The notes under the pieces: generated by a model
What the model was told of the DNA's origin: nothing
Seen by the model: the letters and a program-made list of their open reading frames with translations, nothing else
The model's database searches: none
Translations under genes and position numbers: made by a program
DNA from: Gracilinema caldarium DSM 7334
GTDB taxonomy: Bacteria > Spirochaetota > Spirochaetia > Treponematales > Breznakiellaceae
Assembly: GCF_000219725.1 (NCBI RefSeq)
Contig: NC_015732.1
Coordinates: 1 to 64,000, forward strand
Direction of reading: 5' to 3'
Length of the DNA stretch: 64,000 nt
In this document: positions 1 to 64,000 of the stretch, piece after piece
How positions within the stretch are numbered: position 1 is the stretch's first letter
How the letters are laid out: every line of letters starts with the position of its first letter

Positions 1-35
1 TTGTGAAAAACTTGAAGATTATTTGAGGACGGGTT

Positions 36-1451
36 ATGGCTATTTGGGATTATGAAATATTTTGGAAAGAAACTTTAAACCAGCTTCAGCAGGAATTGGA
101 AGAAGTTGAATTTTCTTTATGGTTTAACATTCATTATCTTCGCTCAGAAGAAAATACAATTATTATTGGAGTACCCTCTTCCTTTTATCGAGACCAATTT
201 AAAATTCGCTATCACAATCTTATCGAAGAAAAACTACATGAACTTTCAGGTCAGCCTATTACACTCCAGTACGAGGTAGTCTCAAAAAAGGTTATAGATC
301 AGGAAACAACATTCTCCTCTCAAACTTCTCAAAGACCTTCCATATCAGCAAAGGATACAACAAGTAAATCTTTGAATCAGAATACCTTAAATACATCTAT
401 ACAACAAAAAGATCCTCATCCCCTGCTCCGCCGGGACTATACCTTTTCTAACTATGTCATTGGCGATAATAACAGTTTCGCAGCCAATGCAGCCTTAGCA
501 ATTTCAAAAAATCCCGGCACAGCCTACAATCCTTTCCTTGTCTATGGCGGTGTCGGTCTTGGCAAAACACACCTCATGCAGGCCATCGGAAACTACATAC
601 ATGAACATTCCAATGCAAAAATTATCTATATTACTGCAGAAACCTTTACCAATGAATTTGTTCAAGCACTACAGGCAAATAAAACTGCTGCCTTTAAAAA
701 TAAATACCGCTTTGTCGATGTACTTCTTGTAGACGATATTCATTTTCTCCAAAACAAAATTGAAACTCAGGAAGAGCTTTTTCATACCTTTAATGCCCTT
801 TATGATGCTAATAAACAGATGGTGTTTACCTGTGATAGGCCGGTCTCAGAATTAAAACATCTGTCTGACAGGCTTAAATCTCGTTTTGAACGAGGCCTTA
901 CGGTTGATCTTCAGCCACCAGATTATGAAACACGGCTGGCAATTCTCAAGAAAAAAGCTGACGCACGAAATATCACAATACCTCATGAAGTACTTGAGCT
1001 GGTAAGTAAAAATATTAGCTCTAATGTTCGTGATCTCGAAGCAGCATTAACAAAGCTCATTGCATATACCGAGCTTGTTCAGAAACCAATAACAATAGAA
1101 GTGGCTCAACAACACCTCAAAGATGTGTTTGCTTCACCCAAACAGGCCAATATGTCTATAGAAGCCATTCAACGAGTCGTAGCAGAATATTTTTCTCTTT
1201 CTTACAATGATTTAAAAGGAAAAAAACGAACTCAGAATATTGTTCTTCCCCGACAAATTGCCATGTATATTGCTCGGGAAATTACCGAATATTCTACAAC
1301 CGAACTAGGTCTTGAATTCGGCGGTCGGGATCATACAACGGTTATGCATGCATGCCAAAAGATTGAAGAACGAATCCGATCAGATCCAACCCTTGAACCA
1401 ATTATACAAAACCTGATTCGTCAAATAAAAGATTATAGAACAAAGAACTGA
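36..1451 (+). CDS. dnaA: Chromosomal replication initiator protein DnaA
   Basis: This is the AAA+ initiator that binds DnaA boxes at oriC, melts the origin and loads the helicase. The 471-residue protein shows domain I (about 1-85), a polar linker rich in Ser/Thr/Gln (about 86-130), an AAA+ domain with Walker A GGVGLGKT at 171-178 and Walker B LVDDIHFL at 231-238, and a C-terminal box-binding helix-turn-helix with the signature GGRDHTTVMHA. The ATG at 36 follows a GAGGACGG ribosome site and keeps the conserved N terminus. The candidate origin lies directly downstream, before dnaN. Length and motifs are normal for the family. Confidence 0.98.
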   Translation: MAIWDYEIFWKETLNQLQQELEEVEFSLWFNIHYLRSEENTIIIGVPSSFYRDQFKIRYHNLIEEKLHELSGQPITLQYEVVSKKVIDQETTFSSQTSQRPSISAKDTTSKSLNQNTLNTSIQQKDPHPLLRRDYTFSNYVIGDNNSFAANAALAISKNPGTAYNPFLVYGGVGLGKTHLMQAIGNYIHEHSNAKIIYITAETFTNEFVQALQANKTAAFKNKYRFVDVLLVDDIHFLQNKIETQEELFHTFNALYDANKQMVFTCDRPVSELKHLSDRLKSRFERGLTVDLQPPDYETRLAILKKKADARNITIPHEVLELVSKNISSNVRDLEAALTKLIAYTELVQKPITIEVAQQHLKDVFASPKQANMSIEAIQRVVAEYFSLSYNDLKGKKRTQNIVLPRQIAMYIAREITEYSTTELGLEFGGRDHTTVMHACQKIEERIRSDPTLEPIIQNLIRQIKDYRTKN

Positions 1452-1649
1452 AAACATGTTATTATTGTGTGGATGTATAGTGGATAATAAGAGTAGTTGT
1501 GGGAATGTGGAAAAGCATGAAAGACTTTTCCAGTGAATGTGGATATCCTATTTTATTGTTTTATAAAGACATAATATAGATATCCACTTAAGAAGTGTCT
1601 CTACTATTACTACTACTAATAATTATATATTAAGAAGGAGATAGGGAGT
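1452..1649 (+). other. oriC: Probable chromosomal origin (oriC): DnaA boxes, DnaA-trios and AT-rich unwinding element
   Basis: The dnaA-dnaN gap holds a run of DnaA-box-like nonamers. TGTGGATGT (1468-1476), AGTGGATAA (1479-1487), TGTGGGAAT (1498-1506), TGTGGAAAA (1506-1514) and TGTGGATAT (1538-1546) all point the same way; ATATCCACT (1580-1588) points the opposite way. Thirteen bases after the last box come six in-phase trinucleotides, CTA CTA TTA CTA CTA CTA (1601-1618), then an A/T-only run (1619-1632). This box / trio / AT-rich order matches the basal unwinding system described in Bacillus subtilis. No box is a perfect TTATCCACA. The dnaN ribosome site AAGAAGGAGA (1632-1641) closes the region. 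Confidence 0.85.
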
Positions 1650-2753
1650 ATGAAATTTATTTGTGATCGTACCATTCTCGCAAGAGAAATCGGAATAGCC
1701 CAGGAAATTATCTCCAGCAAAAATGCTATTTCAATCCTTTCGAATGTATATTTGGAAGCTCACAATAACACCCTGTTAGTAAAAGCTACGGATATAAAAG
1801 TCAATTTTGAAACTCGCCTTCCTGTTACTGTGGTAGAAGAAGGTTCTACAACGGTGTTTTGTGATAAATTTTTAGGTATTTTGAACTCTATTCCTGAGGG
1901 TGAAATTGAGTTTGAACAAACTGAAAATAAAATAATTATTAAGCCAAGTTTTAAAAAAATTAAGTTCCAATTAAAAAGCATAGCCGCAGATAAATTTCCC
2001 GAATTTCCTTCTCCTGGGGCAGTTCAAGCCTTCGATGTTTCTATTAAAGAATTCAAAGCAATGATAACTCAAACTGTTTTTGCTGTTTCTGATGATGAAA
2101 CCCGTTATTTTATGAACGGGGTGTTCTTTGAAAAACAAGAAAATGATCTTGTGATGGTTGCTACCGATGGACGACGTCTCGCTTTTACTAAAAAACCCAT
2201 CAGCAATCCGGTACCGGATTTTGCCGGAGTTATTATTCCGCCTAAAATTCTAAATTTGGTATTAAAACGTGCTGGTGATGAGGGAATGGTTACAATACAG
2301 GTAACGGAAAAAAATATTTTTATTACTTTTGGTTCATATCATCTTTCATCGGTTCTTATTGAAGGACAGTTTCCCAACTACCGCCGGGTTATTCCGGAAA
2401 GCCAGAGCCATTCCTTTACAATAAACCGCCAGGAGATGCTCGATGCATTAAAACGGGTTTCCATTCTGGTTGAGCAGAAGTCTCGCCGGGTATATTTGGT
2501 AGTAAATCCTGGTATGCTTTCGGTCGTTTCTGAGGAAAGTGAAATTGGTGCAGCCAAAGAAGATATTCCCTGCCAATATGCTGGGGATGAAGTTTCTATT
2601 GCTTTGAATTATCGGTACATTGAGGAACCCTTTAAAGTAATGAACGAAGAATCGGTAAGTATTTTCTTTACCGAACCTAATCGGGCTATTACCATTAAAC
2701 CGGTTCCTGAGAAGGATTTTTTCCATATCGTGATGCCGATGCAGCTTGAATAG
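1650..2753 (+). CDS. dnaN: DNA polymerase III beta sliding clamp
   Basis: This is the ring-shaped processivity clamp that tethers the replicative polymerase to DNA. At 367 residues it has the usual length for three repeated clamp domains. Family features include the start MKFICDRTILAREI, the central VMVATDGRRLAFTKK segment and the C terminus ending HIVMPMQLE, which matches the usual VMPM(R/Q)L clamp end. The ATG is preceded by AAGAAGGAGATAGGG. It lies directly after the origin and three bases before recF, with which it is probably co-transcribed. Confidence 0.98.
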   Translation: MKFICDRTILAREIGIAQEIISSKNAISILSNVYLEAHNNTLLVKATDIKVNFETRLPVTVVEEGSTTVFCDKFLGILNSIPEGEIEFEQTENKIIIKPSFKKIKFQLKSIAADKFPEFPSPGAVQAFDVSIKEFKAMITQTVFAVSDDETRYFMNGVFFEKQENDLVMVATDGRRLAFTKKPISNPVPDFAGVIIPPKILNLVLKRAGDEGMVTIQVTEKNIFITFGSYHLSSVLIEGQFPNYRRVIPESQSHSFTINRQEMLDALKRVSILVEQKSRRVYLVVNPGMLSVVSEESEIGAAKEDIPCQYAGDEVSIALNYRYIEEPFKVMNEESVSIFFTEPNRAITIKPVPEKDFFHIVMPMQLE

Positions 2754-2756
2754 TAC

Positions 2757-3824
2757 ATGGCCTTTTCGAGCCTGAGAACGGTTTGTTTTCGTAATCTTAC
2801 TGATACTAGGATTACGTTTCCCAGTAAGTCAATATTTTTTGTCGGGGAAAACGGACAGGGAAAGACAAATCTACTAGAAGCACTCTATGTTTGTGCCTAT
2901 GGGGCTTCTTTCCGAGGTGTTCGTGATTCCCATTTGATCCGTGAAGGATGCCGTGAAGCTGCAGTATCAGCCTTGATTTCGGGTACAGTAGATCATCAGG
3001 TCTCAGTCAAATTACTTAGTGCTCGTAAGCTATTACAGATTGATGAAAAACCGATCCAAACTCGTAAGGACCTCCTTTCTATCAGTCCCACTATTATTTT
3101 TTGTCATGAAGATATGGAATTCGTTTCTGGAACTCCTGAACGACGACGTTGGTTTTTTGACCAAACCTTAAGCCTTTACGATTCTATCTATCTGGAAGAC
3201 TTGCAGAGGTATCGTCATATTCTGAAAATGCGAAATGCAGTTTTGAAAGAAGGTCGATTTGAAACACTCGATATACTCGATATCCAGCTGGTACAACTTG
3301 GTACTTCACTCATTGAAAAACGAAACAAGGTTTCTCATCAATTTTCTGAAGTTTTCTCAAAACTTTATGAATCTATTACAGGTATTGACCAAGTTATCCT
3401 TCGATATAAACCATCCTGGTCAACGGGTGATCAAAGTGCAATTCTAGAACATCTTAAACACATCCGTGAGAAAGAACTCCTTTTAAAAATGAGCTTATCT
3501 GGACCTCATCGTGACCGGTACCAGTTCACCCGGTACGATAAGGAATTTGAAGTACAAGCCTCTACAGGCCAGCGACGACTCTTAGCTCTCCTGCTTCGTA
3601 TAGCCCAGGCAAAACTCTTTACTGAAATATCTCATAGGCTCCCAGTTCTGCTCTTAGATGATGTGTTACTAGAACTGGATCCTGAAAAACGAAAAAACTT
3701 TTTCAAGGTACTTCCTGAACATGAACAGGCTTTTTTTACTTTTTTGCCGGAAGAACCCTATAATCGGTATCGACAAGATGATACTTTAGTGTATCATGTA
3801 ACGGATGGAGCGTTGTGTCTATGA
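2757..3824 (+). CDS. recF: DNA replication/repair protein RecF
   Basis: This SMC-like ATPase helps load RecA at gaps and restart stalled forks. The 355-residue protein has Walker A GENGQGKT at 30-37, the ABC-type signature STGQRRLLALLLRIAQAK near 270, and Walker B PVLLLDDVLLELD near 300. The start is only three bases after the dnaN stop and has no clear ribosome site of its own, so translation is probably coupled to dnaN. Its stop overlaps the next gene as ATGA. Confidence 0.96.
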   Translation: MAFSSLRTVCFRNLTDTRITFPSKSIFFVGENGQGKTNLLEALYVCAYGASFRGVRDSHLIREGCREAAVSALISGTVDHQVSVKLLSARKLLQIDEKPIQTRKDLLSISPTIIFCHEDMEFVSGTPERRRWFFDQTLSLYDSIYLEDLQRYRHILKMRNAVLKEGRFETLDILDIQLVQLGTSLIEKRNKVSHQFSEVFSKLYESITGIDQVILRYKPSWSTGDQSAILEHLKHIREKELLLKMSLSGPHRDRYQFTRYDKEFEVQASTGQRRLLALLLRIAQAKLFTEISHRLPVLLLDDVLLELDPEKRKNFFKVLPEHEQAFFTFLPEEPYNRYRQDDTLVYHVTDGALCL

Positions 3825-4297
3825 GAAAAGCAGGGGATATTCTTTCTGCATTTTTTGATGAACGTCTAAGTAAGAAAGGACAAACCTATTCTGCCCTTTT
3901 TAAATCTTGGCAACAAATTGCGGGAGACCAAATTTCAGCCCATAGCCGTATTGTGGAACTGGAACGTAACATTCTCTTTGTAGAAGCTGACCATCCCGGC
4001 TGGATTATGATTCTACAATCGAAAGAACAGGATCTCCTTAACCGGGTTCGTCGTTCCTTTCCTGACCTGATAATTAATGGTATAAGTTTTCGGTTGAGCA
4101 AAATGAGAGGATCTACCCAGAACAATGTCGATGAAAATACTATGTCTAAAGTCTCTGTAAATGATAATTCACTTAATAGTGAAGTTGTTTTACAGACTCA
4201 AGAATTGAGTAAACCCAACTATGAACGTATTCAGGATCCTCAATTCAGGGAAGCACTTATGCGTCTTGAACAAAGTATTAGGTCACGGCATACATAG
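3821..4297 (+). CDS. DUF721 protein, probable DciA-type helicase-loading factor
   Basis: The protein has about 158 residues. The N-terminal ~95 residues match the DUF721/DciA domain (RKAGDILSAFFDERL, then FKSWQQIAGDQISAHSRI and LFVEADHPGWIMILQSKEQDLLNRV). The tail (about 100-158) is polar and looks unstructured. DciA proteins load or assist the DnaB helicase in bacteria without DnaC/DnaI, and the position next to dnaA-dnaN-recF fits that role. I chose ATG 3821, which overlaps the recF stop as ATGA. A GTG six bases upstream (3815) is an alternative and sits closer to the GGATGGAG site. Confidence 0.85.
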   Translation: MRKAGDILSAFFDERLSKKGQTYSALFKSWQQIAGDQISAHSRIVELERNILFVEADHPGWIMILQSKEQDLLNRVRRSFPDLIINGISFRLSKMRGSTQNNVDENTMSKVSVNDNSLNSEVVLQTQELSKPNYERIQDPQFREALMRLEQSIRSRHT

Positions 4298-4362
4298 GTT
4301 GACGAAAAATATATCTTTGTTCTATACTGCGTTGCCGTTATATTGATCAAGGAGATTCTCCC

Positions 4363-4518
4363 ATGAAACGTACATATCAGCCCAGTAAAGTAAAGCGGAA
4401 CCGGAAGTTTGGTTTTCGCGCACGGATGAAAACCCGTGGCGGCCGCCTGGTATTAAAGCGTCGTCGGGCTAAGGGTCGGGCTAAACTGACAGTTTCCGAC
4501 GAAAAGAAACCCTATTAA
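4363..4518 (+). CDS. rpmH: 50S ribosomal protein L34
   Basis: This small basic protein of the large ribosomal subunit has 51 residues. It begins [19 protein letters not shown] and continues with the conserved [18 protein letters not shown] core. It is slightly longer than the usual 44-46 residues because of an acidic/lysine tail (TVSDEKKPY). The ribosome site AAGGAG lies at 4329-4334 and its start matches the family exactly. rnpA follows within 13 bases of the stop, the classic rpmH-rnpA pair. Confidence 0.98.
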
Positions 4519-4531
4519 AAAAGGTATTGAA

Positions 4532-4882
4532 CTGTCTTTCCGGTTTCGATCTGCGGAACGACTTAAGGGAAGGGAAGAAATACGAAAAGCTTTTGCCGAT
4601 GGGAGAAAATATTCCTGTAATGGTGCAAAGCTTTTTGTGCTTCAGAACGGCTTGCCGGTGAACAGAATAGCCTTTACCTTTGCGCGGAAATATGGAAATG
4701 CGGTTCAGCGAAATCGTTCCCGGCGATTAAGCCGGGAAGTGTATCGTTTACTTAAAGCGCGGCTTTGTTCCGGTTTTGATTTGGTTCTTCTGGTTTACCC
4801 TGGGAAGGATACCTTCAATGAACGGATGGAACAGCTGAGAACTCTTTTTCAAAAAGCCGACTTGTTTGTGGATAAAACGTGA
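4532..4882 (+). CDS. rnpA: Ribonuclease P protein component, apparently with a non-AUG start
   Basis: This basic protein cofactor of RNase P helps process tRNA 5' ends. The family core is clear: [19 protein letters not shown] at the N terminus, then [28 protein letters not shown]. The first in-frame ATG/GTG/TTG-type start is 4637, which would delete the conserved N-terminal third. Homology continues upstream to about 4535, and an in-frame stop at 4487-4489 limits the extension. CTG at 4532 lies seven bases after AAGG (4521-4524) and gives a 116-residue protein. ATT at 4526 is the next candidate but lies only one base after AAGG. The 3' end overlaps yidD. Confidence 0.85.
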
Positions 4883-5100
4883 AAGCAATTATACAAAACC
4901 TGATGCTTCTAATCATCAGGTTTTACCAGAAGGCTATCTCTCCGCACTTTCCTCCTTCTTGTCGGTATACTCCGACCTGTTCACATTATACCTATGAGGC
5001 AATTCAAAAATATGGACCCCTGAAAGGGTCTTGGATGGGAATAAAGAGAATACTCCGGTGTCATCCGTTCCACCCAGGCGGTTTTGATCCGGTACCCTAA
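4879..5100 (+). CDS. yidD: Membrane protein insertion efficiency factor YidD
   Basis: This 73-residue protein assists YidC-dependent insertion at the inner membrane. It shows the family pattern: an amphipathic start ([13 protein letters not shown]), the cysteine segment [17 protein letters not shown], then [24 protein letters not shown]. It starts at GTG 4879, overlapping the rnpA stop by four bases, and yidC follows 17 bases after its stop. The rpmH-rnpA-yidD-yidC-jag order is conserved across bacteria. Confidence 0.95.
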
Positions 5101-5117
5101 TATATCGAGGATTTTTA

Positions 5118-6935
5118 ATGGACGAAGAAAAACGCATCCTATTGGCTGTAGTGCTTTCTGTTGTAGTTATCTCTGGAAGTTTCATGTTGCAGAGCTATTT
5201 TGCTCCGCCGCCCAAACCTCAAAATATAACAACCGAACAAGCTGTACCTGTTGATGTTCAGCAACAAATAAAAACTTCAGAGCAGACTTCAACTGTTCAG
5301 GGATCTGAAATATCATCGGATACCCTTGTTATTGCTCCTGAGGAAAGTGCGCTTCCTGTTGCCGAAGAAAAGATTACCATTGAGACTAATGTCGTACGGG
5401 CTGTACTTTCCAATAAAGGCGGAGATATTGTTTCTTATAAGCTTAAGGAACATAAGGATAAGGATGACTATGTTGAAATGGTGCTCCCTGCATCCGAGGA
5501 ATCTCATGCCTTTACCCTAGCCTTTGGCGGAATTGATGCAAAACCCCGTACCGAATTGTTTGCTGTCAATCGTGTTTCTGATACGGTTGTTGAATTTTAT
5601 CGGGATTACATTCTTCCTAAAAATGGTACCGAGGCCAGTTCTGGAGAAACAGCAGTTTTCCGCCTTGTTAAGCGTTACGATTTTAAACAAAACGATTACA
5701 TGTTTGAACTCTCTATAACCTTAGATGGGGGGTACTCGGTACCAAGTCTTAATTTTAATGGCGTAGCCTATACCCTTGAATTTGGCCCTCAGATTGGCCC
5801 AAAGTTTGAGAAATTAGATCAGCGTTATGAATATCGACACTATTACACGTACACCAATGGTAAACAAAAAACTGAAAAGGTTGATAAAAAAGCGCCGACC
5901 CTCATCAACTCAAGGCTATCTTGGGCAGCTATTGCAGGAAAATATTTTACCTTTATCGCTGTTCCTGATGCTACCAATTATACCTATGCCTTCTCATCGG
6001 TACCTGTACCTGGTTTGCAGGATACTTCCCGATTTTATATAATCCGTCCTTCTTTGAACGGTTCAAGGACAACCGATGTTCTTCGGTTTTATCTTGGTCC
6101 TAAAACTCAGAAAGCCCTGTCTGCTTACGACGTAAGTGACAAGAATGCCTTTAAGCTCAGTAATATGAACATGACTGCTGTTGCCAATACAAGCGGTATT
6201 CTCGGACCGGTAGAAACGGTTCTTAAATGGTTCATGATTATTTTTTATAAAATAATTCCTAATTATGGTATTGCCATAATTCTGCTTACGATCTTGGTAA
6301 AACTGGCCATGTTCCCCCTCACAAAAAAAGGATCTGAATCAACAATCCGTATGCAGGAACTGGCCCCAAAAATCAAGGAAATTCAGGATAAATATAAAGA
6401 TAATCCAACAAAAATGAATACGGAGATGGCAGAGCTTTATAAAAAAGAAGGCTATAATCCTATGGCCGGATGTTTGCCGATGCTCCTTCAAATTCCTATT
6501 TTCTTTGCAATGTACAACCTCTTTAATAATCATTTTGATTTACGGGGTGCCATGTTTATACCTGGATGGATACCTGATCTATCACTTCCTGAATCAGTGT
6601 TCAGTTTTGCACCCTATAAGATTCCACTCCTTAACTGGAGTGATATCCGTCTTTTGCCCTTTATTTATCTGGTTTCTCAATTGCTTTATGGAAAGGTTAC
6701 CCAAACTCCGGATCAGCAGAATAATTCCCAGATGAAGATGATGCTCTATGTTATGCCTATCATGTTCTTCTTTATTCTGTATGATGTACCCTCCGGTCTT
6801 TTGGTGTACTGGATTATGTCAAACATGCTTACATTGGTTCAGCAGATGATTATTAACCGTTATCTGGCCAAACATAAGGCCACGAGGGCTGTTTCGGAAC
6901 CAGTTATTGCGCCGAAGCGAAAAAAAAATAAATAG
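5118..6935 (+). CDS. yidC: Membrane protein insertase YidC
   Basis: This insertase folds and inserts proteins in the inner membrane, alone or with Sec. The 605-residue protein has an N-terminal transmembrane helix (about 7-25), a large periplasmic beta domain (about 75-355) typical of diderm YidC, and the conserved C-terminal core from about 365 (WFMIIFYKIIPNYGIAIILLTILVKLAMFPLTKKG and MAGCLPMLLQIPIFFAMYNLF). The tail is basic (KRKKNK). The ATG follows GAGGA. The periplasmic domain supports a two-membrane cell envelope. Confidence 0.97.
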   Translation: MDEEKRILLAVVLSVVVISGSFMLQSYFAPPPKPQNITTEQAVPVDVQQQIKTSEQTSTVQGSEISSDTLVIAPEESALPVAEEKITIETNVVRAVLSNKGGDIVSYKLKEHKDKDDYVEMVLPASEESHAFTLAFGGIDAKPRTELFAVNRVSDTVVEFYRDYILPKNGTEASSGETAVFRLVKRYDFKQNDYMFELSITLDGGYSVPSLNFNGVAYTLEFGPQIGPKFEKLDQRYEYRHYYTYTNGKQKTEKVDKKAPTLINSRLSWAAIAGKYFTFIAVPDATNYTYAFSSVPVPGLQDTSRFYIIRPSLNGSRTTDVLRFYLGPKTQKALSAYDVSDKNAFKLSNMNMTAVANTSGILGPVETVLKWFMIIFYKIIPNYGIAIILLTILVKLAMFPLTKKGSESTIRMQELAPKIKEIQDKYKDNPTKMNTEMAELYKKEGYNPMAGCLPMLLQIPIFFAMYNLFNNHFDLRGAMFIPGWIPDLSLPESVFSFAPYKIPLLNWSDIRLLPFIYLVSQLLYGKVTQTPDQQNNSQMKMMLYVMPIMFFFILYDVPSGLLVYWIMSNMLTLVQQMIINRYLAKHKATRAVSEPVIAPKRKKNK

Positions 6936-6962
6936 GCATTTTCTCTTACGAGGAGTATTCGT

Positions 6963-7649
6963 ATGACATATGAATTTGAAGGCCGCACTGAAAAAGAAGC
7001 GATCGATAAAGCGGCAGAAGAATTGGGGTTAGAAAAGGATCAGTTTGATGTTGAAATCCTTGAAACCCAACGATCGACTCTGTTTAAAAAAGGCTTTGTC
7101 CGTATTAGGGTTCATACAGACGAGCCTGTTTCGATTACCCGGGAGTCGAGTGTTTCAAAACCCGTATTTGGAGATCCCGAGCCAAAGAATGATTTTGAGA
7201 CAGAACTAGTTTCCTTTTTAACTACACTCATCGATAAAATGGGATATCCTGGTAAGGTGAGTGTATTATTCCGGGAAGAAAAAAAGATAGGGTTGAAGAT
7301 TGATTCAGAACATTCTTCAATTCTGATTGGAAAAAAAGGAAAGAACTTAGATGCTCTCCAGCTTTTAGCAAATATTTTTGCCAGCAAACTTGGTTACGAT
7401 GACACCAGAATTATCCTAGATGCGGAAAACTATCGAATACGTCGAGAAGAATCTCTCGTTCGGCTTGCGTATACTGTAGCGGACAAGGTTCGCGAAAGTC
7501 GAGGATCTATTCTTCTTGAACCAATGAATCCCTTTGAACGTCGGCTAATTCATACAACAATAAATGATATTGCAGATGTAGAGACTAAAAGTGAAGGTGA
7601 AGGTTTATATAAACAAGTCCGTGTTTACTATAAGGGTAGTCGGCGTTAA
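6963..7649 (+). CDS. jag: RNA-binding protein Jag/KhpB (Jag_N-KH-R3H)
   Basis: The protein is 228 residues long. Residues 1-50 form a Jag_N domain (YEFEGRTEKEAIDKAAEELG, then LFKKGFVRIRV). A KH-type domain follows at about 85-150, with ILIGKKGKNLDALQLL as its GxxG loop, and an R3H domain comes last with ERRLIHTTI and a basic end. Family members bind RNA and affect cell-wall growth and division in Firmicutes; the role in spirochaetes is not established. It is the last gene of the origin operon and is followed by a strong hairpin terminator. Confidence 0.93.
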   Translation: MTYEFEGRTEKEAIDKAAEELGLEKDQFDVEILETQRSTLFKKGFVRIRVHTDEPVSITRESSVSKPVFGDPEPKNDFETELVSFLTTLIDKMGYPGKVSVLFREEKKIGLKIDSEHSSILIGKKGKNLDALQLLANIFASKLGYDDTRIILDAENYRIRREESLVRLAYTVADKVRESRGSILLEPMNPFERRLIHTTINDIADVETKSEGEGLYKQVRVYYKGSRR

Positions 7650-7685
7650 TCAAGATTAAAATAGTAATATTGTATTTGTAACCAG

Positions 7686-7730
7686 GCCGGCTTTATCTTT
7701 GTTATGAAAAAGCTGGCTTTATTTTTATTT
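7686..7730 (+). terminator. Rho-independent terminator after jag
   Basis: GCCGGCTTT (7686-7694) pairs with AAAGCTGGC (7709-7717), including one G-U pair, across a 14-base loop. The stem is followed by a T-rich run TTTATTTTTATTT. It ends the dnaA-to-jag gene block. An ATG at 7704 lies inside this hairpin, so it is not a credible start for the next gene. Confidence 0.8.
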
Positions 7731-7781
7731 AATAAAAGATTAGATTTAAAAAATAATAGTCTAAGCGAAAAGGAGTTTTTA

Positions 7782-8573
7782 ATGAAAAAACAATTATGTA
7801 TTTCATTTTTTAGTTTTTATTTTCTTTTTTCATCTTATGCAACAAGTCTTTCTGAAATTGTTTCTAGAGAAAATCTATCACTATTATTAATTAATTCTAA
7901 AATTATTAATGTGACCACAGGAACTGTTCAACCAAAACTCGTTCCAGAACATAATTTTGTAAAGGTGTTCGTAACAGCGATTCAGGATCAGTTAAAGCCT
8001 GCTATTATAGTGGAAAATGTTTATCTGTACCGAAAAGCATCATCAAAAATAGGTAAATCTTGGACTGAAATAGAACAGCTTAAGTTATTCAATGAAATAA
8101 GAGCTCTGAGCACTTTAAAAGGTATTGAATATTATTCTGCAAGCCGGAAAAAAATGCGCACTTTTTACGAAGATTCTTTTGTGATCGATAAACCTGAAAC
8201 TAAAAATCCTCTTCCAGATCCTACGGATCTAGTACTTCCTAAGGAAACAAGCTTGTTTGCATGGCAAAAAGATTTAACCTTTGGTGGTAATATATATCGA
8301 TATGATTATAAAACTTCTGATAACAGTATCCTTTTTATTCAAACTAATCTAACAACATTATCCTATGGTATCTTTCCCTTAGTTGCAAAGGAAAATCTGA
8401 AGTCTCTTGTGTGTATAATTGATATTGATGAAGGATTGCTCTTATATGCAGTTACCTTTGCCCGTTCAAGTACAGTTCCTGGAGTGGAAGGAAAAATAAA
8501 AGATTCCTTTTCTAATAGAACAGAGGCTATTTATAAATGGTTTGCTACAAAGGCAGATAAAATATTTATGTAA
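7782..8573 (+). CDS. Secreted protein of unknown function
   Basis: The protein has 263 residues. I placed the start at ATG 7782 because AAAAGGAG precedes it and it yields a clean signal peptide (MKKQLC, a hydrophobic FFSFYFLFSSYA core, then TSLSE). An upstream in-frame ATG at 7704 falls inside the jag terminator. The mature part has no motif I recognise with confidence; it may belong to a spirochaete-only family of secreted proteins. It contains YRKASSKIGKSWTEIEQLKLFNEIRALSTLKGIEYYS near the middle, and no further membrane segment. It is AT-rich compared with the origin genes and stands alone. Confidence 0.7.
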   Translation: MKKQLCISFFSFYFLFSSYATSLSEIVSRENLSLLLINSKIINVTTGTVQPKLVPEHNFVKVFVTAIQDQLKPAIIVENVYLYRKASSKIGKSWTEIEQLKLFNEIRALSTLKGIEYYSASRKKMRTFYEDSFVIDKPETKNPLPDPTDLVLPKETSLFAWQKDLTFGGNIYRYDYKTSDNSILFIQTNLTTLSYGIFPLVAKENLKSLVCIIDIDEGLLLYAVTFARSSTVPGVEGKIKDSFSNRTEAIYKWFATKADKIFM

Positions 8574-8626
8574 TTTCGAAAAAAGCTTACTGTTTGCAAA
8601 ATGCACTTCTAATTGCTAATAAAAAA

Positions 8627-8661
8627 AGGAGTTTTTCAGGGCAAAACCCAGAAAAACTCCT
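8627..8661 (-). terminator. Rho-independent terminator of the flagellin gene
   Basis: AGGAGTTTTTC (8627-8637) and GAAAAACTCCT (8651-8661) are perfect inverted repeats, with GGG/CCC able to pair inside the loop. Read on the minus strand, the hairpin is followed by a run of T (complement of 8621-8627), placing it just after the flaB stop. The plus-strand side lacks a T-run. Confidence 0.8.
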
Positions 8662-8683
8662 ACCTTCCTTACAGGTTAAAAAC

Positions 8684-9553
8684 CTACTGGAGAAGCTGTA
8701 ATACGCCCTGAGATTTCTGATTAGCCTGGGCGAGCATAGCCGTACCAGCCTGACTCAAGATCTGGTCTTTGGTGTGTTTGACTATTTCGTTGGCCATATT
8801 GGTGTCGCGGATGCGTGATTCTGCAGCCTGCAGATTTTCTGCACCAATATCGATACCACGAATTGCATGTTCCAGACGGTTTTGATAAGCACCTAGATCA
8901 GCCCGTTGTTTGTTGACCTTTTTAAGTGCTTCATCAAGGGTTCCAATGGCACGGTTTGCAGTATCAGGATCTGCTAGAGATAGAATAGTATTGTCACCTG
9001 CATTACGGACTCCAAGTCCCTTAGATGTCATGGTGCCAATATATACGCGTTCCCGTTGATCCATATTGGCTCCAATATGGAACCACATAGAAGCGGTAAC
9101 CACGTTTTCACCGGTTGCCCGGGCAAACCGGCCGGTCAGCATATTCATACCGTTGAACTGAGCATGAGAGGCAATTCTGTCGATTTCATCTACCAACTGG
9201 GATACTTCGACTTGAATCTGCATCCGGTCTTCTGCGGTATAAATACCGTTCGAAGCCTGAACTGCTAGTTCACGGAGTCGCTGAATGATGTCTTGGGATT
9301 CTTGCAGATATCCTTCAGCGGTTTGAATAAAGGAAATACCATTTGAAGCGTTGGTGGACGCTTGGTTCAAACCGCGAATCTGGCTCCGCATCTTTTCAGA
9401 TACGGCTAATCCGGAGGCATCATCACCGGCGCGATTGATTCGCATACCGCTAGAAAGTTTCTCCATACTCTTATCAAGACTGGTTTGAGTAACACGGAGA
9501 GACCGATCGGCATACATTGCGCTCAGGTTGTGGTTAATAATCATAGACTTCAC
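8684..9553 (-). CDS. flaB: Flagellin FlaB, periplasmic flagellar filament core protein
   Basis: This is the core filament subunit of spirochaete periplasmic flagella. The 289-residue protein has the conserved D0/D1 ends of flagellin: [16 protein letters not shown] with [30 protein letters not shown] at the N terminus, and [27 protein letters not shown] with [17 protein letters not shown] at the C terminus. There is only a short middle, as usual for FlaB. A strong AAAGGAGTG site precedes the ATG. A sigma-28-type promoter lies about 190 bases upstream, leaving a long structured leader. It has its own terminator, so it is a single-gene unit. Confidence 0.96.
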
Positions 9554-9745
9554 TCCTTTGGCGTTTTCGACGCAAACCGCTTGAGGCGGGTGTGGCGCCG
9601 CGGCATCCTTGCCGTTGTACTACGAAGCTGAAACGTGCCTAGAACCCTCGACCCGCCTGAAAAGGAAGGGTTGAGGATTTTGAAACAGGAATATGCAGAT
9701 ACAGGGGCCCAACGGGCATGTATCACCTATCCTCTCTCAACTTGA

Positions 9746-9772
9746 ATATCGGAATATTAAAGGAGATGTTTA
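9746..9772 (-). promoter_or_regulatory. Sigma-28 (FliA) type promoter of flaB
   Basis: Read on the minus strand, TAAA (9772-9769), 15 bases, then TCCGATAT (9753-9746) match the flagellar consensus TAAA-N15-GCCGATAA at all four -35 bases and six of eight -10 bases. Transcription would start near 9739, giving a leader of about 185 bases before the flaB ATG. The leader contains the complementary stretches 9583-9592 and 9650-9658, and a small GCGT/ACGC hairpin just upstream of the ribosome site. Confidence 0.75.
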
Positions 9773-9784
9773 ATAAAAAACTTT

Positions 9785-10198
9785 TTATTTTGAAATACCC
9801 GCAGGTCTGCAACGAGAGCAACCTAAAACGTGGACATGGGATCTTCCTGGTTTATCAAAAAGACGTGCTACAAGAACCTCATGTATAGATAGATTTGCAC
9901 CGCAGACAGGACAGATTCGCTTTCGTTCTCCTGAAAGGCAATAGATACAACCATTGATATGCATGAGTCGGTCAGAACCATTCATCGATGGAAAGGCAGA
10001 TGATTTTACTCGTTGGCCAGTGGTGAGTTTTGCAGAACAAACCGGACAGGTTCGAGGATCTCCTGGACGGCCTTTTTGGGGTGGTGCATTATGATGGGGG
10101 TGCGTATTTCTGGAAAAGCCTATAAATAATGAATATCCAAAATAAAGTAGTAAGGTTGCAATTATGACAATAAAAAGTAACTGAACTATATCGGTCAT
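9785..10198 (-). CDS. Membrane-anchored zinc-ribbon protein, function unknown
   Basis: The protein has 137 residues. An N-terminal hydrophobic helix (about 5-28, LLFIVIIATLLLYFGYSLFIGF) is followed by a short basic linker and three cysteine-pair motifs: CPVCSAKL, CIYC...CPVCGANL and CSRC near the C terminus. These look like one or two zinc ribbons facing the cytoplasm. The linker includes a proline/histidine stretch (HPHHNAPP). No enzyme motif is visible. It lies upstream of flaB on the same strand, but the flaB promoter lies between them, so co-regulation is uncertain. Confidence 0.75.
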   Translation of the reverse strand: MTDIVQLLFIVIIATLLLYFGYSLFIGFSRNTHPHHNAPPQKGRPGDPRTCPVCSAKLTTGQRVKSSAFPSMNGSDRLMHINGCIYCLSGERKRICPVCGANLSIHEVLVARLFDKPGRSHVHVLGCSRCRPAGISK

Positions 10199-10228
10199 AC
10201 TGTTATTATAAGGTTATTCTATATCATC

Positions 10229-10257
10229 TTGGCGATACTCTGGAATAGGGGTATACT
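10229..10257 (+). promoter_or_regulatory. Sigma-70 type promoter of rsmI
   Basis: TTGGCG (10229-10234) and TATACT (10252-10257) are separated by 17 bases. The GTG start of rsmI begins seven bases after the -10 element, at the expected transcription start, so the mRNA would have no leader. Confidence 0.65.
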
Positions 10258-10263
10258 AAAAGG

Positions 10264-10956
10264 GTGTCAACGTTATTTGTAATTGCAACGCCGATTGGGA
10301 ATTTAGGTGATATTACCTACCGAGCTGTAGAAATACTGAAAACGGTTGATGTAGTTGCCTGTGAGGATACCCGGCAAACCCTGAAGCTCTTAAATCATCT
10401 AGGTATTTCCGTTCGTCTTATATCATGCAGGTCCCAAAATGAAACTATCGCTGCAGATAGGGTGATTAAGCTACTCGATGAAGGTTTAAAGGTAGCTTAT
10501 GTCAGTGATGCGGGAACACCAGGCATAAGTGATCCTGGTGCAATTCTTGTGCAGGCTGTTATTCAGGCAGGTCATGAGGCAATACCGATACCAGGACCAT
10601 CAGCATTTGCATCTCTCGTAAGTGTATCGGCTGGTTTTGATAAAACTGTTGTTTTTGAGGGATTCCTTTCTCCTAAACCAGGTCGCAGACGTTCTAGACT
10701 AAAGGAATTACTCGATATGGAAGAAGCCTTTGTGATATATGAATCTCCCTTCAGAATACTCAAGTTATTGCAGGATCTTGCCGATTTAGATAAGGAACGA
10801 TATCTTTGTATTGGTCGTGAAATGACAAAGATTCATGAAGAATATCTTCGTGGTTCTGCAGAAGATTTATTAGGAATATTACAATCCAGAGATATCCAAA
10901 AAGGCGAATTTTCAGTGTATGTATCTGGAAAGAAAAGGAATAAACTATTAGAATAA
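10264..10956 (+). CDS. rsmI: 16S rRNA (cytidine-2'-O)-methyltransferase RsmI
   Basis: The enzyme 2'-O-methylates C1402 of 16S rRNA using SAM. It has the tetrapyrrole-methylase fold with LFVIATPIGNLGDITYRAVE at the N terminus, VVACEDTRQTLKLLNHLGI, then VSDAGTPGISDPGAILV and PIPGPSAFASLVSVSAGF. At 230 residues it is shorter than the E. coli protein (about 286), lacking most of the C-terminal extension. The only possible start is GTG 10264, since an in-frame TAG lies 18 bases upstream. It has no spaced ribosome site and sits at a predicted transcription start. Confidence 0.95.
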   Translation: MSTLFVIATPIGNLGDITYRAVEILKTVDVVACEDTRQTLKLLNHLGISVRLISCRSQNETIAADRVIKLLDEGLKVAYVSDAGTPGISDPGAILVQAVIQAGHEAIPIPGPSAFASLVSVSAGFDKTVVFEGFLSPKPGRRRSRLKELLDMEEAFVIYESPFRILKLLQDLADLDKERYLCIGREMTKIHEEYLRGSAEDLLGILQSRDIQKGEFSVYVSGKKRNKLLE

Positions 10957-10968
10957 AAGTGCCGATAT
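10941..10968 (+). promoter_or_regulatory. Sigma-28 type promoter of flgM
   Basis: TAAA (10941-10944), 16 bases, then GCCGATAT (10961-10968) match the flagellar sigma consensus, with a spacer one base longer than usual. The -35 element lies inside the last codons of rsmI. Transcription would start about 25 bases before the flgM ATG. An anti-sigma factor transcribed by its own target sigma is the usual flgM arrangement. Confidence 0.65.
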
Positions 10969-10999
10969 ATATGTATAGACGGCAAGGCAGGAAGTGAGT

Positions 11000-11284
11000 A
11001 TGACTGTAGACAGAATTGGTTCCATAGATCCTATTCAAAACAGCAAGAAAACAGGAAGGTCAGAGGCTCTTCATAAGAAGACTGATATTGATTCTGTATC
11101 CCTGTCCCATGAAGCTGTAGAAAAGGGCGATTTGTATCAGGCAATCGAACTTGTATCATCCGCCTCTGATGTTCGTACTGATAAAATTGCAGAATTGAAA
11201 CGAAAAATTAATGATCCTGCCTATATAAATGATACGGTGATAAACAAAACAGCTGAAAAGATTATGGATCTTTTTGGTTTATAA
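11000..11284 (+). CDS. flgM: Anti-sigma-28 factor FlgM
   Basis: FlgM holds the flagellar sigma factor inactive until the hook is finished. The 94-residue protein begins MTVDRIGSIDPIQ, is polar and probably unfolded in its first half, and has the FlgM core from VSLSHEAV through SASDVRTDKIAELKRKIND to NKTAEKIMDLFGL. I prefer ATG 11000; a GTG at 10994 in the same frame is possible. A sigma-28 promoter lies directly upstream. The next gene starts three bases after its stop, so they probably form an operon. Confidence 0.9.
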   Translation: MTVDRIGSIDPIQNSKKTGRSEALHKKTDIDSVSLSHEAVEKGDLYQAIELVSSASDVRTDKIAELKRKINDPAYINDTVINKTAEKIMDLFGL

Positions 11285-11287
11285 CCT

Positions 11288-12433
11288 ATGCCAGACATTT
11301 CTATTAAGCTCGATCCCAGAATCATTATTGGTCCTGATACGGTAAATCGATTAGGAAGTGTCTGTGCAGAGTATGCTAGCAGGGTTGTACTTGTTACTGA
11401 ACAGGTATTATACGAAAATAAAATTATTGACCGGGTTGTACAGGTTCTCGAAGATTCTCAGGTAGAAACCATTGTGTTTGATGAAATTCCTCCTCAGGCA
11501 ACAGCTGAAATTGCAGAAATGGTAGCTGAGCTTGCCCGTGGAGGCCGTTGTGGTGCAATTATTGGGCTTGGGGGTATAAAAACCCAAGCAATAGGTCGTC
11601 TTGCTTCTATGCTCAAGGAGGCGGGAGCCTATCTTTTCGATCTCCTTGAAGGTTCTGTGCCTGTCTGGAAATGTCTCCCCTACATCGCTGTTCCTACCAG
11701 CGGGAGAGATCCTTTTCTTTTTTCAGACAGATTTATTGCCGTAGATCCGCGGGATAGATCTGTTAAGGTGGTACATACTCCAGCTGGTCTTTGCGTGGCT
11801 GCAATTATCGATAGTGGTGTTTCAGAGCTTCTTTCAGATAAATTTGCAGCTACCGTAGCCTTTGATGGCCTTTGTGTGGCGATCGAGTCCTATTGTTCTA
11901 CGAAAGCTAATTTTCTGTCAGATGCTATCTTGGAGCAGGCTATTGCATCTTATGGTCATATTTTGGATTCATTTGCTGAAAACAGAACCTTTGACCTCAT
12001 TGGAAGTTCTTCTCATGCGGGGTTCTTAACAGCTTTGGGTTCTGCTGTAAGTGCTCCTGGTATAGGTACCGCCCTCGCCTATGCATTAAATGGCCGCTTT
12101 CCTGTGGCAAAATCCTGGTGTTCTACTGTATTGTTACCCCATATTATGGAACGACTAGTTCCATCACGACCAGAAAAATTGGCTCGGGTAGCGGAATTGC
12201 TTAGAGAACCTGTGGAGGGAGTTCCTCGGGCAGAAGCTGCAAATCTTGCAATAGATGGGGTTCGAAGGCGTATGGGTGTTTTATCAGTTCCTGGACGGTT
12301 AAAGGATTTTAATTTAATTCTTGATAGACTTGTTCCAGTAGCAGAAACCGCCCGTAATCTTGATTTCATTGCCTATTCACCTCGTCCTATAACTAATGAT
12401 GAAGCCTATGATATATTAAAACAGGCTTTTTAG
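11288..12433 (+). CDS. Iron-containing alcohol dehydrogenase homologue lacking metal ligands
   Basis: The 381-residue protein has the length and fold pattern of the iron-ADH/dehydroquinate-synthase-like family (RIIIGPDTVNRLG start, VVLVTEQVLYEN, a glycine turn at 93-96, IAVPTSGRDPFLFSDRFIAVD). Against the FucO pattern only Asp193 of the four metal ligands remains. The others align with Val197, Tyr265 and Lys275. The usual GGGS nucleotide motif reads GLGG. It is therefore probably not a metal-dependent alcohol dehydrogenase and may be a pseudoenzyme or use another chemistry. It lies between flgM (3-base gap) and a SpoU methyltransferase (6-base gap). Confidence 0.8.
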   Translation: MPDISIKLDPRIIIGPDTVNRLGSVCAEYASRVVLVTEQVLYENKIIDRVVQVLEDSQVETIVFDEIPPQATAEIAEMVAELARGGRCGAIIGLGGIKTQAIGRLASMLKEAGAYLFDLLEGSVPVWKCLPYIAVPTSGRDPFLFSDRFIAVDPRDRSVKVVHTPAGLCVAAIIDSGVSELLSDKFAATVAFDGLCVAIESYCSTKANFLSDAILEQAIASYGHILDSFAENRTFDLIGSSSHAGFLTALGSAVSAPGIGTALAYALNGRFPVAKSWCSTVLLPHIMERLVPSRPEKLARVAELLREPVEGVPRAEAANLAIDGVRRRMGVLSVPGRLKDFNLILDRLVPVAETARNLDFIAYSPRPITNDEAYDILKQAF

Positions 12434-12439
12434 GACTAC

Positions 12440-13237
12440 ATGATTTCTCTCGAAAAACTCAATAAATTACCACGACATCAGCGTTTACGTAAAATTGAAA
12501 AAATCCTCACCCAATATGAATATCAACTTGTAGGAAAGCCTTTAAGCTCTGAGTTCTTATCAAAAGCGTATATTGTTGGTGTGACTCAAGTTATAAGCGA
12601 AGATAATGAATTTGATGAATTGATGAGGGCATATCTTTTACAACAAACTCATGAATTGCAACAGACAGAGGATGAACGAGGACCGATTAACAGACTACGA
12701 CATTTTTTATTATCTCAGTTTGGTAAAACGGTTGCAGATTGGGATTTTATAGATGAAGAAGGTAATCTTTGTAGGACATCAAAACAATATCTGCCAGGTG
12801 TACAGGTGTTTCTTGAAGATATACGCTCTCCCTTTAATGTGGGTGCTATTTTTAGAACCGCTGAATGTTTTGGTGTAGAAAAAGTGTATCTTTCTCCTTT
12901 TTGTGCGGACCCGCTACATCCAAGGGCTGAACGAAGTGCCATGGGCTGTGTCAGTATTGTACCTTGGGAACGAATATCGTTAGACAGTTTGGAATTTCCG
13001 GTATTTGCCCTTGAAACTGGTGGGACACCTTTAGATAGATTTGTTTTTCCTGAAAAGGCTATAATGATTGTTGGATCTGAAGAACTGGGAATTTCTTCGG
13101 AAGCATTAAGTAGAGCCGATGCATCTCTTGGCAGGGTGAGTATACCTACAATTGGTGCAAAGGGGTCACTCAATGTAGCGGTGGCCTTTGGTATAGCAAT
13201 GCAAAATTGGATGCACTTTCTATGCTTGAAAAACTAG
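12440..13237 (+). CDS. SpoU/TrmH-family RNA 2'-O-methyltransferase
   Basis: This probable SAM-dependent tRNA or rRNA ribose methyltransferase has a SPOUT knot. The 265-residue protein has an N-terminal extension of about 115 residues, then the three SpoU motifs: SPFNVGAIFRTAECFGVEKVYL, IMIVGSEELGISSEAL and VSIPTIGAKGSLNVAVAFGIAM. The conserved Asn, Arg and Glu of the active site are present. The target base cannot be told from sequence. It is the third gene of the flgM run, six bases after the preceding gene. Confidence 0.9.
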   Translation: MISLEKLNKLPRHQRLRKIEKILTQYEYQLVGKPLSSEFLSKAYIVGVTQVISEDNEFDELMRAYLLQQTHELQQTEDERGPINRLRHFLLSQFGKTVADWDFIDEEGNLCRTSKQYLPGVQVFLEDIRSPFNVGAIFRTAECFGVEKVYLSPFCADPLHPRAERSAMGCVSIVPWERISLDSLEFPVFALETGGTPLDRFVFPEKAIMIVGSEELGISSEALSRADASLGRVSIPTIGAKGSLNVAVAFGIAMQNWMHFLCLKN

Positions 13238-13276
13238 GCCTGTTTTTGGTTAAATTATGTTGATGCGATAGAAGGG

Positions 13277-14782
13277 TTAGCTTCGAACTCTTTGATTTTC
13301 CCGTTTAAAACCAGCAGCAAATTTATCAAGAAGGGCTTCGAGTTGGTTTTCGTTTGTAATACCAAAGGATGTTAGGGGTTTTTTATCGATTTGATCAAAG
13401 GTTATGGTTCCCCCTTCATATTCACAAAGCATATTTGCCAGATAAACCGTTTCTACGAGGTCTTTAAACTCGGTTGGAGCAACGTTTGGATCATGGTGTA
13501 ACCGAATAGCACTGACGAGGTTATCCGGAAAGTTCCACTTTTCTGCGATAAGAGCACCGATTTCGGCATGATTTAATCCAGCTGATAAATCTTCAAAAGT
13601 GGAAGCAGGAATTCCTTTCTCAGAACAAAAGGCTTTAATTTTGTTTAATAAATCTGGGTGAACGTTGGCAAAAATGATTTTACCCATATCATGTAGGATT
13701 CCTCCCACATAGACATCATCAAGCAAATTACGGTCTTTTCTAAAGTTTTTAGCGAGGTTATAGGCGTAAAAGGCTGTTTTATATGAATGGTCCCATAAAA
13801 TACGTTTATCGGTAGTATCGTCTCCTAATATTTTTTGTGTTCCATAGGAATAGAGAAGGTTTTTAATACCCCGTATGCCAACCATTTTCACAGCTTCTGA
13901 AATACTATCAACCTTTTTAGATAGCATAAATTGGGCTGAATTGACAATTTTTAAAAGATCCGCAGTCATCGCAGGATCCATGGAAATCTGTCGTGCGATA
14001 TCAGCCATTTCAGATTTAGGATCATTGATGAGTTTTTGAATCATTACAATATTATCGGGAAATTGAGGAAGAGAAGTTACCTGGTCGACAATTGCTTGAG
14101 ATAGTATCGATAGATTTTCCACTCTAGTTTGATCCAGGGGTATAGAGATTCGGGCGATCGTTTCGGTATCACTGGCGACAATATCAAAGCAGTCTTCATC
14201 AAGGCCAATCTTTTTCAGCATAAGCACCAGGATGACGAGGCCAAGACCAGCTCCTTCTGAATCATCTAATACTTGGGTAAGGGCTTCTTCGAGAGAGTTG
14301 TATTGGCGCGAACGGGCAAGTTTGTCGTGAATACGGATAAGTTCTGTTTTAGTTATGGCTACATTGTTTCGAACTTCCAAATTGATAATTTGGCTTTTTA
14401 CATGGAGTATAACCTTAATATATAAGCCCTTTTCTTTCTGAAGTTGCAGGTAATGACCAATATTTTCCATGGTTTCCTGTTTAAAATTTGTCATACCAAG
14501 TTTATAATCTTCAGGGTTATTAAGGTCCAAACCCCGTTCCATAAAATATACCCGTTTCGTATTGGCTTTTTTTGCATTCACTGCCAATTCCCGTAAGCAA
14601 TAGGAGAGGTAGTCTTTTAATTGTGCTTGTCCAAGTTCTTTTAAAAATGTTTCAAGGACCTCTTCAATATATACTTCAATTTCATGGGGGAGGGTGTAGC
14701 TGGTAATGGTGAGAGGAATCCCAGAATTGATGGCCTTTTTAATTCTCGATACGTCAACAACTAATTCCTGTGCTGTAGCCAT
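13277..14782 (-). CDS. HDOD-domain signalling protein with N-terminal GHKL ATPase-like domain
   Basis: The protein has 501 residues. The first ~215 resemble a histidine-kinase-type ATPase domain: an N-box-like YCLRELAVNAKKANTKR and a glycine box DDSEGAGLGLVILVLMLKKIG. From about 225 comes an HDOD domain (SLPQFPDNIVMIQKLINDPKSEMADIA, LLKIVNSAQF, VKMVGIRGIKNLLYSYG) with HDMGKIIF near 360. HDOD domains are degenerate HD domains found in signalling and motility proteins. There is no receiver domain or kinase histidine in view. A TTGCAG-N18-TATAAT promoter lies upstream, and it appears monocistronic. Confidence 0.85.
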   Translation of the reverse strand: MATAQELVVDVSRIKKAINSGIPLTITSYTLPHEIEVYIEEVLETFLKELGQAQLKDYLSYCLRELAVNAKKANTKRVYFMERGLDLNNPEDYKLGMTNFKQETMENIGHYLQLQKEKGLYIKVILHVKSQIINLEVRNNVAITKTELIRIHDKLARSRQYNSLEEALTQVLDDSEGAGLGLVILVLMLKKIGLDEDCFDIVASDTETIARISIPLDQTRVENLSILSQAIVDQVTSLPQFPDNIVMIQKLINDPKSEMADIARQISMDPAMTADLLKIVNSAQFMLSKKVDSISEAVKMVGIRGIKNLLYSYGTQKILGDDTTDKRILWDHSYKTAFYAYNLAKNFRKDRNLLDDVYVGGILHDMGKIIFANVHPDLLNKIKAFCSEKGIPASTFEDLSAGLNHAEIGALIAEKWNFPDNLVSAIRLHHDPNVAPTEFKDLVETVYLANMLCEYEGGTITFDQIDKKPLTSFGITNENQLEALLDKFAAGFKRENQRVRS

Positions 14783-14820
14783 ACTTTATTCCTTATAAAA
14801 AAGAAGAAAAGATATTTTAA

Positions 14821-14850
14821 ATTATAGCATTTTACTAAATCCTTCTGCAA
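14821..14850 (-). promoter_or_regulatory. Sigma-70 type promoter of the HDOD gene
   Basis: On the minus strand TTGCAG (14850-14845) and TATAAT (14826-14821) are separated by 18 bases, about 40 bases before the ATG at 14782. The -10 is a perfect consensus. Confidence 0.6.
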
Positions 14851-14897
14851 GTTTTTTTATAAAGACCTGTACAAATTTAAAGAGATTATGATCTTCA

Positions 14898-17294
14898 TTA
14901 TGTTTCATATCGTTTTATAATTGTCGCCATCCGTTTGAGTTCTCGGGAAACGATTCCATTGATAGAATCGGGCGGGAAATTACCATCCTCATCTGCTTTT
15001 CCAGCAGGTTTTTCCATAAACACTTCTAAGGCTTCATCAATCGTATTGACCGCGTAGAGGTGGAATAGGCCAGCCTTAATATCATTCTGAACCGAAGTAT
15101 TTAAGATAAGATTGTTAATGTTTCTTCGTGGTATAACAACTCCTTGGGTTCCGGTAAGTCCTCGTTTCGAACAAATAGTGTGAAACCCTTCGATTTTTTC
15201 AGAAATGCCACCGACAGGCTGCATATCGCCAAGTTGGTTCACACTGCCGGTTATAGCTAAGTCCTGCCGCAGGGGGATGTCGGAAATGGCAGAAATTATG
15301 GCACAAAGCTGTGCGGCTGTAGCAGAATCTCCATCGATGGGGGTATACATCTGTTCAAAGCAAAGGCTGGCGGTTATGGAGAGTGGAAAGGTTCGTGCGT
15401 ATCGGGAACGGAGATAGCCTGAGAGGATGAGTACGGCCTTGTCAAAAATTTCACCGGAAAGTCCCGATTCTCCTTCAATATTAATGACCCCACCATCGCC
15501 TGGGGCTACCTGGGCAGAGACGACGACGGGAATTCCATAGGCATAGTAACCGCGGTCATGGACTGCAAGCCCATTAATTTTGCCAACAGCAGTACCAGTA
15601 AATTGTATAATAATTTCATCCGACAAAATCATTGATTGGATGGTCTCTTCCGGAAGACGATGTAAATAGGCCCGCAATTCGAGGGTTTTTTGGATTACTT
15701 CTGCAGAAATTGCTGAAAATTGATGTTCCCGCGCATACCAGGTTGCTTCCCTGAGCAGATCGACCACGAGAGAAAACCGGGTACTGAGTTTTTGGCGATG
15801 TTCTGCATCCCGAACACTCCACTCAAGTACAGCCGATACTCCTGATGGATCCAGGGGTAATAGTTGTTCTTCCTGAACAATTTTATGCAGGAATGCGGCG
15901 TAGCGTTGCATGGAATGCTCATTTCTATTCATAGTGGAATCGAATTCCGCACAGACTTTAAACAGTTTCTGAAAATCGGGATCGGTTTGATACATGATAT
16001 CGTAGGTAGATTCTTCGCCGATTAATACAACTTTTACATATAGTTCAATCGGTTCAGGTTTAATGATGAGGGGGCTTGCGATTGGATTGGGGGGACACTG
16101 AATTTCGACGATACCGGTTTGTAAAACCCGTTTCAGGTAAGGCCAGGCTTCCTCGTCTTGAATGATGTCCTCGGCTCGCAGAACTAGTATACCGCCAGCG
16201 GCTTTGATAAGACTTCCAGCCCTAATCCGTAGGTAAGCCGAGCGGAGTTCTTCGGTAACCGAGCCTGGAGGTTCAATGGTACCGACCAGATTGATGAGAG
16301 TAGGGCGGTTTTCAAAAATGACCGGCGCGGTGGTTAATCCTGCTCGATCAACGAGGATATTGACACCGTAACGGATCAGCGCAGAGGGATGGTTATGACT
16401 ACGCTGTGCTTCTTTTTCGAGTCGTTCTGGATAAAAGAGGGGAATATGCCCCATAATGTCATCTTCCATCGATTTGAGCCAGGATGTAATTGATTCATAG
16501 GGAAAATCCTGTGCTAAAGCCTCAATAAGCTGATGAATTTCCGGATGTAACATTGCCTTTGAAAGTTCGTGAACCTTTCTGTCCAGATCCATCCGTTCCC
16601 GTTTGAGCGTATCAAAAAGGCTCTTCATTTTATCGATCAGGGCATAATAGGTTTCGCGGAGTGTATTCCATTCCTCAGGAGATAGGGTTCCGCTTGCAAC
16701 CTGGGATTGCAGGTCTTCAAAGGAGACTGGTATTCCGTTACGGATAGGTACGAGATCAGTACTTTGGGATTCTCCTTCATTAATTTGAACGATTTGAAAA
16801 CCCTGTTGTGCCGCTTCTGCTTCAAAGGAACTTAAGATCTTATTTTCCTGCTGTTCTAAAGTAGCCACAAGATTGCTTTTTTTTAATTTAAAGGCTTCAC
16901 TTTCCCGGTGTAAGCGAACAAGGTGTTTAACTTCTTCAATTAGATCATGAAGGCGTTGTTTAAACAGACGGCCAGTGTCTGCGGGAACTTGAATAATATG
17001 GGGTTCAGTGGGATTAGTATAATTGGGAACATAGAGAAAATCTTGCAGAGTAGCACTGGATGCACTATAGTTTTGAAGTGCCTTTAAGAGGGCTGTTCTT
17101 CTGCCGGTTCCAGGAGCTCCCTGAATATAGATATTATAGCCCTTTGCCTGTATTCCTAAACCTAAAGACAGGGCTTTCATGGCACGGCTCTGGCCGATAA
17201 TGGTTGCATCGGACTCAGTGGTTTCTGTTAATAAAGGGGCTGGGATGCTGAAAAATACTTGTTCTGAAGATAATCTATAATCCTTGATGTTCAC
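14898..17294 (-). CDS. Lon-like ATP-dependent protease (LonB/AAA_32 type)
   Basis: The 798-residue soluble protein combines an AAA+ module with a C-terminal Lon protease domain. The nucleotide site is GAPGTGRRT at 59-67, with Arg where Lys is usual; LVLRAEDIIQDEEAWPYL is the second ATPase segment. A long coiled insertion occupies about 120-280. The protease dyad is intact: Ser657 in GDSATAA and Lys700 in GGISEKIEG, 43 residues apart as in Lon. There is no membrane segment or Lon N-terminal substrate domain. Substrates are unknown. It is divergent from the ODP gene, whose start lies about 70 bases away. Confidence 0.9.
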   Translation of the reverse strand: MNIKDYRLSSEQVFFSIPAPLLTETTESDATIIGQSRAMKALSLGLGIQAKGYNIYIQGAPGTGRRTALLKALQNYSASSATLQDFLYVPNYTNPTEPHIIQVPADTGRLFKQRLHDLIEEVKHLVRLHRESEAFKLKKSNLVATLEQQENKILSSFEAEAAQQGFQIVQINEGESQSTDLVPIRNGIPVSFEDLQSQVASGTLSPEEWNTLRETYYALIDKMKSLFDTLKRERMDLDRKVHELSKAMLHPEIHQLIEALAQDFPYESITSWLKSMEDDIMGHIPLFYPERLEKEAQRSHNHPSALIRYGVNILVDRAGLTTAPVIFENRPTLINLVGTIEPPGSVTEELRSAYLRIRAGSLIKAAGGILVLRAEDIIQDEEAWPYLKRVLQTGIVEIQCPPNPIASPLIIKPEPIELYVKVVLIGEESTYDIMYQTDPDFQKLFKVCAEFDSTMNRNEHSMQRYAAFLHKIVQEEQLLPLDPSGVSAVLEWSVRDAEHRQKLSTRFSLVVDLLREATWYAREHQFSAISAEVIQKTLELRAYLHRLPEETIQSMILSDEIIIQFTGTAVGKINGLAVHDRGYYAYGIPVVVSAQVAPGDGGVINIEGESGLSGEIFDKAVLILSGYLRSRYARTFPLSITASLCFEQMYTPIDGDSATAAQLCAIISAISDIPLRQDLAITGSVNQLGDMQPVGGISEKIEGFHTICSKRGLTGTQGVVIPRRNINNLILNTSVQNDIKAGLFHLYAVNTIDEALEVFMEKPAGKADEDGNFPPDSINGIVSRELKRMATIIKRYET

Positions 17295-17366
17295 AATTCT
17301 TGCTCCTTATAGTAAACTATGAATTGTTGATTGAGAGAAATCAAGGGTTTTGGTTTTGGAGGGTTT

Positions 17367-18140
17367 ATGATTGCGGCAGATGATGTAAATGGTAAGATTC
17401 TGTATCAGGATGCAGACCATATGTTTATCTGGCTTGGTGCCGATCCAGAAAGTTCGTCTGGGGTTGTGCAGACCAATCAATATTTAATAATAGATAAGGG
17501 GCGGGGCGTTTTGCTTGATCCTGGTGGCATTCACCTCTTTGCACGAGTCGTGGCTGTCGCGAGTCGTTATATCTCCCTGGATAAGATAGATACCATATTC
17601 TTTTCTCATCAGGATCCTGATGTTTCTTCGGGTATCGCTCTCTGGCTTGGGGTAACCCCGGCTAAAATATACGTGAGTTCCCTCTGGCTGCGATTTTTGC
17701 CCCATTTTGGTATTGTCGATCAAAACCGGATGGTAGGCATCGAAGAATTTGGTTCAAATATAAAATTAGGATCGGGAACCATTTTGCGCTTTTTACCAGC
17801 TCATTTTTTACATTCTACGGGCAACTTTTCAGTTTTTGATGAACGAGCACGAATTCTCTTTTCTGGAGACATTGGAGCCGCTGTATTCCCTGCAGGTAAA
17901 GAACAGCTCTTCATTGATGATTTTTCTGCGGTCTTGCCCTATGTTGAACCCTTTCATAAACGTTATATGGCATCTAATAAAGCTACCTCCCTATGGGTTC
18001 GCCAAGCACGAGATCTAAAGCCTCAGCTGATTGCGGCTCAGCATGGTGGTGTGTATCGAGGGGATGCGGTTACCACCTTTTTAGATTGGCTTGGAAAACT
18101 ATCCTGTGGGATTGATATCATCGAATCAATCTACAAGTAA
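17367..18140 (+). CDS. ODP-type oxygen/iron-binding di-iron sensor (metallo-beta-lactamase fold)
   Basis: The protein has 257 residues. I chose ATG 17367, directly after GGAGGG and a 3-base gap; an upstream TTG at 17331 has no such site. The metal site reads H81-Q-D83-P-D85, His149, Asp168 and His226. This is the variant ligand set of the ODP family rather than the HxExDH of flavodi-iron enzymes. ODP of Treponema denticola binds Fe and O2 and signals to a soluble chemoreceptor. Here the next gene, 15 bases on, is exactly such a receptor. There is no flavodoxin domain, so a reductase role is unlikely. Confidence 0.85.
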   Translation: MIAADDVNGKILYQDADHMFIWLGADPESSSGVVQTNQYLIIDKGRGVLLDPGGIHLFARVVAVASRYISLDKIDTIFFSHQDPDVSSGIALWLGVTPAKIYVSSLWLRFLPHFGIVDQNRMVGIEEFGSNIKLGSGTILRFLPAHFLHSTGNFSVFDERARILFSGDIGAAVFPAGKEQLFIDDFSAVLPYVEPFHKRYMASNKATSLWVRQARDLKPQLIAAQHGGVYRGDAVTTFLDWLGKLSCGIDIIESIYK

Positions 18141-18155
18141 GGCAAAGGGGCTACC

Positions 18156-19019
18156 ATGAGTGATAGTATGACTTCATTTGATAATAGTTCTTTAGCAATT
18201 AAAAAATTTGTTAAGGGTTACAATAAGAGTATTGTTTTAAATACAGTTACCCTTCGTTCTCTCGATATCATCGGGTTTAATCTAGAACGGATTGGGTCCA
18301 GTCTTTCTTCTATTGTTGCAGCCTTTGAGGAAATACGGGCTACGAGCCAAAATACATCCCAAAATGCTGACAAGATCGATACTATGATGGATGGCATTTT
18401 ATCCAAAAATGCAAGTACGGGAACTGAAATAACTCAGCGGGTTCAGGATATTAATCAGGCGGTGGAGGGGACCGCAAGACTTTCTTCTCTCTTTGCAGAT
18501 TTAGCTGAAAAAGCGAAGAGTATTGCTTCAGTAACGGGGTCTATACAGGATGTTTCTGACAGAACGAATATTCTAGCGATAAATGCTTCGATAGAAGCGG
18601 CGCGAGCTGGTGCTGTTGGAAAGGGATTTCGTATTATCGCTAATGAGGTTCGTACATTGGCAGGGCAAACAGGAGAATTTGCGAAAACAATTGAGACCAC
18701 TATCAGTGATTTTGAGTCTATCGTTGGGCAAATTACGAATGAGTTACAGGGCTTTACCAAGGTTCTTGAGTCTTTTAAACAATCCTTTGGAACGGTACTT
18801 GATAGTTTTCAAACCAATGCAAAAGCGATTGATGAAGCCGGTGCTTTCTTAAACCAGATTTCCGGTTCGATCAGAGAAGAAACAACAGCCTTAACCGATG
18901 GTTTAAGTTCCCTTGAACAAATCTCCACCTCACTGAACGATACTAATGTTGTTTTTGCAGCCCTATTGAAGACCTATGGAAATTTGGATACCCTTTTGGA
19001 TAAGGAAGGGAATCGTTAG
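18156..19019 (+). CDS. Soluble methyl-accepting chemotaxis-type receptor (ODP partner)
   Basis: The 287-residue cytoplasmic receptor has no transmembrane helix, HAMP or Cache domain. The conserved hairpin tip reads [39 protein letters not shown] at about 130-170, flanked by helical arms. It follows the ODP gene by 15 bases and would relay its state to CheA/CheW. The stop overlaps the next gene's GTG by one base, so the unit probably continues. Confidence 0.88.
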
Positions 19020-20398
19020 TGTCTGATTTAGTCTTGTTACTATGGTTGCTTTTGGGTTTGGTCGGATTAGAGCTGGTCCGTCCTTTTTTTAAAAGCATCC
19101 GAGATGTAACTGGAATTATTCTTTTCCCTCTTTTAGTGTTTGTTCTGCTTCTTGTTGGCCAGTACGTATATGGATTTAGGCCCGAACTTGTTCCTTTTGA
19201 GCTTTTTATTTTTTTTCTTACTCTTTTTCGTATACCTAAATTAGTCTCTCTTTTACAAAGACTCCGTATCGATGATGATAAAAGACCTTCGATAATTGCC
19301 TGTTTAATCGGAATTGTGCTATTAGCAATAACAGGCACCATAGGGATTAGGTTTTCTCCAACTCAAGACTATCTTGCGAGCCGCAATAAGGGTGGTTATG
19401 AAACATCAGTTGTAAAAAATACTGACACAGAAGAAGAATATTTTATCAGAACGTACCGGCAGTTTTCAGAAAATACTCGTGGAACTATTTTCATGATTCC
19501 TCCGATTAGTGGATCTGTAGAAGTTGTAGATTCAATTTGTTCACTGTTATATTCCAATGGTTTCACAGTAATTACTTTTTCACAGCCAGGTTTAGATGTA
19601 CCGGCATATGATATACGTAATAAACCGATAGTACCCTCAATTACAAATATAGCTAATTATTTTGTAAGTTTTATTGCTGGTGTACAATATAAGACACCAA
19701 ATCAGTATGCTAGAGCCTTGGAAGCAAAACGGAAGCAGGCTATTGAATATTTGGTCGCCCATTTAGAATACCCAGGACCGCTTTATCTGGTTGCTTATGG
19801 TGCCGGAGGGGCAGCTGCTATCATGTATGTAGCTCAACATGATGATAGTCCTGTTGTTGGTCTGATCAATATAGAAGGGCCGCTGTATTCGGTTCTTGAT
19901 TTTAAAGATGGTGATGCAAGTACAGGATTCAAGAATTTAATCCAAAAAGTAATTCCCCAGTCCCAAAAACATATAGGTGCTGTTCCAGAACTTACAAAAC
20001 CCCTTTTAGTTTTAGTGTCAGACTCAGTAAAAGTCTCTGAACAACGTGATGGTCGATATGCATCCCTTGTTCGGATAATTCATCAAGCCAAAGCCCCTGC
20101 ATTACTCGTAGCATTAACCGGAGCAGGCCCCTTTGACTATTCTGATGTAACTATTCAATATCCCATCTATTCTGCTATGTTAGGCGGTAAAGGAAATAGG
20201 GTGCAGAGTGTGGGTTACTATGTCGAATCAACAGCGGCGCTTATTCATAATTTTATTTATAGTTTAGAAAAAAGGGATACTGATTCCAATTGCAAAGAAG
20301 AAGCCGCTTGTTCACTGCTTCCTGTATCGGGAGATGTATATGTTGAGTATAATGGTTATTTGCCGCATTATAATCCACAGGAGGTTTCTGGGAAATGA
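19019..20398 (+). CDS. Membrane protein with a probable alpha/beta-hydrolase-like domain, function unknown
   Basis: The protein has 459 residues. It has three N-terminal hydrophobic helices (about 3-20, 28-50, 60-78) and a fourth near 92-112, then an extracytoplasmic domain of about 340 residues. Segments such as RGTIFMIPPISGSVEVVDSICSLLYSNGFTVITFSQPG and PLYLVAYGAGGAAAIMYVAQHDDSPVVGLINIEG resemble the strand-turn-helix of alpha/beta hydrolases. However, the nucleophile elbow reads AYGAGG, without a Ser or Cys, so activity is doubtful. It is coupled on both sides: GTG overlaps the chemoreceptor stop, and its TGA overlaps the Nif3 ATG. Confidence 0.7.
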   Translation: MSDLVLLLWLLLGLVGLELVRPFFKSIRDVTGIILFPLLVFVLLLVGQYVYGFRPELVPFELFIFFLTLFRIPKLVSLLQRLRIDDDKRPSIIACLIGIVLLAITGTIGIRFSPTQDYLASRNKGGYETSVVKNTDTEEEYFIRTYRQFSENTRGTIFMIPPISGSVEVVDSICSLLYSNGFTVITFSQPGLDVPAYDIRNKPIVPSITNIANYFVSFIAGVQYKTPNQYARALEAKRKQAIEYLVAHLEYPGPLYLVAYGAGGAAAIMYVAQHDDSPVVGLINIEGPLYSVLDFKDGDASTGFKNLIQKVIPQSQKHIGAVPELTKPLLVLVSDSVKVSEQRDGRYASLVRIIHQAKAPALLVALTGAGPFDYSDVTIQYPIYSAMLGGKGNRVQSVGYYVESTAALIHNFIYSLEKRDTDSNCKEEAACSLLPVSGDVYVEYNGYLPHYNPQEVSGK

Positions 20399-21156
20399 CT
20401 ACGAAACAACTTGATAGTTACTTTCGTTCTTTTTTAGATATTGACGGATTTTTACGAACCGATGATTCTTTAAATGGTTTGCAGGTAGATAATGATGGTC
20501 GTAACATTACTAAAGTAGCTTTTGCAGTAGATGCTTGTTTTGAATCAATAACCCTCGCTGCACAGCGCGGTGTGGGTATGCTTTTTGTGCATCATGGTCT
20601 CTTTTGGGGCAAACCGGCTCCTATTACCGGTATAATGAGAGAACGCTTACAGGTTCTCCTTTCACATAACATAGCGCTCTATGCTGTCCATTTACCTTTG
20701 GATCAGCATCCGGTAGTTGGAAATAATGCGGGTCTAGCTGATCTGCTTGGTCTTGAACAGCGTGAACCCTTTGGTGACTATCATCAACATAAAATTGGTT
20801 ATAAGGGGATTTTACCAAAACCGATTTCTATAGATGAGGCAGTAAAACGGATCAGTTTTATGGGTCGGCCACCTCTCGGGGTGTATCCATTCGGTACAAA
20901 GGAAATTCGTTCCGTTGCCATCGTTTCTGGTGGTGCGGCGATGGAAGCTTTTCAGGCAATTGATGAACAGGTGGACCTTTACATTACCGGTGAAATGTCT
21001 CATTCGGTGTATCATTATGCGGTAGAAGGTGCATTGAATATGATTGCTGGAGGGCATTATTCAACAGAGGTGTGGGGTGTTCGCCGGGTTATGGAAAAAT
21101 TAGCAAATGAATATAATTTAGAGGTTGAATTCCTCGATATTCCTACAGGTCTGTAA
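20395..21156 (+). CDS. Nif3-like dinuclear metal-centre protein (DUF34)
   Basis: The protein has 253 residues. Conserved metal-binding segments are VDACFESITLAAQRGVGMLFVHHGLFWG (His-His near 65), YAVHLPLDQHPVVGNN, and GEMSHSVYHYAVEGALNMIAGGHYSTEVWGV near the C terminus. The family is often labelled GTP cyclohydrolase I type 2, but its true role is unsettled. It lacks the central insertion of longer members. It overlaps the previous stop as ATGA and is followed 31 bases later by lspA. Confidence 0.9.
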   Translation: MTTKQLDSYFRSFLDIDGFLRTDDSLNGLQVDNDGRNITKVAFAVDACFESITLAAQRGVGMLFVHHGLFWGKPAPITGIMRERLQVLLSHNIALYAVHLPLDQHPVVGNNAGLADLLGLEQREPFGDYHQHKIGYKGILPKPISIDEAVKRISFMGRPPLGVYPFGTKEIRSVAIVSGGAAMEAFQAIDEQVDLYITGEMSHSVYHYAVEGALNMIAGGHYSTEVWGVRRVMEKLANEYNLEVEFLDIPTGL

Positions 21157-21187
21157 GCAGTTGTATTAGCCATATGGAGTAATTTAG

Positions 21188-21706
21188 ATGAAGTATAAAC
21201 AAAAATTATTTCCTTTTATACTAACGTTTTGTATTGTGGTTGTGGATCAATTATCTAAAGCATTTATTGTATCCCGTTGGCCTCGAGAAGGGACTTTTAT
21301 TAAAGATGTATTTGGTAACGATTTATTATGGATTATCCATGTTCGCAACAAAGCAATAGCTTTTAGTCTTGGAGATGGTTTGCCGGATCAGGTACGGGTA
21401 TTACTGTTTATTATGGTACCCATTGTAGTATTAGGTGTTTTACTCGTCTATTATTTTAAGACAGATGAGTTTACAACCCTTCAACGCTGGGTTGTAGCGG
21501 GTATCATCGGGGGAGGTTTAGGTAACCTTATTGACAGAATTTGGCGTCCCGATGGGGTAGTGGATTTTATCAGTGTAAATGTGTATGGCTTTCTTGGCTT
21601 TGCTCGATGGCCGACTTTTAACATTGCTGATTCTTCAGTGGTTATCTGTGGCATTCTACTTGTGATAAGCATCCTGTTTGTTGCTAAAAATACACATAAG
21701 GAGTGA
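21188..21706 (+). CDS. lspA: Lipoprotein signal peptidase (signal peptidase II)
   Basis: This inner-membrane aspartic peptidase cleaves prolipoprotein signal peptides. The 172-residue protein has four membrane helices. The catalytic motifs are GGGLGNLIDRIWRPDGVVDFISV and FNIADSSVV, each with its conserved Asp. The VDQLSKAFI box sits in the first helix. The substrates include the many lipoproteins of this window (the pectin enzymes and the XylF-like lipoprotein). The small membrane gene downstream overlaps or abuts its stop. Confidence 0.96.
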   Translation: MKYKQKLFPFILTFCIVVVDQLSKAFIVSRWPREGTFIKDVFGNDLLWIIHVRNKAIAFSLGDGLPDQVRVLLFIMVPIVVLGVLLVYYFKTDEFTTLQRWVVAGIIGGGLGNLIDRIWRPDGVVDFISVNVYGFLGFARWPTFNIADSSVVICGILLVISILFVAKNTHKE

Positions 21707-21708
21707 TT

Positions 21709-21996
21709 GTGAATAAAAAAGCAAATACTATTGTTTTTATGTTAGTTGCTACTCTATTTAATGTGGTAATAACTGTTGTATCTTTTGTGGTATTACTCGT
21801 ATTGTATGGAAGGATTTTGGCTCCGTTGCTTCCCCAGGAAACTGCGGCTATTGGGCTCCCTATTGTTTTTATTGCTGCTATACTGCTTTCTTTTGTGATT
21901 TACCGTTATGCCCTTAAGGCATTTACCAAGCGGTTTGAGGTTGAAAAATACTTCGATCCTCTAATAAAGAGTCGTCGTTCACCTAAAAGAGATTAG
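21709..21996 (+). CDS. Small two-helix membrane protein, function unknown
   Basis: The protein has about 95 residues, with hydrophobic segments at about 6-30 and 45-66 and a basic C-terminal tail (KSRRSPKRD). GTG 21709 lies six bases after AAGGAG and is preferred; GTG 21703 overlaps the lspA stop and is too close to that site. The tight link to lspA suggests co-expression, but the sequence gives no function. Confidence 0.75.
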   Translation: MNKKANTIVFMLVATLFNVVITVVSFVVLLVLYGRILAPLLPQETAAIGLPIVFIAAILLSFVIYRYALKAFTKRFEVEKYFDPLIKSRRSPKRD

Positions 21997-22041
21997 TGAC
22001 TGAAAGCTTTTGATATTGTTGAGTTTTAAAGGTAAGAAGAA

Positions 22042-23688
22042 TTAATAGCCATCTGAAAGGGACCGGTTAATATCCCGTTGATAAAGCTCCTGGTAGACAT
22101 AACTGCGTCCCCTGAGTTTATCTTTAATTGACTGAGAAAATGGAATATACCGCCAGAAGATACCCCTGACTTCCTTATCTAATTTTTGGATACCTTCGCT
22201 TTCTTTTGTCATCCATAATATATAGTCCTGAATGAAGTACTCCTTTACGTCGCCTTTTAATTTTTTTGATGTAAACCATTGGTAATAATTACCGGTGATA
22301 CCTTCTTCCATCCAGTAATAAGAAGCTTTTTCTTTAGCATTCTGCCAGCGTAAATCCCCTACGGCAGAGAGAATGGCGAGGTTTAGGTTCTTCGGATAAA
22401 GAGGAATGGCAATACGGCCACGGCTAGTGGCTCTATTAAAGCGATCAAAGGGTTCCCAACAAATACCAAATTCTCCGTATGAAGGAACCAGAATTACATA
22501 GGGAACAATTCGGTTCAGTTTATTTTTATAAACCCGGCAAAAAGCTTCGGGGTCTATACTTTCTATCCAGGCAAGTTGCTTAATCACATTTTCACGGGTA
22601 GCTATTTCATTAGGTCCGCAGTGAAAATATTCCTTAACAAGAATGGGAAAGTGATTTCCCTGGCGGCCAATCGTTAATTTAACCATTTGGCGGACACTGT
22701 CGAATTCGGTGTCGATAGCTTTGATGTCAACTGCAACGTCTGCTCCTGCTTCCCGGACCTTGTCTTCCAGAATTTGTACATCCGCCTGGGCTTGGGAAAA
22801 TTCTTTGAGTAATGAATCGAGCTCCCGATCTGCCTTGGCCATATTTTTAAGAAGCTCCTGAATTTCGGAAAAAGCCCGTTTTTGAACCTCGTTATATACT
22901 GATTGAAGATCAGGGAAACCGGGAATTGGACTGTGTTGGGCAATGATTTGCACTGCATTAACGAGGGCTTTTTCGTAACTGGCTCGTTCATCACTTTTTG
23001 CTTTTAATAGATTCCGTGCCGCATCTCGCCGTCCTTCGGCTTTTTCCAGAAGCTGTTTTAATCTGGTCGCTTCATTATTTTTAGCCACCCGTACCTCATC
23101 GGTGGTGGAGTTTTTAATAACACCAGTCCCAATAGCTTTAAACCATTCATCAAGATAATAGATAGGCTGGTTTAATTCATTATCTACAATAATTTTTGAG
23201 AAGAGTTCCTTATCCTCAGGTGTTAAAAGACCGGGATGGAGAATCCCATAGCGGAGAAGGAATTTTTTATTATCCGGGATTTTTCCAGGGGTTTTCCGGG
23301 CAATTCCAAGAAGAAAATCCCAGTAGGCTGTAGTAAGTTGTTGCCGGTATACACCACGATCTTTTGGGTCTTTCGTTGTTAGAAATTTCTGTAAAATCGT
23401 ATGTACCCGTTGAGCAATATCTCCCTCTCCGGAAAGTGCCTTTTTATAATAATCGGGATCAGAAAATACAGTGAGGGGAATAGTTGCAAAGGGCTTGGTT
23501 ATTTCTGGAAAGGTATTTTGGGTTAGATCTACTTCAATTCCGTTAGGAGTCTCAATATCTTCCGTACCGAACAGATCTTTATAATTAGGAGTTGTGTTCG
23601 ACTCTGAAGGTCCTGCTTGGGATGTTGAAACTCCCAAAAGAGCTGCGAGGTCCGGATCGATATCACCCTGAAACATATTATTATTCAT
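22042..23688 (-). CDS. Coiled-coil protein of unknown function
   Basis: The 548-residue soluble protein has no signal peptide. The first ~60 residues are polar and rich in Ser/Thr/Pro; a helical part follows. A heptad-rich coiled coil at about 205-325 (many Lys/Glu/Ala/Leu) comes next, then a globular C-terminal ~220 residues rich in aromatic residues (YYWMEEGITGNYYQWFTSKK, EVRGIFWRYIPFSQSIKDK). I recognise no domain. It resembles uncharacterised conserved spirochaete proteins. It starts 26 bases after tRNA-Ala on the same strand and could share its promoter. Confidence 0.75.
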   Translation of the reverse strand: MNNNMFQGDIDPDLAALLGVSTSQAGPSESNTTPNYKDLFGTEDIETPNGIEVDLTQNTFPEITKPFATIPLTVFSDPDYYKKALSGEGDIAQRVHTILQKFLTTKDPKDRGVYRQQLTTAYWDFLLGIARKTPGKIPDNKKFLLRYGILHPGLLTPEDKELFSKIIVDNELNQPIYYLDEWFKAIGTGVIKNSTTDEVRVAKNNEATRLKQLLEKAEGRRDAARNLLKAKSDERASYEKALVNAVQIIAQHSPIPGFPDLQSVYNEVQKRAFSEIQELLKNMAKADRELDSLLKEFSQAQADVQILEDKVREAGADVAVDIKAIDTEFDSVRQMVKLTIGRQGNHFPILVKEYFHCGPNEIATRENVIKQLAWIESIDPEAFCRVYKNKLNRIVPYVILVPSYGEFGICWEPFDRFNRATSRGRIAIPLYPKNLNLAILSAVGDLRWQNAKEKASYYWMEEGITGNYYQWFTSKKLKGDVKEYFIQDYILWMTKESEGIQKLDKEVRGIFWRYIPFSQSIKDKLRGRSYVYQELYQRDINRSLSDGY

Positions 23689-23714
23689 GGAATTCAGTTA
23701 TGGAAGGATGTATT

Positions 23715-23788
23715 TGGAGGTGAGGGGAATTGAACCCCTGACCTTTTGAATGCCATTCAAACGCTCTAGCCAACTGAGCTACACCCCC
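23715..23788 (-). tRNA. tRNA-Ala (anticodon GGC)
   Basis: The cloverleaf can be drawn by eye. The acceptor GGGGGTG pairs with CACCTCC with one G-U pair. The D arm is GCTC...GAGC, the anticodon stem TTTGA/TCAAA holds loop ATGGCAT, and the T arm AGGGG-TTCAATT-CCCCT is standard. Anticodon GGC reads GCC/GCU Ala codons. The discriminator is A73 and CCA is not encoded, so it must be added by CCA-adding enzyme. It has its own strong promoter on the minus strand. Confidence 0.95.
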
Positions 23789-23802
23789 AAAAGGTTGACT
23801 GG

Positions 23803-23831
23803 AATATAGCTAATGGAACCAATCCTGTCAA
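23803..23831 (-). promoter_or_regulatory. Strong sigma-70 type promoter of tRNA-Ala
   Basis: On the minus strand TTGACA (23831-23826), 17 bases, then TATATT (23808-23803) lie 14 bases before the mature tRNA 5' end. The -35 is a perfect consensus. Transcripts may run on into the coiled-coil gene at 23688. Confidence 0.75.
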
Positions 23832-23928
23832 GTAGGTTGATTCCAGCTACCGACAAATTACAGGCCCTATCCTGTTATGATGCTATATCGTAGTATAGGA
23901 CATATCTGAATCATGGTAAAGGTTTATT

Positions 23929-24747
23929 ATGATAATTAGTGTGTCTCGGCGGTCAGATGTTCCCCGCTTTTATTGGGATTGGTTTTTAGGTGAACTTGAA
24001 CGGGGTGAAACAGTCGTTGTTAATCCTTTTAACACACGACAGGTTAAAAAAGTATCGCTCTTGTCTCAGGATGTGGATGGTTTTGTTTTTTGGACCCGAG
24101 AGCCCTATCGAATAAGAGAATCCGCAGGAATGTTATTAGAAAGGGGTTATCAGTTCTATGTTATGGTGAGTCTGACCGGGTATCCTGCGATTTTTGAACC
24201 TCAGGCTCCTCCTTTAGACCGAATTATCGATGACCTACATCGTTTGAGTGCCTGTATTGGTTCTGAACGAGTTTTCTGGCGTTATGATCCTATATTGCTG
24301 AGTTCTCTCACCTCCGAGCATTATCATGTTGAGCAGTTTCAGTTTTTGGCTGGAGCTCTTGCAACGGCTGTTGGACGGTGTATTGTAAGTCTTTATGACC
24401 CCTATGCAAAAAGCGACAAACGGCTTCGTGCCCTCGAGACTGAGAGACTGGTGGAAATCTATCCCCTGTACAAAGAACGTCGCTATGTGGTGCCAGAAGC
24501 TGTCAACCTACTTGGCCGCTTGGCTGATATTGCGCATCAATATAGAATTCCGATATATAGCTGTGCTGAACCGGATGGTCTTGTATCTTATGGAATACTT
24601 CCCCATGCCTGTGTTGATGGGAGCCTGTTTGGGTTAAAAAAAGAAAAGGATCCCCATCAGCGGTCCTTTTGTCGGTGTGACCGGAGTATCGATATCGGCA
24701 GATACGGAACTTGTCCTGCCCGTTGTCTTTATTGCTATGCCTGGTGA
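23929..24747 (+). CDS. DUF1848 family protein with C-terminal cysteine cluster
   Basis: The protein has 272 residues. It shows the DUF1848 pattern: ISVSRRSDVPRFYWDWFLGEL at the start, NPFNTRQVKKVSL, and VFWTREPY. It ends in a cysteine-rich tail, FCRCDRSIDIG followed by CPARCLYCYAW. The tail looks like an iron-sulphur or metal site and recalls radical-SAM CxxxCxxC spacing, although it lies at the wrong end for a classic radical-SAM enzyme. No reaction is established for the family. It is soluble and has an AAAGG site before its ATG. Confidence 0.8.
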   Translation: MIISVSRRSDVPRFYWDWFLGELERGETVVVNPFNTRQVKKVSLLSQDVDGFVFWTREPYRIRESAGMLLERGYQFYVMVSLTGYPAIFEPQAPPLDRIIDDLHRLSACIGSERVFWRYDPILLSSLTSEHYHVEQFQFLAGALATAVGRCIVSLYDPYAKSDKRLRALETERLVEIYPLYKERRYVVPEAVNLLGRLADIAHQYRIPIYSCAEPDGLVSYGILPHACVDGSLFGLKKEKDPHQRSFCRCDRSIDIGRYGTCPARCLYCYAW

Positions 24748-24771
24748 GCATAAAGGTTTATATTGTAAAGT

Positions 24772-25656
24772 ATGAAATTACCTTCTGATTGGAATCCAAC
24801 AAATCGTGCATTTCGGGAATTTTATGGCTGGGATGATTCTTTGGGACAATGGAATTATGATCTTGTAGAGACCAAGCTAAACCAAAAAGTGGCTGTGCAT
24901 TACTTTTCCAATCCCCAACAAAAAAATATACAGGGAACCTTGTTTATTACTCATGGGTACCTTGAACATACCGCACTCCGTGTTCCGCTCATTGCTCAGG
25001 CTGTGCTTCATGGGTGGCTGGTTTGCGGTATTGACTTGATTGGCCATGGGCTTTCCACGGGTACGCCAGCACATATAGATTCCTTTGATGAATATGTGAC
25101 AGCTCTGGAAACGGTTGTACAGTATAAACCTTGGCCGCAGCCCTGGCGATATGCAGGTCATTCTACCGGTTGTGCAGTGGAGCTTTTATATGTAGCAAAA
25201 CATGGGAATCCCTTTGAGTGGAGCCTATTGGAAGCGCCTCTCGTTCGGACCGTGTTATGGAAGCCTACCATGGTCGCCAAGCATCTCTTTAAGGGGGCTA
25301 TCAGTACTTTGCCCAGACGGAATGCTGGACTCCCGAAAAGCCATACTTTTTATGGTTTACTGAAACGGGATCCCCTGTACCTCGATAAGGTCCCTATAAG
25401 CTGGTTTGATGCTTTGGAACGCTATGTGGAACAAACAAATAACTGGAATATTTTACCAGGGACCTTTTTAATATTACAGGGTGATATGGATACGGTGGTA
25501 GATTGGCCCTACAATGTACAGTTTTTACAGAACCACCTGGAACAGCCACAAATTGCGATGATCAAAGGTGGTAAACACCATCTGTTACGGGATGAAGGGC
25601 CTTCTGGTGATCAGGCTCGAAGAATGGTATTGGAACATTGGTATGCCATGCAATAG
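24772..25656 (+). CDS. Alpha/beta hydrolase, lysophospholipase / serine aminopeptidase S33 type
   Basis: The 294-residue cytoplasmic hydrolase carries the nucleophile elbow YAGHSTGCAVELLY. The oxyanion segment is LFITHGYLEHTALRVP, the Asp region GDMDTVVDW and the C-terminal catalytic His region GGKHHLLRDEG. LIGHGLSTGTPAHIDSFDEYV is typical of monoacylglycerol lipase-like members. The true substrate is not visible. It starts 24 bases after the DUF1848 stop and may be co-transcribed. Confidence 0.87.
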   Translation: MKLPSDWNPTNRAFREFYGWDDSLGQWNYDLVETKLNQKVAVHYFSNPQQKNIQGTLFITHGYLEHTALRVPLIAQAVLHGWLVCGIDLIGHGLSTGTPAHIDSFDEYVTALETVVQYKPWPQPWRYAGHSTGCAVELLYVAKHGNPFEWSLLEAPLVRTVLWKPTMVAKHLFKGAISTLPRRNAGLPKSHTFYGLLKRDPLYLDKVPISWFDALERYVEQTNNWNILPGTFLILQGDMDTVVDWPYNVQFLQNHLEQPQIAMIKGGKHHLLRDEGPSGDQARRMVLEHWYAMQ

Positions 25657-25752
25657 TCCTTTTTCGTTTTGGTATATAATTGGTATAGTCCAATAGCGAA
25701 TTTTCTTGCAAATTTTGCTGTTCAGCCTTAGGATATTCATTGGGGGTACGGT

Positions 25753-28737
25753 ATGGCTGAAGCAAAGGTTCGTTACCAGGGATCCTATTTAAAAGGCGTT
25801 AAAGCACGGGTTGGTACGATTCTCGAAACCAACTATAAGCTGGATATCAACACCAGGGAAAAAATACTTGCAGATTATTTAAGCGATGAACAGTTGCCCC
25901 ATTGGTATTTTTATTCGAATACTCCTGAAGAGATTGCACGACATCTCTTTATTATAACCCAGCTGTTATCCTCTAATGTAGGTCAAATATATCATGTGAG
26001 CGACGACTCCCGGGTAATTACCTATCTTATCAATATAGGACGGGATTATCCTGGCCGGCTTGAACGGGTTATTGAAGAAAACATGAATATGAGAATAGCC
26101 TCCTTTGATTCGGAATCGACGGTTAATGGGGTTCGCATTGTCAGTCTTGAAAAAATTACCCAGGAACCGGCACGGTACACCCCTGAACAGGAAGCAGCGA
26201 TCATAAAATTAAAAAGTGATCTGGCCTATTATGGTGAGAATCGTGATCTTATCCATACGAATCGGTTTATCGAAAGTCTTTCGTCCCGCTATCTTTTGGA
26301 AGAGATTGAATCCACCCTGGAACCGAAGCGGTCTGAACGGCATCTGGTGTTTTATAACCGTATCTGTGATACCGCTGAGCCCCTGGTAGATATTTCTGAT
26401 GTGCAGTATGAGGATGATATTGGCCGGATAGAAAAATCGAGCCGTGTTATGATCGGGGTTGCCAATCCAGGACATGAATTTATCCCTCAGATTTTACGAA
26501 TTTTTGAAAAACGGGGTATTAACCTGAAACGTACCTATTTTGATCTGTTCCGTCATCCCCAGGGCGATGTAGCTATTTTTACTACCTATTTTAACCTGGG
26601 CTACAGTCTTTCTGGTCTAGAAGACGCGTTGAAGGAAGCAATTATTTCTGGTCAGCATGAGGAAACTCAGGCAGCTGCTGCAGGGGCTCTCATTGTTCAA
26701 AATACTTCCAAACGTATCTTGGAAGAAAAAATTGAATCAATTCTTCGAAGGCTTCCAAGCCGATCTAATCCTCACGATGCAATGAAGGCTATTGAAGAAT
26801 TAAAAGAACTTTGCAGGCAGAATGGGACCATTGGTACAGGACCGGAAAGTCACAGTTTTTATTTAAACAGTGTAACCGATTTTCTCGAGGCCGCCCGTTT
26901 TGCCGGTATTGATGAAGTCCCTGAAGTATTGCGTCTGCTGCTTGGCTATGAGGCTTTTGATGAATTTTTTGTTACCGCTCAGGCTAATGGCATTTCGAGC
27001 AACCTTCCCGGCTATCGGATTAAGCATTCCATTGCCCGGGGACCGGCAAAGGGCGGCCTCCGTATCGATCCGATTGTCAGTTTTGATGAAGTGGCAGCCC
27101 TGTCCTTTATGATGACCTGGAAATGTGCCCGGAGCAGGATCCTCTATGGCGGGGCTAAGGGTGGTTTGATGCTCAATCCCCGAACCTTCGAAGGTACGGC
27201 GATTGACTATTTTGATACCCTTTCCAGTTTTGGCAGAAGTCTTTTCCTTGTGTCTGGTCCGATGCGGGATGTTCCTGCAGGGGATGTTGGCTGTGGTCCC
27301 AAAGAAATCGGACATATGTTTGAAGGGTTTAAAAGTGCCCTGCGGGATCTGGCGGTGATGTCCTATGGTCTTAAGCCGGGGGTCACCATGATTGGACCGA
27401 GGATCGTTTCCGTTCAGGAAGCTCGCAGAATGCTGGCGGAGCACTTTGATGTGGACTGGACCGATCCGGTGATTATTGGAGAACTCGTACGGAATGAGAC
27501 CTATCTCGAACTGGTCACCGCAGCCCAGATTACCGGGAAACCGAAATTGGGAATAGAAGCCCGGGGTGCTGCGACAGGGCTCGGTATGGCCTATGCGGTA
27601 CTGGCTGCGGTGGGTAACCTCTACCTGGATGGTCAGTGGAAACCAAACAGACCGCTCAGCAAAGAAGAAGAAGCGGTCCTTCGCAAGGCTTGTTCCATAA
27701 CCGAAGCGGTCATACTCAAGGAAGAATCGGAACAAGCCTATGGAAAAGTGGACTTTAAGCCTGAGGATGCGGTGGTTCATGGCCGGCTTCTCTCGGCAGA
27801 TGAATGGAAGCTGCTTTCTGAAAAAGTTTATCCTGCCTTACTGACTGGGAAAACCCTCTCTGTCCAGGGGTCCGGCAAGGTTGGTGGTTCACTGCTTACA
27901 TCTCTCAAGCCATATGGAGTAAAGCTCATTGCGATTGCCGATGCGGGTGGTGCCATATTCGGAGATGATCTTGATATGGATGAAGTACTGGCGGCGGTGG
28001 AAAATTCCCGAAATCACCCCGATAAGGCTCTGCGGGCTTCCTGTGTCCATGCAACGAAAAATGTGCAAGAACGGATCCTGGGATTGAGCGGCAGTTCCAA
28101 GGTGCTGGAAATTGAATGTGATATAGTGGCCCCTGCGGCACTGGAAAATGCGGTTACCGAAGAAAATGCCCGGCGCATTAAGGCAAAGTTGGAAGTATGC
28201 GGTGCTAACGGCCCCAATAGTTCCCGGGCGGAAAAGATTCTCGCCGAACAGGGGGTAACGGTGCTCTATGATTTCCTTGCCAATGGAGCCGGTGTAACCG
28301 CAAGTTACTTTGAGTGGTTAAGAAACTTAACGGACCGGTTCCGCTACGAAGCGGAACGGATTCGGCATGTTCCCTTTGATATAAGCTGTATGGATCCCTA
28401 TGTCATGCCTGAATTTAAAACCCGGCTTAAAAAAATACTTGCCAATGGTGAAAGCCGGAATACTACTGAATCATGGAATCTCATGCTTCGGGATATCATG
28501 TTTGCGGCTCTTAACGAAGATTACCGGTTTGCAAAGGATCATAAGGTATCGATGAAAACCGCAGGCTTCTTGAACGCCCAACTGCGGGTGCTGGCCGCTA
28601 CCCTGGTACGGATGGAGGAGAAGGATCGGCAGAGTATGATGGCACGGCTTCCGGATAAAAGCCGCGCCTTACTGAAGCCCTTTATGGAACATCCGGAGGT
28701 GAAACTATTTATGCAGAAGGGTGGTAAAAATTACTAA
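25753..28737 (+). CDS. Large Glu/Leu/Phe/Val-type glutamate dehydrogenase with regulatory N terminus
   Basis: This enzyme probably interconverts glutamate and 2-oxoglutarate plus ammonia with NAD(P). It is 994 residues long, far above the ~450 of ordinary GDH. The N-terminal ~390 residues include an ACT-like stretch (about 225-290: [28 protein letters not shown]). The catalytic part begins near 410: [10 protein letters not shown] near 430, YGGAKGG near 467 with the catalytic Lys, DVPAGDVGC with the catalytic Asp, and Rossmann motif [11 protein letters not shown] near 705. The C-terminal helical domain is extended. A GGGGGTACGG site precedes ATG 25753. It looks more GC-rich than the genes around it. 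Confidence 0.88.
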
Positions 28738-28739
28738 AA

Positions 28740-28757
28740 CGGTAACCTATGTTACCG
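28740..28757. promoter_or_regulatory. Perfect inverted repeat, candidate operator upstream of hcp
   Basis: CGGTAAC (28740-28746), CTAT, GTTACCG (28751-28757) is a 7-bp perfect inverted repeat, three bases after the glutamate dehydrogenase stop and 57 bases before the hcp start. hcp genes are often controlled by CRP/FNR-family regulators such as HcpR. Assigning this site to such a regulator is inference. It lacks a T-run, so it is not a good terminator. Confidence 0.5.
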
Positions 28758-28813
28758 ATAAAATTGTATTGATTATGTATCCTTCTGATAAGAACGAATA
28801 CAGGAGGATACAT

Positions 28814-30475
28814 ATGAGTATGTTCTGTCATCAATGTCAGGAAGCCGCAAAGGGAACTGGCTGTACCGTGAAGGGTGTCTGTGGTAAGGATGAGACTGTT
28901 TCCAATTTGCAGGATGTTTTGCTGTATGCGCTGAAAGGGCTCGCCTTTGTTGCCCAGGAAGCCAGGAAAGCTGGAATTACCGATAGGCAGGTCTCTGAAG
29001 CTCTCATTGAAGGGCTTTTTGCCACCATAACGAATGCCAACTTTGATAAGGCTGTTTTTATTTCCAGAATTCGGGAAGCTATATCTATTCGGGAAGAATT
29101 AAAAAAGCATTTAGCCCTTAAAGGGGTTTTTCTGCCAGTTCAAGGTAAAGGACGTTTACATCCCAGCATAGATTTCCATGCCAGTACTGAAGAGGAAATG
29201 CTCTCTGCATGGACGGTGGCAAGTTTTCTTGCGATTGAAGATCCGGATGTTCGGGCTTTACGCAGTCTTGTCATTTTCGGCCTTAAAGGCATGGCCGCTT
29301 ATATGGAACATGCCATTAATCTGGGAAAAAACAGTGAGGATGTGCTTGTTTTCATGGAACGGGCTTTGGCTGCTACCATTGATGATACCCTTGATGCAAA
29401 TCATTTAACCGCTCTGGTTCTTGAAACTGGTAAATATGGTGTGGATGCAATGGCCCTGCTTGATGCAGCCAATACATCGACCTATGGAAATCCTGAACCG
29501 ACCACAGTACAGCTGGGTGTGCGGAATAATCCTGGTATACTTATTTCAGGACATGATCTAAAAGATTTGGAAGAATTGCTTGAACAGACCCAGGGCACCG
29601 GTGTCGATGTTTATACCCATGGTGAGATGCTGCCGGCCCATTACTACCCAACATTTAAGAAATTTCCCAACTTTGTAGGCAACTATGGAAGCGCCTGGTG
29701 GAAACAGGTAGAAGAGTTCGAAGCTTTTAATGGTCCAATCTTTTTAACGACCAACTGTCTTGTACCACCAAAGGAAAGTTACAAGCATCGGGTATTTACC
29801 ACCGGTGAGGCAGGTTATCCTGGCTGTGTGCATATTGCAGACCGGAAAGAAGGGGGTAAAAAGGATTTTTCTGCCCTTATTGCACTGGCAAAAAATTGTC
29901 CTGCTCCAACGTCTTTGGAAACAGGCACCATCGTTGGTGGTTTTGCCCATGCTGCAGTGGATAAAGTGGCCCCTGTTGTCGTAGATGCTGTTAAAAATGG
30001 TGCGATAAAGCGCTTTTTTGTTATGGCTGGCTGTGACGGACGACAAAAGGGACGGGATTATTACACCGAATTTGCTAAGGCTCTGCCGGAAGATACGGTT
30101 ATCCTTACTGCAGGTTGTGCCAAGTACCGCTATAATAAATTGAATTTGGGCGATATTGGTGGTATTCCGCGGGTTTTGGATGCCGGGCAGTGCAATGACA
30201 GCTACTCATTGGCACTGACAGCTCTCAAGTTGAAAGAAGCCTTTGGCGCATCTGATGTAAATGACCTGCCCATCAGTTTTAATATTGCATGGTATGAACA
30301 GAAGGCGGTCATTGTTCTGCTTGCCCTGCTATACCTGGGCTTTAAGAATATCCATCTGGGACCCACACTCCCGGCCTTTCTCTCACCGAATGTTGCCAAA
30401 GTGCTGGTAGATAACTTTGGCATCGCCGGAATTGGTACGGTTCAGGAAGATATTAAGCTCTTTATGGGTGCTTAA
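28814..30475 (+). CDS. hcp: Hybrid cluster protein (hydroxylamine reductase)
   Basis: This iron-sulphur enzyme reduces hydroxylamine or nitric oxide and is linked to nitrosative stress defence in anaerobes. The 553-residue protein starts [17 protein letters not shown], with Cys 4, 7, 16 and 22 (C-x2-C-x8-C-x5-C) for the N-terminal cubane cluster. Hybrid-cluster ligands follow in the second half ([44 protein letters not shown]). The length fits a class I protein. The start is set by AGGAGGA just upstream; an upstream in-frame extension to 28721 would overlap glutamate dehydrogenase and the operator. It overlaps the convergent thioesterase by four bases. Confidence 0.95.
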
Positions 30476-30870
30476 CGGTCAGGATGTAGTCCAGGTACAT
30501 CCCACTGGGCAGGAAGCCTGGTGGGAAGTCCTTCAGCATTCACAAAGGCCCAGGTAACCTTTGCTTCGGCAATTAGGTCCTGTCCGCGAAGAATTTTCTG
30601 CTGCATGACCCCGCTTACAGCGCCCCGTTTAATCGGCCACGACTGGATGACCAGTTCATCATCAGGCAGCGCCGATTTTTTATAGTCAATTTCTACCCGT
30701 GCCACATAGAGCCCGAACCCAGCTTTCACAACTCCAGGATAATCAAACCCAATAGCCCTGAGGTATTCATAGCGGGCATATTCCAAATAATGAAGATATA
30801 CGGCATTATTGACGTGTCCATAGGCATCGCATTCATAGGTGCGGACCCGTAGGGTGCATTCATGTATCAT
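30472..30870 (-). CDS. Acyl-CoA thioesterase, hotdog fold (4HBT/YbgC-FadM type)
   Basis: The 132-residue cytoplasmic hotdog protein has the conserved start [30 protein letters not shown], with the catalytic Asp and the HVNN motif. It continues with [20 protein letters not shown] and the strand pair typical of YbgC/FadM enzymes. It probably hydrolyses acyl-CoA; the chain-length preference is unknown. Its stop codon overlaps that of hcp on the other strand. Confidence 0.88.
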
Positions 30871-30917
30871 GGATGTCAGTATAAAAAAGTACTCAGGTAT
30901 GGTGCAAGGGGATAGGG

Positions 30918-31457
30918 ATGCAGATTGATGAATTACAGGCCGTATTCCGGTGTTGCCCCTGTTGTGGTGCAGAACAGGTAGTAATTTCCGGGGATCACCG
31001 GATATATTGCTCTGCCTGCGGCTTTGAATATTTTCACAATGTGGCCACTGCGGTAGGAGCGCTTATTCTTACCAGAGAAGGACTTCTCTTGCTCGAACGG
31101 GCTAAGGATCCTGCCCGGGGTAAATTAGCACTGCCTGGTGGTTTTGTTGACCCCGGAGAGTCCCTGGAAGAAGCTTTGTCTCGGGAGTGTATGGAAGAAA
31201 TTGGCTGGAAAGCCGAGCTCCATCGGATGGAGTATTTGTGTTCCTTTCCTAATACCTATCGCTATAAGGATATTCTGTATCATACCTGTGATATGTTTTT
31301 TTTATTTAGGCAGGATTCGTTAGATATAACTATGTTATATAGTGATCCTACCGAAGTTACCAGCTTATCTTTAATCCCTCTTGAAAAGCTGCAGTTGGAA
31401 GATCTCGCTTTTGAATCCACCAGAAAGGTAATAGAACTACTGATAAAGACGTATTAG
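30918..31457 (+). CDS. NUDIX hydrolase with N-terminal zinc ribbon
   Basis: The protein has 179 residues. A zinc ribbon is formed by CCPCCG and CSACGF (about 12-37), then a Nudix domain with the box GGFVDPGESLEEALSRECMEEIGW near 75-98, complete for GX5EX7REUXEEXGU. Zinc-ribbon Nudix proteins include NADH/ADP-ribose pyrophosphatases, but the NudC SQPWPFPxS tail is absent. The substrate is unknown. The upstream AAGGGGATAGGG gives the start. Confidence 0.88.
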   Translation: MQIDELQAVFRCCPCCGAEQVVISGDHRIYCSACGFEYFHNVATAVGALILTREGLLLLERAKDPARGKLALPGGFVDPGESLEEALSRECMEEIGWKAELHRMEYLCSFPNTYRYKDILYHTCDMFFLFRQDSLDITMLYSDPTEVTSLSLIPLEKLQLEDLAFESTRKVIELLIKTY

Positions 31458-31468
31458 TAAAAGTATTG

Positions 31469-31474
31469 TATACT
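31469..31474 (+). promoter_or_regulatory. Candidate -10 element of the sugar-sensing operon
   Basis: TATACT lies six bases before GTG 31481, the same geometry as for rsmI, and no ribosome site precedes that GTG. No good -35 is visible 16-18 bases upstream, so an activator may be needed. Confidence 0.4.
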
Positions 31475-31480
31475 TAATCC

Positions 31481-32434
31481 GTGAAACGGCGTATTTTTAT
31501 TGGGCTCCTTATTTTTGGTCTGTTAAGTCTCATTGCACTCACCAACTCTATCTACCTTATGATACATTTGGATAGTCTGGGTTCGCAGCAGATTGATGGA
31601 GCTTTACCGAAATATATATTTGCATTTTATGTACCGCCTACTTCGAGCAGATACTTTCAGGATATAAAAAAGGGCGCTGAACTTGCTGCTCAAGAACATC
31701 ATGTGGTGCTTTCGTTCCATTCGATAGATCCTAAGGATAATGAGATTCAGCAGGCGGTTATTTCAGATTTTAATGGATATATACTATGCCCTTATAATGA
31801 AGATACAACCCTTCATTCTCAGGTAGTTAAACTTCAGAATGAGAAAAGACCGGTAGTCATCATAAATCATACAATAAAAACTGATAAACCAGTCCCATTT
31901 ATCGGTTCAAATAATTATGATGTAGGTAAAAAAATGGCTCAGCTCATAAAAAAAACAGAAAAATCGGTACATCAAATTGCTATAGTGTATAGCCAAAAGA
32001 ATCCCTGGATATATGCAGATAGAGAACTGATAGAGCTGGGGATACGAAATGAACTTCAGAATACGGAACAGTATGCTATAACCCGTTTTGAAACTAGGTT
32101 AAATCCACTTGATGCTGAAGCGCTTATTTATAAAATAATAAAAAATTACCCAGAAATGAATTATGTTCTCTTTACAGATTCTAATGATACAATTGCTGCT
32201 GCGCAAGCCTTAATCGATATGAATGAAGTAGGCCGAGTACAGTTGATAGGATTTGGGAATGACAAAGTAATCAGGGACTATATTCGAAAAGGGGTTATTA
32301 CTGCATCTGTGGTAATAAGTCCAGATAAAATTGGTTACCAGGCTGTAAAATCATTGGTTGAACTGGTAGATTCAGGATTTACATCTGCTGCTGTTGATGT
32401 GGGAATAGAAATCGTTGAAAAGGATAGTCTATGA
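31481..32434 (+). CDS. Membrane-anchored periplasmic sugar-binding protein, probable co-sensor
   Basis: The protein has 317 residues. One N-terminal helix (about 5-27) anchors a type I periplasmic-binding/LacI-like domain (ELAAQEHHVVLSFHSIDPKDNEIQQAV, VVIINHTI, NYDVGKKMAQLI, IGFGNDKVIRDYIRKGVITASVVISPDKIGYQAVKSLVEL). It overlaps the histidine kinase gene by ATGA, so it is more likely to present ligand to that kinase than to serve transport. GTG 31481 is the only start that keeps the membrane anchor; the message may be leaderless. Confidence 0.82.
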   Translation: MKRRIFIGLLIFGLLSLIALTNSIYLMIHLDSLGSQQIDGALPKYIFAFYVPPTSSRYFQDIKKGAELAAQEHHVVLSFHSIDPKDNEIQQAVISDFNGYILCPYNEDTTLHSQVVKLQNEKRPVVIINHTIKTDKPVPFIGSNNYDVGKKMAQLIKKTEKSVHQIAIVYSQKNPWIYADRELIELGIRNELQNTEQYAITRFETRLNPLDAEALIYKIIKNYPEMNYVLFTDSNDTIAAAQALIDMNEVGRVQLIGFGNDKVIRDYIRKGVITASVVISPDKIGYQAVKSLVELVDSGFTSAAVDVGIEIVEKDSL

Positions 32435-33921
32435 AAAAGAATATCCGTAACTCATTCTTTATGCAGATTGTAATAAGTATATTTGGTGTTTTTGGTTTAT
32501 TGGTAATTTCTACAGCTTACATATTATATTCTACTATTCAACTGCAGAATTATGCAGATCAGAGTTTTCAGAAAGAGCGTTATTTAAAAAGTATACAAGA
32601 AGCTTTGCTTTCGTATCAGGACCCATTATTGGAATATCTTTCTACACGATCTTCAAATGCATTAGCGAAACATTTAATAGAATCACAAAATTTAAGGAAG
32701 CGTCTTCCGGATAAAAAGAAATTGTCTAATGATTTTAATGAGATACGAGAACAGGAGATATATAGTCTAATCCGTCGTTTTTTAGATATGGCTGATACCG
32801 CTGTAGAGCAAAAAAGGGGAAGAAATATAGAAGCTTATATCAATCTGTATGATGATATGACTTCTTTATTAACATATATTAATGATGAAATTGAGCATGT
32901 AAGTACTGAACGTTTTAAAAATCAAATCGATAAATATGGTAATTTTATCAGATATTCTCAAAAAATAATTTTATCTAATTTATTGTTTATTGTCTGTATA
33001 TCTCTCTTTTCTGTAATATTACTTATACATTCAGTTCAAAAAATGACAGAACCATTGATACATCTTTCAGCGATGGCAACTGAGATTTCTTCTGGTAACT
33101 TTACTGTAGCGGATATCAAATTAAGTTCTATTTATGAAATTGATCATGTTGTTGATGCTTTCAATAAAATGAAAAAAGAGATCTGTCATTATATAGAAGA
33201 AATGAGGCTTCAGGAAACAATTAAACAAGAGTACATGCAAGAAAGAATGCGGAATTTAAAAATGGAAGATTTGCTGAGACGAATGGAGACTTATACATTA
33301 CAAGCTCAGATGAATCCCCATTTTTTATTCAATACGCTTAATACAGGTATGCAGCTGGCAATTGTGGAAGGAGCGGATAAGACATCTGAATTTATGGAGT
33401 ATCTATCATTACTTTTTCGTCATAATATAAGGAATAAAGAAATCATTGTGCCTTTACGGTATGAGATTGAGGGAATCAGATATTATTTTTATATCTTAAA
33501 ATTAAGATTTCCTAAGAATTTAACATTGATCTTGGATTGTCCCGAAGAAATACAGGATATGTATAAGGTACCTGTTTCTATACTGCAACCACTGGTAGAG
33601 AATTGTATTGTTCATGCTTTTAAAAATAATGACAGTCAGAAAATTATTGAAGTTCGGGGAGAATTAAAGGGTTCCTCTTTATACTTAACAGTACAGGATA
33701 ATGGTTCAGGTATGTCAAAGGAGAAAATAGATGAACTATTGCATCCTATTCCTATAGAAGAAACATCATCTAGAGTTATGGGACTGGAAAATGTAATTCA
33801 GCGACTAATTTTTTTTTATCCTGATACACCTGATGTAATTAAGATAATCAGCAGTCCTGGAATGGGTACAACCATACAAATTTGTATCGATACGGAGAAA
33901 GAACCATGTATCGTGTATTGA
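32431..33921 (+). CDS. YesM-type sensor histidine kinase
   Basis: The protein has 496 residues. It has two membrane helices (about 11-33 and 180-201) around a small helical extracytoplasmic domain (35-178). A HAMP region follows (about 202-255), then a His_kinase domain with QAQMNPHFLFNTLN, phospho-acceptor His297, and a GHKL ATPase with LQPLVENCIVHAF and DNGSGM. The sensor domain is too small to be a sugar-binding domain itself, which fits reliance on the adjacent binding proteins. It overlaps its response regulator by 16 bases. The gene is strongly AT-rich. Confidence 0.93.
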   Translation: MKKNIRNSFFMQIVISIFGVFGLLVISTAYILYSTIQLQNYADQSFQKERYLKSIQEALLSYQDPLLEYLSTRSSNALAKHLIESQNLRKRLPDKKKLSNDFNEIREQEIYSLIRRFLDMADTAVEQKRGRNIEAYINLYDDMTSLLTYINDEIEHVSTERFKNQIDKYGNFIRYSQKIILSNLLFIVCISLFSVILLIHSVQKMTEPLIHLSAMATEISSGNFTVADIKLSSIYEIDHVVDAFNKMKKEICHYIEEMRLQETIKQEYMQERMRNLKMEDLLRRMETYTLQAQMNPHFLFNTLNTGMQLAIVEGADKTSEFMEYLSLLFRHNIRNKEIIVPLRYEIEGIRYYFYILKLRFPKNLTLILDCPEEIQDMYKVPVSILQPLVENCIVHAFKNNDSQKIIEVRGELKGSSLYLTVQDNGSGMSKEKIDELLHPIPIEETSSRVMGLENVIQRLIFFYPDTPDVIKIISSPGMGTTIQICIDTEKEPCIVY

Positions 33922-35396
33922 TTGTAGATGATGAAGAACCGGTATTAGATAGTTTTTCCTATATGATTAAAGAATATAGTTCAGATTTTGTTTTAGCCGG
34001 TAAAGCTCGAAATGGTTTTGAAGCATTAAGTGCCATACATGATTTGCAACCGGATGTTGTATTTATGGATATTAATATACCTGGAATGGATGGATTAAAA
34101 GTTATAGATACAGTACATAGCCAATATCCTCATATGATTTTTGTATTATCAACTGCTTATGAACGGTTTGATCTTGCTCAAAAGGCAATACCTCTTGGCG
34201 TACACGCATATCTAGTAAAACCGATAAGTAAAAAAATGTTTATAGGTACTTTAGAAGAAATAAAGAATAAACTTGATAAAAATCGTTTGGCACGAAATGT
34301 AAATGAAAATCGGCGAAGTATGGATACCTTTTTTGCTCAACTTATGAAGGGTGGTTTTGAAGAAGATGATATAGAAAATATAAAGGAAAATCTTGGTATT
34401 ACCTATAATCACGGACGTATTTTTATTATTGAAATTGAAGAAAATAACCAAAAAATATTACAAGAAATTGCATTACGATTGTCAATGAAGTATTTTTGTC
34501 TTTTTGATATGAATGGTGTTCGAGGTTTATTTTTTATCGCTGGAAGTATAGATAAAGATGAATTGCACAAGCGTTTATTTGAAATTATAAAACAATGTCT
34601 TCAGATAGATATCGATGTTGCTATTGGTATCGGTATTGAAAAAGAACTGAATGATTTATATGAATCTTATGAAAGTGCATTATCTGAATTGATAAATAAC
34701 AAAACTAATGAAAAAAAATTGTTTAGAGAGCGAATGCTTATTGTCCAAATTCGGAAAAAAATAGGATTTATTCCAAAATCTGAAGTAATAAAACTCTATG
34801 AGACATATCTTGATGAATTGTTTGAAAATAATCAATTACAAATTGCTAAATGTAAATTAATAATTTTATTTGCATTATTATATGATGATTTAAGTAATTA
34901 TTATAAAGATACAGAACCAGTAGAATATTTATTTCCTTTAGAACAGGAAATCATGAATAGTAAAAGTAAGGAAGAATGTAATAGTCGGGGAAGATCTATA
35001 TTCAGCAGATTATACGATCTGTTTGCGGAAAAACGAAACCAGGCAATGCCGATTCCATTGTTAAAGGCGATACATTACATGCAGGATCATTATTCAGAAC
35101 CAATACAGCTGAGTACTGTTGCAGATGCTGTTTTCATTTCACCTGCATATTTAAGTAGAATATTTACTGAATATCTTTCAACAACTTTTATAGATTATTT
35201 AACTGATTTAAGAATATCAGAAGCGCAAAAATTGATTAAAAATACCAATATGAGTATAAAAGAAATAGCAAGTAAAGTTGGTTATTCAGATCCCAATTAT
35301 TTCGGTAAATGTTTTAAAAAAATTACTGGATATACACCTACAGATTATCTTGAAAGGTCTCAGAATGACACAGGAGTGTATCATTATGAAAAATAG
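33906..35396 (+). CDS. YesN-type response regulator with AraC output domain
   Basis: The protein has 496 residues. The receiver domain starts MYRVLIVDDEEP, with Asp8/Asp9 and phospho-acceptor Asp55 in VFMDINIPGMDG and the Lys of YLVKPIS. A ~240-residue middle follows, then an AraC/XylS pair of helix-turn-helices at the C terminus (IQLSTVADAVFISPAYLSRIFTEYL and IKEIASKVGYSDPNYFGKCFKKITGYTPTDY). The receiver motif sets ATG 33906 rather than 33882. It probably activates the xylF operon downstream. It overlaps the kinase and the following lipoprotein gene. Confidence 0.94.
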   Translation: MYRVLIVDDEEPVLDSFSYMIKEYSSDFVLAGKARNGFEALSAIHDLQPDVVFMDINIPGMDGLKVIDTVHSQYPHMIFVLSTAYERFDLAQKAIPLGVHAYLVKPISKKMFIGTLEEIKNKLDKNRLARNVNENRRSMDTFFAQLMKGGFEEDDIENIKENLGITYNHGRIFIIEIEENNQKILQEIALRLSMKYFCLFDMNGVRGLFFIAGSIDKDELHKRLFEIIKQCLQIDIDVAIGIGIEKELNDLYESYESALSELINNKTNEKKLFRERMLIVQIRKKIGFIPKSEVIKLYETYLDELFENNQLQIAKCKLIILFALLYDDLSNYYKDTEPVEYLFPLEQEIMNSKSKEECNSRGRSIFSRLYDLFAEKRNQAMPIPLLKAIHYMQDHYSEPIQLSTVADAVFISPAYLSRIFTEYLSTTFIDYLTDLRISEAQKLIKNTNMSIKEIASKVGYSDPNYFGKCFKKITGYTPTDYLERSQNDTGVYHYEK

Positions 35397-36426
35397 TCAA
35401 TATATTTATCTGAGTATGATAGTTTTGTCCGTATTACTTACATGTACAAATAGGACTACTACATCTGACTCTAAAAAAATAACCATTGGATTTTCCATCG
35501 CAACTGATACATTTATTCTTGAACGTTGGAATAAGGATATCAATATTTTTTCTAGTACCGCTAAAGAACTAGGCGCAGAAGTAATTTTGCAGCTATCGGC
35601 AGGTGGAACGAAAGAACAGATTGATCAGATAAATTATCTATTAAAGCAAAACATTAATGTTCTGGTCGTTATAGCTCACGATATGGAAATGATTGCAGGA
35701 GTAATTAAACAGGCTCACGATGCCGGGATACCTGTAATAGCATATGACAGGATGATTATGAATGTTCCGATAGATGCCTATATCTCATTTGACAATGAAG
35801 AAGTAGGAAGATTATTCGGTAAAGCACTTACTGAAAAGGTTCCAAAAGGCAGATATCTTATTGTGAACGGTTCTGTACGAGATAATAATAGTTTTCTTGT
35901 TCATAATGGTTTGATGGACATACTGCAACCCTATGTAAATAGGGGTGCAATACAAATCGTACAGGATATTTGGTTACAAGAATGGAGTTATGATGAAGCA
36001 CTTGAAAAGATCGGGAAGGTATTCGACAGTACTACTGATATAGATGCAATTTCTTGTGGGAATGATCAAATTGCGAGTGCTGCTATACAAATATTATCAG
36101 AACGTCGTATGGCTGGAAAAGTTGCAGTAGTTGGGCAGGATGCAGATCTTATATCTTGCCAGCGGGTTGTAGAAGGAACACAATTAATGACTGTGTATAA
36201 ACCAATTGCAAAGCTTGCCAGTCGTGCAGCCAAATTGGCTATTGCCTTGGCTTCAAGAGAAGCATTCCCCTATGATACATTAACGGATAATAAAAGTGGA
36301 GCCATGATTGCAAGTTATATAGAAAAACCTATTGCGGTATATAAAAATACTATTGATGAAACGATAATAAAGGATGGATTCCATTCAAAAGATGATATTT
36401 ATCGAAATGTCCCACTGGTAAAATAA
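35386..36426 (+). CDS. XylF-like sugar-binding lipoprotein
   Basis: The protein has 346 residues. ATG 35386 gives a lipoprotein signal (MKNSQYIYLSMIVLSVLLTC, lipobox LLTC). The mature part is a type I binding protein close to D-xylose-binding XylF (GFSIATDTFILERWNKD, VIAYDRMIMNVPIDAYISFDNEEVGRLFG, CGNDQIASAA, VVGQDADLISCQRVV). It overlaps the regulator's stop by 11 bases, so it may be a second co-sensor rather than the transport binding protein; xylF follows separately. Surface or periplasmic side cannot be decided. Confidence 0.87.
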   Translation: MKNSQYIYLSMIVLSVLLTCTNRTTTSDSKKITIGFSIATDTFILERWNKDINIFSSTAKELGAEVILQLSAGGTKEQIDQINYLLKQNINVLVVIAHDMEMIAGVIKQAHDAGIPVIAYDRMIMNVPIDAYISFDNEEVGRLFGKALTEKVPKGRYLIVNGSVRDNNSFLVHNGLMDILQPYVNRGAIQIVQDIWLQEWSYDEALEKIGKVFDSTTDIDAISCGNDQIASAAIQILSERRMAGKVAVVGQDADLISCQRVVEGTQLMTVYKPIAKLASRAAKLAIALASREAFPYDTLTDNKSGAMIASYIEKPIAVYKNTIDETIIKDGFHSKDDIYRNVPLVK

Positions 36427-36570
36427 TGACATAAAAATATTACTTATTTAAAAATAGTATATACATGTTTCTTAAAAAAAATACGATGTAATGATAAAAC
36501 TTTACGATTTTCAAATTGGATGAACCAACTCCATAATAAAACAAATCACTACCATGGAGGTATGGGACTT

Positions 36571-37686
36571 ATGAAGAAAATCGTATCATTTCTTTTGATT
36601 CTCGGTCTTGCAGGCTCAATGGCCTTTGCATCTGGTTCTCAGCAACAGGCTGCCAGTGGTGGAAAAGCTCCCCTTATTGGTTTAGCAATGCCTGAAACCC
36701 ATGTTGAACGTTGGCAAAAAGATGGTGCTGCCTTAAAAGCTGATGCTGAAGCAAAAGGGTACCGGGCTGAAGTAACCTATGCTGATGCAGATCAGAGCAA
36801 ACAAAATCAACAGATCCAGGATATGCTGACAAAAGGTGCAAAACTGCTCGTTATTGGTTCTGTTAATGAAGGTGTAGTATCCGCCGTATCCGATGCTGCA
36901 AAGGAAAAGGTAATTGTAATTGCATATGACCGGCTTATTACCGGTACTGCTGATTATGATTACTATATCACCTTCGATAACTTTAAAGTTGGCCAGTTCC
37001 AGGGTAAGGCACTGGAAACAGCATTGAACCTTCCTGCAGGTTCTAAGGATAAACCAAAATATATTACCTTGTTCGCCGGTTCACCCACCGATAATAATGC
37101 TAAGGTGTTCTTTGACGGTGCTATGGATGTTCTAAAGAAATATGTGGATAGTGGTGTTCTAAAAATTGTTGGTCCTGCTCCCTTAAGCTCCTCTGATACA
37201 GCTAATTTCACCAGAATCACTACTGAAAACTGGCGTGCTGATGTTGCAAAGGCTCGGATGGAAAACCTTCTGAACAATGATGCCAAGAATGTTGTTCTTG
37301 ATGGTGTTTTGGCTCCTAACGATACTTTGGCACGAGCAATTATTGAAGCCTGTGCTTCCGATGCAAAGTATGCTGGTGGAAAACTGCCTGTAGTTACCGG
37401 TCAGGATGGTGAAGTTGCTTCTATAAAGGCAATTAAAGAAGGCAAGCAGTATATGACCGTATTCAAGGATACTCGCAACCTTGCAAAAGCAGCAATTGAA
37501 TTGGCAGATGCCCTTTTAAAAGGACAAACCCCCAATATTCCTGGTGCACGGCTTGATACTACTTCCTATAATACCGGTAAAAAGGTTGTAAAATCCTATC
37601 TGTTGGAACCTGTTGTGGTAACCAAAGATAACTATAAGCAAATTATGATTGACAGTGGCTATTATAAAGCTTCTGATATAGAATAA
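36571..37686 (+). CDS. xylF: D-xylose (or related sugar) ABC transporter substrate-binding protein
   Basis: The 371-residue protein is periplasmic. ATG 36571 follows GGAGGT by nine bases and gives a signal peptide with probable cleavage after SMAFA. Family segments include GLAMPETHVERWQKDG, VIAYDRLITGTADYDYYITFDNFKVGQFQG, VLAPNDTLARAIIEAC and VTGQDGEVASIKAIKEGKQYMTVFKD. It is the first gene of xylF-xylG-xylH and is separated from xylG by a stable hairpin, which would favour a high binding-protein yield. Close to the lipoprotein upstream but distinct from it. The sugar specificity is inferred from the family. Confidence 0.92.
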   Translation: MKKIVSFLLILGLAGSMAFASGSQQQAASGGKAPLIGLAMPETHVERWQKDGAALKADAEAKGYRAEVTYADADQSKQNQQIQDMLTKGAKLLVIGSVNEGVVSAVSDAAKEKVIVIAYDRLITGTADYDYYITFDNFKVGQFQGKALETALNLPAGSKDKPKYITLFAGSPTDNNAKVFFDGAMDVLKKYVDSGVLKIVGPAPLSSSDTANFTRITTENWRADVAKARMENLLNNDAKNVVLDGVLAPNDTLARAIIEACASDAKYAGGKLPVVTGQDGEVASIKAIKEGKQYMTVFKDTRNLAKAAIELADALLKGQTPNIPGARLDTTSYNTGKKVVKSYLLEPVVVTKDNYKQIMIDSGYYKASDIE

Positions 37687-37704
37687 TAAGTACAATAAAT
37701 TCAT

Positions 37705-37740
37705 ATTCCGGATAGGGGTATAACCCTGTCCGGAATTATT
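37705..37740 (+). terminator. Intercistronic hairpin between xylF and xylG (partial terminator or mRNA stabiliser)
   Basis: ATTCCGGATAGGG (37705-37717) pairs with CCCTGTCCGGAAT (37724-37736) over 13 positions with one T-G pair and a 6-base loop, followed by TATTTTG. The T-run is weak, so read-through to xylG is expected. Confidence 0.75.
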
Positions 37741-37759
37741 TTGTAAGGCAGGCCAAGGA

Positions 37760-39283
37760 ATGAGTGAGTATATACTTGAAATTGAAAATTTAACGAAAGA
37801 TTTTCCTGGTGTTCGTGCCTTGGATCATGTCAGTTTGAGAGTGAGAAAAGGTGAAATTCATTCTCTCTGCGGGGAGAATGGCGCAGGTAAATCTACCCTG
37901 ATGAGTGTTATCAGCGGTGTATATCCGAAGGGTAGTTATGAAGGAAAGGTCTTTTTTAAAGGGAAAGAAACACACTATCACAGTGTTAAGGATAGTGAAA
38001 AAGAAGGTCTTGCAATTATTCATCAGGAACTGGCATTAAGTCCTTATCTTTCGATATATGAGAATATTTTTTTAGGACATATGCGGACATCGCTGGGGAT
38101 AATTAACTGGGACTATTATATCAAAGAGTCACAAAAATATCTGGAACAGGTAGGTCTCAGAGAAAATCCAGCAACCATTGTTAGCAAAATGGGAGTAGGG
38201 AAACAGCAATTGGTAGAAATTGCCCGTGCGCTTTCTAAAAAAGTAGAATTATTAATCCTCGATGAACCAACCTCGTCTTTAAATGATGATGAAAGTGAAA
38301 AGTTGCTTAAGCTTATTTTGGAATTAAAACAGCAGGGAATTACCTGTATCATGATAAGTCATAAATTGAACGAAGTACTCGAAATAGCCGATACGGTAAC
38401 TGTGCTACGCGATGGTAAATCAATATCAACCTATGATGTGAAAAAAGATAAACTAACAGAAGCAATGCTGATACGAGATATGGTAGGCCGAGATCTAACG
38501 ACCCGTTTCCCGGAACGTAAAAATAAACCTGGCGAAGTTATTTTAGAGGTAAAGAATTGGACTGTATATCATCCAGATTATCACACGATCAAAGTAGTCG
38601 ATAATGCATCGTTCTATGCTCGCAAAGGAGAGATCGTCGCTTTTTGCGGTCCTATGGGTGCAGGACGTACCGAACTTATGATGAGTATTTATGGCCGGTC
38701 TTATGGTTCTCGAGCAGAGGGAGAACTGCGAATGAGGGGTCAAAAAGTTGATACCAGTGATACACGGAAAGCAATTGAAGCAGGCATAGGATATGTATCT
38801 GAGGACAGAAAAAATCTTGGTCTTATTTTAATTCAGGATGTAAAGTCAAATATTTCTATTTCGAGTTTAAATAAATTATCGAAAGTCGGTGTGGTGAATT
38901 CTTCTTTGGAAATCCGAGAAGCTGAACGATTTAAAAATGAACTCCGTATTAAGACCCCATCGATACATCAGTTGACCAGGAATCTTTCTGGCGGAAACCA
39001 GCAAAAAGTTGCATTAAGCCGATGTATGCTTTCAGATCCGGAAATATTTATTGTTGATGAACCAACGAGAGGTATTGATGTGGGAGCAAAATCAGAAATC
39101 TATCATATTCTTAATGATATGGCTGCTTATGGAAAAACCATAATCATGGTGACATCCGAATTACCGGAAGCAATTGGAATGGCAGACCGAATATATGTAA
39201 TGAATGAAGGCCGAATCAAGGGCGAACTTACCCGAGATGAGGCTACCCAAGAAAAAATAATGCATATTGCGTTGTTAAATTAG
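37760..39283 (+). CDS. xylG: Sugar ABC transporter ATP-binding protein (XylG type)
   Basis: The 507-residue duplicated ATPase powers sugar import. The first domain has Walker A GENGAGKST near 38-46 and signature MGVGKQQLVEIARALSKKVELLILDEPTSSL. The second has a degenerate Walker A (GPMGAGRTE, with Arg for Lys, usual in this class) and the signature LSGGNQQKVALSRCML with IFIVDEPTRGIDVGAK. It lies between the binding protein and the permease genes in a standard order. Confidence 0.95.
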   Translation: MSEYILEIENLTKDFPGVRALDHVSLRVRKGEIHSLCGENGAGKSTLMSVISGVYPKGSYEGKVFFKGKETHYHSVKDSEKEGLAIIHQELALSPYLSIYENIFLGHMRTSLGIINWDYYIKESQKYLEQVGLRENPATIVSKMGVGKQQLVEIARALSKKVELLILDEPTSSLNDDESEKLLKLILELKQQGITCIMISHKLNEVLEIADTVTVLRDGKSISTYDVKKDKLTEAMLIRDMVGRDLTTRFPERKNKPGEVILEVKNWTVYHPDYHTIKVVDNASFYARKGEIVAFCGPMGAGRTELMMSIYGRSYGSRAEGELRMRGQKVDTSDTRKAIEAGIGYVSEDRKNLGLILIQDVKSNISISSLNKLSKVGVVNSSLEIREAERFKNELRIKTPSIHQLTRNLSGGNQQKVALSRCMLSDPEIFIVDEPTRGIDVGAKSEIYHILNDMAAYGKTIIMVTSELPEAIGMADRIYVMNEGRIKGELTRDEATQEKIMHIALLN

Positions 39284-39294
39284 AAGGAGCAGGT

Positions 39295-40485
39295 ATGAGC
39301 GATACGACAGTCACATCTTCATCTATCAGAAATCTTATTAAGGCAAACATACGGAATTATTCCATGGTCCTGATGCTTGCCCTGATTATGATAATATTCT
39401 CTTTTTTAACTGATGGCGTAAATCTCAATTCTCGTAATTTTACCAATATTTTCATGCAGAACAGTTATATTCTTCTGCTCGCAGTTGGAATGGTTCTGGT
39501 AATAATTGTAGGAAATATAGATCTCTCCGTAGGTTCGGTTGCTGCTTTTATCGGTGCTATTAGTGCCATGCTCTATAATTCTGGTGCCAATATGTTTGTA
39601 ACCATATTGTTAAGCATCATTCTCGGTGTACTTATTGGTGCGTTTCAGGGAGCATGGATTGCTTACGCAAAGATTCCTGCTTTTATTGTTACTTTGGCAG
39701 CGCAATTACTCTTCAGGGGTCTCACGTATATCATTACTAATGTAAGCCCCATATCCCTACGGGATGATAATTTTAAACAAATAGCATCCGGTATGGCAAA
39801 TATAAATGTTCTCACAATTAATGGGGTGTATTACACAGCTCTAGTAGCAGGTGTAGTAGTATTTCTCATATATGTGGTTTTAGAGATTCAGGGGCGGCGA
39901 AATAAAATAAAATATGGTTTTAAAGTTTCTCCTATGAGCTTTTTTATAATTAAACTGTTGGTAATAGGACTCTTAATTTTTGGACTAAGCCAACGTTTTG
40001 CAACGTACCGCGGTATACCAATAGTGGTGATTGTATTAGGGGTAACTATTATATTCTTTAGCTTTATTACTAATAATACGGTAATAGGCCGCTATATCTA
40101 TGCTGTCGGTGGAAATGCACGATCTGCAAAGCTGTCCGGTATCAATTCTGAATTAGTTGTATTTGTAGTTCAGCTCATAATGGGGGGACTAACTGGTCTT
40201 GCTGGAGTTGTGTTTACTGGTTATATGAACTCTGCTCTTCCGCAAGCTGGTAATAACTTTGAACTTGATGCGATTGCAGCATGTTTTATCGGCGGAGCTT
40301 CAGCAAGTGGTGGAATCGGTACGGTTATTGGTGCGATAGTAGGTGGACTTGTAATGGCTGCAATAAATAATGGAATGTCATTGATGAATATTCAGGCCCA
40401 GTGGCAATATGTGGTAAAAGCGTTGGTACTTCTCTTGGCTGTATTCTACGATATTTATACCCGAAGAAAGACTGGTTTGGGTTGA
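39295..40485 (+). CDS. xylH: Sugar ABC transporter permease (XylH type)
   Basis: This is the membrane channel subunit, 396 residues with about 10-11 helices. The motifs VGMVLVIIVGNIDLSVGSVAAFIGAI and AVGGNARSAKLSGINSE (the loop contacting the ATPase), and LDAIAACFIGGASASGGIGTVIGAIVGGLVM are typical of the AraH/RbsC/XylH family. It has an AGAAGGAG site, follows xylG by 11 bases and ends before a strong terminator. Confidence 0.95.
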   Translation: MSDTTVTSSSIRNLIKANIRNYSMVLMLALIMIIFSFLTDGVNLNSRNFTNIFMQNSYILLLAVGMVLVIIVGNIDLSVGSVAAFIGAISAMLYNSGANMFVTILLSIILGVLIGAFQGAWIAYAKIPAFIVTLAAQLLFRGLTYIITNVSPISLRDDNFKQIASGMANINVLTINGVYYTALVAGVVVFLIYVVLEIQGRRNKIKYGFKVSPMSFFIIKLLVIGLLIFGLSQRFATYRGIPIVVIVLGVTIIFFSFITNNTVIGRYIYAVGGNARSAKLSGINSELVVFVVQLIMGGLTGLAGVVFTGYMNSALPQAGNNFELDAIAACFIGGASASGGIGTVIGAIVGGLVMAAINNGMSLMNIQAQWQYVVKALVLLLAVFYDIYTRRKTGLG

Positions 40486-40499
40486 TAGGTAATATAAAG

Positions 40500-40522
40500 G
40501 CGGCCAATGAGGCCGCTTTTTT
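40500..40522 (+). terminator. Rho-independent terminator of the xylFGH operon
   Basis: GCGGCC (40500-40505), AATGA loop, GGCCGC (40511-40516), then six T. It sits 15 bases after the xylH stop. Confidence 0.9.
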
Positions 40523-40543
40523 GTTTTAATTAAGGTTGTTTTA

Positions 40544-41914
40544 TTAAGGTTGTACTGTTAAGTTTCTAACCCAGCGTTCCTTTTTGAGATACCAGCGTGC
40601 TATTAGATATTTAACCACATCGGTAATTTTAATGATTGCAAACATGAGCACTGGTCCGATACCGGTTCCAAGGGTGAGTATAATAGCCCCCGGAACGAAC
40701 AGGAGGGTATTGACTGAGACATCCACATACATCCCAAGAGCAGTATCTCCACCTGCTCGAGAAATAGCAAACTGTGCATTAAGAACTGTCCATATAGGCA
40801 TATACAATGCAATTACCATCACGAGGCCTCTCGTAATGCTTTGGGCGTTGGGGGTCAGGTTGCCAAAAACAAGAGGAATCAGCAAGGTTGATAGAACTGC
40901 CCCAAAACCAACCACTATTCCTGCAATAAAAGCCCCAAATTTAAGCCAGTTCGCCCGGTTTCGGGCTTCATCGAGACGGCCTGCCCCAAGGACGCCACCG
41001 ACAACTACAGCGGTAGCTGCATGAATACCGCCAAAGACAAGGAAAAAGATGTTTGCTATGGTCCAGCCCGCGGCCATTCCGGCAACTACTTCTGCACCTC
41101 CTCGGCTGTTATAAAGGGCTGTTACAACAGTCTCTGAAACCACCCAAGTTGTTTCAGAAAGCACCATCATTCCGGATTTACCTAGAATTTCTCCCATAAG
41201 TTTTGGTTTGATATGATGAAGTTGTAAAAAGGGTACATAGAAATCAATCGCCTTGAGTCGGATATAGATGAGAAAAGCTCCAACTTCGATCAGGCGGGCG
41301 GTAATAGTTGCGATGGCTGCACCGGTAATTTCGAGTCGTGGTGCACCAAGGTTTCCATAGATCAATATATAGTTTCCAAATGTATTAACGAGCGTCGATA
41401 GAACTGATATAACAAGGGGTATACGGGGTAATCCGATTTCCCGGAAAGCGGTGCCAATAGCAGTTGATATTGCAATGGGAAAGAGTGTAAATGAAATGAG
41501 GCGGAGATAGTCCGCTCCATCAGAAACAATTTCCGCTTGTGCAGAATTTCCCATAGTCATCATCGCAATGAGCCGTTCAGGAATCGTCCATAGAACAACA
41601 AAGTAAATGGCAGAAATAATGAGAGCCATGAGGGTCTTAAAGCGGTATGCCTGTTTCATCCCTTCCGCATCATTGGCTCCACGGAATTGAGCCAGATAAA
41701 TGCCGCCGGCTCCACAAAGGGTCCAAAGCACAACGAGGTAGACAAAATTTACTTGATTGGCCACATTTACGGCGGCCATTTTTGCATCTCCAAGACCGGC
41801 AACCATGAAATTGTCAATGAGTGAAACGAGGCTCATGATAAGTTGCTGCATCATCACCGGCAGGGCAATTTGCAGGGCTTCACGGTAAAAAGACCAAGGG
41901 CCTATTTTTTTCAT
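40544..41914 (-). CDS. MATE family efflux transporter
   Basis: The 456-residue inner-membrane antiporter has about 12 helices in two related halves. The N terminus (ALQIALPVMMQQLIMSLVSLIDNFMVAGLGDAKMAAVNVANQVNF) is typical of the MATE family, and the second half begins near 235 (MGEILGKSGMMVLSETTW). It exports drugs or metabolites by Na+ or H+ exchange; the substrate cannot be predicted. It is convergent with xylFGH. A short direct repeat (ATTAAGGTTGT at 40529 and 40543) overlaps its stop. Confidence 0.93.
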   Translation of the reverse strand: MKKIGPWSFYREALQIALPVMMQQLIMSLVSLIDNFMVAGLGDAKMAAVNVANQVNFVYLVVLWTLCGAGGIYLAQFRGANDAEGMKQAYRFKTLMALIISAIYFVVLWTIPERLIAMMTMGNSAQAEIVSDGADYLRLISFTLFPIAISTAIGTAFREIGLPRIPLVISVLSTLVNTFGNYILIYGNLGAPRLEITGAAIATITARLIEVGAFLIYIRLKAIDFYVPFLQLHHIKPKLMGEILGKSGMMVLSETTWVVSETVVTALYNSRGGAEVVAGMAAGWTIANIFFLVFGGIHAATAVVVGGVLGAGRLDEARNRANWLKFGAFIAGIVVGFGAVLSTLLIPLVFGNLTPNAQSITRGLVMVIALYMPIWTVLNAQFAISRAGGDTALGMYVDVSVNTLLFVPGAIILTLGTGIGPVLMFAIIKITDVVKYLIARWYLKKERWVRNLTVQP

Positions 41915-41992
41915 AGTTGTTCTTTGATACTACTTTACAAATGATTAGTCAATGAGCAGAGGTAATGGTTTTAAGAGATTATACAAGTATAT

Positions 41993-42025
41993 AATGCCTC
42001 TCAATAAATTATATTGAGAGGCATT
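41993..42025. terminator. Perfect 13-bp hairpin after the DUF2892 gene
   Basis: AATGCCTCTCAAT (41993-42005) and ATTGAGAGGCATT (42013-42025) are perfect inverted repeats with a 7-base loop, a few bases beyond the stop of the minus-strand gene at 42032. No long T-run follows on either strand. Confidence 0.65.
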
Positions 42026-42031
42026 ACCAGG

Positions 42032-42235
42032 TTAGTCTTTTTTCTTTGTAGAAAGATGGAAAGGTAGGTAGAGTGGACAAAAAGCTATGGCAGAAGTAAG
42101 CAGGAACACTACAGCAAGTATTCCTAGCACAATGGCTGCTATCCCGCTTAATTGTCCGGTGAGAATAAAGATACCGACCACTACAGCTAGTACAATGCGG
42201 ATAATTCTGTCAATAAGGCCCATATTCGATTGCAT
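42032..42235 (-). CDS. Small DUF2892-type membrane protein
   Basis: The 67-residue protein has two hydrophobic helices (about 9-27 and 31-52), then CPLYLPFHLSTKKKD. The pattern MGLIDRIIRIVLAVVVG...CPLY matches DUF2892 (YgaP C-terminal-like) membrane proteins, although the rhodanese domain of YgaP is absent. The ATG at 42235 follows TTGGAGGTAGTT. The function is unknown. Confidence 0.85.
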   Translation of the reverse strand: MQSNMGLIDRIIRIVLAVVVGIFILTGQLSGIAAIVLGILAVVFLLTSAIAFCPLYLPFHLSTKKKD

Positions 42236-42388
42236 AACTACCTCCAATGAGCTTAAAAGTAATACATATTAAATATACTATATAATTTATAAATGGCAAG
42301 CATAAATTATATAAATATATAATAAGGAAATATAAAATTGGTAAATTTAAAAACGAGAATACATTTTTTACTAATATATCTCTCTGGT

Positions 42389-42418
42389 TTGACAGATATA
42401 TAGATAAGAGGTTATAAT
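42389..42418 (+). promoter_or_regulatory. Near-perfect sigma-70 promoter of the M23-bactofilin operon
   Basis: TTGACA (42389-42394), 18-base spacer, TATAAT (42413-42418). Both hexamers are perfect consensus. The M23 GTG start lies 44 bases further on. Confidence 0.85.
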
Positions 42419-42462
42419 GTCATGATGTTATAAGCCTTCATTATTTGATCAAGGAGTAGACC

Positions 42463-43503
42463 GTGGTTTCGGTCCATAATTATAAACGAATAGAAAACTC
42501 AATTTTTAGAAAAACCAAGAGTCTGGTTGTTTCTATAGCTAAACATATTACATCTGTTATTAAAAAGCTTGTCACTTTGGGGAGTCGACAATATACCATT
42601 ATGCTAATTCCCCATTCTGAGAAACAGGTGTTTAATTTACATGTTACTGTCTTTTCTTTACTTTTAGTCGCGCTTATTCTTGCTGGAATTATTGGATCAT
42701 TTTTCTGGTATGGATCTGTATATACTGATACTAAGGGAGCTCTCTCTATAAAAGAAAGTAAACTGAAAGAAGCTCAGGCAAATCTGGATCAGTTGAGGGA
42801 TGAAACTGCGCAACTATTAAAATCTGCTAAAAATTTTGAAGCGGCCCTTTCAAATACCCTCTCATCATTGGGTATTGCTGCAGGATCTTTAAATTCTAAC
42901 CAGAATCAGAGTTTGGGTGATCTCTCGTCTTTTTTTGAGGTAAAAGAAACAGCCCAAGGTACCTTAAAAGAAGTAAGCGAAATTCGTCGTCTTGCAGGAT
43001 ATCTTTCCTCCGCAGCAGAACCGGTAAAAGAATTGGGAGATTTGCTTAATTCTCAAAGCTCATTATTAACTGATATTCCTAGCCTATGGCCGGTTAAAGG
43101 TGGTATTGGACATATATCAATGTATTTTGGGCAAAATGAGAACCCTTTTACCGGACAATGGTATATTCATAAAGGTGTTGATATTTCGACCTATCGTCAG
43201 GGAGATCCTGTTGTAGCTTCTGCTGACGGACAGGTAGTCACCGTCGATTATGATATCGGCGGTTTTGGAAATTATATCATCATCAAACATAAGCATGGAT
43301 TCTATACCCGTTATGCACATCTGCAATCCTTTAGGGTTCAAAAGGGGCAAAAAGTCCAGCAGGGGCAGATTATTGGTTATATAGGCAATACCGGGCTTTC
43401 TACAGGTCCCCATCTTCATTATGAAGTACATATTGGTTCAGATGTCGTTGATCCACTTAAATACCTGAACATCCGTGCTAGTCTTGCTGGTGTAAAAAAA
43501 TAA
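42463..43503 (+). CDS. M23 family peptidoglycan endopeptidase, membrane-anchored
   Basis: The protein has 346 residues. A basic cytoplasmic N terminus is followed by one membrane helix (about 63-86), a coiled coil (about 95-135), a linker, and a C-terminal LytM/M23 domain. The zinc motifs are HKGVDIS near 236 and HLHYEVH near 325, with an intervening HLQSFRVQKGQKVQQGQ. It probably cleaves peptide cross-links in the periplasm. GTG 42463 follows AAGGAG by six bases. A bactofilin gene follows after 12 bases, a partnership known to shape cells in other bacteria. Confidence 0.92.
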   Translation: MVSVHNYKRIENSIFRKTKSLVVSIAKHITSVIKKLVTLGSRQYTIMLIPHSEKQVFNLHVTVFSLLLVALILAGIIGSFFWYGSVYTDTKGALSIKESKLKEAQANLDQLRDETAQLLKSAKNFEAALSNTLSSLGIAAGSLNSNQNQSLGDLSSFFEVKETAQGTLKEVSEIRRLAGYLSSAAEPVKELGDLLNSQSSLLTDIPSLWPVKGGIGHISMYFGQNENPFTGQWYIHKGVDISTYRQGDPVVASADGQVVTVDYDIGGFGNYIIIKHKHGFYTRYAHLQSFRVQKGQKVQQGQIIGYIGNTGLSTGPHLHYEVHIGSDVVDPLKYLNIRASLAGVKK

Positions 43504-43515
43504 CGAGAAAAATGT

Positions 43516-43920
43516 ATGCCTGAAAAAATATTTGAAAATTTCTCAATTAATACAATTATTGGAACAGGGACCTATATTGAAGGATCTATCTCATCAGCTG
43601 GGTTTACTCGGATTGATGGTGCTCTTAAGGGGGATCTCGCTGTTCAGGGGCGAGTAGTGATTGGAGAAAGCGCCAGGATTCGCAGTAATATAGCTGGAAC
43701 CGCGGTTACTGTTGGTGGAGTAGTTCTGGGGGATATTTTTGCCTATGAGAGGGTAACTGTTTTATCCACTGCTGTTGTGCTTGGTACGATCATTACCTGT
43801 CGCATTCAGATTGATGAAGGGTGTATCGTTCATGGTAACGTGGTAACCTGTTCTTCAAAAGAGGAATGGGAACAGCGGTGCTCAGCATATAAGGATGCAT
43901 TGAGCATCAGACGGAGTTAA
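43516..43920 (+). CDS. Bactofilin (polymer-forming cytoskeletal protein)
   Basis: The 134-residue protein is a single right-handed beta-helix domain: NTIIGTGTYIEGSISSAGFTRIDGALKGDL, then repeated V.IG...R....I.G turns. Short polar ends flank it. Bactofilins polymerise without nucleotide and often position M23 peptidases at curved or growing wall sites, and the immediate upstream gene is an M23 peptidase. The downstream YaaR gene starts 10 bases later. Confidence 0.93.
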   Translation: MPEKIFENFSINTIIGTGTYIEGSISSAGFTRIDGALKGDLAVQGRVVIGESARIRSNIAGTAVTVGGVVLGDIFAYERVTVLSTAVVLGTIITCRIQIDEGCIVHGNVVTCSSKEEWEQRCSAYKDALSIRRS

Positions 43921-43930
43921 CCATAGGTTT

Positions 43931-44446
43931 ATGGCAAAGGTTGATTTCCCAGAGAGCCAGACACCGTTTTTTAATCCCACCTTATATTCATCAACTCAGG
44001 CAGAATTAAAAAAACAGAAAAAGACGGGAAAGGCCCTGCCAATTTCCTCGTTTTCGAAGTTGGTAGAAAATTCAGAAGAAGAAACCTATGTCGAGTCGGT
44101 CTCTCTTCCTGAGGGGATTTCCTCATCTGAAGCGCTGCAATTTCTTTTAGACGAAGTACATACAGCAGGAGAAGCTCTTAAGGAAAAACCCTTTCAGGAG
44201 CAAATCCTTCACTATAAAGAGGCAGTACGGAATTTTGTTAAGTATGTAGTGGATAATTCCTATGCTGTGGAAGAGAAAATAAGCGGGACCAACATCCTAA
44301 AACGGAAAAAATTTACAATAATTCAGGTAATTGATAAAAAATTAGACCAATTGGCCGCAGGTATTCTCGCAGGCCAGACAAACCAGATTCAAATACTGGC
44401 AAAACTGGATGAAATTAAGGGATTGTTAATCAATCTGTTACAATAA
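43931..44446 (+). CDS. YaaR-type DUF327 protein
   Basis: The protein has 171 residues. The polar N-terminal ~60 residues precede a helical DUF327 core (SSEALQFLLDEVHTAGEALKEKPFQEQILHYKEAVRNFVKYVVDNSYAVEEK, then KFTIIQVIDKKLDQLAAGIL). The function is unknown; in Bacillus yaaR lies close to yaaT (ricT), as here, where ricT follows after 9 bases. Confidence 0.88.
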   Translation: MAKVDFPESQTPFFNPTLYSSTQAELKKQKKTGKALPISSFSKLVENSEEETYVESVSLPEGISSSEALQFLLDEVHTAGEALKEKPFQEQILHYKEAVRNFVKYVVDNSYAVEEKISGTNILKRKKFTIIQVIDKKLDQLAAGILAGQTNQIQILAKLDEIKGLLINLLQ

Positions 44447-44455
44447 GGAACTAGT

Positions 44456-45412
44456 ATGGATAATGAGATACAACACAATGGTATTCATGGAGATGAATTT
44501 CATCAATTGGAAGATTCTTCCTACAATGATTATTCTGATACTACCGGTATAGCGGTACCGATTGGAGATAGTACGGAGCCGCTAGACCCGACATTACCTG
44601 TTTATCGGCTCAGGCTTCCCTATTCTCATGAAACCTTTCAAGCTGTTTTTACAACAGATCTGTTGTCTGTGGGGGCTATGGTTATAGTTCCAACTCGTTA
44701 TGGTAAGGATATAGCGCAGATTATTGGACTTGTTGAAAACCGGGGGAATTTAACCATAGGTGAGGTTGTTTCTATAGACCGAATCGCTACTTCTGAAGAT
44801 ATTGAAAAGGCTCAACAGAATAAGGAAAAAGAAAAGGAAGCGTTTACTATTTGCCGTGAAAAAATTATAAGTCATCGGCTCGATATGAAATTGGTATCAG
44901 TTCATTATCTTTTAGAAGAATCTAAAATTCTTTTCTTTTTTACCGCGGAAAGCAGGGTGGATTTTCGAGAGCTGGTTAAAGATTTGGTTTCGATTTTTAA
45001 GACAAGAATCGAATTACGGCAGATTGGTGTACGGGATGAATCACGGATTGTAGGTGGATTGGGCGTTTGCGGAAGAGGTTATTGTTGTCATACGGTTTCA
45101 GATAAACTAAAGCCTGTGTCTATTAAGATGGCGAAGGATCAAAACCTGTCTCTTAATTCTATGAAAATATCTGGTCCCTGTGGACGACTCCTCTGCTGTT
45201 TAGCCTATGAACATTCATTTTATAATGAAGTCCGCAGACAGCTTCCGCAGGAAGGATGTAAACTTATCTGGCAGGATGCAAATTGGAAGGTTGCCGAGGT
45301 TGATCCTGTTGGCGGTAAAATTAAAGTGATTTGTGAAGACGGCCGGCAGGTTTATGTACCCGTCAGCCGTTTTGAAAAACAGGATGGCCGCTGGAGACTT
45401 ATAGATTTGTAA
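44456..45412 (+). CDS. ricT: PSP1-domain protein RicT (YaaT)
   Basis: The protein has 318 residues. A polar acidic N terminus (1-45) precedes the PSP1 domain, with two cysteine clusters near 205-210 (GGLGVCGRGYCCHT) and 240-250 (SGPCGRLLCCLAYE). In Bacillus, RicT forms an iron-sulphur complex that assists RNase Y and phosphorelay signalling; RicA and RicF partners are not in this window. It follows YaaR, and its end overlaps the convergent methyltransferase by 14 bases. Confidence 0.9.
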   Translation: MDNEIQHNGIHGDEFHQLEDSSYNDYSDTTGIAVPIGDSTEPLDPTLPVYRLRLPYSHETFQAVFTTDLLSVGAMVIVPTRYGKDIAQIIGLVENRGNLTIGEVVSIDRIATSEDIEKAQQNKEKEKEAFTICREKIISHRLDMKLVSVHYLLEESKILFFFTAESRVDFRELVKDLVSIFKTRIELRQIGVRDESRIVGGLGVCGRGYCCHTVSDKLKPVSIKMAKDQNLSLNSMKISGPCGRLLCCLAYEHSFYNEVRRQLPQEGCKLIWQDANWKVAEVDPVGGKIKVICEDGRQVYVPVSRFEKQDGRWRLIDL

Positions 45413-46151
45413 AAAGTCTGGCTACGCCCACCAATGCCAATGATGTTCCATCGAAGGGGCGGCCAGAAAAATCAGCATAATAGTCAATTGCTTTAAAACC
45501 GCTTCGATGCAGCAATTCAGTAAGTTCTGCTTTTCGGGCAAGGTATAAACGACGTACATCCTGAAAAAGCAGTTGATCCGTCGATGAATAGAGAGAGGCA
45601 ATAAAGTTCAAGGCCGTTTCATCTTGAACAGGTTCATAACGCCGGACAAAACGGCAGCGGCTTGTTACTATATCGGGAAGGCTGGTTAGTTTGTTCTCTA
45701 GTATATGGTCGTAATTAATTACCTGAAAAATAAAAGGTGCGCCAGGTTTTAATAGCTTCTGGACATCCCTGAAGAAATCTCCAATCTCTTCTGCATTGTT
45801 CAGATGTACCAGCGTATTTCCCAGACAGAGCACTGCATCGAGACTAGATGGTGGAACATAGTGAGCTACTTCGAGCATATTCATGTGTAAAAAGCGGCCA
45901 TTTGTCTTAGGTTCAGGGTTTCTGCGGTTTGCGCTCTGAATCATAGCTGTATTAAGGTCAATACCTGTTACATAGTAGCCTTTTTTGATGAGAGCTACTG
46001 CGGTAGTCCCTGTTGCACAGCCTACATCCAGAATTTTGGGAACAGTTCCCGCTGGTAAAGGTACCTGTGTTTGAATAAAATCAATTCGATCCTGTTCGAG
46101 GGGAAAAATATCATCATAGTATTCAAGTAGATCTTCGTAAAACTGTCGCAC
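45399..46151 (-). CDS. Class I SAM-dependent methyltransferase
   Basis: The 250-residue protein has the Rossmann motif ILDVGCATGTTAVALIKKGYYVTGIDLN (motif I at about 41-50 and the acidic residue that ends strand 2), then LDAVLCLGNTLVHLNNAEEIGDFF and LLKPGAPFIFQVINYDHIL. It looks like a small-molecule methyltransferase; the substrate cannot be told. It lies 51 bases downstream of the GH42 gene on the same strand and may be co-transcribed. Confidence 0.88.
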   Translation of the reverse strand: MRQFYEDLLEYYDDIFPLEQDRIDFIQTQVPLPAGTVPKILDVGCATGTTAVALIKKGYYVTGIDLNTAMIQSANRRNPEPKTNGRFLHMNMLEVAHYVPPSSLDAVLCLGNTLVHLNNAEEIGDFFRDVQKLLKPGAPFIFQVINYDHILENKLTSLPDIVTSRCRFVRRYEPVQDETALNFIASLYSSTDQLLFQDVRRLYLARKAELTELLHRSGFKAIDYYADFSGRPFDGTSLALVGVARLFTNL

Positions 46152-46202
46152 CGTATCAACTCCTTTTCGTAATCAGCATGAAAAATAATCCCTAACAGGT
46201 TG

Positions 46203-48230
46203 TTATATGCTATCAATTACTAAGGTGCCCCAGGGTGGGATAATCTTGCCAAGAACACGCTTTTTCTTAGACGTATGGTTTAAGAGCACCATCACTGTTT
46301 TCCCTTCCTGAGTTATTCGTTGAACTGCCTCTATACCTAAGCCAAGAAAACGACCCGCTAACCCTGCCTGTTTCAGAATCGATTTATACAGAAAAAAGGT
46401 TGTCTTGGGATCCGGAGAAGTGCCCAGATACCACACAAAGCCTTGCCCGTATTTGTTTCGGGTAAAAGCCGGTTTTCCTGTATAGTGTTTCTTTGAATCC
46501 CGATAGCGGGCTATAATTGTCGCTGTCTCTGGTTCAAGTATATCGGCCCATACTTCGCCTTTGCAAGTGATAATTTTTGATATAAATTGATGAATGAGCG
46601 TATCTTTGAGGCAGATTCCGGTCGATCCTGTACCGAGGGCTTCAAAATTAGTGACCCGTATTCCGGCTAATTCACGGAAAAGGCCGGGTAGAGGCCGGTC
46701 TATATTCCAGTTGTCGGTGGTACGGCTTCCAGATCTCCAGCCGAGAACTAGGTGCCCACCTCTGGCGACCCAGTCTGAAAGTTTTTGAACAAAGGCTTCA
46801 TCGGTAATTTGATAGAACGGTAGGGATATAAGTTTATAGTTATCCAGATTAACCGACTTGGTGCTTTTTATGTCACAATTAACATTATAAAGCACATAGG
46901 GAGCAAACCAGCGGGCTAGTTCTGCATCATAACCTACTTGCATGTAAGAAGTGGGGCGCCGATCCATACCAAGAGAAAGGGGTTGTTCGCGGATGAGGCG
47001 GGATGTGTCCCTGTCGTAAACAAGGCAAGCCTCTGCAGGTACAGGCTCTGATGCAAAGGTTTTTAAAACCGGACTGAGGTTTTGCATATTTGTAATGATG
47101 TGCCGCTCCCGTTCGGTTTCGGTATTATCCGTGTCTCGGATGCCATAACAGAGCTGTTCTTGAGCATAGGGAGCGGTACGCCAGCGGAAATAGAAAATGG
47201 CATTGGCTCCTCGGGCGATGGCTTGATTTGTCCAGAGTGCAACCTGTTCTGGGGGTGGCAGGTGCCCCAGCTGGGTGTGCCCTTGGATACCGGAAAATTC
47301 TTCCATGACCTTAAAATTCCCCGATGGGTGAAGGCCCCTCACATAGGAGAGTACATAGGAAGTAAAAAAGTAAGGGAGCGGTTCATCCTGGTTGCCCCAA
47401 ACTGGATAATTGTCCCAGCCAGCAGCATCCATGATACGGACCATGTCTTCCATATCGATGCATTGGGCAAGAGGTGCTGGATAGAGATTGGTAGTTATAA
47501 ATTGATGGGCTCGAGCCTTTTGCCGGATAATTTGAACCTGGGCTTCTGCCCAGGAAACTGCTGTATCCGATGAGAACCGGTCGTAGTCTAGTAGCAACGC
47601 TGGATTGTGGTTTGTGGCTACCTGTTGACGGGGTAGGGGAATCTGGTCAAAGCGGGTGTAGGTGCTCCCCCAGAAGATGGTTCCCCAGCGGCGGTTAAGC
47701 TCCTCGATGGTTTCGTAGCGCTTTTCGAGCCAGCGATGCCAGGCGGCCCGGCAATGGTCGCATACGCAATGATCCGAGCCCTCATGACCAATTTCGTTAT
47801 CAATCTGCCAGCCAATAATACTCTGTCTGGGACCATAGTGATCAGCAATTGCTTGGACAAGTTGCCGGGCCGCCTTCTGGTAGACAGGAGCATTCATACA
47901 CCCCATACGGCGACAGCCAAAATCTCGGGTCAAGCGGTTCGGATGTACCGCAAGTATGGTTGGATCCTGGTCCACAAGCCAGACAGGCATGATGGCGGTA
48001 GGCGTACCGAGCACAACAGTAAGTTTATATTTCTCGAGAATATCGATTACCGAATCGAAAAGTGAAAAGTCATAATTCCCTGGGCGAGGTTCAAGAATAG
48101 GCCAGGCAAATTCCATCATACGTACTACCTGAAAGCCCTGTTCTGCCATCCGCTGAACATCGGACTCCCAAAGGGTTTTATCCCATTGTTCTGGATACCA
48201 ATCAACCCCCCATAACAAATTGTGAGACAT
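46203..48230 (-). CDS. Beta-galactosidase, glycoside hydrolase family 42
   Basis: The 675-residue cytoplasmic enzyme has no signal peptide, so it acts on imported oligosaccharides. It starts LLWGVDWYPEQWDKTLWESDVQRM. The acid/base Glu is in IGWQIDNEIGHE near 145, followed by the zinc cysteines CVCDHC. The nucleophile region is KVMEEFSGIQGHTQ near 310. A beta-trimerisation domain and a small C-terminal beta domain follow. The natural substrate could be galactosides or alpha-L-arabinosides; the nearby pectin genes make galactan side chains plausible. Confidence 0.93.
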   Translation of the reverse strand: MSHNLLWGVDWYPEQWDKTLWESDVQRMAEQGFQVVRMMEFAWPILEPRPGNYDFSLFDSVIDILEKYKLTVVLGTPTAIMPVWLVDQDPTILAVHPNRLTRDFGCRRMGCMNAPVYQKAARQLVQAIADHYGPRQSIIGWQIDNEIGHEGSDHCVCDHCRAAWHRWLEKRYETIEELNRRWGTIFWGSTYTRFDQIPLPRQQVATNHNPALLLDYDRFSSDTAVSWAEAQVQIIRQKARAHQFITTNLYPAPLAQCIDMEDMVRIMDAAGWDNYPVWGNQDEPLPYFFTSYVLSYVRGLHPSGNFKVMEEFSGIQGHTQLGHLPPPEQVALWTNQAIARGANAIFYFRWRTAPYAQEQLCYGIRDTDNTETERERHIITNMQNLSPVLKTFASEPVPAEACLVYDRDTSRLIREQPLSLGMDRRPTSYMQVGYDAELARWFAPYVLYNVNCDIKSTKSVNLDNYKLISLPFYQITDEAFVQKLSDWVARGGHLVLGWRSGSRTTDNWNIDRPLPGLFRELAGIRVTNFEALGTGSTGICLKDTLIHQFISKIITCKGEVWADILEPETATIIARYRDSKKHYTGKPAFTRNKYGQGFVWYLGTSPDPKTTFFLYKSILKQAGLAGRFLGLGIEAVQRITQEGKTVMVLLNHTSKKKRVLGKIIPPWGTLVIDSI

Positions 48231-48267
48231 GGATTGCTCCTGCTTGTTAGTAAATAGTTGGGTTCCC

Positions 48268-48296
48268 TTGCCCCAATCGTTCTATCTCGTTATTAT
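48268..48296 (+). promoter_or_regulatory. Sigma-70 type promoter of thyX
   Basis: TTGCCC (48268-48273), 17 bases, TATTAT (48291-48296), 26 bases before the thyX ATG. Confidence 0.6.
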
Positions 48297-48322
48297 AGCA
48301 CAGGTTTTATGGGAGGAGTTGT

Positions 48323-49183
48323 ATGGCCCATTGTATTGTTGAGGAAGCAGAAGCGATTCTTGATAAGGAATTTTCTGTTTTAGATAAGGGTTTTGTTCGG
48401 CTTGTCGATTATCTTGGGAGTGATGAACGGGTTGTTCAGGCAGCCCGAGTCTCCTATGGCGCGGGGACCAAAAGCTATCGGGAAGATGCGGCTCTGATCG
48501 ACTATCTTTTACGGAATGAACATACATCTCCCTTTGAACAGGTTGTTCTTACTTTTCATATTAAGCTTCCCATTTTTGTGGCCCGCCAGATGATTCGTCA
48601 TCGAACTGCCCGGCTTAATGAAATATCAGGCCGCTATTCGGTTATGAAAGACGATTTTTATATCCCTGCACCGGAAGATGTGGCGCTCCAGAGCAGCGAT
48701 AATAAGCAGGGTCGTGCAGAGGAACCCCTAGCACCAGAAGCGGCTGAAGCGGTTCGGAATTTGCTGGCCCTTGGTCAAAAGGAATCCTACGATGACTATG
48801 TACGACTTGTGAATCAAGGGATCGCCCGAGAACTTGCACGGATTAATCTTCCGCTCTCCCTCTATACTGAATGGTATTGGCAGATGGATTTGCATAACCT
48901 CTTTCATTTTTTTAAGCTCAGGCTCGATGCCCATGCCCAGAAGGAAATTCGAGTCTATGCCAGGGTTATGTTTGATATAACGAGAAAAGTAGCACCCCGC
49001 TGTTGTGAGTCCTTTGAGCGGCATATCTTAGGTGGTGTACGATTCTCTCAAGAAGAGTTACTAGAACTGAAGCGTCGTTTGAAAATGGAGAGAGATTTAG
49101 ACACAAGAGATTCTGGGGAACCTTTAAGCGGAAAGGCATTAGAACGCTTTGAAGAAAAGCTGCGCTCGGGGCGCCAGCTGTGA
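48323..49183 (+). CDS. thyX: FAD-dependent thymidylate synthase ThyX
   Basis: The enzyme makes dTMP from dUMP with methylenetetrahydrofolate and FAD. The 286-residue protein carries the ThyX signature RHRTARLNEIS at 92-102 (RHR-x7-S). YGAGTKSYREDAALIDYLLRNEHTSPFEQV and SLYTEWYWQMDLHNLFHFFKLRLD are other family segments. It is longer than many ThyX (~220-250) owing to a C-terminal basic helix. A GGGAGGAG site precedes the ATG. Confidence 0.96.
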   Translation: MAHCIVEEAEAILDKEFSVLDKGFVRLVDYLGSDERVVQAARVSYGAGTKSYREDAALIDYLLRNEHTSPFEQVVLTFHIKLPIFVARQMIRHRTARLNEISGRYSVMKDDFYIPAPEDVALQSSDNKQGRAEEPLAPEAAEAVRNLLALGQKESYDDYVRLVNQGIARELARINLPLSLYTEWYWQMDLHNLFHFFKLRLDAHAQKEIRVYARVMFDITRKVAPRCCESFERHILGGVRFSQEELLELKRRLKMERDLDTRDSGEPLSGKALERFEEKLRSGRQL

Positions 49184-49195
49184 GCGCCAGCTTTT
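49159..49195 (+). terminator. Probable terminator overlapping the thyX stop
   Basis: GCTGCGCTC (49159-49167) can pair with GAGCGCCAGC (49182-49191) with one bulged G, followed by TTTT. GCGCCAGC also occurs twice (49171 and 49184), so alternative pairings exist. Confidence 0.5.
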
Positions 49196-49203
49196 AGTAT
49201 AAA

Positions 49204-50892
49204 CTACAGCAATTCTGGCCGGTATACGAGTCGTTCTATTTCATCAATATTGTTTTGTAATATATTCAAGAGTTGGGGGTTGAATTGTCCTGCCAAGTTC
49301 CGTTCATCACCCTTAAAAATGATAGCCAGGGCAGTTTCCCGATCATAGGCTTCTTTATAAATTCGGGTAGAACGGAGTGCATCGTATACATCAGCCAGGG
49401 CGGTGATTTGGGCTTCGATGGGTATTTGGTTTTCTTTAAGACCGAATGGATAGCCCTTCCCATCCCACCGTTCATGGTGGTACATGGCGATATTGCGGGC
49501 TACTTCGAAGAAGGGACCCTCTAATAGTTGGGATGAATAGACCGTATGTTTCTTAATGAGCTCATACTCTTCAGGACTTAACTTGCCGGTTTTCTTCAAT
49601 AAAAGAGGGTCAATAAATATTTTTCCCACATCGTGAAGTCCTGCAAAGGAAATAATTTCTTCTACTTTTTTCCGTGGCAGGTTCATTTTTCGGGCAAGAT
49701 AGCCTGAGAGAATGGATACTCTGGTGTTATGGTGTCCTGTTTCTGGGTCATACTGTTCAACAACTTTGGCTAACTTTGATGAAAAGTTATAATAGGCCCG
49801 TTTCATAATTTCTGTATGGATACGGATGCGGACAAACCCCCGGGCCAGCTCGGCAAATGAGAGGCACATGCGACGAGCCAAGGGGGTAAAATTGGTAGGT
49901 TTCCCTTCAGCAATATCTAACATAAACAGGATCGTGATTTTATCATCCACCGGGATGGTAAACATAATGGTAGATTTTACCGGTTGGAAGGATTTTTGAA
50001 TTATTTTATATATCTGCTCAGGCATTTTTGCCTTCCAGAGGGCATGTATATTGGGAAGCTCGATGATATGTTTTGTTTCTTCCAGGAGAAACCATTGTTT
50101 CTTCATTTTTTTTGATAAGATTGCCTGAATGTGATGACCAAAGGATGATATAAAGGTGAGATTTTTGCCTTTGATAAAGGCAATACTGCCGTAATCTGCC
50201 TGGTCAACAAGTCTAAGCAGAACCAAGAGAAGTTGATTAAAAAAAACGGGAAGTCGAACCGTATTGTCCCCAAATTGCTGGGAAATAGAAAGTAGCTGTC
50301 GAATCTTTTCCTGTAGGGCGGAAATCTCTTCATAACTATAGATAAGAGATTCATTGATATTTTGCAGGGCAATTTTTTGCTGAGTAAGACTTTGATATTT
50401 TCCTGCTAGTTTTAAAAAAGCTTCGAAAGTCTTTTTACTTGAATCGGAAAATGTAACATGGTGGCCCTTTGGTATATCCACTGCAAGAATGATTTGCTCA
50501 CCTTCATCGATAGAATAGGTTCCGATGAGAGTTCTTTCTACATTGCCTAAAATACCATTTGCAAATTGTTGTGTTGGTTTTGGAGTAGATGAACTGAGGC
50601 AGTCTAAAAAGGAAACGAGCTCTTTTACAGTAGACCCCTGGACATTACACCAGGGACTTTCCAGTTTGAGATTAAGTAATTGCTCTAATTCATGGCCAAT
50701 AGAAGCAACAAAGTACCATCGTTCGGGGTTTCGGATGCTGACGGTTCCCTGGGTTGCCTCGGGAATAAGGGAAAGGGCCACCTCTAATAAACGGTGATAA
50801 TATAATTCGGGATCCCAATCATACCAGTCTAATTCAAGGAGCAAATCTAGAATTGCCTGGGTTGAGCTGGCAGACTCATGTAGAACTTCCAT
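49204..50892 (-). CDS. HD-GYP domain protein, probable cyclic-di-GMP phosphodiesterase
   Basis: The protein has 562 residues, with no membrane helix. The N-terminal ~375 residues contain two GAF-like sensor regions joined by a short coiled coil near 175-200. The HD-GYP domain starts near 390: HNTRVSILSGYLA, GLHDVGKIFIDPLLLKKTGKLSPEEYELIKKH, and MYHHERWDGKGYPFGLK with HD and GYP motifs intact. Such enzymes lower c-di-GMP and affect motility. It lies near chemoreceptor genes but is divergent from the Cache receptor at 51087. Confidence 0.9.
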   Translation of the reverse strand: MEVLHESASSTQAILDLLLELDWYDWDPELYYHRLLEVALSLIPEATQGTVSIRNPERWYFVASIGHELEQLLNLKLESPWCNVQGSTVKELVSFLDCLSSSTPKPTQQFANGILGNVERTLIGTYSIDEGEQIILAVDIPKGHHVTFSDSSKKTFEAFLKLAGKYQSLTQQKIALQNINESLIYSYEEISALQEKIRQLLSISQQFGDNTVRLPVFFNQLLLVLLRLVDQADYGSIAFIKGKNLTFISSFGHHIQAILSKKMKKQWFLLEETKHIIELPNIHALWKAKMPEQIYKIIQKSFQPVKSTIMFTIPVDDKITILFMLDIAEGKPTNFTPLARRMCLSFAELARGFVRIRIHTEIMKRAYYNFSSKLAKVVEQYDPETGHHNTRVSILSGYLARKMNLPRKKVEEIISFAGLHDVGKIFIDPLLLKKTGKLSPEEYELIKKHTVYSSQLLEGPFFEVARNIAMYHHERWDGKGYPFGLKENQIPIEAQITALADVYDALRSTRIYKEAYDRETALAIIFKGDERNLAGQFNPQLLNILQNNIDEIERLVYRPELL

Positions 50893-51036
50893 ACATAACC
50901 TATATAACTTTTAGTATGCGATATATTTAAGATTTTTTGGAGATATTTGGAGAATTATACTTAAAAAATCCAAAAAACTATAAAACTATATCATAAAAAA
51001 TTAAAAATATCTAGTTTTATTAAACTATCAATTTTC

Positions 51037-51065
51037 TTGACGTCTCTTTAGTCAGGAATTATGCT
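51037..51065 (+). promoter_or_regulatory. Sigma-70 type promoter of the Cache chemoreceptor
   Basis: TTGACG (51037-51042), 17 bases, TATGCT (51060-51065), 21 bases before the ATG at 51087. The gap up to 50893 is otherwise AT-rich with nothing further recognisable. Confidence 0.6.
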
Positions 51066-51086
51066 TAAACTTTAGGAGAAGAAGGA

Positions 51087-52949
51087 ATGAAAAAACTATC
51101 GGTTAAGCTGATTTTATTTGTTGGGATTAGCGTTATTATCATTGCCCTTTCTATTGGTGCTACTGCTGCGTTCTTTTTATACAAGCTGGCAAATACCAAC
51201 GCACAACATTTGGAAACGATGTTGATGAGTAAATATGACGAAGAAATCCGCTGGCAGACCGAACAGGCTAGTACCACGCTGAATGCAATTGGGAAATTAC
51301 GGGATGAGGGGAAACTGGATCGGGATACGGCATTTTTTCTGGCTCAAACACTCATGAATGCACTGCGTTATGGACCGGAGGGATATTTTTGGGCAGATAC
51401 AGTAGAGGGGGTAAATGTAGCTCATGGAAGCAAACCTGAAAATATCGGCAGGAATCGGATAAATGATGTGGATGCCAAGGGATTTAGATTAATTGAAGCC
51501 ATTATTAATGCTGGAAAAAATGGGGGCGGGTATACTGATTACTGGTACCCAAAACTAGGGAAGACAGATCCGGAACCTAAAAGAAGTTATAGTCTTTTAA
51601 ATCCAGCCTTTAACTGGGTTCTTGGGACGGGTAACTATTATGATGATATTCAAAAATCGGTCAGTGAACAGAAAGCAATAACTTTTAAAGAAGTTCAACG
51701 AATCAGTTTGATGATAATTATTATCATGTTTTTGGTTACTGTACTCATTGTGTTTGCTGCTGGTGTTGCAAGCAGGCTTATCACGAGACCAATCATGCTC
51801 GTTACTAGGTCTCTAAAGGATATTTCTTGTGGTTCAGGTGATTTAACCCAGAAACTTCCGGTGATTGGAAAAGATGAAATTGGACAACTTTCATTCTATT
51901 TTAACGAATTTATTGAGAGTCTAAATAAAACTATGCTTCAGGCAAAGGAAGCGGCAAGTACGGTGCTGCAACTTGGGGAGAAGCTTAAACTCAATGCAGA
52001 TTCGATGAATGCAGTGACTAAAGATATCAAGATAAGTCTTGATGATATGAATAAAAAGATTGATGGTCAAACCAATAGTATTAATGGGACTTCCTCTGCG
52101 GTGGAACAAATTGTTCGGAATATAGAATCATTGGCACTTTTAGTTGAAACCCAGGCAGCTAATGTTACCGAATCCTCCGCATCGATTGAAGAGATGGTTG
52201 GTAATATTCGATCAGTAAGCAATAATCTCTCCCGTGCATCGGTACAGTTTAACGAATTAGTGGAAGCCGCTCGGATCGGTCGTGAAAAATTGGATAATGT
52301 TTCCCAGAGTGCCCAATCAGCACAGACCCATTCGGATCATCTTGTTGAGGCAAATAGCATTATTCAGTCTATTGCAAGCCAAACTAACTTATTAGCTATG
52401 AATGCAGCCATTGAAGCAGCCCATGCTGGTGATGCAGGTCGGGGATTTACGGTTGTGGCTGAAGAAATACGAAAACTGGCAGAGAATGCAGCCCTGCAAT
52501 CCAAAGATATTGCCAGGAATTTAAAAGAAATAAAGCAGACTATCGATCTTGTTGTTCAAACTTCGAGTGATGCCGGTGAAGCTTTCGGTAATATAGAAAG
52601 TCTGGTGCATCGGGTAGAAAATTTGGTACAGGAAATCCAACAGGCCATGCAGGAACAGAATACGGGCAACCAACAGGTTCTTGAGTCTCTTAAAAATATG
52701 CAGAATATTACCATGGAAGTAAAAGATGGTTCCCGTGAAATGAAGGATGGTTCAAATCAAATCCTGGAGGAAATGAAAAATCTCAAAGATTCTAGCCATA
52801 TGTTAATTGATCAGCTTGAAACGATTTCTCGGAACACTGAAAATATTATTGCTGTCTCACAGGAAACCGAGTCTATTTCTGAAAAGAATATCGAGGCCAG
52901 CAAAAAATTATCGGCAATTGTGGGCCAGTTTAAGTGTGAGGATATTTAG
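51087..52949 (+). CDS. Methyl-accepting chemotaxis protein with single Cache domain
   Basis: The protein has 620 residues. Helix 1 (about 8-33) is followed by a periplasmic sCache_2 domain (35-205) with GPEGYFWADTVEGVNVAHG and FNWVLGTGNYYDDI, then helix 2 (about 210-232), HAMP (about 233-285) and the signalling domain with tip SQTNLLAMNAAIEAAHAGDAGRGFTVVAEEIRKLAENA. The ligand is unknown; related sCache_2 domains often bind small organic acids. Its stop overlaps the convergent xylB end by 20 bases. Confidence 0.94.
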   Translation: MKKLSVKLILFVGISVIIIALSIGATAAFFLYKLANTNAQHLETMLMSKYDEEIRWQTEQASTTLNAIGKLRDEGKLDRDTAFFLAQTLMNALRYGPEGYFWADTVEGVNVAHGSKPENIGRNRINDVDAKGFRLIEAIINAGKNGGGYTDYWYPKLGKTDPEPKRSYSLLNPAFNWVLGTGNYYDDIQKSVSEQKAITFKEVQRISLMIIIIMFLVTVLIVFAAGVASRLITRPIMLVTRSLKDISCGSGDLTQKLPVIGKDEIGQLSFYFNEFIESLNKTMLQAKEAASTVLQLGEKLKLNADSMNAVTKDIKISLDDMNKKIDGQTNSINGTSSAVEQIVRNIESLALLVETQAANVTESSASIEEMVGNIRSVSNNLSRASVQFNELVEAARIGREKLDNVSQSAQSAQTHSDHLVEANSIIQSIASQTNLLAMNAAIEAAHAGDAGRGFTVVAEEIRKLAENAALQSKDIARNLKEIKQTIDLVVQTSSDAGEAFGNIESLVHRVENLVQEIQQAMQEQNTGNQQVLESLKNMQNITMEVKDGSREMKDGSNQILEEMKNLKDSSHMLIDQLETISRNTENIIAVSQETESISEKNIEASKKLSAIVGQFKCEDI

Positions 52950-54405
52950 CAGGATAGAGCTTCTGATAGTTTTCTAAAAAAGATTTATAGAGCTGTTCAA
53001 GTTCTGGTAGTTCTATGGGTTGAATTTCATGAAACTGAGGTTGTTCTGGCATGGATTTATATACTGTGGTCCTTGCCATGGCGGCTGCTCCTTTTGCAGA
53101 GGTGTCGGAAATAGTAAGAATTTGTAATGAATGTTCAAGTACCGATGCTAACAATCTAACCCAGCCAGAGCGGCGGCTACTTCCTCCTACTAATCTAAAA
53201 GAAAAATGATTTGGTTTAAGAGTATTATATGAATGTAAAAGTGTTTCAACACCAAGGCGAACTGTACAGGCAACACCAAATAGGGCTGATGCCATAAGGT
53301 CTTGTCGTGTGTGTTGGAGACTAAGGCCTATCCAACTACCACGGGCATTAGGATTTCGGTAGGGAGTACGTTCTCCAGCTAAGTAGGGTAAAAAAACAAG
53401 ATCTTGTGGAATTTTAGAAGGGTTTTTATCAAATTCTTTATAAAATTCATCCCAGTTAATATTAAGCCACTCTCGAACATGTTCTAATGCAAGACCACCA
53501 TTTAACATACCTGCCATATGATAGCTTTGTCCTGAAAGAACTGATTCATAAAAATTAAGTGTTGGATTGAACGGTGGAATAGATGAAAGGGGTCTCACTA
53601 CCTGTATTCCAGTACCTACACTAATTTGAATAATATTTGAAGGTGATGATTTATTAATAAAACAAGCGGAACCAAAAAGAGCAGCGGGGGTATCTCCTGC
53701 ACCTGTTACGACAGGTATTTGATCGGGAAGCCCATATTGTAGAGCTTGTGCTGTGGTATATCCAATAACTTCAAGACTATTATAAATAGGTGGTAGTTTT
53801 TCTTCATCAATCTGGAGTAATTTGCAAAGATTTTGATCCCAATTATGAGTTTTAAAATTGTATAATAAACTACCTGATGCGTCAGAAAAGTCTGTCGCAA
53901 TATGTCCAGTTAGTTGGTATCGGATGAAATCTTTTGGGAATACAAACCATCGAGCTTTGTTATAAACTTCCGGTCGATATTTTTTTAACCATAAAATGGA
54001 AATAGCAGACATTCCGGCATTTGGAGAATTCATAATTTCGGCTTCTCGGCCTTTAATATATTGTTCTAAAATTGGTATAAATTCTGATCCTCGACCGTCT
54101 GCCCAGAGGATGGCAGAATGAAGGATTTCTCCTTTTTCAGATAAAGGTATAATCCCATGCATTTGACCTGAAAAACCAATAGCATCAATTTTGAGTTCAT
54201 GAAAGCCTTGAGCTATATTTTGATGTTGTACCTGTTCAATGGCTTCTTTGAGGGCTGATAACCAACACTCTGGATTTGTCTCTGCAGCCCCTGGTTCCGG
54301 AGAATTAACTGGATATGTTGCTGAGGTGCTACATCGAATTGTGCCATTAATGTCTTGTAATAGTATTTTTATTGAACCTGTTCCAAGATCTATTCCCAGT
54401 ACCAT
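52930..54405 (-). CDS. xylB: Xylulokinase, FGGY family
   Basis: The enzyme phosphorylates D-xylulose, feeding xylose into the pentose phosphate pathway. The 491-residue protein starts VLGIDLGTGSIKILL, with IGFSGQMHGIIPL (typical of xylulokinases), WADGRG, VTGAGDTPAALFG and LVGGSSRRSGWVRLLASVLE. GAGGAG lies six bases upstream of ATG 54405; upstream in-frame starts lie within or before that site. It follows the acetylesterase gene by about 100 bases on the same strand. Confidence 0.92.
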   Translation of the reverse strand: MVLGIDLGTGSIKILLQDINGTIRCSTSATYPVNSPEPGAAETNPECWLSALKEAIEQVQHQNIAQGFHELKIDAIGFSGQMHGIIPLSEKGEILHSAILWADGRGSEFIPILEQYIKGREAEIMNSPNAGMSAISILWLKKYRPEVYNKARWFVFPKDFIRYQLTGHIATDFSDASGSLLYNFKTHNWDQNLCKLLQIDEEKLPPIYNSLEVIGYTTAQALQYGLPDQIPVVTGAGDTPAALFGSACFINKSSPSNIIQISVGTGIQVVRPLSSIPPFNPTLNFYESVLSGQSYHMAGMLNGGLALEHVREWLNINWDEFYKEFDKNPSKIPQDLVFLPYLAGERTPYRNPNARGSWIGLSLQHTRQDLMASALFGVACTVRLGVETLLHSYNTLKPNHFSFRLVGGSSRRSGWVRLLASVLEHSLQILTISDTSAKGAAAMARTTVYKSMPEQPQFHEIQPIELPELEQLYKSFLENYQKLYPAKYPHT

Positions 54406-54505
54406 AGTCATCTCCTCTTGAATCATAACTATGTGAATAGGTGATGTCAAAATAAAGAGGGATATTTATTACAAAAGTCATGAGAAGATATTGTTATAAT
54501 CATTT

Positions 54506-55369
54506 TTAAATACAAAGCATATGAGATAATATTCCTTCTTGTGGAAATACTCGTTGTGATATGATGTGCTTTGTTAGTGGATTATTCGTTTTTGATAGTT
54601 CTTCTGCTAATAAATTTGCAATTAAAGTAGCTCCGTATATATTTATATGAGTATTATCAATGCTGTTTAGGTTTTCAGTTATCCTTGCATGAAGTATGAT
54701 TGTTTTTTCAGGACCTAATGTTTCATATAATTCTTTAGTACGATGAGTAAGATCTAATACTGTAATTCCTAATTGCTTTCCTAGCAAACGAATACTCTCA
54801 GCATAATCACCACCTGGAAAGCTAGGTGTATCATCAATTCTATGAATATAAATCCCAGCGTATTCTCCTGCGGGATTCCTTCGTACAATTGGTGTACACA
54901 ATATAGGAATAGCACCTCGATCGAGGGCAATTTTTATATAAAATGTAAAAAGATAATACTGAAAAGATGAAGGATTATCTATTTTGAGTGATGCATTAGT
55001 ATATCGTAAAAGGTCTGGTTTTTCATCATTGTGACCAAAACTGATAAGAAGAAAATCACCTTTTTTTATATTCTGAAGCAAAGTTTGATAGTTTTTCTCT
55101 GATATAAAACTCTTTGAACTTCGACCAGAAAGAGCAAGATTGATTATGGGAAGATTGAGATAGCGAAATAGTTGTGTTCCATATCCATACCGTGGATAGT
55201 AATAAGTGTCATTAAAAGGACAAACAGTGGAATCGCCTACAAGATAGAGCACCGGTTCCGACATCTGAATTACCACATCTGGTTGAACTACATTTTCAAT
55301 TTTTTCTTTATCAAACAAAGTAGTATATGTCTTGTTGCAATATTGAGATGTATTAGTAGTGACTTGCAT
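54506..55369 (-). CDS. Rhamnogalacturonan acetylesterase-like SGNH hydrolase (CE12), no signal peptide
   Basis: The 287-residue SGNH/GDSL esterase probably removes acetyl groups from rhamnogalacturonan fragments. Catalytic blocks are GDST at 45-48, GRSSKSF (Gly block), GHND at 112-115 and DNTH at 238-241. The N terminus is polar, so it should be cytoplasmic. I prefer ATG 55369 (AGGA nine bases upstream). A GTG at 55402 adds MFQYVYLGFII, which is not a convincing signal peptide either. It is paired with xylB, opposite the secreted pectin genes. Confidence 0.87.
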   Translation of the reverse strand: MQVTTNTSQYCNKTYTTLFDKEKIENVVQPDVVIQMSEPVLYLVGDSTVCPFNDTYYYPRYGYGTQLFRYLNLPIINLALSGRSSKSFISEKNYQTLLQNIKKGDFLLISFGHNDEKPDLLRYTNASLKIDNPSSFQYYLFTFYIKIALDRGAIPILCTPIVRRNPAGEYAGIYIHRIDDTPSFPGGDYAESIRLLGKQLGITVLDLTHRTKELYETLGPEKTIILHARITENLNSIDNTHINIYGATLIANLLAEELSKTNNPLTKHIISQRVFPQEGILSHMLCI

Positions 55370-55624
55370 AATGATAAATCCTAAATAAACATATTGGAAC
55401 ACCTTCTAAAATCGGTCATCTTTTTAAAAATTCTAATATACAAACTAATAATAACATTATTTTATAGTATTATTCCAACATGAATTTTAAATATACCGTA
55501 CATATAATGTAATTAAAAATAAAGTTTAACACTATAGCTAAGATAAGGTATGAATCGTACAAAAAGATGTCGGAATAAAAAGTATATAACCTTATAAAAT
55601 GAACATGTTTAATAAGGAGGCTAT
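55370..55624. other. AT-rich divergent intergenic region of the pectin island
   Basis: About 255 bases separate the two divergent arms. It is strongly AT-rich and must carry both promoters. I see only a small AATAAT/ATTATT repeat near 55450 and no convincing -35/-10 pair or operator. Confidence 0.4.
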
Positions 55625-56200
55625 ATGAAAAAGCATATGATAATACTTAGTGTGTTGGGTGGTTTTATTCTGTTTTCGTGTGTATCACCACCTGCTTCAT
55701 CTTCTGCTACAGATACTTCAGGTGATAAATCCAATGAATCTCAAAATTCTTTTCAAGAATCTAGCCAGCATAAGATGAAAACTGTAGTTTTCTCTGAAAA
55801 TTCCAAAGAGTTAAAAATTGAGGTTGAGTTAATGGGGCTAACCGATATAACTGTTCTTGAAGATGTTAAAGCTTCAGGAGGTAAGGCTGTTCGACTTGAA
55901 AAAGAGACTTCCCTAGCAACAATTAATGTAATTTTACCTTCTGGTTCTTATACAGTATTGGTAAATGAAAAAGCGCCAAGTCCATCGCAAGATGCTTTTT
56001 ATGTTTTTTTAGATGAACGTCCTTATCGTTGCTATCCATCCGATCCACCTCTTGGAGATTGGGAACTTACAAAACGAACCCCGATAAACCTTATCGTTTC
56101 TGAGACAACAACAATTACATTAAGTATTCAACCCCATAGTCCCGCCAAGAAAGGTGAAACCGGTATGTTACTAGATTATGTCTTATTTATTAAAGACTAA
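55625..56200 (+). CDS. Lipoprotein with a probable carbohydrate-binding beta-sandwich domain
   Basis: The protein has 191 residues. The signal MKKHMIILSVLGGFILFSC ends in lipobox LFSC; a Ser/Thr-rich tether (about 20-52) follows. The remaining ~135 residues have a CBM6/CBM35-like rhythm (ASGGKAVRLEKE, VILPSGSYTVLVNE, INLIVSETTTITLSIQ, MLLDYVLFIKD). No catalytic motif is visible. The fold call is inference from pattern. AATAAGGAGG precedes the ATG. It is the first gene of the secreted pectin set. Confidence 0.65.
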   Translation: MKKHMIILSVLGGFILFSCVSPPASSSATDTSGDKSNESQNSFQESSQHKMKTVVFSENSKELKIEVELMGLTDITVLEDVKASGGKAVRLEKETSLATINVILPSGSYTVLVNEKAPSPSQDAFYVFLDERPYRCYPSDPPLGDWELTKRTPINLIVSETTTITLSIQPHSPAKKGETGMLLDYVLFIKD

Positions 56201-56219
56201 TATGTGAAGGAGATTAAAT

Positions 56220-56825
56220 ATGAAGAAATTATCGTTAATTACTTTTGGTTGTTTGTTGGTTTTAGCTAGTTGTGATCTTATGGGAAACACTAGCAATAAT
56301 GATAATATTAGAAACGCTAACGATACTACTAACAATTCTAGTGGGACAGGAGGTTCTACTACAACTTGGGAAGATCTGACATGGACAGTCGCTGATAAAG
56401 ATGTTGCGACCTATACAACAAAAACTATAATAGGCCGTGTTATCCTCTATGCAACAACTAATGCTTCTATTGTGGTAGATGCAAATACCAAAACAATAGA
56501 TAACCTTAGTTTTAATTACAGATGTAAACTAGGAGGGACTGGGTACCTTAATACCGATGATGTTGAGCAGAGCTATAGGGTACTGGCAATTCCAGTTACA
56601 AAAAACAGCCTTATAAAAATCTATGCCCAATCAGGGACAAGTATTGAAGATAGAGAATTAAAATTATCTAACCTGAGTGGCTCTTACTTTGTAAATGGTA
56701 TTGCCCCTGGGTCAACTATTGCTAAGGTAATAGAAACCACCTATACAGGAGATGAGAGTACCCTCTATGTCTATAGCATGCGTAGTGGGATAAATATCTA
56801 TGGTATTTATGTGAATAAACAATAA
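56220..56825 (+). CDS. Lipoprotein of unknown function, pectin-island accessory
   Basis: The protein has 201 residues. The lipoprotein signal ends LVLASC, then an Asn/Thr/Gly-rich linker (about 20-55) leads to a ~145-residue beta-rich domain (ASIVVDANTKTIDNLSF, RCKLGGTGYL, IPVTKNSLIKIYAQSG, STLYVYSMRSGINIYGIYVNK). It resembles accessory domains attached to secreted pectinases, here free-standing. No catalytic residues are evident. It follows the previous lipoprotein by 19 bases. Confidence 0.65.
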   Translation: MKKLSLITFGCLLVLASCDLMGNTSNNDNIRNANDTTNNSSGTGGSTTTWEDLTWTVADKDVATYTTKTIIGRVILYATTNASIVVDANTKTIDNLSFNYRCKLGGTGYLNTDDVEQSYRVLAIPVTKNSLIKIYAQSGTSIEDRELKLSNLSGSYFVNGIAPGSTIAKVIETTYTGDESTLYVYSMRSGINIYGIYVNKQ

Positions 56826-56907
56826 CTATTGAGCATTTAATATGGGAGATGTGTATCTCTCTCAGAGTTAATTTTCGATAATTGAATGAATATTCTGGAG
56901 CACTTGA

Positions 56908-58629
56908 ATGAAAGAACATCTTTTTATGAAGATCCTTAATGTCGTTATTATTGCTGTTTTTATTATATCCTGTGAAAATCTTACAGGTAGTCCCCATAAT
57001 ACTAGTAATGAGACTATTGGAGAGTCTAATGGGAGCGAAGGAGTAATATCAGAGGTTTTATTTCCCCGTTCAAATGCTACAAGTGTGAATGTGGACACAT
57101 ATTTTTGGGTAACCTTTGATTCAACTCCAGTAATTGGATCGAGTGGTATTATTGGTATATATGATGCTGATGATGATAGTCTAGTTGATTCTATAAATCT
57201 CGAAGATAAACCGGTTACCAATGCTACAGAATTTCAAAAGCTTACTCTGATGACAGCGCCTAGTACTATTAATATAATTGGCAATACGCCAGGGCGTGAT
57301 GAGGTTTATCCCAATCAGGTTCGGATTGTAAATTACTATCCCATTATTATCGATGGAAAAAAGGTCAAAATAATACCACATAATAACAAACTGAAATATG
57401 GTAAAACTTACTATATTCGTATAGATAATGGAACCTTTAATGGTACTATCGGTGGAAAAATGTTTACCGGTATTACCAATAAAGAAACTTGGCGTTTTTC
57501 TACAAAACAGATGCCTACAGTAACTGGAAATACTATTTATGTAAGTGCTGATGGAAAAAAGGATTTTACAACTCTTCAAGGTGCTCTGGATTATATTCCT
57601 GTTAATAACACAACCCCCTATACTGTTTATGTTGCCGCTGGTGTTTACGAAGAACTACTTTTTTTAAGAAATAAATCCAATATCAGTGTCATTGGAGATG
57701 ATCGAAATAGTACTATTATTCAGTATGATAACTATGATTCATTTAATAATGGAACTGGCAGTGGTACTAATGCAGATTCGACAACTGGTTTATCTTTGAA
57801 CCAAGTCTTTGCACGAGGTGGGCGAGCAATTTTACTTATTTCTGGAGGAGATTCAATAAATTTTGAGAATCTATGGTTTAAGAGTATTCATGCCCAGGGT
57901 AGTGCTTCAGCGAATCAAGCAGAAACTATTTATTTTAATAGTAATGGTCGTTTTGTGGCAAAACATTGTAGTTTCACTGGTTATCAAGATACCATCCAAG
58001 TAAAAGGTTTTAGCTGGTTTTATGATTGTTTAATTTCTGGGGATGTGGATTTTATTTGGGGTGCAAATAACACAGCGCTTTTTGAAAATTGTGAGATTCG
58101 TTCTCGGTATAATAACAATGGAGGCTATATTGTTCAGGCTCGATCCATAGCAGGATATGCTGGTTTCGTCTTCTTAAATTGCAAATTAACTCGAGAATCT
58201 GATCTTCCTGATGCTTCAGTGTATCTTGCCCGGTCATATACCACATCAGGTTCAAATTCATCTTATTACGACAATGTGGCTTTTATTAGTTGTATGATAG
58301 ATAGTCATATAAAACCAATTGGCTTTTTATTACCTACAACGGTGGTAGATACAAATCCATCAAAAAGTAGTTCAGTAGCTGGATGGAGAGAATATGGATC
58401 CTATAATTCTTCTGGTACTTTAAATCTTGCTAATCGAGGTGCTACAAATGGTACTACCGAAGTAACAGGACCAGTATATTCGGATCAACCTGCAAGTCAT
58501 GGAACTTATGTGCTTTCTGATGAAGAAGTTAAAGCATTGTATACTAATAGATCTACAATTTTAAGTGGCGCCACATATGGATCATTTTCCTATTCTGGTT
58601 TTAGTAGTGGCTGGGTACCAATTCCATAA
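56908..58629 (+). CDS. Pectin methylesterase (CE8), lipoprotein
   Basis: The enzyme removes methyl esters from homogalacturonan, exposing it to pectate lyase. The 573-residue protein has a lipoprotein signal (lipobox IISC). An Ig-like domain covers about 40-195 (SVNVDTYFWVTFDSTPV, KLKYGKTYYIRIDNGTF), then the CE8 beta-helix from about 207 (GNTIYVSADGKKDFTTLQGALDYIP). The catalytic blocks are GYQDTIQVKG (Asp361) and GDVDFIWGANNTALFENC (Asp381). The ATG at 56908 follows GGAG. A terminator follows the stop. Confidence 0.92.
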   Translation: MKEHLFMKILNVVIIAVFIISCENLTGSPHNTSNETIGESNGSEGVISEVLFPRSNATSVNVDTYFWVTFDSTPVIGSSGIIGIYDADDDSLVDSINLEDKPVTNATEFQKLTLMTAPSTINIIGNTPGRDEVYPNQVRIVNYYPIIIDGKKVKIIPHNNKLKYGKTYYIRIDNGTFNGTIGGKMFTGITNKETWRFSTKQMPTVTGNTIYVSADGKKDFTTLQGALDYIPVNNTTPYTVYVAAGVYEELLFLRNKSNISVIGDDRNSTIIQYDNYDSFNNGTGSGTNADSTTGLSLNQVFARGGRAILLISGGDSINFENLWFKSIHAQGSASANQAETIYFNSNGRFVAKHCSFTGYQDTIQVKGFSWFYDCLISGDVDFIWGANNTALFENCEIRSRYNNNGGYIVQARSIAGYAGFVFLNCKLTRESDLPDASVYLARSYTTSGSNSSYYDNVAFISCMIDSHIKPIGFLLPTTVVDTNPSKSSSVAGWREYGSYNSSGTLNLANRGATNGTTEVTGPVYSDQPASHGTYVLSDEEVKALYTNRSTILSGATYGSFSYSGFSSGWVPIP

Positions 58630-58657
58630 TTTATAGTTGTCTAAAAAAGTATATTGT

Positions 58658-58691
58658 TTGGGCTCTACATTCTATAGAGCCCAATTTTTTT
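58658..58691 (+). terminator. Rho-independent terminator between the pectin methylesterase and pectate lyase genes
   Basis: TTGGGCTCTA (58658-58667) pairs perfectly with TAGAGCCCAA (58675-58684) around a 7-base loop and is followed by seven T. The pectate lyase ATG lies only 20 bases later, so its expression needs read-through or a promoter I cannot see. Confidence 0.85.
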
Positions 58692-58710
58692 GGGAGATAA
58701 GAGGTTTACT

Positions 58711-60138
58711 ATGAAACATAATATTCATACATGGATTCCACTCGGGGCTGTTCTCAGTATATTGGTTGGAACTTCTTGCTGTAGTTATGGAATAAATTCA
58801 GTGGAAACAGCAAAGGAAAATACTAATTTTGGAGGGACTATAGTTTCTGGTCTTTCTGAAAAAGAACTTGTAATTTCTCCCAACGATTCTAGTAGCGGAT
58901 GGGTATCCTACAAGGGGAGTGCCGATCTTGCTGGCGACTCTGTTACTCCACCGTCCAGCCCTGGTGGTTATGGAGGAATAATCTATACTGTCAATAACCG
59001 GGCTGAGCTTTTAGCTGCCCTATCTAGTGGTTCTGCTCGAATTATCTATATTACCAGTATGATCGATATGACTGAGGGAATGCTTCCTTCATCAGGAAAC
59101 GAATCGAGCAACGATCTTGATGCTTTTATTGCAAAGTATACCGCAGAGGCGATATCTTCTTATTCTTTAAGCAGTGATTATAATGCAACCTCTTATAGCG
59201 CTTGGAAAAGGCTTTATGCAAGTAAAGTAATGTATACAAATAATCCTTCGGGGGATATTGTAAAAGTACACAATTATCTCGTTAATAAATGGAAAAGTAA
59301 AATCCAAATACCTGTTAAAAGTAATACTACAATAATTGGTATTTCATCTGGTTGTGGTATAAAAGGTGGGACTTTAGTTATTAATAATGTTCAAAATGTT
59401 ATTATCCGTAATCTACTGTTGCAAGATGCTTACGATCCCTTTCCAGCTTTAGAAGCGAATGATGGGCTTAATGCTAATTATGATGGTATTAGTATTCAAC
59501 AGTCAAAGTATATTTGGATTGATCATTGCACTTTAGAAGATACACTTGCTCGTAGTGATAATGACTTTGACTCAGTTACAACTAGTGATGGTACTAAAAC
59601 AAAATGGCAGGTATATGATGGGTTGTGTGATATAACAAAAACGAATGATTTTGTCACCATTTCATGGTGTGTCTTTAAAAATCATGATAAGACCATGCTT
59701 ATTGGAAGTAGTGATAGCTATACAGCTGATATAAATCACCAGACTATTACGTTGCATCATAATTATTTTTTAAATTGTCGCCAGCGACTTCCTATGGTTC
59801 GTTTCGCAACTATACATATATATAATAATTTATATTTTATGGATGCCACTGCAGGTAGAACCAATAGCTATGCTATTGGGGTTCGAAAGGATTGTTCTAT
59901 TGTTGCAGAAAATAATTATTTTGCTAAAGGTATTAGTTATGGTTTCAAAGATTCCTATGGTAGAGTTTACAATGGAAATAATATTTTTGAGGAGGGTGTA
60001 CAAAATTCATCGAATTTTACCAGTACAAGACCTTGGGAACCTTCAATGTACTATGAGTATGATATACATTTAGCTAATAATATACCCAATCTGGTCATGC
60101 GTTATGCAGGGGCTGGTGTACTTACCGTTCAAAAATAA
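58711..60138 (+). CDS. Secreted pectate lyase, polysaccharide lyase family 1
   Basis: The enzyme cleaves demethylated homogalacturonan by calcium-dependent beta-elimination. The 475-residue protein has a signal with a possible spirochaetal lipobox (VGTSC), a ~60-residue linker, then a PL1 beta-helix. Family blocks are WIDHCTLEDTLARSDNDFD, YDGLCDITKTNDFVTISWCVFKNHDKTMLIGSSDS and RQRLPMVRFATIHIYNNLY with the catalytic Arg. ATG 58711 follows AAGAGG by six bases. It is the last gene of the secreted pectin set, after an internal terminator. Confidence 0.92.
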   Translation: MKHNIHTWIPLGAVLSILVGTSCCSYGINSVETAKENTNFGGTIVSGLSEKELVISPNDSSSGWVSYKGSADLAGDSVTPPSSPGGYGGIIYTVNNRAELLAALSSGSARIIYITSMIDMTEGMLPSSGNESSNDLDAFIAKYTAEAISSYSLSSDYNATSYSAWKRLYASKVMYTNNPSGDIVKVHNYLVNKWKSKIQIPVKSNTTIIGISSGCGIKGGTLVINNVQNVIIRNLLLQDAYDPFPALEANDGLNANYDGISIQQSKYIWIDHCTLEDTLARSDNDFDSVTTSDGTKTKWQVYDGLCDITKTNDFVTISWCVFKNHDKTMLIGSSDSYTADINHQTITLHHNYFLNCRQRLPMVRFATIHIYNNLYFMDATAGRTNSYAIGVRKDCSIVAENNYFAKGISYGFKDSYGRVYNGNNIFEEGVQNSSNFTSTRPWEPSMYYEYDIHLANNIPNLVMRYAGAGVLTVQK

Positions 60139-60224
60139 ATATATAAACTAGCCTTTTATCAAAATATGCTGTTGACATTACATAATATATCTAGTCTCAT
60201 AGTGATAAACAGCAAGGATATTCC

Positions 60225-61274
60225 ATGACGGTAAAAGAAATTGCAAAACTAGCAGGTGTTTCCATAGGGACTGTCGACCGTGTATTGCACGGCCGGGGCC
60301 GAGTTTCACCTGAAACGAAGGCCAGAATAGAAGAGATAATTAAAAAGTCAGGATTTACCCCCAATCCTATTGCCCGGGGACTGAAGCGGAGCCGTCCCTT
60401 TGCCTTTGTTGCACTCCTTCCTCAACGGGATCAGGATTCGGGATATTGGGGGCAGGGTTATGGCGGTCTTCAATCTGCCTCGGAGGAACTCTCCCCCCTG
60501 GGTATAAAGACTATTTTTATTGAATATGATCGGTATAATCCGGCTTCTTTTCATGATGCGGTATACCAGTTCAATAAACTCCATTGTGACGGGCTTCTCC
60601 TGCCACCCATCATGCCGGAAGAAAGCAGGGTCTTTGTAGAATCGATCCAGGGGAAGATTCCTTATATTTATTATGATGCAGACCTGCCCGGAACTGAACC
60701 GCTCTGTGTTATCGGTCAGGATGCATTCCGGGGAGGGATGCTCGCTGGCCGTCTTGCCCAGCTTTTAGCCTGCGGGAAAAGGGGAGCTTTCGGAATTTTG
60801 GTAGCCCATCAGGAAGATTATCATATCTTACGACGCCGGGATGGATTTTATGAATATGCCCATCAACATGGCCTCAAGGTGTTTCAGCAACAGGGGGTGG
60901 ATCTTGAACATCCTGAGGCTGCCTCAACCCTTATAAAAAATCTTCTTGATACCCATGAAGATCTGTTAGGGGTCTTTGTAACCAGTGCATCGGCCCACCG
61001 CATTGCCGAAGCCGCCCGGGAAATACGAAAAAACAACCACTTTATTATTATTGGATATGACCTGGTGCCGGAAAACCACCGGCTTCTCCAGGAAGGAGCT
61101 CTGGATGCAATTATTTCCCAGCGGCCAGAAACCCAGGCGCGGCGTGGGCTCCTGCAGCTCTATCGGGCTATTGTGCTGGGTAAGTCTATCCCGAAACGCG
61201 AAGAAATCCCCCTGGATCTCTATCTTCCCGAAAATGTGCCCCCATATCATAGAGAAGCAACGACTCACAGGTGA
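60225..61274 (+). CDS. LacI-family transcriptional regulator
   Basis: The protein has 349 residues. Its N-terminal helix-turn-helix and hinge read VKEIAKLAGVSIGTVDRVLHGRGRVSPETKARIEEIIKKSGFTPNPIARGLKRSRP; the effector domain resembles ribose-type binding proteins (IPYIYYDADLPG, FRGGMLAGRLAQLL, IIIGYDLVPENHRLLQEGALDAIISQRPETQARRGL). The GTVDRVLHGRGRV variant is found among regulators of pentose or polyol use. It is convergent with an FGGY kinase whose promoter carries a palindrome, its likely target. Clearly more GC-rich than the AT-rich pectin genes before it. Confidence 0.92.
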   Translation: MTVKEIAKLAGVSIGTVDRVLHGRGRVSPETKARIEEIIKKSGFTPNPIARGLKRSRPFAFVALLPQRDQDSGYWGQGYGGLQSASEELSPLGIKTIFIEYDRYNPASFHDAVYQFNKLHCDGLLLPPIMPEESRVFVESIQGKIPYIYYDADLPGTEPLCVIGQDAFRGGMLAGRLAQLLACGKRGAFGILVAHQEDYHILRRRDGFYEYAHQHGLKVFQQQGVDLEHPEAASTLIKNLLDTHEDLLGVFVTSASAHRIAEAAREIRKNNHFIIIGYDLVPENHRLLQEGALDAIISQRPETQARRGLLQLYRAIVLGKSIPKREEIPLDLYLPENVPPYHREATTHR

Positions 61275-61351
61275 ACATCGAAAACCGCGACAATCCAAAA
61301 TGGCAAAGCCAGCGTGTCACCCAGTTATACAGCCGGCTTCTCAGTATTCAT

Positions 61352-62950
61352 TTACTTAAGAGCTCTGATTGCTTCCCGCTCAATACCAAGGCACTCCTTG
61401 TAACGTTTGTAATAGGCATCAAAGCCTGCCACGTCCCGGGGATCCGGATGAACGGGAGTGCCAATACTACTGGAAATAAGGCTGTCCAGGTGCTCTGCTA
61501 GGCTCTGACTCTGGTTGTGGCGTACTAGGTACGCCGCCAGGAGGGCCATACCCCAGGGGCCCCCTTCACCGGCAGTAGCTGGCAGGCTGACAGCAGTATT
61601 GGTGGCAGCGGCCATAATCCGCTGGCCTGTCGTTCCCCGCTTAAAGAAGCCCCCGTGGCCTCTAATTTCCCGAACCTGTACCCCCTCTTCCTTAGTCAGT
61701 ACATCAAGACCGACCCGGAGTGCACACAGGGAGGTAAACAGGAGGGACCGGATAACATTTTCCAGGGTGAATACACTATCTGCAGTCCGAACAAAGAGAG
61801 GCCTGCCTTCGGTAAAGCCCGTCAGGTGTTCGCCTGAAAGGTAGCTGATATGGAGCAAATTCCCCGCATCGGCATTCCCTTCAAGAGCCAATGGAGTGAA
61901 GGTTTCATAAAGTTTTCCGATAGGGACTTCATAGCCCAGGGCTTTCACCGCCTGGGAAAAGAGATCGATCCAGGCGTCAAAGTCGGAGGACCCATTGTTG
62001 GAATGGGCCATGGCGACCGGCTTGCCATCGGGGGTCATCACTACATCAATCTCTTCATGGGGTTTTGAGAGGCTTTTTTCCAGCACAATCATAGCAAAGA
62101 CTGAGGTCCCCGCGGAAACATTCCCCGTATTGGGTCTGATGCTGTTGGTAGCCACCATGCCGGTTCCGGCATCACCTTCAGGCGGGCAGAGAGGGATCCC
62201 CGGCTCCAGAGTCCCTGAAGGATCCAGCAAGCGGGCTCCTTCAACGCTGAGCCGGCCTGCTTCAACTCCGGCAGGAAGAACTCTTGGCAGTATGTCCCGC
62301 AGTTTCCAGGGGTAGCCCCGGGAAGCTACCAGAACATCAAAAGCCTTGAGCATAGTTTCATCATAATCACCGGTTTCCGGATTGATAGGAAACATCCCCG
62401 ATGCATCTCCGATACCCAATACCCGCTGGCCGGTCAATTTCCAGTGTACATAGCCCGCCAGAGTCGTCATATAATCAATTTGGGACACATGGTCCTGGTT
62501 TTCCAGAATGGACTGATAGAGATGGGCAATGCTCCACCGCTGCGGTATGGCAAACTGAAAAAGTTTGGTCAGTTCCTCACAAGCCTGGGCAGTGATATTG
62601 TTTCGCCAGGTGCGGAAGGGGGTAAGCAGCGTACCAGCTTTGTCATGGACAATATAGCCATGCATCATGGCACTAAAGCCAAGGGCAGCGTAACGGCGGG
62701 GTATGAGCCCATAGGCAGCCTGAACGTGGTTCACCAGATCCGTATAACAGCCCGCTAGCCCCTTCCAAACCTCATCAAGATCGTAGGTCCAGATACCGTC
62801 CTTAAGCGCGTTTTCCCACTCGTAAGTTCCCGATGCCAGAGGGGTTCCTTCGGTCGTTATGAGCGATGCCTTGATCCGAGTCGAACCGAACTCAATGCCA
62901 AGTACGGCTTCCCCTGCGCTTATCAGTTTCTTATATGCTGTGTTGTCCAT
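61352..62950 (-). CDS. FGGY-family carbohydrate kinase
   Basis: The 532-residue sugar kinase starts VLGIEFGSTRIKASLITTEG (phosphate 1), with LGFSAMMHGYIV, PEGDAGTGMVATNSIRPNTGNVSAGTSVFAMIV and the C-terminal EIRGHGGFFKRGTTGQRIMAAATNTAV. It differs from xylB by longer insertions and is probably a ribulokinase/xylulokinase-type enzyme for another ketose or polyol. The substrate is not predictable. AAAAGGAG precedes the ATG. It is GC-rich like the LacI gene. Confidence 0.9.
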   Translation of the reverse strand: MDNTAYKKLISAGEAVLGIEFGSTRIKASLITTEGTPLASGTYEWENALKDGIWTYDLDEVWKGLAGCYTDLVNHVQAAYGLIPRRYAALGFSAMMHGYIVHDKAGTLLTPFRTWRNNITAQACEELTKLFQFAIPQRWSIAHLYQSILENQDHVSQIDYMTTLAGYVHWKLTGQRVLGIGDASGMFPINPETGDYDETMLKAFDVLVASRGYPWKLRDILPRVLPAGVEAGRLSVEGARLLDPSGTLEPGIPLCPPEGDAGTGMVATNSIRPNTGNVSAGTSVFAMIVLEKSLSKPHEEIDVVMTPDGKPVAMAHSNNGSSDFDAWIDLFSQAVKALGYEVPIGKLYETFTPLALEGNADAGNLLHISYLSGEHLTGFTEGRPLFVRTADSVFTLENVIRSLLFTSLCALRVGLDVLTKEEGVQVREIRGHGGFFKRGTTGQRIMAAATNTAVSLPATAGEGGPWGMALLAAYLVRHNQSQSLAEHLDSLISSSIGTPVHPDPRDVAGFDAYYKRYKECLGIEREAIRALK

Positions 62951-62976
62951 AGAAGGCTCCTTTTAGTGAAATGTGC

Positions 62977-62988
62977 GTGTACGTACAC
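62977..62988. promoter_or_regulatory. 12-bp perfect palindrome, probable LacI-type operator of the kinase gene
   Basis: GTGTACGTACAC is a perfect palindrome with a central CG, as in many LacI-family operators. It lies between the kinase -10 element and its start codon, where a bound repressor would block initiation. Confidence 0.6.
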
Positions 62989-62992
62989 ATAT

Positions 62993-63021
62993 AGCATAAC
63001 ATGGTATCAACCAGTATGCAA
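62993..63021 (-). promoter_or_regulatory. Sigma-70 type promoter of the FGGY kinase
   Basis: On the minus strand TTGCAT (63021-63016), 17 bases, TATGCT (62998-62993). The predicted transcription start falls within or next to the palindrome at 62977-62988. Confidence 0.6.
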
Positions 63022-63079
63022 GGATTTTTAAAGTCTTTCCTATCAATGCAGAATACAGTAAACTTAGATACAGAAGATT

Positions 63080-63772
63080 ATGGTAACGGTAACTCAGGAA
63101 TGGAACCCCAAGCAAAAAATGCTGTCTCAGCTGTTATCATCAAGCGATGGTTTTAAGGAAGGTATTTCCTTATGCCTGCACATGCATAACGAACTTCACG
63201 ATATTCGACAAGAGACTGCTTTGACCATATACCAAAGATTAATTACAGGACTTAGCCCAGAAGCAATAAAAAATCGACCGGCTAATTCCTTTAGCTCAAT
63301 TGCATGGAATCTATGGCATATTACAAGAATAGAAGATGCAATTTCTAATATTCTTATAAATAATTCTGATCAAATTCTGAATACTGAGTGGATGAATAGA
63401 CTTAATGTAAAAGTTACTGATACTGGCAATGCCTTTACCAAAGATGATGTTGATGCATTTGATGCGTTAATCAATACTAATGAATTGTTAGAGTATCGGA
63501 AAGCGGTAGGCAGAAATACTCAACAAGTGATTCTGGCAATTGATGAACGTGAAAAAAAGAGAAAACCATCAAAAGAACAATTAAATCGGCTCGTGTCAGA
63601 ACAGGTTTTAACAAACGAAAAAGAATCTATTTGGTTATTGGAGTTTTGGGGTAAAAAGACACTTATAGGATTAATTCTCATGCCGTTAACACGACATCAA
63701 ATGGTGCATATAAACGATAGTTTTAAACTGAAAGATATATATTCCAGAACAGTTCATTCTATTTCTTTTTAA
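63080..63772 (+). CDS. DinB-superfamily protein
   Basis: The 230-residue four-helix-bundle protein includes FSSIAWNLWHITRIEDAISNILI near 73-95 and MPLTRHQMVHINDSFKLKD near the C terminus, whose His residues are candidate metal ligands. Family members are thiol transferases or metal-dependent hydrolases, or have unknown roles. ATG 63080 keeps the conserved EWNPKQKMLSQLLSSSDGFKEGI start, although the ribosome site is weak. The gene is AT-rich compared with the kinase. Confidence 0.82.
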   Translation: MVTVTQEWNPKQKMLSQLLSSSDGFKEGISLCLHMHNELHDIRQETALTIYQRLITGLSPEAIKNRPANSFSSIAWNLWHITRIEDAISNILINNSDQILNTEWMNRLNVKVTDTGNAFTKDDVDAFDALINTNELLEYRKAVGRNTQQVILAIDEREKKRKPSKEQLNRLVSEQVLTNEKESIWLLEFWGKKTLIGLILMPLTRHQMVHINDSFKLKDIYSRTVHSISF

Positions 63773-63869
63773 AATCTATCAAGATATTAACAATTGATAT
63801 TTCTGCCAAAACAAATATCATGTGGAGAGATAGAAGCCCTTATTAATATACGAACAGGATTTCTATAAA

Positions 63870-64000
63870 ATGATAGCGGTTACGGCAGCAGTTATTCTGC
63901 ATGATGGAAAAGTGTTGATAGCCCAAAGAGCTTTAGATAAAAAGCTGGCTGGTAAATGGGAGTTCCCGGGGGGGAAAATAGAACCTGGCGAAACACCAGA
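63870..64000 (+). CDS. mutT: MutT-type NUDIX hydrolase (8-oxo-dGTP diphosphatase), cut by the window end
   Basis: The first 43 residues are visible: MIAVTAAVILHDGKVLIAQR, then a segment ending WEFPGGKIEPGETP, the start of a Nudix box. The pattern KWEFPGGKIEPGE is typical of MutT, which removes oxidised dGTP. The gene runs off the right edge, so the rest of the box cannot be checked. Confidence 0.85.
   Translation, partial: MIAVTAAVILHDGKVLIAQRALDKKLAGKWEFPGGKIEPGETP

Follow-up and report, generated by a model that had tools for sequence, protein, structure and literature searches.

The window analysed here is the first 64,000 nucleotides of contig NC_015732.1 of Gracilinema caldarium DSM 7334 (assembly GCF_000219725.1), and one of its loci raises the question of why a sugar sensor that has its own solute-binding protein (SBP) should carry a second one. 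The genome of Spirochaeta (Treponema) caldaria H1 is a single contig of 3,239,340 bp (PMC3739177), and this thermophile is free-living and can ferment xylose and arabinose, though not ribose. On balance, our analysis favours a single sugar-sensing unit built on the SBP-kinase-AraC regulator plan, to which a second, dedicated SBP has been added. The second SBP (SBP2) would be the detector and the first (SBP1) a kinase-bound adaptor, and together they would control chvE-gguAB. The features of the locus are as follows.

31481-32434, + strand: g1 (SBP1), helix-anchored type I solute-binding protein, XylFII/GanP homologue, GTG start.
32431-33921, + strand: g2, LytS/YesM-type sensor kinase, 4-bp overlap with g1.
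32812-32823, + strand: KRGR motif in g2 (kinase residues 128-131), where sensor helices 3 and 4 meet.
33906-35396, + strand: g3, YesN-type response regulator with AraC-type DNA-binding domain, taken from ATG, 16-bp overlap with g2.
35386-36426, + strand: g4 (SBP2), XylF-like lipoprotein, taken from ATG, 11-bp overlap with g3.
36482-36487, + strand: second TACGAT, 21 bp upstream of the TTTACGATTTTC box.
36501-36512, + strand: TTTACGATTTTC, a box conserved ahead of chvE and a putative binding site of the regulator.
36532-36537, + strand: CATAAT, -10-like element downstream of the TTTACGATTTTC box.
36571-37686, + strand: g5, ChvE-like transport SBP; a conserved GGAGGT at 36556-36561 sets the start, and the open reading frame opens at 36520.
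37760-39283, + strand: g6, GguA-like sugar ABC ATPase (best NCBIfam model).
39295-40485, + strand: g7, GguB sugar ABC permease, above the NCBIfam cut-off.

The preliminary description of this locus had reported four genes overlapping by 4-16 bases, a helical kinase sensor of about 145 residues, and two type I binding proteins, one anchored by a helix and the other by lipid. All three observations hold: the open reading frames span 31481-36426, the sensor is a predicted four-helix bundle at about residues 35-178, and the anchors are the N-terminal helix of g1 and Cys20 of g4. Domain searches assigned g1 and g4 to Peripla_BP_4, g2 to HAMP, His_kinase and HATPase_c, and g3 to Response_reg and AraC HTH. 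Since ChvE-GguAB next door brings its own SBP, SBP2 is the third SBP of the locus. A promoter scan found no sigma-70-like site upstream of g1. A NUDIX hydrolase gene (30918-31457) lies 23 bp upstream of g1 and occupies the same place in several relatives in the genus and family; its co-transcription with g1 is possible. Another Peripla_BP_4 binding-protein gene is located at about 60411-61175 of the window.

The first three genes are of a known kind, the SBP-dependent sugar sensors of the XylFII-LytS-YesN and GanP/AraP type; what sets this locus apart is the dedicated second SBP and an apparent shift of sugar recognition. In the predicted model of g1 (mean pLDDT 89.8), residues 2-34 form a helix and the remainder a complete SBP fold; no lipobox was found in this protein. 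Its nearest solved relatives, by sequence and by predicted fold, are GanP, XylFII and AraP, all of which are SBPs of sensor systems, and its gene is immediately upstream of, and overlaps, the LytS/YesM-type kinase gene, which is followed by the AraC-type regulator. The kinase comprises TM1, the four-helix sensor, TM2, HAMP, His_kinase and HATPase_c, and its core matches 6swj. The sensor model matched LytS 5xsj_L at Foldseek rank 3 (TM 0.80 by target; VIA Z 13.4), a Z value tied with those of other four-helix bundles, so that the fold match is not specific. Assignment to LytS by sensor fold alone was therefore rejected, as many four-helix bundles match equally well.

In published examples of such sensors there are two SBPs, of which one senses and the other serves uptake (PMC10384115). 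XylFII-LytS-YesN of Clostridium beijerinckii, which works with XylFGH (PDB 5XSJ, 5XSD), resembles our locus in its helix-anchored SBP, its LytS-type kinase with a four-helix sensor, its AraC-type regulator and the sugar ABC transporter next door. However, it has two SBPs only, one sensing and one for transport; its SBP1 retains the Arg, Asp and Gln discussed below, its kinase lacks KRGR, and its XylF sits with XylG, away from the regulator, unlike g4. The LytS sensor of C. beijerinckii HUN142 (L144) matches the crystallised one along its length, which confirms that the described system was included in our comparison. The GanP/AraP sensors of Geobacillus stearothermophilus (PDB 6GQ0, 6SW4; kinase domain 6SWJ) are the closest solved relatives of g1 and of the kinase core, but their SBPs bind sugar. 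The G. stearothermophilus system, as described, senses with one SBP and transports with another (PMC10384115), and a further SBP resembling g4 has not been described in it. CuaD-CuaS-CuaR of Ruminiclostridium cellulolyticum likewise has a dedicated sensing SBP, a kinase, an AraC-type regulator and a separate transport SBP, CuaD and CuaA differing in affinity and specificity (PMC10384115). In contrast to our locus, CuaD itself binds cellobiose, the Cua system has no second sensor-linked SBP, and the CuaS sensor contains beta-sheets rather than being a plain four-helix bundle. Docking of a sugar-loaded SBP on a receptor is known from ChvE with VirA-VirG and from maltose-binding protein with Tar, whose receptor domain is a four-helix bundle like the g2 sensor (PMC9769921), although in these cases a single SBP serves both the receptor and transport, and a second, kinase-bound SBP is not involved. 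No published description of a second sensor-linked SBP was found in our literature search of open-access papers, a result that by itself does not prove novelty. Such a co-sensor had been expected to be unusual, and it does look so.

SBP2 is homologous to E. coli XylF over its full length and, like the XylG-linked relatives of that protein, keeps the XylF-pocket residues: R47, W48, D121, R122, N168, W200, N226, D252 and K272 are all present in g4. It differs from E. coli XylF in falling below the XylF equivalog cut-offs (295.7 against 389.55 bits for TIGR02634, 312.6 against 504 bits for PRK10355), in its lipid anchor, in its linkage to a regulator and in its membership of a separate clade. It is also not the sole SBP beside XylG/XylH permease genes, as the ChvE gene intervenes. 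In a tree of 116 rows, the sensor-linked SBP2s of Spirochaetota and Clostridia formed one clade with an SH-aLRT of 100 and zero XylG-linked members, which was recovered again with four long branches removed. Within this clade R47, W48, D121, R122, W200, N226, D252 and K272 are each kept in 60-63 of 63 members, and D166 and N168 are likewise highly conserved; 30 positions that hardly vary in XylG-linked XylF have lost their conservation here. A second, smaller group of sensor-linked XylFs, from Paenibacillaceae and Bacillaceae (L166, L168, L171, L190 and related Bacillales loci), falls among transport XylFs and is independent. A single origin of all sensor-linked XylF-like proteins was rejected by the AU test (p about 0.001). 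Almost every member of the sensor-linked clade shares Cys258 of g4, part of the ACQR region, a residue that XylG-linked XylFs do not conserve.

The anchoring Cys at residue 20 of g4 is invariant among the aligned spirochaete homologues. The g4 lipobox, VLLTC, has Thr at -1, a position usually taken by Ser, Gly or Ala in the homologues. In eight clostridial SBP2s the N terminus is a hydrophobic helix that lacks Cys, which would suit a sensory rather than a transport SBP.

The sugar contacts of RbsB, which we take to include Arg141, Asp215 and Gln235, gave a different picture for SBP1. At the equivalent positions g1 has Ile, Gly and Ile. The Arg141 equivalent was present in 0 of 53 SBP1s partnered by clade SBP2, against 21/21 in other systems; the Gln235 equivalent in 1/53 against 19/21; and the Asp215 equivalent in 19/53 against 20/21. 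XylFII D103 (5XSD) did not fit the numbering of the full-length protein and was left out of this pocket comparison. The SBP1 family of the window has a conserved pocket set of its own, namely Cys64, Asn89-His90 and Asp190 (RbsB numbering), and the pocket residues vary among paralogue groups. SBP1 may thus bind a different ligand, not none, and in this family the ligand may have changed rather than been lost. One group counts against the reading preferred here: in the Paenibacillaceae and Bacillaceae group, a sensor-linked XylF occurs alongside an SBP1 that retains Arg, Asp and Gln.

The kinase also carries a mark of the clade. Of the 54 kinases that have a clade SBP2 as partner, 47 contain KRGR or a close variant, against 0/8 in XylG-linked systems, while the kinases of the Paenibacillaceae group showed a single KRGR match, elsewhere in the sensor domain. 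The clade-specific conserved residues are Ser75, Lys128, Arg129, Gly130, Arg131 and Tyr136, which the helix order of the model would place at the membrane-distal end of the sensor. In XylFII-LytS, the SBP touches sensor helices 3 and 4, and maltose-binding protein works via the four-helix domain of Tar (PMC9769921). It is therefore plausible that SBP2 docks at the KRGR tip. Long open frames in G038, G046, G048, G055 and L196 could be taken for SBP1-kinase fusions; these are not claimed, because the frames were separate, or merely open upstream, where the neighbourhood was read.

A neighbourhood search, proposed in the preliminary description, showed that the order SBP1-kinase-regulator-SBP2 recurs across several families of the order and in Bacillota (Clostridia and Bacillales), and it is present twice more in the same genome, at 2.05 and 2.25 Mb. 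The four-gene arrangement is therefore not a matter of chance. SBP2 homologues are almost always directly behind the regulator, and none of them is the only SBP beside a permease. Within the sensor-linked clade, a median of 116 nt separates the regulator stop from the SBP2 core, which leaves room for a signal peptide only, whereas the ChvE core begins a median of 305 nt after SBP2, and never less than 210. XylG-linked XylF genes show the reverse spacing, about 69 nt to XylG and at least 225 nt from any upstream regulator. The transporter lies within a few hundred bases downstream in most loci; SBP2 stays behind the regulator also where there is no adjacent transporter (L099, L087, L134), where the transporter is upstream (L181), and in L111, whose MglBAC-type transporter has its own SBP. 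L111 (G000:C1:2052900-2061600) consists of a paralogous four-gene sensor followed by this galactose/glucose transporter in place of ChvE-GguAB. In Thermoanaerobacterium saccharolyticum, a sensor-linked and a transport XylF occur within one operon.

Among the 58 genomes, counted by matches at about E 1e-40 or better and with genome relatedness ignored, 29 had both kinase and SBP2 and 26 had neither; the kinase occurred alone in 1 genome, and SBP2 alone in 2, where it lay at contig ends. GguB was found in 42 of the 58, 11 of them without SBP2. In G016 (88% complete) the kinase and a divergent SBP1 were present, and SBP2 was not found. Together with gene order and clade structure, the co-occurrence makes SBP2 a likely member of the sensory unit. 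G016 counts against it, as do two genomes in which SBP2 is placed with the transporter, apart from its kinase (G008), or at the far end of the transport operon (G030). Because the 80 named loci were picked for their resemblance to g4, they include too few distant transport XylFs. A small number of evolutionary events may underlie the associations of pocket and motif, and the correlations are not independent.

The transporter had been taken for xylFGH, activated by the sensor. A plain XylFGH identity was rejected, because the NCBIfam scores favour ChvE-GguAB: GguB scored 466.6, above the cut-off of 450, and ChvE (371 against 460) and GguA (763 against 810) scored below theirs, each being still the best model. 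What stands of that proposal is that the transporter operon has a conserved upstream box of its own; its transporter is ChvE-GguAB-like and adds a third SBP. Nowhere else in the genome do the TTTACGATTTTC box and CATAAT occur in this combination, and relatives have the box in the corresponding gap. Its position before chvE fits a separately regulated transport operon, and the g3 regulator would bind at this box. D-xylose or a related aldose is the probable ligand, since g4 is XylF-like and a xylose isomerase gene comes after the transporter in G008 and shares its contig in G007. Linkage to xylose isomerase in this genome was rejected, xylA being at 3.1 Mb and unlinked.

We infer the following division of labour from these sequence comparisons. 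SBP1, held in the membrane by its helix, would sit on the four-helix kinase sensor. As a lipoprotein of the XylF type whose aldose pocket is intact, SBP2 would bind the sugar and, once loaded, dock on the complex of SBP1 and kinase, perhaps where the sensor tip carries the conserved KRGR. Docking would switch the kinase on, the regulator would be phosphorylated, and the phosphorylated regulator would activate the chvE-gguAB operon from its own promoter at about 36500. The preliminary description had suggested that the two SBPs compete for or jointly present a ligand to the kinase. Gene order, clade structure and co-occurrence with the kinase support the presence of both in the sensory unit; competition for the same ligand is not supported, because SBP1 lacks the canonical sugar ligands exactly in those systems that have clade SBP2.

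Alternatively, g1-g3 could be an ordinary three-component sensor in which SBP1 detects the sugar, with g4 as a second transport SBP of different affinity or specificity for the GguAB permease. Both E. coli and C. beijerinckii use XylF as a transport SBP, the g4 pocket is complete, a transporter lies within a few hundred bases in most loci, and g4 stays with it in G008 and G030. However, the transporter already has its own SBP, ChvE or MglB, and g4 overlaps the regulator gene and precedes the conserved chvE box. It is also kept where the transporter is upstream or not adjacent, and across genomes it tracks the kinase better than GguB. The missing canonical ligands of SBP1 and the 30 relaxed XylF positions of the clade argue against a transport role as well, and we regard it as unlikely.

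The conserved pocket set of SBP1 in the window's family would instead agree with two ligand-binding sensors of different ligands or affinities, so that the kinase would integrate two signals or a wide range of concentrations. CuaD and CuaA do differ in affinity and specificity (PMC10384115), and elsewhere in the same genome two SBP domains are naturally fused in one protein encoded behind a kinase and a regulator. Yet the SBP1 pocket residues vary from one paralogue group to another and the canonical aldose ligands have been lost, which makes sensing by both SBPs rather improbable. Accessory lipoproteins play a negative role in some two-component systems, and g4, co-encoded with the kinase and membrane-anchored, could sequester sugar or keep the kinase off until loaded. 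This is very improbable, as there is no positive evidence for inhibition and the known SBP-sensor relatives usually activate upon ligand binding (PMC10384115).

The reading with SBP2 as detector and SBP1 as adaptor can be extended, tentatively, to a widespread four-component sensor. Here SBP1 would have given up canonical sugar binding to become an adaptor, and an anchored, sensing-only XylF-type SBP, separate from that of the transporter, would read the sugar and dock on the SBP1-kinase complex. If this is true, a large sensor family of spirochaetes and clostridia uses two binding proteins, a detector and an adaptor, and a clade scored by family models as sugar-transport SBPs is really sensory. 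It would also provide a testable case of one SBP losing its canonical ligand residues while another takes over, illustrate how SBP-kinase complexes gain components, and offer modular parts for sugar biosensors.

The two-domain fusion mentioned above is a 632-residue helix-anchored protein with two tandem SBP domains, encoded at G000:C1:2487362-2489257 (L116:7363-9261). Its gene is directly behind those of a kinase and a response regulator and is followed by a gene for a similar single-domain SBP and by ABC genes. This natural fusion is conserved in several relatives.
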